NCBI GenBank assembly: GCA_029778105.1
Contig: JAKOQZ010000003.1
Location: 1-42,256, forward strand
Direction: 5' to 3'
Source: Pseudomonadota bacterium
GTDB taxonomy: Bacteria; Pseudomonadota; Alphaproteobacteria; Micropepsales; Micropepsaceae
Length of the DNA stretch: 42,256 nucleotides
The position numbers and the translations under genes are program-made. Positions 1-42,256 of the stretch are shown here, piece by piece; positions within the stretch are counted from its first letter, which is position 1, and every line of letters starts with the position of its first letter. The notes beneath the pieces are model-generated. The model was not told the origin of the DNA, searched no databases, and saw only the letters and a program-made list of their open reading frames with translations.

Positions 1-1
1 G

Positions 2-1204
2 ATCGGCGTGCTGGCCGCGATGGAGCGCGACGGCATTCTGGTGGACCGCGAGACGCTGTCGCGCCTGTCGGGGCGGTTCGCGCAGAAGATGGGCGCGCTG
101 GAAGCCGAGATCCACGAGCTGGCCGGCGAGAAGTTCAATGTCGGCAGCCCCAAGCAGCTGGGCGACATCCTGTTCGGACGTATGGGTCTGCCGGGCGGCA
201 AGAAGACGGCGTCGGGCGCCTGGTCGACGGATTCATCCGCGCTGGAGGAGCTCGCGGCGCAGGGCCACGCGCTGCCCAAGGTGCTGATGGAGTGGCGGCA
301 GCTGTCCAAGTTGCGCGGCACCTATACCGACGCCCTGCCCGGCTATATCAACCCGCACACCGGGCGCGTGCACACCAGCTTCTCGATGGCCGCGACCTCG
401 ACCGGGCGGCTGTCGTCGAGCGAGCCGAATCTTCAGAACATCCCCATCCGCACCGAAGAAGGCCGCTCGATCCGCACCGCCTTCATCGCCGCGCCGGGGC
501 ATGTGCTGCTGAGCGCCGACTACAGCCAGATCGAGCTGCGTCTGCTGGCGCATGTGGCCGACATTCCGGCGCTGAAGAAGGCGTTCCGCGAAGGCCAGGA
601 CATCCATGCGATGACCGCATCGGAAATGTTCGGCGTGCCCATCGAAGGCATGCCGAGCGAAACGCGGCGGCGCGCCAAGGCGATCAATTTCGGCATCATC
701 TATGGCATTTCGGCCTTTGGCCTGGCCAATCAGCTGGGCATCGAGCGGGGCGAGGCGGACGCCTATATCAAGACCTATTTCGAGCGCTTCCCCGGCATCC
801 GCGGCTATATGGACGCGACCAAAAAGCAGGCGCGCGAGGCCGGCTATGTGGAGACGATCTTCGGACGGCGGCTTTACTTCCCCGAGATGAAGACCGCCGG
901 CCCGGCGCATCGCGCGTTCATGGAGCGTGCGGCGATCAACGCGCCGCTGCAGGGCGCGGCGGCGGACATCATCCGCCGGGCGATGATCCGCATTCCCGGC
1001 GCGCTGGAGAAAGCCGGGCTGAAGGCGCGGATGCTGCTGCAGGTGCATGACGAACTGGTGTTCGAAGTGCCCGAGCGGGAGGCGAAAGCGACGGCGGCGC
1101 TGGTGAAAGACGTGATGGAGAAGGCGCCGCTGCCGGCGGGCGCGATGTCGATCCCGCTGACGGTGGAAGCGAAAGCCGGCAAGAACTGGGACGAGGCGCA
1201 CTGA
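2..1204 (+). CDS. polA: DNA polymerase I, C-terminal polymerase part (5' end outside window)
   Basis: Family A polymerase motifs: STGRLSSSEPNLQNIPIR, LLSADYSQIELRLLAH, RRRAKAINFGIIYG, LLQVHDELVFEVP. Frame open to the window edge. Confidence 0.97.
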   Translation: MGVLAAMERDGILVDRETLSRLSGRFAQKMGALEAEIHELAGEKFNVGSPKQLGDILFGRMGLPGGKKTASGAWSTDSSALEELAAQGHALPKVLMEWRQLSKLRGTYTDALPGYINPHTGRVHTSFSMAATSTGRLSSSEPNLQNIPIRTEEGRSIRTAFIAAPGHVLLSADYSQIELRLLAHVADIPALKKAFREGQDIHAMTASEMFGVPIEGMPSETRRRAKAINFGIIYGISAFGLANQLGIERGEADAYIKTYFERFPGIRGYMDATKKQAREAGYVETIFGRRLYFPEMKTAGPAHRAFMERAAINAPLQGAAADIIRRAMIRIPGALEKAGLKARMLLQVHDELVFEVPEREAKATAALVKDVMEKAPLPAGAMSIPLTVEAKAGKNWDEAH

Positions 1205-1207
1205 GCC

Positions 1208-2620
1208 CTAAAGGACTTTGCCCGGGTTCATGATGCCGTGTGGATCGAGCATCGCCTTCACCTGGCGCATCAGGCCGAGTTCCACGGCGGATTTGACGGA
1301 GGGCAGCATCGCGCGCTTGTCGATGCCGATGCCGTGCTCCGCCGAGATGGAGCCGCCGAATTTGGCGACGAGCGCGAAGACGGCGGCGTTGAGATCGGCG
1401 CGGCGGGCGAGGAAGGCGGCGGTATCCGCGCCCTCGCCCTGCGAAATGTTGAAGTGGAGGTTGCCGTCGCCGAGATGACCGAAAGGACACGGGCGGCAGC
1501 CGGGGACGATGCGGGCGACTTCCTGCAGGGCGGCGTCGAGGAAATCCGGCACCGATGCGACAGGGACGGCGATGTCGTGCTTGATGGAGCCGCCGGCGAT
1601 CTTCTGCGCCTCTGACATCGCCTCGCGCAGATGCCAGAAAGCGGCCGCCTGCGCGCTGGAAGCGGCGAGCGCGGCGTCGGTGAATTCGCCGCTCTCCAGT
1701 ATCGCGGCGAGAGCGTGTTCGACGGCGGCGGCGAAGCCGGGCGAGCTCTGCGTGGAGATCTCTGCGAGCACATACCACGGCGAAGGCTGCGACAGCGGAT
1801 CGCGGGCCTGAGGCGTGGCGGCGAGAACGAGATCGAGCCCGAAACGGGGCATAAGTTCGAACGTCGTGACGGTGCCCGGCGCCAGCGCGCGCAGTTTTGA
1901 CAGCGCGGCGAGCGCGCCGCGGGCGCTGGGCGTCGCGGCGAAGATGGTGGCTTTCGCGACGGGCCTTGGGAAGAGCTTGAGGCTGGCGGCGGTGATGAGG
2001 CCGAGCGTGCCTTCCGCTCCGATGAAGAGGTTCTTCAGATCGTAGCCGGTGTTGTCTTTGCGCAGGGTGCGAAGGCCGTTCCAGATTTCGCCATTGGAGA
2101 GGACGATCTCGAGGCCGAGGGCGAGATCACGTGCGTTGCCATAGGCGAGGACGGCGGTGCCGCCCGCGTTGGTGGACAAATTGCCGCCGATGGTGGCGCT
2201 GCCTTCCGCCGCGAGGGAGAGCGGGAAGAGAAGGCCGGCGTCATCCGCAGCGTCCTGAACGGCCTTCAGCGTAACGCCGGCTTCCGCGGTGAGGGTTTGG
2301 CCGGCGGGATCGACGGCGCGGATCCTGTTGAGGCGGGTGAGCGAGACGACGATCTGGTCGCCGCTGTCATCGGGAATCTGGCCGCCGACGAGGCCGGTAT
2401 TGCCGCCCTGGGGCACGAGGGCGGTGCGCGTCTCAGCGGCGAGGCGGACGATGGCGGCGACCGCTTCAGTGGTGCCGGGGCGCAGCACGAGGGCGGCCTT
2501 GCCCGTCCAGCGATCACGCCATTCGGTGAGATAGGCCGCCTGATCGGCAGGTGCGCTCAGGGCCTGGCCCGGCGGGACCAGCGCGGCGAAGCGGGCGATG
2601 AGGTCAGGCGTGAGGCTCAT
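1208..2620 (-). CDS. FAD-binding oxidase (FAD_binding_4 / lactate-glycolate oxidase type)
   Basis: PQGGNTGLVGGQ FAD-binding motif, GHLGDGNLHFNIS, SAEHGIGIDKR, C-terminal LDPHGIMNPGKVL. Confidence 0.9.
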   Translation of the reverse strand: MSLTPDLIARFAALVPPGQALSAPADQAAYLTEWRDRWTGKAALVLRPGTTEAVAAIVRLAAETRTALVPQGGNTGLVGGQIPDDSGDQIVVSLTRLNRIRAVDPAGQTLTAEAGVTLKAVQDAADDAGLLFPLSLAAEGSATIGGNLSTNAGGTAVLAYGNARDLALGLEIVLSNGEIWNGLRTLRKDNTGYDLKNLFIGAEGTLGLITAASLKLFPRPVAKATIFAATPSARGALAALSKLRALAPGTVTTFELMPRFGLDLVLAATPQARDPLSQPSPWYVLAEISTQSSPGFAAAVEHALAAILESGEFTDAALAASSAQAAAFWHLREAMSEAQKIAGGSIKHDIAVPVASVPDFLDAALQEVARIVPGCRPCPFGHLGDGNLHFNISQGEGADTAAFLARRADLNAAVFALVAKFGGSISAEHGIGIDKRAMLPSVKSAVELGLMRQVKAMLDPHGIMNPGKVL

Positions 2621-2784
2621 TCATTACCTTGGGGCACATTCGTTCCCCAAAAAAAATGGGACCCCTTTTGTCAGGGCGACACGATGTTTCGCAAAGGCGA
2701 AACAAAGCATCTTTAGTTTCGCCGATCGATTCACGCCGCCACCGCCCTTCCTGTACAGCGATATGGCATGTTATAGGATTATTT

Positions 2785-3072
2785 TCAAGACCTCTCGCCC
2801 GCGATGAGATGCACGAACGCCGCGTGGCGCTCGGTGAGCGCGCATTGGGCAGCGGAGATGCGTTCGGCGTATTCTAGGCGCCACGCCTCTTCCAGCCGGA
2901 GGCCCGGATCGGCGAGCATCTGGGCATAGCCGCCGATGACATTGGCGTATTCGCGCACGTGCAGTCCCAGTTATGGGCGAGGAAGACGAGGTGACGATCG
3001 CGCACCGCAATGCCCTTGCTGTTTCTGACGCGCATGATGACACGACAGTCAGGTGCGAGCGCAATGGCGAAG
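2785..3072 (-). pseudogene. Decayed or frameshifted small gene, unknown product
   Basis: Minus strand reads ...VRNSKGIAVRDRHLVFLAHNWD then, after a 1-nt frame change near 2963-2967, LHVREYANVIGGYAQMLADPGLRLEEAWRLEYAERISAAQCALTERHAAFVHLIAGERS*. 5' boundary uncertain. Confidence 0.5.
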
Positions 3073-3141
3073 CGGCATGTTGCCCGATGCGGCGCTGTTG
3101 CTATTGAATGGGCGTTCGGAGCAATCGATACGATGGGGCGC

Positions 3142-3819
3142 ATGACGGATAAGATTTTGCGGGTCGAGGACCTGCGCACTGAGACGCTGACCGGGACGGT
3201 GGTCGGCTGTCAGACCTGGTCTGAAACGAGGATACATGGCGGCGCAGCCTCGCAGAGCAGCTATGTCGGACCGCAAGGCGGCCACGTTTCGACGCCCGCC
3301 ATCACGGTGTCGTCCACGACCACGGAGGAGCTGCAGTTGTTCATCCGCCGCGACGACGGTCGCGAGTTCGAGCTGCGTTTCGTTGACGCCGGCGTCGGCT
3401 TTCGCGAGGGCAATCGCATCTCGATCGTTTATGTGCCCGAAATCGGCGGCGAGGCGATGGCGCTGGTCAATCACGACACCGGGAAATCGCGGATTTACGA
3501 GAACCGTCTCAGCCCCTTTCTGGGCACCGAAACTCTATTTCCGACGATAGCCCGAATTCTGGGCAGCGTTACTTTCGTGTATATGCTCACCCTCCTCCCG
3601 CTGCTGGTCTACGTGATCTATCTCGGCCTCTCCGAAGAAATCGACGGAAGCAGCTTCTGGACTTACCTGGGGCTGTTGCTGGGCGTGATGCCCACGCTTG
3701 TTATCCTGGGCGCCATATTCGGGGGGAAGGTTCCAAACGGATTGAGGGAGGGCGTGATCGAGACGCTCGAGCGGCGTGTGAATGAAGCGCTGAACGCCGA
3801 CAAGATGAGAGCGTCCTAA
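3142..3819 (+). CDS. Uncharacterised membrane protein (soluble N-terminal domain, two predicted TM helices)
   Basis: ORF from ATG at 3142 (MTDKILRVEDL...); hydrophobic segments SVTFVYMLTLLPLLVYVIYLGL and YLGLLLGVMPTLVILGAIFGG. The longer ORF start at 3010 looks spurious. Confidence 0.7.
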   Translation: MTDKILRVEDLRTETLTGTVVGCQTWSETRIHGGAASQSSYVGPQGGHVSTPAITVSSTTTEELQLFIRRDDGREFELRFVDAGVGFREGNRISIVYVPEIGGEAMALVNHDTGKSRIYENRLSPFLGTETLFPTIARILGSVTFVYMLTLLPLLVYVIYLGLSEEIDGSSFWTYLGLLLGVMPTLVILGAIFGGKVPNGLREGVIETLERRVNEALNADKMRAS

Positions 3820-4322
3820 TCGATCTCGCGCGTCATGTAGCGGGCGTCGCCGTCATAGGTGGTGAGCTTTTCGGCGAGGGCCGGGGTGGTGGCGTCGGTG
3901 AAGCCGTGGCGTTGCCAGAACGGGACGGAATTATTCACCGCAACGAGGGCGAGGCGGTGGAGGCCGTGGCTGCGGGCGAGCGCATCAAGCGCGGCGACGA
4001 TGGCGCGGGCGGCGCCCAGCCCCCGCGTTTCGGGCATCAGCGCGATGTCGTGGATGTACCAGATATTGGGATGGGCGGGGAGCGCGTGAAGATGCGTGTC
4101 GAGCGCGGGCGGCGCGCCGTCGACCCAGCGGTGGCTGAGGAGATAGGCGGACGGCCCATCCGCGCCGTCGAATACGAAACAGCCCGCAGGATCGAGCGCG
4201 AGACGTTCGGCAGCGACGGCGGGATCTTCCGGGTAGGCGGGATGGACGATGGCGGCGATGCGCGCGACGGCGGAAAGATCGGCGCGCGTCATGGCGCGCC
4301 AGGCGGGGACGTGAGACGTCAC
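3816..4322 (-). CDS. GNAT family N-acetyltransferase
   Basis: IHDIALMPETRGLGAARAIVAAL acetyl-CoA motif and VNNSVPFWQRHGF C-terminal GNAT signature. Confidence 0.88.
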   Translation of the reverse strand: MTSHVPAWRAMTRADLSAVARIAAIVHPAYPEDPAVAAERLALDPAGCFVFDGADGPSAYLLSHRWVDGAPPALDTHLHALPAHPNIWYIHDIALMPETRGLGAARAIVAALDALARSHGLHRLALVAVNNSVPFWQRHGFTDATTPALAEKLTTYDGDARYMTREID

Positions 4323-4335
4323 AGGGGGCTCATGT

Positions 4336-4365
4336 GAAAACGGGACGCTTCTGCGTCCCGCTTTC
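4336..4365 (-). terminator. Intrinsic terminator downstream of pckA
   Basis: Perfect 8-bp stem CGGGACGC-TTCT-GCGTCCCG (4341-4360), with TTTTC tail on the minus strand. Confidence 0.75.
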
Positions 4366-4392
4366 TAGTCGTTCAGCGTGACGCGGGTTTGA

Positions 4393-6009
4393 CTATTCCG
4401 CCGCGAGTTTGAGGCCCGGAGCGGCGGCGCGGACCTGTTCGGTGACGTGGGCTTCGAACTTGGCGAAGTTCTTGATGAACATGTCGACCAGCTTGGCGGC
4501 CTGCGCGTCATAAGCGGCCTTGTCGGCCCAGGTGTCGCGCGGGTTCAGGATCTTGGTGTCGACGCCGGGGACTTCGACCGGGACCTGGAAGCCGAAATTC
4601 GGATCGGTGCGGAATTCGACCTTGGCGAGCGAACCGTCGAGCGCGGCGTTGAGCAGCGCGCGGGTCGCCTTGATCGGCATGCGGCTGCCGGTGCCGAAGG
4701 CGCCGCCGGTCCAGCCGGTGTTGACCAGCCAGCAATCGACCTTGTGTTCGGCGATCAGGTCTTTCAGCAGATTGCCGTATTCAGACGGGTGGCGCGGCAT
4801 GAAGGGCGCGCCAAAGCAGGTGGAGAAGGTCGGCTGGGGCTCTTTCCCCAGGCCCTTTTCGGTGCCGGCGACCTTGGCCGTGAAGCCGGAGAGGAAGTGA
4901 TACATCGCCTGATCGGGCGTCAGCTTGGCGATCGGGGGCAGCACGCCGAACGCATCCGCCGTGAGCATGATGACGTTCTTGGGGTGGCCGGCGCGGCCGG
5001 TGTCGGACGCGTTCGGAATGAAGTGGATGGGATAGGCGCCGCGCGAATTTTCCGCGAGCGTCGCGTCATCCAGATCGAGCTCGCGCGTCAGCTCGTCCAT
5101 CACCACGTTCTCCAGCACGGTGCCGAAGCGCTTGGTGGTCGCGTAGATTTCCGGCTCGGCCTCGGGCGAGAGACGGATCATCTTGGCGTAGCAGCCGCCT
5201 TCGAAATTGAAGACGCCCGACTCCGACCAGCCGTGTTCGTCGTCGCCGATCAGCGTGCGCGAGGCGTCGGCCGAGAGCGTGGTTTTGCCTGTGCCGGAAA
5301 GGCCGAAGAAGATGGCCGAAGCGCCGTCGGCGCCGACATTGGCCGAGCAGTGCATCGGCATGACGCGCTTGGCCGGCAGCAGGAAGTTGAGGATTGTGAA
5401 GACCGACTTCTTCATCTCGCCGGCATAGGAGGTGCCGCCGATGAGGATGAGCTTTTTGGTGAAGTTCACGCCGATGACGGTGCCGCCCACGGTGCCGTGG
5501 CGCGCCGGATCGGCGCGGAAGCCCGGGAAGTCGACGATGGTGAACTCGGGCAGGAAATCCTCAAGCTCGGACATCTCGGGGCGCAGCAGCAGGTGGCGCA
5601 CGAAGAGCGAGTGCCAAGCGAGCTCGGTGACGATGCGGACCTTGACCCGGTGGCGCAGATCGGCGCCGCCGTGGAGATCCTGCACGAACAGCTCCTTGCC
5701 CTGCGCATAGGCGAGGAAGGCCTCTTCCAGCGCGTCGAAATGAGCCGGGCTCATCGCCTTGTTGTTGTCCCACCAGATGGTGTTTTCGGTGGTGGCGTCA
5801 CGCACGGTGAACTTGTCGCCGGCGGAACGGCCGGTGTGCTCGCCCGTCTGGACGACCAGCGCGCCATCCTTGGACAGATCGCCCTCGCCCGCCGCGACGG
5901 CGGTTTCGACCAGCGCCGCAGTGCCATAGTTCCAGTGCGCAGCGGCGAGATTGCGGAAGCCCTGGGCCTCCAGGCCATGACGCGAAATCTTCGGGCCGGT
6001 CTGTTCCAC
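4393..6009 (-). CDS. pckA: Phosphoenolpyruvate carboxykinase (ATP)
   Basis: [15 protein letters not shown] kinase-1a motif, [48 protein letters not shown]. Start probably GTG at 6009 ([20 protein letters not shown]); ORF extends to 6090. Confidence 0.97.
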
Positions 6010-6411
6010 GGAAAACGCTCCTCGCACAAAGCCGCGCGCCAACCATGCGCGCCGGGCTGATGTCTCTGACTGGGCGGCCGGAGCCGCCACCGCTTTTTAA
6101 GGAAAGGGCAAGGTTCTGATACACGGCGCGGGGGAGACCTGCAATTGCCGCACGCGGCAGAATTGTCGTTATGGATGAACGACTTAGTGCGCCGCGCCCG
6201 GGCGCGAGCCCGGCCGGAAGAGCCTAACACTTTGATCGGCAAGGCGATTTCGGCATCGCGCCGGGCCGCGACCCGTGGCGATTTACCGTCTTGAAGCCCC
6301 GGCGCCGGGTGGCGCGAAAATCGCTGGCGGCGTCCCCTGGGGCCGGGTGACTTTTGTCCATTGCCCGCGGGGCGGCTGCGGCGCGATCAAGACCATGTAG
6401 CCGGGGATGTC

Positions 6412-7410
6412 ATGGACGATAAATCAGCCAATCGACGCGAGCTGCTGGACAGGCTGAAGCTGGACCGCAGCCAGCCCGAGCCGGAAGGCCAGGGCGGCGC
6501 CGTGCTGGGCGGGGCGATCGGGCTGGTGCTGGGGGCGGCGCTGGCCGGGAGCGCGGCCTTTTTCCTGTGGCCGGAGACGACGGCGGCCCCGGCGGCCACC
6601 GCAGCGGCGACACAATCCGGGGGCAGCGCGGCCCCCGCCCCGACCCCGGCCGCAGCGCCGCCGGAAAGCGGCGGCACGGTGCTCAGCGCATCCGGCTATG
6701 TGACGGCGCGGCGGGTGGCGACGGTGTCGGCCGAGATCGTCGGCAAGATGCAGGACATTCTGGTTGAGGAAGGATCGGTCGTCGAGGCCGGGCAGGTGCT
6801 GGCGCATCTCGATTCGACGCTGGCCGCGCTCGACCGCGACGTGGCGGCGTCGGACCGCGACGCTGCGCTGGCCGAAAAGCAGAACGCCGACAGCGCACTG
6901 AAGCGGCTGCTGGGCGTGACGCGCGGATCAGTGGTGTCGGAGGCCGATCTGACCAGCGCCCGCGCGGCGGCGGCTTCGGCGGATGCGCGCCTGGAGGCGG
7001 CGGCCTCGCGGCTGGCGCGGGCCGAGGCGCTGCTGGAGAAATACGAAATCAAGGCCCCCTTCGCGGGCGTCGTCACATCGAAGGATGCGCAGCCCGGCGA
7101 GATCGTCTCGCCGTCGGCGGCCGGCGGCGGATCGACCCGCACCGGCATCTGCACCATCGTCGACATGACCTCGCTGGAGATCGAGGTGGAGGTGTCGGAA
7201 AGCTTCATCAGCCGTGTGACGCCGGGCCAGAAGGTGACGGCGACGCTGGATGCCTATCCCGATCTGGAGATCCCGGCGCATGTCGCCGCGATCATTCCCA
7301 CCGCCAACCGCGACAAGGCGACCGTGAAGGTGCGGATCGCCATCGAGGCTCTCGACGCGAAGATCCTTCCCGAGATGGCGGCGAAGGTGAGCTTCAAGGA
7401 CAAGACCTGA
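6412..7410 (+). CDS. HlyD/MacA-like periplasmic adaptor of an ABC exporter
   Basis: N-terminal TM segment, lipoyl/barrel-sandwich motif VEEGSVVEAGQVLAHLD, YEIKAPFAGVVTSKDAQPGEIVSP. Followed by ABC ATPase and FtsX permeases. Confidence 0.9.
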   Translation: MDDKSANRRELLDRLKLDRSQPEPEGQGGAVLGGAIGLVLGAALAGSAAFFLWPETTAAPAATAAATQSGGSAAPAPTPAAAPPESGGTVLSASGYVTARRVATVSAEIVGKMQDILVEEGSVVEAGQVLAHLDSTLAALDRDVAASDRDAALAEKQNADSALKRLLGVTRGSVVSEADLTSARAAAASADARLEAAASRLARAEALLEKYEIKAPFAGVVTSKDAQPGEIVSPSAAGGGSTRTGICTIVDMTSLEIEVEVSESFISRVTPGQKVTATLDAYPDLEIPAHVAAIIPTANRDKATVKVRIAIEALDAKILPEMAAKVSFKDKT

Positions 7411-7443
7411 CGAGCCCGGGCTCGCCGAACAAGGACGGACACG

Positions 7444-8132
<689 letters not shown>

Positions 8133-8136
<4 letters not shown>

Positions 8137-9290
8137 CGAGCTGGGGCCTGATCGTCAAAAACCTGTTCCGCAGGAAGCTGCGGACGTTTCTGACCGTCTT
8201 CGCGATCTTCATCGCCTTTTTGATCTTTGGCGTCCTGTCGGCGTTCCAGAAAACGCTGACGGAGCCGCCGCAGGGGCCGTCGGCGACGCGGCTGGTCGTC
8301 ACCAACAAGGTGAACTTCACCCAGCCCCTGCCGATCTCCTATGTGGAGCGGGTGAAGGCGGTGAAGAACGCCGGGATCGTCAGCCATATGAGCTGGTTCG
8401 GCGGCTATTATCAGGAGCCGCGCAATTTCGTCGTCTCCTTCGGCGTCGATCCGGAAACCTATGTCGCGATCTACAGCGAGCTGGCGCTGAGCGACGCAGA
8501 GAAGCAGGCCTTCATCAAGGACCGCACCGGCATGCTGGTCGGCAAGAAGCTGGCCGACATGTATGGCTGGAAGGTCGGCGACACCGTGCCGCTGAAGTCC
8601 AGCATCTTCCGCCAGAAGGACGGCAGCGATGCCTGGGACTTCAAGGTCTCTGGCATTTTCACGAACACAGAGGAAGAGAACGGCGACCAGTATGTCGTCT
8701 TCCACTACGACTACTTCAACGAATCGCGCTCGTTCGGCAGGGACGCGATTGGGCAGATCGTGGTGCAGACGCGCGACCCGGCGCAGAACGACGCGACGGC
8801 GCGCGAGATCGACGAGATGTTCGTCAATTCCGGCGCCGAAACCGAAACGCGCACCGAGGCCGCCTTCGCCGCCAGCTTCGCCGCCCAGCTCGGCGATATC
8901 GGCTTCATCGTGACGGCGGTGGTGGGCGCGGCGTTCGTCACCATCCTGCTGATCGCCGGCAACACGATGATGCTGACTGTGCGCGAACGGACCGGGGAAA
9001 TCGCGGTGCTGAAGACCATCGGCTTCACCGCGCGGCGCATCTTCGCGATGATCCTGACCGAGAGCTTTATCCTGGCGCTGCTGGGCGGGCTTCTGGGCGT
9101 GGGTTTCGCCTATGTCGCGCTGGGACTGCTGGGCGGCATGGGCGGCGGGTTCCTGGGCGCGGTGAAGCTGACGCCCTCGATCCTGATCACCGCCTTTATC
9201 CTGATGGCGCTGCTCGGCTTTCTCACCGGCTTTCTGCCGGCCTGGCGCGCCATGCGCACCGACATCATCACCGCCTTCGCGAGGAAATAG
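8133..9290 (+). CDS. ABC transporter permease (FtsX/MacB family)
   Basis: TM segment, periplasmic MacB-like domain, C-terminal ERTGEIAVLKTIGFTARRIFAMILTES FtsX motif. ATGA overlap with ATPase. Confidence 0.92.
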
Positions 9291-9293
9291 CCC

Positions 9294-10481
9294 ATGGCCC
9301 TCCTCTCACAGATCGGCGCCGTGACGTCGATGAACATAGCCTCGCTGCGCCAGCGCGTATGGCCCTCGCTCGCGACCGTGGTGGCGGTCGCGCTGGTGAC
9401 CGGCGTACTGCTCGGCTTCCTCAGCCTCGCCAACGGGTTCCGCGCGACGTTGGACGGCACGGGATCGGACGACGTCGCCATCGTCATCCGCAAGGGCGGC
9501 GGGGGCGAGCTGTCTTCGGTTCTGGGACGCGAACAGCAGCAGCTGATCGCCGAAGGCCCCGGAATCGCCAAGGGCGCCGACGGCAAGCCGCTGGTTTCGG
9601 GCGAGCTTTATATCGTCGTGAACGGCGTGCGGCGGTCGAACGGCATCAAGGCCAACATGCCGCTGCGCGGCGTAGGGCCGAACGCCGAGGCGGTGCGCGG
9701 CGCGATCAAGATCGTCGAAGGGCGCATGTTCACGCCGGGCGTCGCTGAGATCGTGGTCGGCAAGGGCGTGCACGAACAGTTCGAAGGCTTCGATGTCGGC
9801 GCGACGGTGCGCCTGTCGGGCACCGACTGGAAGATCGTGGGCATGTTCGATGCGGGCGGATCGGCCTTCGAAAGCGAACTGTGGGCGGACATCACGCTGC
9901 TGCAGAGCGTCGCCAATCGCGGATCGAGCGTGCAGACGATGCGCGTGAAGCTGACCTCGCCCGACCAGTTGATGGCGCTGCAGGATTATAACGACGCCGA
10001 TCCGCGCCTGAAGCTGGACGTGCGCTCGGAGAAGGCCTTCTACGCCAGCCAGGCTCGCGGCATCTCCGATATCGTGCTGTATCTGGGCTGGCCGCTGGCC
10101 ATCGCCATGTCGTTCGGCGCGCTCGCGGGCGCGCTGAACACGATGTATGCGAGCGTCGATGCGCGGATGCGCGAGACGGCGACCCTGCGGGCGATAGGGT
10201 TTGGCGGCCTGCCCGCCTTTGTCGGCACCATGGCCGAGGCGCTGCTGCTGTCGGCGATCGGGGGGATCGTGGGCGCGGTGGGCGTCTATTTCCTGTTCGA
10301 CGGGCTGTCGGCCTCGACGCTGGGCGCCGGCTTCGCGCAGGTCGTCTTCAGCCTGAAGATGACCCCGGCGCTGGTGATCCAGGGGGTGATCCTGGCGCTC
10401 ATCATCGGCTTCGTCGGCGGGTTCTTCCCGGCGCTGCGGGCCGCCCGCGCGCCGCTGCTGGCGGCATTCAAGGCGACGTAG
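9294..10481 (+). CDS. ABC transporter permease (FtsX/MacB family), second subunit
   Basis: ARMRETATLRAIGFGGLPAFVGTMAEALLLSAIGG FtsX motif; 4 TM pattern. Confidence 0.92.
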   Translation: MALLSQIGAVTSMNIASLRQRVWPSLATVVAVALVTGVLLGFLSLANGFRATLDGTGSDDVAIVIRKGGGGELSSVLGREQQQLIAEGPGIAKGADGKPLVSGELYIVVNGVRRSNGIKANMPLRGVGPNAEAVRGAIKIVEGRMFTPGVAEIVVGKGVHEQFEGFDVGATVRLSGTDWKIVGMFDAGGSAFESELWADITLLQSVANRGSSVQTMRVKLTSPDQLMALQDYNDADPRLKLDVRSEKAFYASQARGISDIVLYLGWPLAIAMSFGALAGALNTMYASVDARMRETATLRAIGFGGLPAFVGTMAEALLLSAIGGIVGAVGVYFLFDGLSASTLGAGFAQVVFSLKMTPALVIQGVILALIIGFVGGFFPALRAARAPLLAAFKAT

Positions 10482-10483
10482 CG

Positions 10484-10542
10484 GCACCGTCGCGCCGCAG
10501 GCGGCGCGGTGCTAGGCAGGCGATGTGACCGCATCGCCTGCC
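10484..10542 (+). repeat. Two tandem hairpins between ABC permease and MATE gene
   Basis: GC-rich hairpin 10484-10512 (GCAC/GTGC and CGCGCC/GGCGCG arms), then perfect 11-bp inverted repeat GGCAGGCGATG-TGACCG-CATCGCCTGCC at 10515-10542, ending 4 nt before ATG 10547. Confidence 0.7.
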
Positions 10543-10546
10543 CCTC

Positions 10547-11938
10547 ATGACTGATATCGTCGACCCGCCGCCGCCAGCGCCGGAGGTTGCGCCCGCGCTG
10601 ACGCGGCGCGCGGAAGCGGTTGCGATGCTGCGCCTCGCCGGGCCGGTGATCGTGGCGCGGGCCGGGCTGGTCATCATGCTGACCGTCGACACCTTCATGA
10701 CGGGGCTGGCGGGGGCGGGCGAGATCGCCAAGCTGGGCCTTGGGCTCAGTCCCGTGATGGTCTTCATGCTGGCGACGGTGGGCCTGCTGCAGGGTTCGAT
10801 GGTGCTGATCGCGCAGGCCAACGGCGCGCGCGACTATGCTCGCTGCGGCCAGGTGTGGCGGGTGGCGCTGATTCATGCGGCGGTGCTGGGATCGTGCTTT
10901 GCGCTGATCGGCCTTGTCGCGGAAGACCTGTTTCTGGCGGTCGGGCACGATCCGGCGCTGGCGGCCGGCGCAGCCTCGGTGACCCGGGCGTTCGCCTGGG
11001 GCATGCCGGGCGTGATGCTGTATGTCGCGACCGGCTATCTGCTGGAGGGCATCGGGCGGCCGCGCGCCGGCATGATCATCATGCTGATCGCCAACGTCGT
11101 GAACGTCTTCGCCGACGGCGTGTTCGCGGCCGGATGGTGGGGATGGGTGGAGCCGATGGGCGCAGACGGCGCGGTCATCACCACCAGCATCATCCGCTGG
11201 GGCATTTTCTTCGCCATTCTGGGCGTCGTGCTGAGCATGAAAGACCGGGCCGTCTATGGCGTGACCGGCGCGCGGACGCCGTTCTGGCCCATCGCGCGGC
11301 GGCTGTGGAAGATCGGCGCGCCGGTGGCGGTGACGGGCGCCTGCGAGAACGGCGCCTATGCCGTGCTGGCGCAGATGGCGGGCCTGATCGGCGCGGCGGC
11401 GCTGGCGGCGCACCAGGTGACGATCAATGTGCTGACCCTCGCCTATATGGGCGCGAACGGCATGGCGGCGGCGACCAGCGTGCGGGTGGGCAATGCGGTT
11501 GGGCGCGGCGACCGGCATGGGCTGGCGCTGTCGGGCTGGACCGGAATCGCGCTGGGGGCGGGGCTGATGTCGCTCGCTTCGGCCGTGTTTCTCGTCTTCC
11601 CCCGCGAAATCGGCGACATTTTCCTGCACGGCGCGGTGCAGTCGATGGACATCGTCGCCGCGACACTGACCGCGGCGGGCATCTTTATCGTGTTTTCCGG
11701 GTCGATGGCCGTTTCGATGGGCGCCCTGCGCGGGGCCGGCGACATGATGATCGTGATCCTCGCCTATGGGCTGGGCTATGGCCTGATCGGGGTGACGATG
11801 GCCTGGGTGTTCGCGTTCCGCCTGGATCTGGGCGCGCCGGGACTGATTTACGGCCTGCTGACCGGCATTCTGGCCGGGCTGGCGCTGTTGCTGTGGCGGT
11901 TCCGGCTGGTCGCCCGGCGGGGCGCGGCGAGGGTTTGA
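10547..11938 (+). CDS. MATE family efflux transporter
   Basis: About 12 hydrophobic segments; MTVDTFMTGLAG, AAHQVTINVLTLAYMGANGMAAATSVRVGNAVGRGD MATE repeats. Confidence 0.93.
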   Translation: MTDIVDPPPPAPEVAPALTRRAEAVAMLRLAGPVIVARAGLVIMLTVDTFMTGLAGAGEIAKLGLGLSPVMVFMLATVGLLQGSMVLIAQANGARDYARCGQVWRVALIHAAVLGSCFALIGLVAEDLFLAVGHDPALAAGAASVTRAFAWGMPGVMLYVATGYLLEGIGRPRAGMIIMLIANVVNVFADGVFAAGWWGWVEPMGADGAVITTSIIRWGIFFAILGVVLSMKDRAVYGVTGARTPFWPIARRLWKIGAPVAVTGACENGAYAVLAQMAGLIGAAALAAHQVTINVLTLAYMGANGMAAATSVRVGNAVGRGDRHGLALSGWTGIALGAGLMSLASAVFLVFPREIGDIFLHGAVQSMDIVAATLTAAGIFIVFSGSMAVSMGALRGAGDMMIVILAYGLGYGLIGVTMAWVFAFRLDLGAPGLIYGLLTGILAGLALLLWRFRLVARRGAARV

Positions 11939-12003
11939 CGCATTGCGGTTGACGCCGCCGCCCGGCACTTTAGGACAGTCCGACTGATTTAGCCGAAAGT
12001 CTC

Positions 12004-12714
12004 ATGCCGACCATCGCCCTCGTCGACGACGACAAGAATATCCTGACCTCGGTCTCCATCGCGCTGGAGCAGGAGGGCTATCACGTGCGCACCTATACCG
12101 ATGGGGCGGCGGCCCTTGCGGCGTTTTCCTCGACGCCGCCGGACCTGGCGGTGCTGGACATCAAGATGCCGCGCATGGACGGCATGGAGGTGCTGCGGCG
12201 TCTGCGGCAGAAGAGCGAATTGCCGGTGATCTTCCTGACCTCGAAGGACGAGGAGATCGACGAACTGATGGCGCTCAACGCCGGCGCCGACGACTACATC
12301 AAGAAGCCGTTCTCGCAGCGTCTGCTGCTGGAGCGCGTGCGCGCCGTTCTGCGCCGCGCCGAGGCCCGCGCCGGCATCGCCAAGGACGGCGCGACGGCCG
12401 ATCCCTCGCAGGCCGCCTTCACACGCGGCAAGCTGATGATGGACCCGCAGCGCCACGCGACGCTGTGGGGCGGCAAGAGCGTGACGCTGACCGTCACCGA
12501 ATTCCTGATCCTGCAGGCGCTGGCCCAGCGCCCGGGCTTCGTGAAGAGCCGCGACCATCTGATGGATGCGGCCTATGACGACCAGGTCTATGTCGACGAC
12601 CGCACCATCGACAGCCACATCAAGCGGCTGCGCAAGAAGTTCAAATCGGTCGACGACGATTTCGATTCCATCGAGACGCTGTACGGCGTCGGCTATCGCT
12701 TCAAGGAAGTCTGA
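12004..12714 (+). CDS. chvI: Response regulator, ChvI-like
   Basis: Receiver domain ([44 protein letters not shown]) and OmpR/PhoB winged helix ([17 protein letters not shown]). Followed by sensor kinase and hprK, as in Alphaproteobacteria. Confidence 0.92.
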
Positions 12715-12723
12715 CGGGCGGAC

Positions 12724-14316
12724 ATGGCACGCGCTGCCGATACGGCGACGCGCCGCAGGCGGCGCGGGCTGACGCGGCTCATCATCGCGCTCAACCTGAT
12801 CGCGCTGCTGGTGCTGATCGCCGGCTCGTTCTGGCTGAACATGCGCCGCGTCGGCATGATCGACGAACGCATCCTGAGCCTGAAGACGCAGGGCGCCATC
12901 ATCGCGGCGGCGCTGGCCGAAACGGCGACGCTTGGCCCGGAAGCCATGGGCGTCGACGACGAGCTGGCGATCCCGCTGATGCGGCGGCTGATCGCGCAGA
13001 CCAACGCCCGCGTGCGCCTGTTCGACCGCAAGGGCCAGCTTCAGATCGACAGCCGCGTCATCGTGCCTTCGAACGAGGTGGTGGCGATGCGTCTGCCCGA
13101 GCCCGATTCGTGGTTCTGGTCGGAGAGTCTGGACGGCATCTATCAATGGCTCGCGCGCTGGGCGCCCGGGGCGGATTATCCGCCCTATCAGGAGCTGCAG
13201 GGCATGGACGGCACGTTCTACGGCGAAGTCGCCGAGGCGCTGCAGGCGCGGCCTTCAAGCGCCATCCGGGTGAATTCCACCGGCGATCTGATCCTCTCCG
13301 TCGCGGTGCCGGTGCAGCGTTACCAGCTGGTGCTGGGCGTGCTGCAGCTGACCAACGAGGGCGGCGATATCGGCCTGATCCTGCGCGAGGAGCGCATCGC
13401 CATCCTGCAGCTGTCGCTGGTGGCCATTGCGGTGATGGTGGGCACATCCATCCTGATGGCGCGCAATATCGCGCGGCCGATCCGCGCGCTGGCCGACGCC
13501 GCAGACGGGGCGCGCACCCGGGTGAAAGGCCGCGCGCCCATTCCCGATTTCTCGGGCCGGCGCGACGAGATCGGCGACCTTTCGGGCTCGCTGAACGCGA
13601 TGACCGATGCGCTGTATGACCGGATCGACGCGATCGAACAGTTCGCCGCCGACGTGGCGCACGAGATCAAGAACCCGCTGACGTCGCTCAAAAGCGCGGT
13701 GGAGACGATGCGCCGCGCCAATCCCGAACAGCAGCAGCGCCTGCTGGAGGTGATTGAGGACGATGTGACGCGGATGAACCGTCTGGTCAGCGACATCTCG
13801 GACGCCTCGCGCCTGGACGCCGAGCTGGCGCGCGAGAAAGCCGAGCCGGTGGATCTGGTGGCGCTGGCCAGGGAAGTCGCGACGATCTGTCAGAAAGAGG
13901 GCGGGCCGGCGGTGACGGTGGAGAGCGATCTGCCGACCCAGCGCAACGGGCTGGTGGTGACCGGGCTCGATGGCCCGCTGGGGCAGGTGCTGCGCAACCT
14001 GATCGACAATGCCTGCTCGTTCTCGCCGCCCGGCGGCACGGCGCGGGTGAAGCTGAAGCGCGAGCCGCGCCATGCCGTGATCGAGGTGGAAGACGACGGA
14101 CCGGGCATTCCGCCCGAACATCTGGAGGATGTCTTCAAGCGCTTCTACACCTCGCGGCCGGACGAGCATTTCGGCCGCAATTCGGGGCTTGGGCTTTCCA
14201 TCTCGAAGCAGATCGTCGATGTTCACGACGGAACGATCCGCGCCGCCAACCGCCCCGGCCCGACGCCGGGATCGCGCGCCGGTGCGGTCTTTACGATCCG
14301 CCTGAAACTGCCGTGA
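12724..14316 (+). CDS. chvG: Sensor histidine kinase, ChvG-like
   Basis: Two TM, HAMP, H-box FAADVAHEIKNPLTSLKSAVET, N-box LRNLIDNACSFSPPGG, EDDGPGIPPE, GLGLSISKQIVDVHDG. Confidence 0.93.
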   Translation: MARAADTATRRRRRGLTRLIIALNLIALLVLIAGSFWLNMRRVGMIDERILSLKTQGAIIAAALAETATLGPEAMGVDDELAIPLMRRLIAQTNARVRLFDRKGQLQIDSRVIVPSNEVVAMRLPEPDSWFWSESLDGIYQWLARWAPGADYPPYQELQGMDGTFYGEVAEALQARPSSAIRVNSTGDLILSVAVPVQRYQLVLGVLQLTNEGGDIGLILREERIAILQLSLVAIAVMVGTSILMARNIARPIRALADAADGARTRVKGRAPIPDFSGRRDEIGDLSGSLNAMTDALYDRIDAIEQFAADVAHEIKNPLTSLKSAVETMRRANPEQQQRLLEVIEDDVTRMNRLVSDISDASRLDAELAREKAEPVDLVALAREVATICQKEGGPAVTVESDLPTQRNGLVVTGLDGPLGQVLRNLIDNACSFSPPGGTARVKLKREPRHAVIEVEDDGPGIPPEHLEDVFKRFYTSRPDEHFGRNSGLGLSISKQIVDVHDGTIRAANRPGPTPGSRAGAVFTIRLKLP

Positions 14317-14330
14317 CGCGGGAGAGGCGA

Positions 14331-14804
14331 ATGAGCGCAGACGCGAGCGTCCGCATCCATGCGACGCTGGTGGCGATCGGCCGGGAGGACGGCGCCGAAC
14401 TGGGGGCGCTGTTTCTGGGGCCGCCAGGCAGCGGAAAATCGGATCTGGCGCTGCGCCTGATCCATGACGGCGCGCTGCTGGTCGCCGACGACCAGGTGGA
14501 GGTGAGTTTTGCCCATGGCGGGCTTTGGGGCGCGGTCCCGGACAAGATCGCCGGGCTGATCGAGGCGCGGGGCATCGGCCTGCTGCGCCTGCCCTTTTCG
14601 CCGGGCGTGCGGATCGCCGCCGTGTTCGACCTGACATCGGGCGCGCCGGTCGAACGGATGCCGGAGAAGCGCTGGTACCAACCGCCGCAGACCTTCCGCG
14701 CCCGCGGCGGGGCGCTGCGTATCCCGCTTTATGCGCTCGATCCCTTCCAGGCCTCGGCCACCGCCAAGGTGACGCTGGCGCTGCTGGGCAAGGTGGAAGG
14801 GTAA
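14331..14804 (+). CDS. hprK: HPr kinase/phosphorylase, short alphaproteobacterial form
   Basis: Walker A FLGPPGSGKSDLALRLIHDGALLVADDQV; gene context chvG-hprK-EIIA-HPr. Confidence 0.88.
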   Translation: MSADASVRIHATLVAIGREDGAELGALFLGPPGSGKSDLALRLIHDGALLVADDQVEVSFAHGGLWGAVPDKIAGLIEARGIGLLRLPFSPGVRIAAVFDLTSGAPVERMPEKRWYQPPQTFRARGGALRIPLYALDPFQASATAKVTLALLGKVEG

Positions 14805-14918
14805 ATCGGCAACGCCGGTTGACCATATGTGCGCCGGGGTCTTCTGCCCGCGAATGGTTCCTGCTAGAACCCGCAACCTTGTCAGGGCCTTTGGGCTCGT
14901 TGCCGCGCCAAGAGTTAG

Positions 14919-15323
14919 ATGATCGGCCTCGTACTGGTTACCCACGGCAAGCTTGCCCTGGAACTGATCGCCGCCATGGAGCACGTCGTGGGTCCGCAGA
15001 CCCATGTGAAGGCCATCTGCATCGGCCCCGACGACGACATGGACGGCCGCCGCAAGGAAATCCTCGACGCCGCCAAGTCGGTGAACCTGGGCGATGGCGT
15101 CATCCTGCTGACCGACATGTTCGGCGGCACGCCCTCCAACCTCGCCATCTCGGTGATGGACAAGGTGAAGGGCGAGGTGATTGCGGGCGTGAACCTGCCC
15201 ATGCTGATCAAGCTGGCCTCGTGCCGGGTGTCGCAGAAGCTGGCCGATGCGGTGGTGAAGGCGCAGGACGCCGGCCGCAAATACATCATCGTGGCGAGCC
15301 AAGAGCTCGCAGGCAGCGTCTGA
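14919..15323 (+). CDS. PTS mannose-family EIIA component
   Basis: MIGLVLVTHGKLALELIAAMEHVVG (phospho-His motif) and LLTDMFGGTPSNLA. Confidence 0.93.
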   Translation: MIGLVLVTHGKLALELIAAMEHVVGPQTHVKAICIGPDDDMDGRRKEILDAAKSVNLGDGVILLTDMFGGTPSNLAISVMDKVKGEVIAGVNLPMLIKLASCRVSQKLADAVVKAQDAGRKYIIVASQELAGSV

Positions 15324-15327
15324 CGCG

Positions 15328-15600
15328 ATGGCGAAGCTCGCGCAGGAGATGCTGATCGTCAATCAGCGCGGCCTGCACGCCAGAGCCTCGGCGAAATTCG
15401 TGAAGCTGGCCTCGAGCTTTGAAAGCGTCATCACGGTGACGCGCGGCGACGACACCGTGCACGGCACCTCGATCATGAGCCTGCTGACGCTGGGCGCGGC
15501 GCCGGGCTCGACCATTCTGGTGGAAGCCGAAGGCCCCGACGCACGCGAGGCGCTGGAGGCCATCAACGCGATGATCTGCGCCAAGTTCGACGAGGAATGA
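15328..15600 (+). CDS. ptsH: HPr phosphocarrier
   Basis: RGLHARASAKFVKLA (His15 motif) and GTSIMSLLTLGA (Ser46 region). Confidence 0.95.
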   Translation: MAKLAQEMLIVNQRGLHARASAKFVKLASSFESVITVTRGDDTVHGTSIMSLLTLGAAPGSTILVEAEGPDAREALEAINAMICAKFDEE

Positions 15601-16679
15601 GCGCGAAGACAGCCGCCGCGCTGATGCTGGCGGCGCTGCTGACGGCCTGCGCGCAGGCGCCGGTGCGGCCGCCCGCCGGGATCATCGCCGACGACGCGCC
15701 CGAGATCGGCGCACGCCCCGCCCCTTACGATTTGTCCGATGTCAGCGGCCCGGATGCGCCCGGCATGCCCTCGATGTGGGTGATGGAGAAGAGCGGCCGC
15801 ACGCTGGCGGTCTTCGGCACCATGCACGCCGTGCCGCGCGGCTTTCGCTGGCTGCGCCCGGATGTGAAGCGCGCTTTGGCCCAAGCCGATCTGGTGATGA
15901 CCGAAGTCGGCACGACCGACGCCGCGCAGTATAACCCGCGTCTGGGCGAGCTGGACGATCTGGCCGGGCTGCTGTCGCGCGACGACGGCGTGAACACGCT
16001 GGACCTCATCGCCGCGCCCGGCACGCCCGAGCGCGTCGAACTGGAGGCGGCGATCGACATGGCCGGCGTGCGCGCGGCCTCCGTCACGACGCTGCAGGCC
16101 TGGGCGCTGTGTCTCGACCTGCAGCGCAGCGAGACGCCCGACGCGCTGAAGCGGATGACGCCCGAAGCGCGCGCGCTGCGCACCGAAGCGACGAAGACAC
16201 TGGGACCGCTGGAGAGCGGCCCCGACGGGCCTGATGCGCGCATCGAACGGTTTCGCCTGAGCCAAAACCTGCCGTTCAAACAGCTTGAGACCTTTGCGAC
16301 ACGGGCGCGCGTTTACGCCACGATGCCGGAGGCCGACGCGATCGCCTGCATCCGCCACCGCGCGCATGCCATCGTGGCCGGTACGGATTGGACCAGTTTC
16401 CCCCAGCGCTTCCGCGCCGCGCTCGACTTCTGGACGCGGGGCGATCTGGACGGCGGGCGACGGTCCGCGATGGCCGAGACGGCCGGAATCTCGCCGGCCT
16501 TGGCCGAGCGGCTCTATCAGGGCCGCGAGGCGCAGTGGATGGCGCTGATCGCGCGCCATTGCGAAGCCACGAAGCTGAACTGTGCGCTGGCCGTGGGGTT
16601 CGCCCATCTGGGCGGACCGGACGGCTTGCTGAAACGTCTGGAGCAGGCAGGATACCGGCTGAAGCCGGGGACAAGCTGA
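15597..16679 (+). CDS. TraB/GumN family lipoprotein, paralog 1
   Basis: Lipobox LAALLTAC; GRTLAVFGTMHAVP; C-terminal VGFAHLGGPDGLLKRLEQAGYRL. Confidence 0.82.
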   Translation: MSAKTAAALMLAALLTACAQAPVRPPAGIIADDAPEIGARPAPYDLSDVSGPDAPGMPSMWVMEKSGRTLAVFGTMHAVPRGFRWLRPDVKRALAQADLVMTEVGTTDAAQYNPRLGELDDLAGLLSRDDGVNTLDLIAAPGTPERVELEAAIDMAGVRAASVTTLQAWALCLDLQRSETPDALKRMTPEARALRTEATKTLGPLESGPDGPDARIERFRLSQNLPFKQLETFATRARVYATMPEADAIACIRHRAHAIVAGTDWTSFPQRFRAALDFWTRGDLDGGRRSAMAETAGISPALAERLYQGREAQWMALIARHCEATKLNCALAVGFAHLGGPDGLLKRLEQAGYRLKPGTS

Positions 16680-17710
16680 TGGGTGCGACCAAGCGCGTGG
16701 CGGTGCTGGCGCTAACTGCGCTGCTGGGCGGCTGCGCGGTAGTGCCGGGCGGCCAGACGTCGGTCTACGATCTGGGCGAGGAGCGCGCGCCGCCCGGCGC
16801 CGCCGCTCCGCACGTCTTCGTCCTGGAGAAGGACGGCGCGACGATCGCCGTTTTCGGCACGACGCATCTGGTGCCCGCGAATCTGCAATGGCTGTCGCCC
16901 ACCACCGAGCGCGCGCTGAAATCGGCTGACCTGATCCTCACCGAAACCAGCCTTTTCCGTGCCGACGAGGTGGCCATTTCGGACGACGAGGCTGCGCTGC
17001 TGGCGCCGCGCAGCCTGCTGCCGCCGGGCCATACGCTGTGGGCCGAGTCGGACAAGCGCCTGGGTGCGGCCGCAACGGCCCGGATCAAGGCGGCGCTTGC
17101 TGCGCAGGATCTGAGCCCGGCGAGCTATGCAGCGATGCGGCCCTGGATGGTGTGCCGCGATCTGCAGATTCCGCCCAAACTGCGCTCCACGGTGACGGCG
17201 GAGGATCGCGAGATGATCAAGGCGCTGTCGGCGGCCTTTGGCGCGCCCGACATCGCCCCACCCGATCTGAAAGTCGAGCTCTATGGCGTATCGAACGGTG
17301 TCGAGACGCAGTTTCTGGAGAGCGAATACCAGCGCGCCTATAATTTCAGCCGCCTCGACGGCGACGCGGCGCTGGACTGTGCGGCGAAGGCGACCGCGCG
17401 CGTGACCGGGTCGCGATCCGGCGCATCGATCGCCGCCCAGTATCAGGATCTGCTGGGGATGTGGACGTCGGGCGACGTCGAGCGAGCCCGGACGATGGTC
17501 GAGCGTGACCAGCGCGCGATCAACCCCGGCTGGTCGCAGCTTTTCCTGCAGGCGCGTGAAGAGGCCTGGGTCGAGCAGATCGCCGCGCAATGTGCCAGGC
17601 CCCGCCGCAATTGCTTCGTCGCGGTGGGCATGGGCCATCTGGGCGGCGTTGACGGACTGTTGAAGCGGTTGGAGGGCCTTGGCTACCGGCCCGTCGCACC
17701 GCAGGGCTGA
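16679..17710 (+). CDS. TraB/GumN family lipoprotein, paralog 2
   Basis: Lipobox LTALLGGC; GATIAVFGTTHLVPANLQWL; VGMGHLGGVDGLLKRLEGLGYRPV. Start ATG 16679 overlaps the previous stop by 1 nt. Confidence 0.85.
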   Translation: MGATKRVAVLALTALLGGCAVVPGGQTSVYDLGEERAPPGAAAPHVFVLEKDGATIAVFGTTHLVPANLQWLSPTTERALKSADLILTETSLFRADEVAISDDEAALLAPRSLLPPGHTLWAESDKRLGAAATARIKAALAAQDLSPASYAAMRPWMVCRDLQIPPKLRSTVTAEDREMIKALSAAFGAPDIAPPDLKVELYGVSNGVETQFLESEYQRAYNFSRLDGDAALDCAAKATARVTGSRSGASIAAQYQDLLGMWTSGDVERARTMVERDQRAINPGWSQLFLQAREEAWVEQIAAQCARPRRNCFVAVGMGHLGGVDGLLKRLEGLGYRPVAPQG

Positions 17711-17743
17711 CAGCGCGGGCGCGGCCCCTTAAGTTGCGCGCCC

Positions 17744-18517
17744 ATGGAAAACAAAGACGACATCGTCAAGAACTGGCTGCCCCGCTACACCGGCCTGGAG
17801 CTGGCCGAATTCGGGCAATACATCCTGCTCACCAATTTCGACAATTACGTCCAGCGCTTTGCCGAATGGCACGGCGTGGAGGTGAAGGGCCTGGACCGCG
17901 CGATGCATTCCGCGACGGCGGACGGCATCACCATGATCAATTTCTCGATGGGCAGCCCGATGGCCGCGACCATCATGGACCTGCTGACGGCGATCAGCCC
18001 CAAAGCGGTGCTGTTCCTGGGCAAATGCGGCGGGCTGAAGAAGAAGAACCAGCTGGGCGATTTCGTGCTGCCCATCGCGGCGATCCGCGGCGAGGGCACG
18101 TCGAACGACTATTTTCCGCCCGAAGTGCCGGCGCTGCCCGCCTTTACGCTGCAGCGCGCCGTGTCTTCGACGATCCGCGACCAGGGTTATGACTACTGGA
18201 CCGGCACGGTCTACACGACCAACCGCCGCGTCTGGGAGCACGACGCGCCGTTCAAGGACTATCTCAGAAAGATCCGCGCCATGGCGATCGACATGGAGAC
18301 GGCGACGCTGTTCAGCGTCGGCTTCGCCAACCGCATCCCGACCGGCGCGCTGCTGCTGGTCAGCGACCAGCCGATGATCCCGCAGGGCGTGAAGACGAGC
18401 GAAAGCGACAAGCGCGTCTCGGGCCAGTATGTCGAGCCGCATATCCGCATCGGTATCGAGGCGCTGAAGGAAATTCGCGATGACGGCCGTTCGGTGCGTC
18501 ACCTGAAATGGGATTGA
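17744..18517 (+). CDS. amn: AMP nucleosidase, short form (PNP/UDP superfamily)
   Basis: KAVLFLGKCGGLKKKNQLGDFVLPIAAIRGEGTSNDYFPPEVPALPAF, TTNRRVWEHD, RAMAIDMETATLFSVGFANRIPTGALLLVSDQPM. Confidence 0.9.
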   Translation: MENKDDIVKNWLPRYTGLELAEFGQYILLTNFDNYVQRFAEWHGVEVKGLDRAMHSATADGITMINFSMGSPMAATIMDLLTAISPKAVLFLGKCGGLKKKNQLGDFVLPIAAIRGEGTSNDYFPPEVPALPAFTLQRAVSSTIRDQGYDYWTGTVYTTNRRVWEHDAPFKDYLRKIRAMAIDMETATLFSVGFANRIPTGALLLVSDQPMIPQGVKTSESDKRVSGQYVEPHIRIGIEALKEIRDDGRSVRHLKWD

Positions 18518-18522
18518 ACGCC

Positions 18523-19413
18523 ATGTCTGTGCTGACCCGCGCGGCCGGCCTCGCCGCCGCCGCGCTGATGACGGCGGGGCTGGCGCTCGGCGCCGCCAAG
18601 AAGGAAGAGCCGGCGATCTGGACGATCCAGAAGCCCAACGGCACGACCGTCACGTTTTTCGGCAGCGTGCATCTGCTGCCCGACGGCGAGGGTTGGCGGA
18701 CCAAGGCGCTGGTCGACGCCTATGAGGCGGCCGACGTGATCGTGCTGGAGACCGACCTGTCGGTGATGGGCACCAGCGAGATGCAGTCCTATCTGGCGAA
18801 GCACTCGATGAACGAGCCGGGAATAACGCTGACCAAGCTGCTGAGCGCCGAACAGAAGGCGACGGTGGTGAAGGGCGCGGAAGCGGCCGGCATGAGCTTT
18901 GCCGCGATGGACGCCTATCAGCCCTGGTTCGCGGCGCTGCAGATGTCGGTCACCTACGCGCTGACGCAGGGGTTCAATCCCGACCAGGGCGTCGACAAGC
19001 GCATCGAAAGCGACGGCCGCAGCGACGGCAAGGCGATCGCCTATTTCGAAAAGACGCGCGAGCAGCTGGATCTTTTCATCGATCTGCCGCTGGACGAACA
19101 GATCGCGTTCCTGGTGCTTGGGGCGCAGGAAATTCTCGACCGCCCGGACGAGCTGAAGAAGCTGATCGACGCCTGGTCGAGAGGGGACGTGAACGAGATC
19201 GACGATCTGATGAATCGCGGGCTTGAAGGCTCGCCCGGCGCCGCCCGTGCCCTGCTCGCCGATCGCAATGCGCGCTGGGTGAAGGTGATCCGCGAGTTTT
19301 TCCTGAAGGACAAGAACTCGTATCTCATCGTCGTCGGCGCGGGCCACCTGGCGGGCGACGACAGCGTCATCTCGATGCTGCGCAACGAAGGCGTGGAGGT
19401 GGAGGGGCCCTAG
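18523..19413 (+). CDS. TraB/GumN family exported protein, paralog 3
   Basis: Signal peptide; IWTIQKPNGTTVTFFGSVHLLPDG, DVIVLETDL, IVVGAGHLAGDDSVISMLRNEGVEVE. Confidence 0.87.
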   Translation: MSVLTRAAGLAAAALMTAGLALGAAKKEEPAIWTIQKPNGTTVTFFGSVHLLPDGEGWRTKALVDAYEAADVIVLETDLSVMGTSEMQSYLAKHSMNEPGITLTKLLSAEQKATVVKGAEAAGMSFAAMDAYQPWFAALQMSVTYALTQGFNPDQGVDKRIESDGRSDGKAIAYFEKTREQLDLFIDLPLDEQIAFLVLGAQEILDRPDELKKLIDAWSRGDVNEIDDLMNRGLEGSPGAARALLADRNARWVKVIREFFLKDKNSYLIVVGAGHLAGDDSVISMLRNEGVEVEGP

Positions 19414-19519
19414 GACCTCTCGCCATCTTGAGGCCACGTTTCGCCGCCTCATGGCGGCAGGAACCATGGCTGTGCGCCTTGCCGGGCGGTCGTGGACGAC
19501 AGAGGGGAAACCGACGGAC

Positions 19520-21814
19520 ATGATCATTCGCAATGCCGCCGCCTTTTTCGCTGCGCTCGCCTTCGGTGTCGCCAGCGCTGCGCCACTGGACCTGCCGGAG
19601 ACCGGCGATTCGCATGACGCGCCCGAGGCGGCGCGGCCCCTGCTCGGCGACATGGATCTGGGCGGCGATCTGGAACGGCTATCCGCAGCGGCGGCGGCCG
19701 AGCCCTCGGGCGATGCGACGCTGGACGGGCTGGCGGCGCGCCTGACGACGCCCGAGGCGGCGTTCGCGTTCGTGCGCGATTCGATCGCGCTGGAATCCTA
19801 TGGCGGCATCCTGCGCGGCGCGGACGGCACGCTGCTTAACCGGGCCGGCAACGCCGCCGACCGCGCGCTGCTGCTGGCCGGCCTTCTGAGCCGTCAGGGC
19901 CTGAACACGCGCTTCGCCTTCGCTGCGCTGGATGAGACGGCGCAGGATCGTCTGTATGCCCGCGTGCTGGGCCGGCGACCGGTGGCGGATGCGCCGCAGA
20001 CACCGTTCGTCGCCGCCATCGATGCCAGGGCGGCGAAAAGCTATGCCGCGTTGCAGGCCGCCGCCGCGCCTTTGCTCGCCGCGACGCTGGACGCGGAGGC
20101 GTTGCGCGCGCAGGCCCGCGCCGATCTGGCCGCCCATGTGTGGGTCGAGGCCGAAATCGACGGTCGCTGGGTCGCGTTCGATAGTGCAGCCGGGGATCTG
20201 GCGATGGGTGAAACGCTGACGGCGGCCGAGCGCACGGAAGATGCCCTGCCCGATGCGTTGAACCAGTTTGTGACCATCCGCGTGATCGCCGATCGTCTGA
20301 CGGCGGACGGGCTGACGGAGGTCGTCTGGCTTGAGCACCGGATGAACGCCGTGGAAGCGTCGGCTTTTCCCGCCACGCTGGTCTTCGCAGACCCCGCCGG
20401 CGCAGCGCCCGGCGCCGGCGCCTGGGGCGATGCGGCTGGCCTGGCGCAGCGCGCGGCGGTGCTGATGACCCGGGACAACGCCATTCGCGGCGAGACCGTG
20501 TCTTTGTCCGGCCCGACCGGCGATGACGGCGCGATCGGCGCGCTGGGCGGGCTTGGCGAGATGGGCACCGACGAAGCGCCACTGACGGGCGTGACGTTGT
20601 CGCTGGAGTTCGACGCGCCTGGCAACGCGCCGCTGGTGACGCGGCGCATGCTGTTCGACCGGATCGGCGCAGCGGGGCGCGTGACGCTCGCGAACGGCGA
20701 GCCCTTTGAGCTGGACCGCAGCGAAGCGGCCGAAGCCGCCGCAGGCGCGCAGCTGCGCGCCGCGACTTACGGCCAGCACGCCATCCACATCTATAACGGC
20801 GCGACCAATCTGACGGGCTGGCTGCGGGCGCTGGACGACACGTCGCGCGCCGCCGCACTGGCGCTGATCGAAGCCGATCTGGACGCGCCCACGCCGCATA
20901 TCCCGGCGCCGCCGGATGCACTGTTGCACCAGGCGGCGATATGGCGCGCGCTGCCGTTCGCGTCCGACGCGCTGATCGTGCCGGCGGTCAACGCCCATGC
21001 GGACCTGCGGGCCTATGCCGACCGACCGCGCGCCATGATCGTTTCTCACGAGCTGGATCTGGCGGCTAAGGCCGTGGTGACGACCATCGACTGGGCGCAG
21101 GACCGCCTGCGCTTCGTGCCGGGTGTGACGGCGAGCGCCGCCGACATTGCCCGCTATCAGCTGTGGTTCGGCGCGCTGCAGGGCGCGCTGGAGGCCGAGT
21201 TCGGCCTGGCGGCGATGCAGGCCGCCCCGCTGGAGCCTTCGGATGCGAGCCTGACGGCGAGCGATCTGACGGCGCTGCGCGCGGTCGGTCGCGACGAGGC
21301 CCAGGCCGGAGGGTTGGCCCGGGCCCGCGCTCTGGCGGCGGACATGATCGTGCTGGCCAGCGAGACAGGCGATGCGCGGCTCTACTGGGAAATCGACCCG
21401 GCGACCGGCGCAACACGGGCGATGGCGGAGCCCGGAGCCGGCGCGCATCAGGCCGTGCGCACCATCGCAGGCGCGATCGACAACGACACGATCTGGCGCC
21501 TGCTGGATGACGGGCGGATCATGCGCGAGCGGGACTTTCAGGAGGCGCGCCGGGCCCAGGCCAAGCTACGCGCGCATATCAGCCGCTTCCGTACCAAGGC
21601 CGAAGCCGACGCCTTTTACAAAAAGAACTGGGGCCGGCGTGGCGGCGGCGGGCTGGAGTATCAGTTGACGCTGGAGATGGCGATCGACCAGAGCGTGCTG
21701 GCCGGCGGCCTGTACGGCAGCTTTGTCGGCGGGGGCATGCTTCTGGGGACCTTCGCGATCCTTGAGGCGTTCCATGGCCGTGACTGGACGGAGACCGTCG
21801 GTGGCCGGAACTAG
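19520..21814 (+). CDS. Large exported protein with transglutaminase-fold-like N-terminal domain
   Basis: Signal peptide MIIRNAAAFFAALAFGVASA; AFVRDSIALESYGGILRGADGTLLNRAGNAADRALLLAGLLSRQGLNTRFAF followed by AHVWVEAEIDGRWVAFDSAAGD. Confidence 0.6.
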   Translation: MIIRNAAAFFAALAFGVASAAPLDLPETGDSHDAPEAARPLLGDMDLGGDLERLSAAAAAEPSGDATLDGLAARLTTPEAAFAFVRDSIALESYGGILRGADGTLLNRAGNAADRALLLAGLLSRQGLNTRFAFAALDETAQDRLYARVLGRRPVADAPQTPFVAAIDARAAKSYAALQAAAAPLLAATLDAEALRAQARADLAAHVWVEAEIDGRWVAFDSAAGDLAMGETLTAAERTEDALPDALNQFVTIRVIADRLTADGLTEVVWLEHRMNAVEASAFPATLVFADPAGAAPGAGAWGDAAGLAQRAAVLMTRDNAIRGETVSLSGPTGDDGAIGALGGLGEMGTDEAPLTGVTLSLEFDAPGNAPLVTRRMLFDRIGAAGRVTLANGEPFELDRSEAAEAAAGAQLRAATYGQHAIHIYNGATNLTGWLRALDDTSRAAALALIEADLDAPTPHIPAPPDALLHQAAIWRALPFASDALIVPAVNAHADLRAYADRPRAMIVSHELDLAAKAVVTTIDWAQDRLRFVPGVTASAADIARYQLWFGALQGALEAEFGLAAMQAAPLEPSDASLTASDLTALRAVGRDEAQAGGLARARALAADMIVLASETGDARLYWEIDPATGATRAMAEPGAGAHQAVRTIAGAIDNDTIWRLLDDGRIMRERDFQEARRAQAKLRAHISRFRTKAEADAFYKKNWGRRGGGGLEYQLTLEMAIDQSVLAGGLYGSFVGGGMLLGTFAILEAFHGRDWTETVGGRN

Positions 21815-21815
21815 A

Positions 21816-21835
21816 ATATAAGGATATCTTTATAT
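21816..21835. promoter_or_regulatory. Near-perfect AT-rich palindrome upstream of ahcY; candidate operator (SahR-type?)
   Basis: ATATAAGGATATCTTTATAT: 18 of 20 positions symmetric in a very GC-rich window. Confidence 0.6.
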
Positions 21836-21898
21836 AGAGCTTGCGCCGATCCTGGCGGGCTGGTAGACGCACCCGCATTGCGGCGGGGCGCCTGGGAG

Positions 21899-21927
21899 AA
21901 GGGCGGCCTCTAGCCGCCCTTTTCTTT
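21899..21927 (+). terminator. Intrinsic terminator immediately upstream of the ahcY start
   Basis: AAGGGCGGC-CTCTA-GCCGCCCTT followed by TTCTTT; 9-bp perfect stem. Confidence 0.8.
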
Positions 21928-21940
21928 GCCGCGAGGCCCC

Positions 21941-23359
21941 ATGACCGCCCACGATTATCACGTCGCCGATATCAAACTGGCCGCCTTCGGCCGCAAGGAA
22001 ATCGACCTCGCCGAAGCCGAAATGCCCGGCCTGATGGCGACCCGCGAAGAGTTCGGCCCCAAGCAGCCGCTGAAAGGCGCGCGCATCGCCGGCTCGCTGC
22101 ACATGACGATCCAGACCGCCGTTCTCATCGAGACGCTGAAGGCGCTGGGCGCCGATGTGCGCTGGGTGTCGTGCAACATCTATTCGACCCAGGACCACGC
22201 CGCCGCCGCCATCGCCGCAGGCGGCACCCCGGTCTTCGCCTATAAGGGCGAGAGCCTGGTGGAGTACTGGGACTTCACCGCCAAGCTGTTCGACTGGCAT
22301 GGCGCCAAAGCAGGCGAAAGCCTTATGCCCAACATGATCCTGGACGACGGCGGCGACGCGACGATGCTGGTCCATCTGGGCCTGCGCGCCGAGCAGGGCG
22401 ACACGGCGTTCCTGGAAACCCCGCATTCGGAAGAGGAAGAAATCTTCTTCGCGCTGATCAAGCGGCTGCTGAAGGAGAAGCACGAAGGCTGGTTCGCCCA
22501 GCTCGCCGCCTCGATCCGCGGCGTGTCGGAAGAGACCACCACGGGCGTCAACCGCCTCTATCAGCTGGCGGCGCAGAACAAGCTGCTGTTCCCGGCGATC
22601 AACGTGAACGACAGCGTCACGAAGTCGAAGTTCGACAATCTCTATGGCTGCCGTGAGTCGCTGGTCGACGCCATTCGCCGCGGCACCGACGTGATGCTGT
22701 CGGGCAAGGTCGCGTTCGTCGCCGGCTTCGGCGACGTGGGCAAGGGCTCGGCCGCCTCGCTGCGCCAGGCCGGCTGCCGCGTGATGGTGTCGGAGATCGA
22801 TCCGATCTGCGCCCTGCAGGCGGCGATGGAAGGCTATGAAGTCGTCACCATCGAAGACGCCCTGCCCCGCGCCGACATCTTCGTCACCGCGACCGGCAAC
22901 AAGGACATCATCACGGTCGACCACATGCGCGGCATGAAGGACCGGGCGATCGTCTGCAATATCGGCCACTTCGACAACGAGATCGACGTCGCGGGCCTGA
23001 AGAACTTCAAGTGGAACAACATCAAGCCGCAGGTCGACGAGATCGAGCTGGCGTCGGGACGCCGCATCATCCTGCTGTCGGAAGGCCGCCTGGTGAATCT
23101 GGGCAACGCGATGGGCCATCCCAGCTTCGTCATGTCGGCCTCGTTCACCAACCAGACGATCGCGCAGATCGAGCTGTGGACCAATCCCGGCAAGTACGAG
23201 AAGAAGGTCTACACCCTGCCCAAGCACCTGGACGAGAAGGTGGCGCGCCTGCATCTGGAGAAGATCGGCGTGAAGCTGACCAAGCTGAGCCAGACGCAGG
23301 CCGACTATATCGGCGTGACGGTCGCCGGCCCGTTCAAGGCCGACCACTACCGCTACTGA
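21941..23359 (+). CDS. ahcY: Adenosylhomocysteinase
   Basis: [63 protein letters not shown]-terminal [14 protein letters not shown]-type end ([14 protein letters not shown]). Start ATG at 21941, not the TTG at 21926. Confidence 0.97.
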
Positions 23360-23385
23360 TATCGCCCTCCGGCGAAACGGCGAGG

Positions 23386-23417
23386 CGCCGGCGGCAACGC
23401 CGGCGTCTTTGTTTTCG
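23386..23417 (+). terminator. Intrinsic terminator downstream of ahcY
   Basis: CGCCGGCG-GCAA-CGCCGGCG stem followed by TCTTTGTTTTC. Confidence 0.75.
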
Positions 23418-23421
23418 GTTT

Positions 23422-23502
23422 GGACTCACCGCACGGTGAATCCGTTCCTGTGGACTCTTTAACCGTGAGTCTTGCGCGCCTATCGTGGCCTGGGGACGAT
23501 TC
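23422..23502. promoter_or_regulatory. Cluster of five GANTC (CcrM-type) sites in two tandem inverted repeats upstream of divL-like gene
   Basis: GANTC at 23423 (GACTC), 23438 (GAATC), 23453 (GACTC), 23467 (GAGTC), 23498 (GATTC). Inverted repeat GGACTCACCG-CA-CGGTGAATCC at 23422-23443. Confidence 0.65.
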
Positions 23503-23555
23503 GCGGATCGACTTTTCATAAAATGCGCGCGGATCGACGAGGGTAACGCGGCCTG

Positions 23556-25988
23556 ATGGTCCATCATGCTGAAACGCCGGGTTGGCGGCGGTCGGGAAGC
23601 TTCCTGGCCGCGGCGATGGCCTGTGCGCCCGACGCCCTGGCGCAGGATGCGGCGGCCGCCGGCGAGACGCCGTTCGTCGTGCTTCTGGCCATCACAGGGC
23701 TGGTGGCGCTGGCCATCTGCGGCGTGCTGTTCGCGATCGGCGCGATGCAGCGCGGGCGCACCCGCGAGGCGGCGCTGCTGAGCGAAGTCGCCAAGGCGCG
23801 CCAGCTCGCCGCCGAGCGCAGCGCGCTGCTGCTGGCCAGCGACACGCCGCTTTATCTCTATCCGCCGGGTGCGGCCCGGCCGCGCATTTTCGGCCCCGAC
23901 CAGGGGCGGCTGGAGCGCGTGCTGCGCGGGCCGGACGGGCTGGCGCTGGCCGACGCCATCAAGAAGCTGCGCCAGTCGGGCGAACCGTTCACGATCAGCG
24001 CCCGCGATCCCGAACAGGGCCCGTTGCGGGCGCGGGGCCGCGCAGCGGGGCGCGAAAGCGCGATCTTTCTGGAAGGCAGCTATGCCGGCGATCCGCTGGT
24101 CTCGCCGCCGCCGCCGGACAACGGCATCGCCGACGACACCCGCCTCGCGCAGATGTTCGACGCCGTGCCGACGCCGCTGGCGGCGCGGGGGCGCGACGGC
24201 AAGCTGATCTATGCCAATCCGGCCTATGCCGAGGCGGCCGGCGCGGCGACCCCGGCCGCCGCCGTGGCGGCGCAGGCCAAGCTGTTCTCCGACGAGCCGG
24301 CGCTGGCCGAAGCCGCGTTCTCTGCGGGCAGCCCGGTGACCGAACGCCGCTTCGCCGTCATCGAAGGCCAGCGCAAGGCGCTGGAGGTGACCGCCGCCCC
24401 GGCCGGCGACACGGTGGCGATCACCGTGGTGGACGAAAGCGCGGCGGCCGAGGCGCGCGACCGGCTGCAGCGCCATATCGGCGCCTATGACGAGACGCTG
24501 AACCGGCTGAAGACCGCCGTCGCGGTGTTCGGCCCGGATCAGAAGATCAGCTTCTACAACAAGGCCTATATCGATCTGTGGCGGCTGGACCCGGCCTGGC
24601 TGAAGGACAAGCCGACGGAAGGCGAGATCCTTGAGAAGCTGCGCGAAGGCCGCCGGGTGCCGGAGGAGAAATCCTTCGCCGCGTTCAAGCGCGCGCGGGC
24701 CGAGCTCTATGCCTCGATGACCGCACCGCAGGAAGAAGTGTGGCACCTGCCCGACGGCACGACGCTGCGTATCGCGGGCCAGCCGCACCCCTTCGGCGGG
24801 CTGCTCTACCTCTATGAGGACATGACCGAGCAGCTGAGCCTGGAGCGGCGCTATAACGACCTCTTCAACGTACAGCGCTCCACGCTCGATCACCTGCACG
24901 AGGGCGTCGCGTTCTTCGGCATGGATGGGCGGCTGAAGCTGTGGAATCTGGCGTTCGCCGATCTGTGGGGGCTGGAGCCGCAGCAGCTGGAGGGCGAACC
25001 GCATTTCGAGAAGGTGGCGCTGCTGTGCGCGGCGCTGGGCGGCGACGCCGAAGACTGGGACAAGGTGCGCGGCCAGGTGACCGGGGCGGCCGAGCGGATC
25101 GAGATCGCAGGCGAGATGGAGCGCAGCGACGACATCACGCTGCATTTCGCCGCCGTGCCGATGCCCGACGGCGCGACGCTGATGAGCTTCGTCGACATGA
25201 CGGACTCGCTGAGGGCCGAGCAGAGCCTTCTGGAGAAGAACGAGGCGCTGATGACTGCGGCGCGCCTCAAGACCGACTTCATCAGCCACGTCTCGTATCA
25301 GCTGATCGTGCCGCTGACCTCGATCATGGGCTTCGCCGAAGCGCTGCAGGCCGGCATCGCGGGCGAGCTGAACGAGCGGCAGGGCTATTATCTGGGCAAC
25401 GTGCTGGCGGCCTCGGCCGAACTCAAGACGCAGATCGACAACATGGTGGATCTGGCAGCGCTGGATGCGGGCGAACTGAAGCTGGACCTCAAGCCCATCG
25501 AGCCGGCCGAATTCCTGACGACGCTGAAATCCATGGTGCAGGAACGCTGCAACAAGGAAGGGCTGGAGCTGGTGATGGAGGCGCCCGAGGGCCTGGGGCC
25601 GCTCAACGCCGATCCGGCGCGGCTGAAGCAGGTGATGTTCAACCTGCTGACCAACGCGATCAGCTATACGCCTTCGGGCGGCACAATCGAATTCGGCGCG
25701 GCGGCGGAAGGCGCGGGCCTGCGCTTCTGGGTGCGCGACACCGGCCCGGGCTTCGAGCCGGAGCAGCAGGCGCTGGCCTTCGAGCGCTTCGAGAGCAGCC
25801 GGGTCGGCGATGCGCCGCGCGGCACGGGCCTTGGCCTGGCACTGGTGCGCTCGATCGTCGAGCTGCATGGCGGCTGGGTGTCGCTGCGCTCCAAGAAGGG
25901 CGAGGGCACGGAAGTCACGTGCCATCTGCCGCGCTCGGGGGAGTCGCCGGCCCTTCCGGGCTTTGAGGGGATCGACCAGCCGTTCTGA
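23556..25988 (+). CDS. divL: PAS-domain sensor kinase, DivL-like, with Tyr at phosphoacceptor position
   Basis: N-terminal TM, PAS regions, DHp motif KTDFISHVSYQLIVPLTSIMGFAEAL, N-box MFNLLTNAISYTPSGG, VRDTGPGF, GTGLGLALVRSIVELHGG. Confidence 0.75.
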   Translation: MVHHAETPGWRRSGSFLAAAMACAPDALAQDAAAAGETPFVVLLAITGLVALAICGVLFAIGAMQRGRTREAALLSEVAKARQLAAERSALLLASDTPLYLYPPGAARPRIFGPDQGRLERVLRGPDGLALADAIKKLRQSGEPFTISARDPEQGPLRARGRAAGRESAIFLEGSYAGDPLVSPPPPDNGIADDTRLAQMFDAVPTPLAARGRDGKLIYANPAYAEAAGAATPAAAVAAQAKLFSDEPALAEAAFSAGSPVTERRFAVIEGQRKALEVTAAPAGDTVAITVVDESAAAEARDRLQRHIGAYDETLNRLKTAVAVFGPDQKISFYNKAYIDLWRLDPAWLKDKPTEGEILEKLREGRRVPEEKSFAAFKRARAELYASMTAPQEEVWHLPDGTTLRIAGQPHPFGGLLYLYEDMTEQLSLERRYNDLFNVQRSTLDHLHEGVAFFGMDGRLKLWNLAFADLWGLEPQQLEGEPHFEKVALLCAALGGDAEDWDKVRGQVTGAAERIEIAGEMERSDDITLHFAAVPMPDGATLMSFVDMTDSLRAEQSLLEKNEALMTAARLKTDFISHVSYQLIVPLTSIMGFAEALQAGIAGELNERQGYYLGNVLAASAELKTQIDNMVDLAALDAGELKLDLKPIEPAEFLTTLKSMVQERCNKEGLELVMEAPEGLGPLNADPARLKQVMFNLLTNAISYTPSGGTIEFGAAAEGAGLRFWVRDTGPGFEPEQQALAFERFESSRVGDAPRGTGLGLALVRSIVELHGGWVSLRSKKGEGTEVTCHLPRSGESPALPGFEGIDQPF

Positions 25989-26025
25989 TCAGAAGCGCCA
26001 GGCGCCGCGGGATGCGCTGCCGCCC

Positions 26026-26676
26026 TCAGAACCGGAAGTTCAGGCCGAATTTCACCGTGTCGAACGACGTCTCGAAATGGTCCGAGCCGATATACCAGAA
26101 CGTCGTCGGCGGCAGGGTTTCGTCGCCGAAGCCGTAATGCAGATATTCGAATTTGGCGGTCCAGCGCGCGTCGACGGCGTACTCGATCCCGGCGCCAAGG
26201 GTCCAGCCGGTACGGCTGTGATCCAGGCCGTCGCCGAATTGGACGCCGCCGACGAAATTCCGGTCGGTCCAGGCGGCGAATCCGACGCCGCCGGTCGCGT
26301 AGTAAAGCGCCTGGCCGCTGGTCAGGCCCGCCCGTAGCCGGACCGACGCGAGATAGTCGACCTCGATGCTGACCTCGTCGAAGGCTCCGACGCTGTCGCC
26401 AGGCGCCATGCGCCGGTCGAGATCGCCGATCGTCGCATCCGCTTCGACGCCGACGACCCAACCCCCGATCTGAAGATTGTAACCGATCTGTCCTCCGGCG
26501 ATGAGGCCGCCGGGCTCGATCCTGTAGAAGAGATCCGGATTATCGTCGGCGACGCGGTTGTCGCCCCAGCCATAGCCGGCGCTGACGCCGATATAGGCGC
26601 CGCTCCAGTCGCGATCTTCAGCGAAGGCGGGCGCGGCGAGCGCCGAGGACATACAAAGCAGAATGGCGCAGCGCAC
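26026..26676 (-). CDS. Outer membrane beta-barrel protein (Omp25/porin family)
   Basis: Signal peptide; DWSGAYIGVSAGYGWG; alternating beta-barrel pattern; C-terminal VKFGLNFRF. Confidence 0.9.
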   Translation of the reverse strand: MRCAILLCMSSALAAPAFAEDRDWSGAYIGVSAGYGWGDNRVADDNPDLFYRIEPGGLIAGGQIGYNLQIGGWVVGVEADATIGDLDRRMAPGDSVGAFDEVSIEVDYLASVRLRAGLTSGQALYYATGGVGFAAWTDRNFVGGVQFGDGLDHSRTGWTLGAGIEYAVDARWTAKFEYLHYGFGDETLPPTTFWYIGSDHFETSFDTVKFGLNFRF

Positions 26677-26813
26677 GGTCGATCTCCCGAAGCAATGGCG
26701 GAACCGCGTGACTAGGGCAGGCCGGCATCGGAAATCTTGGCCGGATGCGACGCGGCGCCTGGCGCAATGCGACGGCGCTTGCGCGCGAAATCGCCGCCGC
26801 TATCGTCTGCGGC

Positions 26814-28120
<1,307 letters not shown>

Positions 28121-28127
28121 TCAAATT

Positions 28128-28154
28128 ATGCGGACCTTGAGTCCGTATTTACGG
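28128..28154. promoter_or_regulatory. Overlapping inverted repeats upstream of ferredoxin gene
   Basis: ATGCGGAC-CTTGA-GTCCGTAT (28128-28148) overlapping CCGTA-TT-TACGG (28143-28154). Confidence 0.45.
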
Positions 28155-28223
28155 CTGATGTGGGGGTAGAAATCATGTCCCCCCGGGGCTTGGCAAGTTC
28201 CGCAACGTCAAAAGCGGCATCTT

Positions 28224-29438
28224 TCAGGCCGTAAAGCTCTTCATCGGCACCGCCGGGTCGGCGAGTTTCGCCGGATCGGCAGGCTTTTTCTGCGCGATGA
28301 GCTGGCGGCCGATCATGTATTCCGGCACCGCGTTCACCGCGTCGACGGCGGCGACATGGCCATCGCGCAGATAGAACACCGCGAATTTCCGCGTCGCCGG
28401 GTCGCCGCGCACTACCACCTCATCGCCGGGCGCGGAGATGCCCGCGATCTGCAGCTTGAGATCGTACTGGTCCGACCAGAACCAGGGCACTTCGGCATAG
28501 ATCTTGGGCCGACCGACGATCGACAGCGCCGCCGCCTTGGCCTGGTCGATGGCGTTCTGCACCGATTCAAGGCGCAGACGGCGGCCGAGCAGGGGGTTGG
28601 GGTGATTGGCGCAATCGCCGATCGCGTAGACGTTGGGATCGGAGGCGCGGGCATATTCATCGACCACGATGCCGTTCTCGCAGACGAGGCCGGCGGCCTG
28701 GGCGACCTCCTGTTCGGGCAGGATGCCGATGCCGGCGATCACCAGATCGGCGTCGATGTCGCCATTGGCGGTGTGCACCACCAGCGATCCATCGGCCGCC
28801 TTGTCGAAACCGTGAACGCCGGTGCGGGTGAGGATGGTGACGCCTTCGGCCCGGTGGACGCCTTCAAAGAAGTCCGAGATCTGCTGCGAGGTGACGCGCT
28901 GAAGGCAGCGTTCGAGCGCCTCGACCACCGTGACCTTCAGCCCGCGTTTCGCCGCCACCGCCGCGGTCTCCAGCCCGATATAGCCGCCGCCGACGACGAC
29001 CAGCCGCTTGCCGGCCTCGAAGTGAGGCTGGATCGCCTTCACGTCGGCGATGCCGCGCAGATAAAAGATGCCGGGCAGATCGGCCCCCGGAACGGTGAGC
29101 TTGCGCACCCGGCTGCCGGTGGTGAAGGCCAGCGTCTCGTAAGGCAGCACCGCGCCGTCGGCGAGCGTCACGGTTTTCGCCGTCAGATCGACCGCGGTGG
29201 CGCGGACGTTGAGCATCAGCGCCGCGTTGGCCTGGGCGTAGAATTCCGGCGGCTTGATGTAGAGGCGGTCCTCGGCCATCTCGCCGGAGAGGAATTTCTT
29301 GGACAGCGGCGGGCGCTGATAGGGCGGAAACGCCTCGTCGCCGATCACCGTGATGGGCGGCTGATAGCCCTCGGCCCTGAGGCTCGCCACAAGCTGCGAA
29401 GCCGCCTGACCCGCGCCGATCACCACCATTCCCGACAT
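28224..29438 (-). CDS. FAD-dependent oxidoreductase / ferredoxin reductase (putidaredoxin reductase-like)
   Basis: MVVIGAGQAASQLVASLRAEGY, RPPLSKKFLSGE, VVVGGGYIGLETAAVAAKRG, YAIGDCANHPNPLLGRRLRLESVQNAIDQAK. Confidence 0.93.
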   Translation of the reverse strand: MSGMVVIGAGQAASQLVASLRAEGYQPPITVIGDEAFPPYQRPPLSKKFLSGEMAEDRLYIKPPEFYAQANAALMLNVRATAVDLTAKTVTLADGAVLPYETLAFTTGSRVRKLTVPGADLPGIFYLRGIADVKAIQPHFEAGKRLVVVGGGYIGLETAAVAAKRGLKVTVVEALERCLQRVTSQQISDFFEGVHRAEGVTILTRTGVHGFDKAADGSLVVHTANGDIDADLVIAGIGILPEQEVAQAAGLVCENGIVVDEYARASDPNVYAIGDCANHPNPLLGRRLRLESVQNAIDQAKAAALSIVGRPKIYAEVPWFWSDQYDLKLQIAGISAPGDEVVVRGDPATRKFAVFYLRDGHVAAVDAVNAVPEYMIGRQLIAQKKPADPAKLADPAVPMKSFTA

Positions 29439-29544
29439 GTATTTCCCCCTGATTTTCCGGCGGCGGACCCTGCCGGAAGCGGGCAGGCGAATCAACGTGG
29501 TATCGGACATTGCCGCCGCCGCGCGGCATGAGGCAAAAGAGGCC

Positions 29545-30018
29545 ATGCAGGCAGCGATTCACGCGACGCAGATGCCCATCGGCTTGCCCGATCTCGCCGC
29601 CGTCGGCCGTCTGGGCGCGGCGATCGCCCGCCGCCTGACGGTGGGGGACGCGGTGCTGCTGAAGGGCGATCTGGGCGCAGGCAAGACCACGCTGGCCCGG
29701 GCCATCCTGCTGGCTCTCGGCCATGAGGGCGAAACGCCCTCGCCGACCTTCACATTGCTGCAAAGCTACGCGTTGAAACTGCCCGTCGCCCATCTCGACC
29801 TCTACCGGCTGAAGCAGCCCGGCGAGATCGAGGAGCTGGGTCTGGACGATGCCCTGAACGAAGGCGCGGCGCTGATCGAATGGCCGGAACAGGCGGAAGA
29901 CTATCTGCCGGACGATGCGCTGACGGTGGCGCTGGGCGCAGAGCCGCGCATGGCGGTTTTGAGCGGCGGCGGACGCTGGCCGACGCTGATCCCCGGCATC
30001 GTGCAGGAGGCGGCATGA
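29545..30018 (+). CDS. tsaE: tRNA threonylcarbamoyladenosine biosynthesis ATPase TsaE
   Basis: LLKGDLGAGKTTLARAIL, TPSPTFTLLQSY (SPSPTFTLLQSY), HLDLYRL, LIEWPEQAEDYLP. Confidence 0.94.
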   Translation: MQAAIHATQMPIGLPDLAAVGRLGAAIARRLTVGDAVLLKGDLGAGKTTLARAILLALGHEGETPSPTFTLLQSYALKLPVAHLDLYRLKQPGEIEELGLDDALNEGAALIEWPEQAEDYLPDDALTVALGAEPRMAVLSGGGRWPTLIPGIVQEAA

Positions 30019-31082
30019 GCCGCGAGGCCGACATCGCCGCATTTCTGCACCGCGCCGGATGGGGCGCGGCGCAGCGCGACCGGCTGCCCGGCGACGCCTC
30101 GACGCGCAGCTATGAACGCCTGACGCTGAACGGCCGGACCGCGATGCTGATGAATCAGCCCCGTTCGGTCGAAACCGAACCCTGCCCCCCCGGGGCCGAC
30201 GCGGCCGAGCGCACGGCGCTGGGCTACAATGCCCTTGCCCGGCTGGCGGCGGGGCGGGTCGACGCCTTCATCGCCTGCGCGCGCTATCTGAAATCGCGCG
30301 GCCTGTCGGCGCCGGACATTCTCTTCGCCGACGCACCGCTGGGGCTGGCGCTGATCGAGGATCTGGGCGACGGGCTCTACGCCCGGCTGATCGAGGAGGG
30401 CGCAGACGAAGGCGCGCTCTACGACGCGGCGATCGACGCCCTGCTGGTGCTGCACGCCGAAGCGCCGCCCGACATCCTGCCCGGCGGGTGGCCGCTGCTC
30501 GCCTATGACGATCTGGCGCTGAAGACTGCGCACGACATCTTCACCGAATGGATGCCGCGCTATCGCCCCGTGACGTTCGACGCCGAGGCGCTGGAAGCAT
30601 GGGAGACGTTCTGGGCCCCCATCCGCGCCCTTGGCGAAGCCAATGCGAGCGTCTTCTGCCATCGCGACTATCACGCCGAAAACCTCATCTGGCTGCCGGA
30701 ACGCGAGGGCGCGGCGCGGGTGGGGCTGCTGGATTTTCAGGATGCGGTGAAGGCGCATCCGGCCTGGGATCTTTCCATGCTGCTGCACGACGCCCGCCGC
30801 ACGATCAGCCCCGAACTGGAGACGGCGTGCCTGGAGCGCTATCTCGCTCTCGCCCCGGTCGAGCGCGAACCTTTCCTGGCCGACTACCACGCGCTCGGCG
30901 CGCTCAATATCGTGCGCATTCTGGGCATCTTCGCGCGGCTGGTGACGCGGGACGGCAAGCCGCGCTATGCCGCGTTCATGCCGCGCCTGTGGACCTATCT
31001 CGACCGCTGCCTCGCCGATCCGGCGCTCGCGGTTCTCAAAACCTGGTTCGACGACCACGTGCCGCACGGGGTGCGCGTATGA
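30015..31082 (+). CDS. amgK: Phosphotransferase, N-acetylmuramate/N-acetylglucosamine kinase AmgK-like
   Basis: APH fold motifs VFCHRDYHAENLIWLP and GLLDFQDAVKAHPAWDL; ATGA overlaps with tsaE and the nucleotidyltransferase. Confidence 0.85.
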   Translation: MSREADIAAFLHRAGWGAAQRDRLPGDASTRSYERLTLNGRTAMLMNQPRSVETEPCPPGADAAERTALGYNALARLAAGRVDAFIACARYLKSRGLSAPDILFADAPLGLALIEDLGDGLYARLIEEGADEGALYDAAIDALLVLHAEAPPDILPGGWPLLAYDDLALKTAHDIFTEWMPRYRPVTFDAEALEAWETFWAPIRALGEANASVFCHRDYHAENLIWLPEREGAARVGLLDFQDAVKAHPAWDLSMLLHDARRTISPELETACLERYLALAPVEREPFLADYHALGALNIVRILGIFARLVTRDGKPRYAAFMPRLWTYLDRCLADPALAVLKTWFDDHVPHGVRV

Positions 31083-31819
31083 GCGCCCCCACCCGCGCCA
31101 TGGTGCTGGCGGCCGGACTGGGCACGCGCATGCGCCCCTTGAGCCTCACCCGGCCCAAGCCGCTGATCGAGGTGGCGGGCAAGCCGTTGATCGACCACAT
31201 GCTCGATCGCCTGGTCGCGGCGGGCGTGACCTTTGCGGTGGTCAACGTCCACTATCTCGGCGACATGGTCGCGGCCCATCTGAAACACCGCAAGGATATC
31301 GAGATCGTCGTCTCCGACGAGCGCGCGGCGCTGCTCGACACCGGCGGGGGCACGGTGGCGGCGCTGCATCATTTCCGGGACGAGGCGTTCTTTTCGGTCA
31401 ACACCGACGCGCTGTTCGTGGATGCGCGCGGCGATGCGCTGCAGCGTCTGGCGCGGTCGTGGGACGAGACGCGCATGGACGCGCTGATGCTGCTGGCGCT
31501 GACCGTGCGCTCGGTCGGCTATCACGGGGCCGGCGATTTCACGATGGACGCGGCCGGGCGGCTGAAACGCCGCAGCCCGCGCACCGTCGCGCCCTTCGTG
31601 TGGACGACGGTGCAGATCTGCCACCCGCGCCTGTTCGCCGATCCGCCGGCTGCGAAATTCTCCACCAACGTGGTGTGGGACCGCGCCATCGCCGCCGGGC
31701 GGCTCTATGGCCAGCGGCTCGACGGCGACTGGCTTGAGATCAACACGCCCGAGGCGGTCGACGACGCCGAAGCGTGGCTGAGCGAGGAAGGCCTGTGGCG
31801 CAAGGGCCGGGCCGCGTGA
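31079..31819 (+). CDS. murU: Nucleotidyltransferase, MurU-like
   Basis: MVLAAGLGTRMRPLSLTRPKPLIEVAGKPLIDHMLDRL; adjacent to amgK. Confidence 0.87.
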   Translation: MSAPTRAMVLAAGLGTRMRPLSLTRPKPLIEVAGKPLIDHMLDRLVAAGVTFAVVNVHYLGDMVAAHLKHRKDIEIVVSDERAALLDTGGGTVAALHHFRDEAFFSVNTDALFVDARGDALQRLARSWDETRMDALMLLALTVRSVGYHGAGDFTMDAAGRLKRRSPRTVAPFVWTTVQICHPRLFADPPAAKFSTNVVWDRAIAAGRLYGQRLDGDWLEINTPEAVDDAEAWLSEEGLWRKGRAA

Positions 31820-34785
31820 GCGCCACGCCGCACGGCGTCTACACCATCGCGCCGGGGCGCGCGTTCCTCACCGATCTGGCCGAAGGGCTGGTCGCCCGGT
31901 TCGACCGCGACAGCGATCCCATGGCGCTGGCCGGCGCCACGATCTTCCTGCCGACGCGGCGCGCCGCCCGCGCGCTGGCGGAAGCGTTGACCAAGGCGAC
32001 GAAGCGCGATGCGGTGGTGCTGCCGCGCATCGTGACGCTGGGCGATGTCGACGAGGACGAGGCGCTGATCGACGCGGAGGCGGATCTCGGCGACCTGCCG
32101 CCCGAGATCGCGCGCCTGCAGCGCGAGATGATCCTGGCCGAGCGCGTCGCCATCTTCCGCCGCGACAGCGGATCGGCCGGCGGCTTCGCCGTGTCGCTGG
32201 CGCTGGCGCGCGCGCTGGCGCGGCTGATCGACGAGGCGGCCAATGAAGACGCCGACCTGTCGGGCATCGCCGATCTGGTGCCCGCCGATCTGGCGCTGCA
32301 CTGGGAACAGACCGGCGCGTTCCTGGCGCTGGTGACGGCGGAGTGGCCGGGCATCGTGAAGGCGCGGGGGCGGATGGACCCGGCCGAGCGCCGCAGCCGC
32401 CTCATCCGCGCCTATGCCCGCCGTCTGGCCGAACGCCGCCCCGATGCGCCGTTCATCGTCGCCGGCTCGTCGGGCTCGATCCGCGCGAGCGCCGATCTGA
32501 TGAAGGTGATCGCCGGGCTACCGAACGGTGCGGTGATCCTGGACGGGCTCGACACCCATCTCGACGCCGCGAGCTGGGAGGTGCTGCCGCCCAGCCATCC
32601 GCAATTCGCGCTGAAGGAATTGCTGATCCATCTGGGGCTCGACCGCATGGCGGTGGGGCCGTGGCGGGGCAGCGCCGAGGATGCCGGGGCGCGCCACCGC
32701 TTTCTCACCGAGGCGATGCGTCCGCCCGACACCGCCGATCTGTGGCCGCGCCGGAAAAGCGCGGCGGCCAGCGCGCTGAAGGCCGGCGTTGCCGGGCTGG
32801 CGCTGATCGAGGCGGCGAACGAACGCGAAGAGGCGCTGGCGATCGCGCTCGCCATGCGGCGCACGCTGGAGACGCCGGAGAAGACCGTCGCGCTGGTGAC
32901 GCCCGACCGGATGCTGGCCCGGCGCGTCGCGGCCGAACTGCGCCGGTGGGGCATCGCCGCCGACGACAGCGCCGGCATGCCGCTGGCCAAGGCCGAGGCC
33001 GGGGCGCTGATGGGTCTCATCCTCGCCGCCGCGCAGTCGGGCGGCGCGCCGGTCGATCTGCTGGCTATGCTGAAACATCCCTGCGCCGCGCTGGGGATGG
33101 AACGCGCGACGACGCTGCGCCTGGTGCGGCGGCTGGAGCGGCGCGTGCTGCGCCCGGCGCGCGTGACCGGCGGCTTCGCCGAGATGCGCGCACGGCTCGG
33201 CGAGACGGGCGCGGACGGAACGTCGCGCTGGGGCATCGGCGACGAGGAACGGCGCGCGATCGGCGAGGTGCTGACGGCGACCGAAGACGCGCTGGCGCCG
33301 CTCGTCGCGCTCGGGCGCGGCGCGCACGGCATGGAGCGGCTGACCGCCGCGCATGCCGCCGCGCTGGAGCGGCTGACCCGTCAGGCCGAAAGCGGCCGCG
33401 CCGCGATCTGGCGCGGCGCCGACGGCGAAGCGGGCTTTGCCTTGATGCAGGCGCTGGCCGAAGCGGCCGAAGGCGGCGTCGCGCTGACCCTCGCCGACTA
33501 TGCCATCACCTTTGACGGCGCGGCGCGCAGCGTCGCCGTGCGGCCGCAGGGGCCGCGCCATGCCCGCGTCGCGATCTGGGGCCCGCTGGAAGCACGCATG
33601 CAGTCGGCCGATCTGATGATCCTCGGCGGCCTCAACGAAGGCGTCTGGCCGCAGAACCCGTCCGACGATCCGTGGCTGACCCGGCAGATGCGCGCGACGC
33701 TGAAGCTGTCGCAGCCCGAACGCCGCATCGGTCTGTCGGCGCACGATTTCGCCACCATGGCGGCGCAGCCGGACGTGCTGCTGACGCGGGCGCGACGGCA
33801 GAACGGCGCGCCGTCGAACGCCTCGCGCTTTCTGCTGCGTCTGACGGCGCTGGCCGATGGCTGCGGCGCGCCGATCCCCACCGACGACGCGCTGGCGATG
33901 GCGCAGAGGCTCGACGCGGCGGCGCGGCCCAAGCCCGCCGCGCGGCCGCTGCCCAGGCCGCCGCTCGCCGCACGTCCGCGGAAATTGTCGGTCACGCGGA
34001 TCGAAACCTGGGTGCGCGATCCCTACGCGATCTATGCCCGGTCGATCCTGAAGCTGAAAAAGCTGGAAGCGCTGGCCGAGCCGTTGAGCGCGCGGGACCG
34101 GGGCGACATCACCCATGCGGCGCTGGAGATGTTCGCCAAGCGCCAGCCCTGGTCGGTCGATCCCTATGAAGCGCTGGTCGCGTGCGGGCGCGAGGCGTTC
34201 GGCGGCTTGATGGACGAGCCCGACGTGCGGGCGTTCTGGTGGCCGCGTTATCTGCGGGCCGCGCGCTTCCTCGCCGGCATCGAGGCCGAATGGGCGGCGA
34301 GCCGCGCCGGACATGTGGCCGAGCTGGAGGCCGAGCATCATTTCGCCGACGTGGATTTCACGCTGGTCGGCAAGCCCGACCGGATCGACCGGCTGAATAC
34401 GGGCGGCGTGCGCGTGATCGACTACAAGACCGGCGCCGTGCCCAGCGCGAAGCAGATTGCGAGCTTCATGGCGCCGCAATTGCCGCTGCTGGCCGCGATG
34501 GCGCGGGCCGGGGCGTTCGGCGATGTCGTGAAGGGCCCGCCCGCCGAACTCGTCTATGCGCAGCTCGGCGGCGGCAAGGTGGAGGGCAAGATCACCGAGC
34601 TGCCGGACGCCGAAGCGACCACCGACGAGCTGGAGCGGCGGCTGAAGGCGCTGGTGCAGCGTTTCGACGATGCCGACTGGCCCTATGCCCCGCGCGTCGC
34701 GATGGAGAAGACGCGCTACGGCAGCGACTATGACCATCTCTCGCGCTTCGACGAATGGGGCGAAGCGGCGGAGGGCGAGGGATGA
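31816..34785 (+). CDS. addB: Double-strand break repair protein AddB
   Basis: ADLMILGGLNEGVWPQNPSDDPWLTRQMR, LSVTRIETWVRDPYAIYARSILKL, C-terminal PD-(D/E)XK LVGKPDRIDR...RVIDYKTG. GTG start at 31816. Confidence 0.92.
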   Translation: MSATPHGVYTIAPGRAFLTDLAEGLVARFDRDSDPMALAGATIFLPTRRAARALAEALTKATKRDAVVLPRIVTLGDVDEDEALIDAEADLGDLPPEIARLQREMILAERVAIFRRDSGSAGGFAVSLALARALARLIDEAANEDADLSGIADLVPADLALHWEQTGAFLALVTAEWPGIVKARGRMDPAERRSRLIRAYARRLAERRPDAPFIVAGSSGSIRASADLMKVIAGLPNGAVILDGLDTHLDAASWEVLPPSHPQFALKELLIHLGLDRMAVGPWRGSAEDAGARHRFLTEAMRPPDTADLWPRRKSAAASALKAGVAGLALIEAANEREEALAIALAMRRTLETPEKTVALVTPDRMLARRVAAELRRWGIAADDSAGMPLAKAEAGALMGLILAAAQSGGAPVDLLAMLKHPCAALGMERATTLRLVRRLERRVLRPARVTGGFAEMRARLGETGADGTSRWGIGDEERRAIGEVLTATEDALAPLVALGRGAHGMERLTAAHAAALERLTRQAESGRAAIWRGADGEAGFALMQALAEAAEGGVALTLADYAITFDGAARSVAVRPQGPRHARVAIWGPLEARMQSADLMILGGLNEGVWPQNPSDDPWLTRQMRATLKLSQPERRIGLSAHDFATMAAQPDVLLTRARRQNGAPSNASRFLLRLTALADGCGAPIPTDDALAMAQRLDAAARPKPAARPLPRPPLAARPRKLSVTRIETWVRDPYAIYARSILKLKKLEALAEPLSARDRGDITHAALEMFAKRQPWSVDPYEALVACGREAFGGLMDEPDVRAFWWPRYLRAARFLAGIEAEWAASRAGHVAELEAEHHFADVDFTLVGKPDRIDRLNTGGVRVIDYKTGAVPSAKQIASFMAPQLPLLAAMARAGAFGDVVKGPPAELVYAQLGGGKVEGKITELPDAEATTDELERRLKALVQRFDDADWPYAPRVAMEKTRYGSDYDHLSRFDEWGEAAEGEG

Positions 34786-37700
34786 GCGACGCCGCCCTGA
34801 TCGCCTCCGATCCGCGCAACTCGGCCTGGGTCAGCGCCAATGCCGGTTCGGGCAAGACCTATGTGCTGACCGCGCGGGTGATCCGGCTGCTGCTGGAGGG
34901 GACGCCGCCCGCGCGTCTGCTCTGCCTGACCTATACGCGTGCCGCCGCCGCCGAAATGCGCCAGCGCGTCTTTGACATTCTGGGCCGCTGGGCGCTGGCC
35001 GACGACGCCACGCTGGACGGCGAGATCGCGGCGCTCGACGGCGCGGTGCCCGACGCGGCCCGGCGCGCGCAGGCCCGCCGCCTGTTCGCGACCGCGCTGG
35101 AGACGCCGGGCGGCTTGAAGATCCAGACCATTCACGCCTTCTGCGAACGTCTGGTCGCGCGCTTCCCCATCGAGGCGAACGCGCCGGTGCCGTTCAGCGT
35201 GCTCAGCGAAAGCGAGGCGGCGGCGATGAAGGCGGCGGCGCGGCGTCAGGCGCTGGCCAATCTCGGACGCGACGGCTCGGACGCGATGATGGAGGCGCTG
35301 GCGCCCCATGTAAACGCGGAAGGCTTCGCAGGACTGTTCGAGGGCCGCAGCGCCCAGCTGATCGACGCCCATGGCGGGGCCGATCCGTGGGCCATCGCCG
35401 GCCTGCCGCCGGGGACGCGGCCCGAAGACGTGATGGCCGAAGCCGGCTTCGACGACGATGGACGGCGGGCGCTTTACGGCGAGGCGGCGGCGCTGCTGTC
35501 GGCCGGAAGCGCGGCGGACCAGGCCGTGGGCAGGAGCATCGCGGCGGCGCTGGCCGCCGACGCCGCCACGCAGTTCGACGCGATGGCGTTCTGCCTGCTG
35601 ACGCAGAAGGGCGAACCGCGCAAGAACCTCGCGACCAAGGCGACGCGCGCGCTCAACCCGGCGCTGTTCGACGCGCTGGACGAGGAGGCGCAGCGCAGCA
35701 TCGTGCTGCTGCGCCAGCGCGCCTCAGCCGAGTCGGCCTGGATGGCGCATGCCCTGAGCGTGCTGGGACGCGAGGTCGCGCGTCTTCATGCCGAGGCGAA
35801 GCGCCTGCGCGGCGCGCTCGATTTCGACGACCTCATCGCTGCCGCCGCCTATCTGCTGCGCAGCTCCGATCACGCCGCCTGGGCGCTCTACAAGCTGGAT
35901 GGCGGGCTGGACCACATCCTCATCGACGAGGCGCAGGATACGAGCCCCGCCCAATGGGCGGTGGTGGAGCGGCTGGCGGAGGATTTCTTTTCCGGCGCAG
36001 GCGCACGCGCCGACAGCGCCACGACGCGCACGCTTTTCGTCGTGGGCGATGAGAAGCAGTCGATCTATTCTTTCCAGGGCGCCGACCGCGCCGCCTTCGC
36101 GAAGTTCCGCGCCCATTTCGCCACGCGCGCGGCCGGGGCGGAGCGGGCCTTCGAGACGCCGACGCTCAACACCTCGCGCCGTTCGGCGCCCGCCGTTCTG
36201 GCGCTGGTGGACGCCGTGTTCCGCGCAGACCAGGACCTGCAGGCCGCCGTGTCGGGCGATGCCTGGGCCGATCATATCGCGCACCGGGCCGACGCGCCGG
36301 GCTGCGTCGATCTGTGGCCGCTGACCGAGATGGAGGCGGCGGACGACGGCGACGACTGGACGAAGCCCGTCGACGCGCCCGGCGCGGGCGATCCGGTCGC
36401 GCGGCTGGCGGGCGATCTGGCGGCGACGATCAAGGGCTGGATCGGGCGCGAGAGCGTCGCGGACAAGGAGAGCGGCGAACAGCGTGCGCTTCGCGCGGGC
36501 GACGTGCTGATCCTGGTGCGGACGCGCGGACGTCTGGCGCGGGCGATGATCCGCAAGCTCAAGCAGGAGGGCGTGCCCGTGGCGGGCGCCGACCGTCTGG
36601 CGCTGCTGGAGCATATCGCGGTCAAGGATCTCATCGCCTATGGCCGCGCCGCGCTGCTGCCGCAGGACGATCTCAATCTGGCGGCGCTGCTGCGCAGCCC
36701 GTTCTTCGACCTGGACGAAACCTCGCTGTTTCATCTGGCCCATGGCCGCGAGGGCGCGCTGTGGCCGCGCCTGATCGCGGCGGCGGACGAAGGTGTCGAA
36801 GGCGTCGACCGGGCGAAGGCGAAAGTCATCCGCGAAACGCTGGCCCGCGCGATCAACCGTCTGGGCCGCGATGCGCCGTTCGATTTCTACGCGCGGCTGT
36901 TGTCGGAGGGCGGGCGGCGCGCCATGCTCGCGCGCTTCGGCGAAGAGGCGGAAGACGTGATCGACGAGTTCCTCGCCGCCGCCGCCGACTATGAGGATCT
37001 GCACGCGCCGAGCCTTGAGGGCTTCCTGCATGCGCTGGAAACCGCAGGCGGCGAGGTGAAGCGCGATCCCGACGCGGCGGGCGGCGCGGTGCGCGTGCTG
37101 ACCGCCCATGGCGCGAAAGGGCTGGAGGCGCCGGTCGTCATCCTGCCCGATACGATGTCGCTGCCGAGCGCGACCTACACGCCCAACCTGCTCGCCTATG
37201 AAGGCGCGCTGGTGTGGCGGCCGTCGGGATCGCCGGAAGCGGTCGCGGCGACGCTGGAATATCGCGCCGCCGAACATGCCGAACACAAGCGGCTGCTCTA
37301 TGTCGCGCTGACCCGGCCGCGCGACCGGCTGATCGTCTGCGGCGTCAAACCGGGCCGCGCCACGGCGAAAGACGCGACCACCTGGTATCAGGCGATCGAA
37401 GCCGGCTTCGATGCGCTGGGCGCGACGACGCCCATCGACACGCCGGCCGGGACAGGCCGCCGGTTCGGAACGCCGGGCCCCGCCGCGGCGGGCGGCGCTG
37501 CGACCATCGCGGCCGCCGGGGCGCTGCCCGGCTGGACCGCCGCACCGGCCCCGGCGGAAGAGCCCATCGGCCTGGTCCGGCCCTCGAAGCTGACGCCTGC
37601 GCTCGCCTTCGACAACGCCGCCGACAGTTTCGGTCTGGCGCGCGGCCGCATCGTCCATCGCCTGCTGCAGAGCCTGCCCGATATCGCGCCCGGACGGCAA

Positions 37701-38150
37701 GCCGATGCCGCCGCACGCTTCCTTGCCGCCCGGGCCGCCGACTGGCCGGCCGGCATGCGCGAGGAAACGGCTGCGCGCGTGCTGGCGATTCTGGACGATG
37801 CGCGCTTTGCCGCCGCCTTCGCGCCGGGCTCGCGCGCCGAGGTCTCGATCGCCGGCAAGGTGGCGGCGCTGGGGCCGGGCGGCTTCATCTCCGGCCAGAT
37901 CGACCGTCTCGCGGCCGATGCCGAAACCGTGCTGATCGTCGACTACAAGACCAATCGCGACCCGCCCGCCACGGCCGAGGCGACGCCGCCGGCCTATCTG
38001 CGCCAGATGGCGCTCTATCGCGAGGCGATGCGGGGCGCGTTCCCCGGCCGCGCGGTGCGGACGGCGCTTTTGTGGACCGAAACGCCGGATCTGATGGCCC
38101 TGCCCGATTCGCTGCTCGACGCCGCGCTGGCCGGGCTCAAGGCCGCTTAA
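34782..38150 (+). CDS. addA: Helicase-nuclease AddA (UvrD-type)
   Basis: WVSANAGSGKTYVLTARVIRLLL, LDFDDLIAAA, HILIDEAQDTSPAQW, VVGDEKQSIYSFQGAD, LTAHGAKGLEAPVVIL, nuclease ISGQIDRLAADAETVLIVDYKTN. Confidence 0.96.
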   Translation: MSDAALIASDPRNSAWVSANAGSGKTYVLTARVIRLLLEGTPPARLLCLTYTRAAAAEMRQRVFDILGRWALADDATLDGEIAALDGAVPDAARRAQARRLFATALETPGGLKIQTIHAFCERLVARFPIEANAPVPFSVLSESEAAAMKAAARRQALANLGRDGSDAMMEALAPHVNAEGFAGLFEGRSAQLIDAHGGADPWAIAGLPPGTRPEDVMAEAGFDDDGRRALYGEAAALLSAGSAADQAVGRSIAAALAADAATQFDAMAFCLLTQKGEPRKNLATKATRALNPALFDALDEEAQRSIVLLRQRASAESAWMAHALSVLGREVARLHAEAKRLRGALDFDDLIAAAAYLLRSSDHAAWALYKLDGGLDHILIDEAQDTSPAQWAVVERLAEDFFSGAGARADSATTRTLFVVGDEKQSIYSFQGADRAAFAKFRAHFATRAAGAERAFETPTLNTSRRSAPAVLALVDAVFRADQDLQAAVSGDAWADHIAHRADAPGCVDLWPLTEMEAADDGDDWTKPVDAPGAGDPVARLAGDLAATIKGWIGRESVADKESGEQRALRAGDVLILVRTRGRLARAMIRKLKQEGVPVAGADRLALLEHIAVKDLIAYGRAALLPQDDLNLAALLRSPFFDLDETSLFHLAHGREGALWPRLIAAADEGVEGVDRAKAKVIRETLARAINRLGRDAPFDFYARLLSEGGRRAMLARFGEEAEDVIDEFLAAAADYEDLHAPSLEGFLHALETAGGEVKRDPDAAGGAVRVLTAHGAKGLEAPVVILPDTMSLPSATYTPNLLAYEGALVWRPSGSPEAVAATLEYRAAEHAEHKRLLYVALTRPRDRLIVCGVKPGRATAKDATTWYQAIEAGFDALGATTPIDTPAGTGRRFGTPGPAAAGGAATIAAAGALPGWTAAPAPAEEPIGLVRPSKLTPALAFDNAADSFGLARGRIVHRLLQSLPDIAPGRQADAAARFLAARAADWPAGMREETAARVLAILDDARFAAAFAPGSRAEVSIAGKVAALGPGGFISGQIDRLAADAETVLIVDYKTNRDPPATAEATPPAYLRQMALYREAMRGAFPGRAVRTALLWTETPDLMALPDSLLDAALAGLKAA

Positions 38151-38263
38151 GGGTCGCTGAAGGTGCGGCTGCTGCAGCGCATCCTTGACGCTCGCGGGCG
38201 GCCTTCCTACGTTCGATGGCAGCGAATAACCCCGGGCCGACGAGGCCCTTTTGGAGGCCCCAA

Positions 38264-38593
38264 ATGGCCCTGAGCAAGATCACCGACCAGAGCTTTCAGG
38301 CCGATGTCCTGAAGTCCGACGAGCCCGTGCTGGTCGATTTCTGGGCGGAATGGTGCGGCCCGTGCCGCCAGATCGCGCCGGCGCTGGAGGAACTTTCCTC
38401 CGAGTTCGACGGCAAGGTGAAGATCGCCAAGCTGAACATCGACGACAACCCTTCGGTGCCCGTGCAGTACGGCGTGAAGGGCATCCCGACCCTGATGATC
38501 TTCCACAAGGGCCAGGTCGCCGCCACCCGCGTCGGCGCGCTGCCCAAGAGCAAGATCAAGGAATGGATCGAATCGACCATCGCCGCCGCCTGA
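38264..38593 (+). CDS. trxA: Thioredoxin
   Basis: VLVDFWAEWCGPCRQIAPALEE, GIPTLMIFHKG. Confidence 0.97.
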   Translation: MALSKITDQSFQADVLKSDEPVLVDFWAEWCGPCRQIAPALEELSSEFDGKVKIAKLNIDDNPSVPVQYGVKGIPTLMIFHKGQVAATRVGALPKSKIKEWIESTIAAA

Positions 38594-38615
38594 ACGACGC
38601 GCAGATTTGAATTTG

Positions 38616-38646
38616 AAAGGCCCCGGTTCGCGCCGGGGCCTTTCTC
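38616..38646. terminator. Bidirectional terminator between convergent trxA and folC
   Basis: Perfect 11-bp stem AAAGGCCCCGG-TTCGCG-CCGGGGCCTTT. Confidence 0.9.
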
Positions 38647-38650
38647 GTAT

Positions 38651-39967
38651 CTAACCGTTCTGCGCCAGAACCCGGCCCGCGAGATAGAGCGAGCCGCAGA
38701 TGAGGATGCGCGGCGCGGCGGCATCGCCGTCCAGCTGCGCCCGTGCGGTGACGAGATCCATCGCATCGGCGAGGTCGTCCGCCGGATCGGCGTTCAGCCC
38801 CGCCGCCCGCGCCGCATCGTACAGCGCGCCCGCGCCCATCGCGTTCTTTTCGCCGGGGATCGCAACCGTCACCACATGGCGCGCCAGCCCGCGGAAATGC
38901 GCGAGATAGTTGGAGGCATCCTTGGTGTTGAGCATGCCGACGATCAGGAACAGCGGCCTGGGACGCTGATCCTCCAGATCGGCCAGCAGCGCCGAGATCG
39001 CCGCCCCGGCATGCGGGTTGTGCCCGCCATCCAGCCAGACTTCCGAACCTTCCGGCGCTTCCTCCACCAGCGGGCCATAGGTGAGGCGCTGCATCCGGGC
39101 CGGCCAGCTGACACTGGTGAGGCCTTTTTCGATGGCGGCGTCCGACACCTTGAAGACGTCCTGCGCCTTCAGCGCCGCGATGGCGAGCGCCGCGTTCTCG
39201 ATCTGATGCGCTCCGGCCAGCTTGGGATGCGGCAGGTCCATCACGCCGCTGTCGTCCTGGAAGACCATGCGGCCGCGCTCGTCATGCGCCGAGAACTGCC
39301 GCCCCCAGGCGATCAGCGGCGCGCCCTGCCGTTCCGCCTCGGCCTCGATCACCGCATAGGCGGCGTCCGACTGCGGCCCCGCCACGACGGGCCGCGCGCG
39401 CTTGATGATGCCGGCCTTCTCCGCCGCGATCAGCTCGATCGTGTCCCCCAGATAATGCTGGTGATCCATATCGACCGGCGTGATCACCGAGACCAGCGGC
39501 CGGGCGATCACGTTCGTCGCATCCAGACGGCCGCCGAGGCCGACCTCCAGGATCAGCACATCGGCCGGCACGCGCGCAAAGGCGAGCAGCGCCGCCGCCG
39601 TGGTGATCTCGAAAAAGGTGATCGGCGTGTCGCGCGCCGCGCGCTCGCATTCGTCGAGCAGAATCTGCAGCGCATCCTCGCTGATCAGCGTGCCGGCGAG
39701 GCGGATGCGCTCGTGGAAGCGCACCAGATGCGGCGAGGTATAGACATGCACGCGCTTGCCCGAGGCTTCCAGCATCGCGCGCAGATAGGCGCAGGTCGAA
39801 CCCTTGCCGTTGGTTCCGGCCACATGGAACACCGGCGGCAGGCGCGTTTCGGGATTACCCAGGCGGGTCAGCAGCGTGCGCATCCTGTCGAGCGACAGGT
39901 CGATCGCCTTCGGGTGAAGCCGCGTCAGCCGGTCGAGGATCGCGTCGCTCGCCGCGTCGGCGCTCAT
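38651..39967 (-). CDS. folC: Bifunctional folylpolyglutamate/dihydrofolate synthase
   Basis: [53 protein letters not shown]. Confidence 0.95.
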
Positions 39968-40893
39968 TGCGCGGCCTGCGGCTCCGTATCCGAAGGCGGC
40001 TCGGCGGCCGCGACGGGCTGCGGCACGGCGGGCGCTGCGGCGGCCGGCGCGTTGGTCATCAGCGCGATCAGCCGCGCCACCGTCTCCGGGATGCGGTGGC
40101 GATGGACGACCATGTCGACCATGCCGTGCTCCAGCAGATATTCGGCCTTCTGGAAGCTGTCGGGCAGCTTTTCGCGGATGGTGTTCTCGATCACGCGGCG
40201 GCCCGAAAAGCCGATGGTCGCGCCCGGCTCGGCGATCTGCACGTCGCCCAGCATGGCGTAGGAGGCGATGACGCCGCCGGTGGTCGGATCGGTCAGCACG
40301 ACGATATAGGGCAGGCGCGCATCGCGCAGCATCTGCACCGCCACAGTCGCGCGCGGCATCTGCATCAGCGACAGGATGCCTTCCTGCATGCGCGCGCCGC
40401 CCGAGGCGACGACCAGCACCATCGGCACCTTGTCGGCGACGGCGCGTTCGGCGCCCTGCACGAAGGCCTCGCCCGCCGCCATGCCCAGCGATCCGCCCAT
40501 GAAGGCGAAATTCTGCGCGACGATCACCGCGCCGTGCCCGCCGATCGTGCCGCGCGCCGCGATCACCGCATCCTGCTGCCCGGTCTTGGCGCGGGCTTCC
40601 TTGATGCGGTCGGTGTAGCGCTTTTCGTCTCGGAATTTCAGCGGATCGGCGACGGCGGGAATGAAGGGCAGTTCTTCATACTTGCCCTCGTCGAACATCC
40701 ACTGAAAGCGCTGCTTGGGGTTCGCCTTCATGTGGAAGTCGCAATGGGCGCAGACGAACTGCGCCGCTTCCAGATCGCGCTGGAACAGCATCTCGCCGCA
40801 GGACGGGCATTTGGTCCACAGATTGTCGGGCGTCTCCTTGACGCCAAGCATCGACTTGATCCGGGGGCGGACGAAATTTGTGATCCAGTTCAT
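39964..40893 (-). CDS. accD: Acetyl-CoA carboxylase carboxyltransferase beta subunit
   Basis: [16 protein letters not shown]; zinc ribbon [80 protein letters not shown]. Confidence 0.96.
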
Positions 40894-40910
40894 GAGAAGA
40901 TGGGCTTCCC

Positions 40911-41735
40911 TTAAACGCGGGCGGCGCGGACGCCGACGCTGAGCTCTTGGACGAAACCTAGCACATCTGCCGCGCATCCGGGCGACAGGGAACCGTCGTC
41001 GTTAACGAATGCCGCAACCCGGGCGACGATGGCCGATCCCACCACGGCGGCATCGGCGAAACGCGCGATGGCGGCGGCCTGTTCCGGCGTCTTGATGCCG
41101 AAACCGACGCCGACGGGCAGCGCGGTCTGCTTCTTGATGCGGCGCACCTCGCGCTCCACCTCGGCGGGGTCGAAATCCTTGGTGCCGGTGACGCCGGTGA
41201 TCGACACGTAATAGAGGAACCCGCCCGCCCCGTGCAGCACGGCCGGCAGGCGCGCGTCGGTGGTGGTGGGGGTGGACAGGCGGATCACGTCGATGCCCGC
41301 CGCATTGAGGGCGGGCGAGAACTCGCCGGCCTCTTCGGGCGGAATATCGACGATGATGATGCCGTCGACGCCCGCGGCCACGGCATCCTTCGCGAAGGCC
41401 TCCACGCCATAGGCGAAGATCGGATTGGCATAGCCCATCAGCACGATGGGCGTTTCCTTGTCGACGGCGCGGAAGTCGCGCACCAAGCCAAGCGTCGTCT
41501 TCATCGTCGCGCCCGCTTTCAGCGCGCGCAGGCCCGCCGCCTGCACCGCCGGGCCGTCGGCCATCGGATCGGTGAAGGGCATGCCGAGTTCGATCAGGTC
41601 GGCGCCCGCGCCGGGCAGGCCCATGAGGATCTCGCGCGACACCGCGATCGAAGGATCGCCCGCCGTGACGAACGGGATGAAGGCGGCCCGGCCTTCGGCT
41701 TTCAGTTTGGCGAAACGCGCGGCGATACGGCTCAC
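40911..41735 (-). CDS. trpA: Tryptophan synthase alpha subunit
   Basis: [59 protein letters not shown] start at 41735 overlapping trpB stop. Confidence 0.96.
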
Positions 41736-42256
41736 AGCGTCACCTTCAGCGCGTCGGCCACGGTGAAGATGTCCTTGTCGCCCCGGCCGCACATATTCAT
41801 GACGATGAGCTTGTCCTTCGCCATCTTCGGCGCCGCCTCGATGACGTGGGCCAGCGCATGCGCCGGTTCCAGAGCCGGCAGAATGCCTTCCAGCCGCGCG
41901 CAGAGCTTGAACGCCTCCAGCGCCGCGTCGTCGGTCGCGTGGACATACTGCACGCGCTTCACGTCGTTCAGCCAGGCATGCTCCGGCCCGATGCCGGGAT
42001 AGTCGAGACCGGCCGAGATCGAATGCGCCTCGATGATCTGTCCGTCCGCGTCCTGCAGCAGATAGGTCTTGTTGCCGTGCAGGATGCCGGGGCGGCCCTT
42101 GCTGAGCGACGCTGCGTGCTTGTCGGTATCGACGCCGTGGCCGGCGGCCTCCACGCCATGCATGGCGACCGAGGGCTCGTCGAGGAACGGGAAGAACAAG
42201 CCCATGGCGTTCGAGCCGCCGCCGATCGCCGCGACCAGCAGGTCGGGCAGGCGGCC
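41732..42256 (-). CDS. trpB: Tryptophan synthase beta subunit (N-terminal part outside window)
   Basis: [53 protein letters not shown]. Confidence 0.96.

Follow-up and report, generated by a model that had tools for sequence, protein, structure and literature searches.

Conserved GANTC sites in a probable GcrA/CcrM-class promoter of divL in an alphaproteobacterial genus

GANTC sites between ahcY and divL

Five GANTC sequences are crowded into a single intergenic gap upstream of a cell-cycle kinase gene, and the question raised by this locus is which of them matter and how they may act. The gap (196 bp) separates the ahcY ORF (21926–23359) from divL in the window, that is, the whole stretch of 42,256 nucleotides that was analysed. 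The sites are GACTC at 23423–23427 (site 1), GAATC at 23438–23442 (site 2), GACTC at 23453–23457 (site 3), GAGTC at 23467–23471 (site 4), and GATTC at 23498–23502 (site 5), and their start-to-start spacings are 15, 15, 14, and 31 bp, exactly as an earlier note on this DNA had described. The window contains 43 GANTC sequences (1.02 per kb), and nowhere else in it do three or more fall within 100 bp. The statement in the note that the other intergenic gaps hold one site or none is also correct, since only the ahcY–divL gap exceeds one GANTC among the 14 gaps called.

At the mean density of the window, the probability of four further sites within 75 bp is approximately 1.3e-6 per site, and it is still 9e-5 when 3 GANTC per kb are assumed. 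In Markov shuffles of the gap itself, at least five sites appeared in 61 of 20,000 trials. We used 1.2 Mb of a complete genome of the same genus (G003) as the background for gap counts, in which one of 452 intergenic gaps delimited by a crude gene caller holds five sites. The density in the same 1.2 Mb, with the same crude caller, is 2.1 per kb in intergenic and 1.2 per kb in coding DNA, and GANTC is over-represented in general in the intergenic DNA of alphaproteobacteria (PMC3973325).

Conservation of the sites within the genus

The ahcY–divL gaps of the genome containing the window (G000) and of G001, G002, G003, and G004 were aligned, a comparison that the earlier note had proposed. The spacing is kept for sites 3–5 and not for sites 1 and 2. 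Sites 3 and 5 are invariant in all five genomes, and site 4 is present in four of them, G001 being the one that lacks it. Where sites 3–5 are kept, the spacings of 14 and 31 bp (offsets of 0, +14, and +45) are exact to the base. Sites 1 and 2 are common only to G000 and its closest relative, G002, in which their spacing differs. Invariant columns account for 39 of 58 positions across 23450–23507 versus 0 of 63 across 23360–23422, and the invariant or near-invariant blocks in the genus are GGACTCTT, GCGCGCnTATCGTG, and GGGGACGATTCGCG. The pattern GANTC-N9-GANTC-N26-GANTC is found in five of 41 family genomes, always at divL in the four that belong to the genus and at an unrelated place in the other one.

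The inverted repeats should be noted here, since the earlier note regarded a double palindrome and a near-15-bp phase as a functional order. The 22-bp inverted repeat is present at 23422–23443 in an imperfect form, with site 1 in the left arm and site 2 in the right arm, and GACTC-N9-GAGTC, formed by sites 3 and 4, is present as the single occurrence in the G000 genome. The functional order attributed to them did not hold up: the 15/15 steps are not kept, the conserved spacing being 14/31. The window contains 41 inverted repeats comparable to 23422–23443 (arms of 10 or more, no more than one mismatch, and a loop of up to 10), and repeats of this quality arise in 9% of the shuffles of the gap. 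In G002, 8 bp between sites 1 and 2 are absent and the long palindrome is gone. GANTC is itself palindromic, so that any two GANTC sites automatically make an inverted repeat, GACTC-N9-GAGTC included. Being not conserved, common by chance, and automatic for GANTC, the double palindrome with its near-15-bp phase is not the functional core of the locus, and we rejected an ordered operator of this type in view of the comparable repeats in the window and the unconserved phase. Sites 1 and 2 are regarded as a recent and dispensable addition in the best explanation of the locus, which we consider probable as a whole.

The divL gene and its probable promoter

The gene downstream of the sites is, judged from its protein sequence, a true divL. 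It occupies 23556–25988 on the forward strand and encodes 810 amino acids with PAS domains, HisKA, and HATPase. The hallmark of the pseudokinase DivL, a tyrosine replacing the HisKA histidine at the phospho-acceptor position, is found in the window protein (HVSYQL), and the best match among solved structures is 4q20, Sensor protein DivL (E=4e-46). The tyrosine is present in 12 of 14 aligned divL homologues. The two exceptions, L007 (G006) and L022 (G020), have AQISDKL and QHASFLF, respectively, instead of HVSYQL, the tyrosine hallmark having been lost in some family members.

A hairpin resembling an intrinsic terminator (23382–23409, forward strand), with 12 pairs followed by TGTTTT, lies behind ahcY, so that divL is probably transcribed from a promoter of its own within the 146 bp that remain (23410–23555). 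A pattern scan found no consensus sigma-70 promoter, and an Rfam search of the window for a known RNA element gave no match. Based on conservation, TATCGT at 23481–23486 (forward strand) is the putative −10 element. It is invariant, with sites 3–5 flanking it, lies inside the near-invariant block GCGCGCnTATCGTG, and takes the form TATC[AGT]T family-wide. Transcription would then start near 23493. The candidate −35 element, TTTAAC at 23458–23463 (forward strand) with a 17-bp spacer (or TTAACC with a 16-bp spacer), is weak and is not conserved, the relatives having TTTCGC or TTCCGC.

Sites 3, 4, and 5 begin at −28, −14, and +17, respectively, relative to the start of the −10 element. Relative to the putative transcription start, site 3 would lie at about −40 to −36, site 4 between the −35 and −10 elements at about −26 to −22, and site 5 at about +6 to +10. 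The proposed GcrA-activating motif is YGAKTCK (PMC7987155). Both site 4 (TGAGTCT) and site 5 (CGATTCG) match this motif within about 40 bp of the putative start, while sites 1, 2, and 3 do not, suggesting a promoter of the GcrA/CcrM class in which sites 4 and 5 do the work. We consider that 23410–23555 is probably a divL promoter of this class.

The element TTAACC at 23459–23464, between sites 3 and 4, had been likened to a CtrA half-site. The element is present, but its reading as a CtrA element is not borne out, since it lies at −22 from the −10 element in G000 and G002, at −45 in G003 and G001, and is lacking in G004. Because the position is common only to G000 and G002, and the family box lies elsewhere, this TTAACC is not the inherited CtrA element, and it was rejected as such on its lack of positional conservation in the genus. 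G000 has no full TTAA-N7-TTAA(C) box near −35. The locus thus resembles CtrA-controlled promoters (TTAA-N7-TTAA) in that many family members have full boxes upstream of divL, and differs from them in having only a half-site in G000, at a position not common to G003, G004, and G001.

Arrangement in the family

We compared 30 divL upstream regions from the family, including that of the genome containing the window. TAT[CT]nT followed after 10–16 bp by YGAKTCK is found in 22 of the 30 (a count uncorrected for relatedness), and the YGAKTCK site in these regions lies just downstream of the −10 element, 17–22 bp from its start. The number expected from shuffling is 0.04, and the same arrangement occurs in one of 23 trxB-upstream controls. 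It is absent in eight of the 30 divL promoters. Many family promoters have a common TATCATnTTGATTCnACAGTGATTCG, with GATTC at +9 and +20 from the start of the −10 element, and many have a fixed TTGATTCnACAGTGATTCG and a CtrA box, the full box TTTA-N7-TTAACC lying about 37–48 bp upstream of the −10 element. Whereas most of the family has the CtrA box and the sites at +9/+20, the genus of the window has the fixed layout −28/−14/+17 and has lost the full box.

These observations bear on the possibility that the sites have no regulatory role and accumulated, by chance or mutation, in a gap on which no coding constraint acts. The higher density of GANTC between genes and the lack of conservation of sites 1 and 2 agree with such an origin, and these two sites may indeed have arisen by chance. 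However, the exact spacing is kept across species while the flanks diverge, and the family arrangement exceeds the shuffled expectation by far. The conservation of sites 3–5 contradicts a chance origin for these three, and we regard this explanation as very improbable.

CcrM, GcrA, and CtrA in the same genome

A search of the G000 genome, also proposed in the earlier note, shows that all three of CcrM, GcrA, and CtrA are encoded. CcrM (G000:C217, with a RAMA match) gives 552 bits to the solved CcrM 6pbd and 624.7 bits against NF050803, the latter below the model cut-off of 830. The absence of ccrM, which the note had named as a ground for giving up its reading, is thus ruled out, and every family genome tested has CcrM. 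GcrA (G000:C189:26288-26713) matches both solved domains, the DNA-binding domain (5yiu/5z7i), with approximately 78% identity, and the sigma-binding domain (5yix). CtrA (G000:C55:27887-28576) is 83% identical, over nearly the whole length, to the query sequence, whose sole purpose was to locate it. Upstream of ctrA (L143), G000 has GANTC sites at −133 and −178, of which the one at −133 recurs in G003 and is absent in G002. Unlike its upstream regulators, ctrA has no GANTC cluster.

The presence of CcrM in every family genome tested also bears on the possibility that another regulator or a sigma factor recognises the conserved letters simply as sequence, GANTC being incidental and methylation playing no part. 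The conserved bases do extend beyond GANTC (GGACTCTT, GCGCGC, and GGGGACGATTCGCG), and the CtrA box and the fixed TTGATTCnACAGTGATTCG recur in many family promoters, in agreement with such a reading. Contrarily, the sites of the genus have moved relative to the family layout and have stayed GANTC even though the central base and the flanks changed. We consider a reading of plain sequence improbable.

Proposed mechanism

CcrM methylates GANTC, and GcrA, which binds the sigma-2 domain as well as methylated GANTC, speeds open-complex formation (PMC7987155, PMC3667746, PMC4287350, PMC7403470). In C. crescentus and B. subvibrioides, divL is a member of the GcrA regulon, and the same is predicted for most of 23 Caulobacterales (PMC7987155). 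GcrA of B. subvibrioides showed no preference for the extended motif (PMC7987155). By analogy, CcrM would methylate the GANTC sites of the divL promoter late in the cell cycle, and GcrA, carried on RNA polymerase with the housekeeping sigma factor, would recognise the methylated sites and aid promoter opening. Passage of the replication fork would leave the sites hemimethylated, so that divL transcription would be tied to replication. The working sites would be 23467, between the −35 and −10 elements, and 23498, shortly downstream of the start, with 23453 as a probable third. For this promoter, we infer where transcription starts, that the sites are methylated in vivo and bound by GcrA, and in which direction and when this acts. 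The earlier reading of the locus as a methylation-gated promoter of a cell-cycle kinase is therefore retained in so far as CcrM, GcrA, and CtrA are encoded and the sites are conserved around the −10 element, without the order ascribed to phase and palindromes.

The positions of the conserved sites also allow a different role for methylation. In Caulobacter, GANTC between the −35 and −10 elements marks promoters activated at 40–60 min, in S phase, whereas starts with GANTC outside this interval are at their lowest at 40–60 min (PMC4287350). The fully conserved sites 3 and 5 both lie outside the interval. Methylation might thus matter other than through activation by GcrA: 23453 and 23498 would repress when fully methylated, the methylated sites hindering RNA polymerase or another factor, and the promoter would fire only after the fork has passed. 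However, sites 4 and 5 match the GcrA activation motif, and the GcrA regulons of two related genera include divL, GcrA being mainly an activator (PMC7987155). We consider repression of this kind unlikely, though slightly less so than a reading of plain sequence, and activation by GcrA remains the preferred explanation.

Comparison with known promoters

The GcrA/CcrM promoters of Caulobacter crescentus (ctrA P1, mipZ, podJ, pleC, and mopJ) resemble the present locus in having GANTC in or near the core promoter, CcrM and GcrA encoded, an S-phase cell-cycle gene, and YGAKTCK, which here occurs in two sites. They usually have one or two sites, whereas divL here has three to five within 80 bp, the comparison being one of genes and sites only. 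The likeness to the divL promoters of Caulobacterales (PMC7987155) consists in the same gene and the same predicted regulator. The GcrA regulon is already known to include divL in Caulobacter and Brevundimonas, so the promoter described here is a well-conserved addition to a known class. Judged by its positional conservation, control of divL by GcrA and CcrM, which to date has been shown in two Caulobacterales, would extend to further alphaproteobacterial genomes, and the analysis picks out which sites of the divL promoter to mutate.

Other GANTC clusters in the genome

GANTC triplets with gaps of 30 bp or less number 49 in G000 versus 5 for the reversed control CTNAG, a ratio that is only indicative because CTNAG is itself under-represented in alphaproteobacterial genomes (PMC3973325). 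Directly upstream of ccrM, 13 GANTC sites lie in 290 bp (L120:2428-2717, G000:C217), and the proximal group keeps its spacing in G003 (L186) and G004. Clusters are also found immediately upstream of cckA (five sites, L123:2842-2906), a PleC/DivJ-like histidine kinase gene (seven sites, L121:2784-2901), and mopJ (three sites, L126:1233-1281). The names CckA, CcrM, and MopJ come from NCBIfam profiles, whose strict cut-offs the scores did not reach. Three sites lie approximately 155 bp upstream of gcrA (L137:2116-2134), and six lie between rpsT and a rhodanese-like ORF, both named from their translations, with dnaA following (L119:2798-2887). A group of 10 sites lies beside trxB, and there are further clusters in front of a KamA-like gene, at a likely tRNA, and close to some metabolic genes. 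The divL cluster is thus not uniquely dense, as the clusters before ccrM and beside trxB exceed it. The earlier note had held that similar clusters at random loci would count against its reading; such clusters do exist elsewhere, but they lie largely at cell-cycle genes. In the set of clusters described here, dense GANTC is strongly, though not exclusively, associated with cell-cycle genes.

A broader scheme may be suggested very tentatively, and we think it rather doubtful: throughout the genus, the methylation state at nearly every core cell-cycle gene, namely, divL, cckA, ccrM, gcrA, mopJ, the PleC/DivJ-like kinase gene, and the dnaA locus, would be read through arrays of several GANTC sites at fixed spacing instead of through single sites. 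If so, the number and spacing of sites could give a sharper response to replication than single-site promoters allow, and the array with a 21-bp phase beside trxB would belong to the scheme without being a promoter. The dense clusters at most core cell-cycle genes offer a natural test of whether several sites per promoter act jointly or redundantly.

The array beside trxB consists of 8–10 GANTC sites, partly in 21-bp steps, between convergent HAD-hydrolase and trxB genes (L118:3467-3676, corresponding to G000:C6:12466-12675; L179:3000-3207 in G003; L193:3056-3212 in G004; L197 in G002). It adjoins no gene start, has no Rfam match, and does not accompany trxB in other genera. The spacing of 5, 34, 21, 21, ~20, ~40, 9, and 30 is nearly exact in G000, G003, and G004 and is partly kept in G002, although the DNA between the sites has diverged. 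This array is possibly more novel than the divL promoter.
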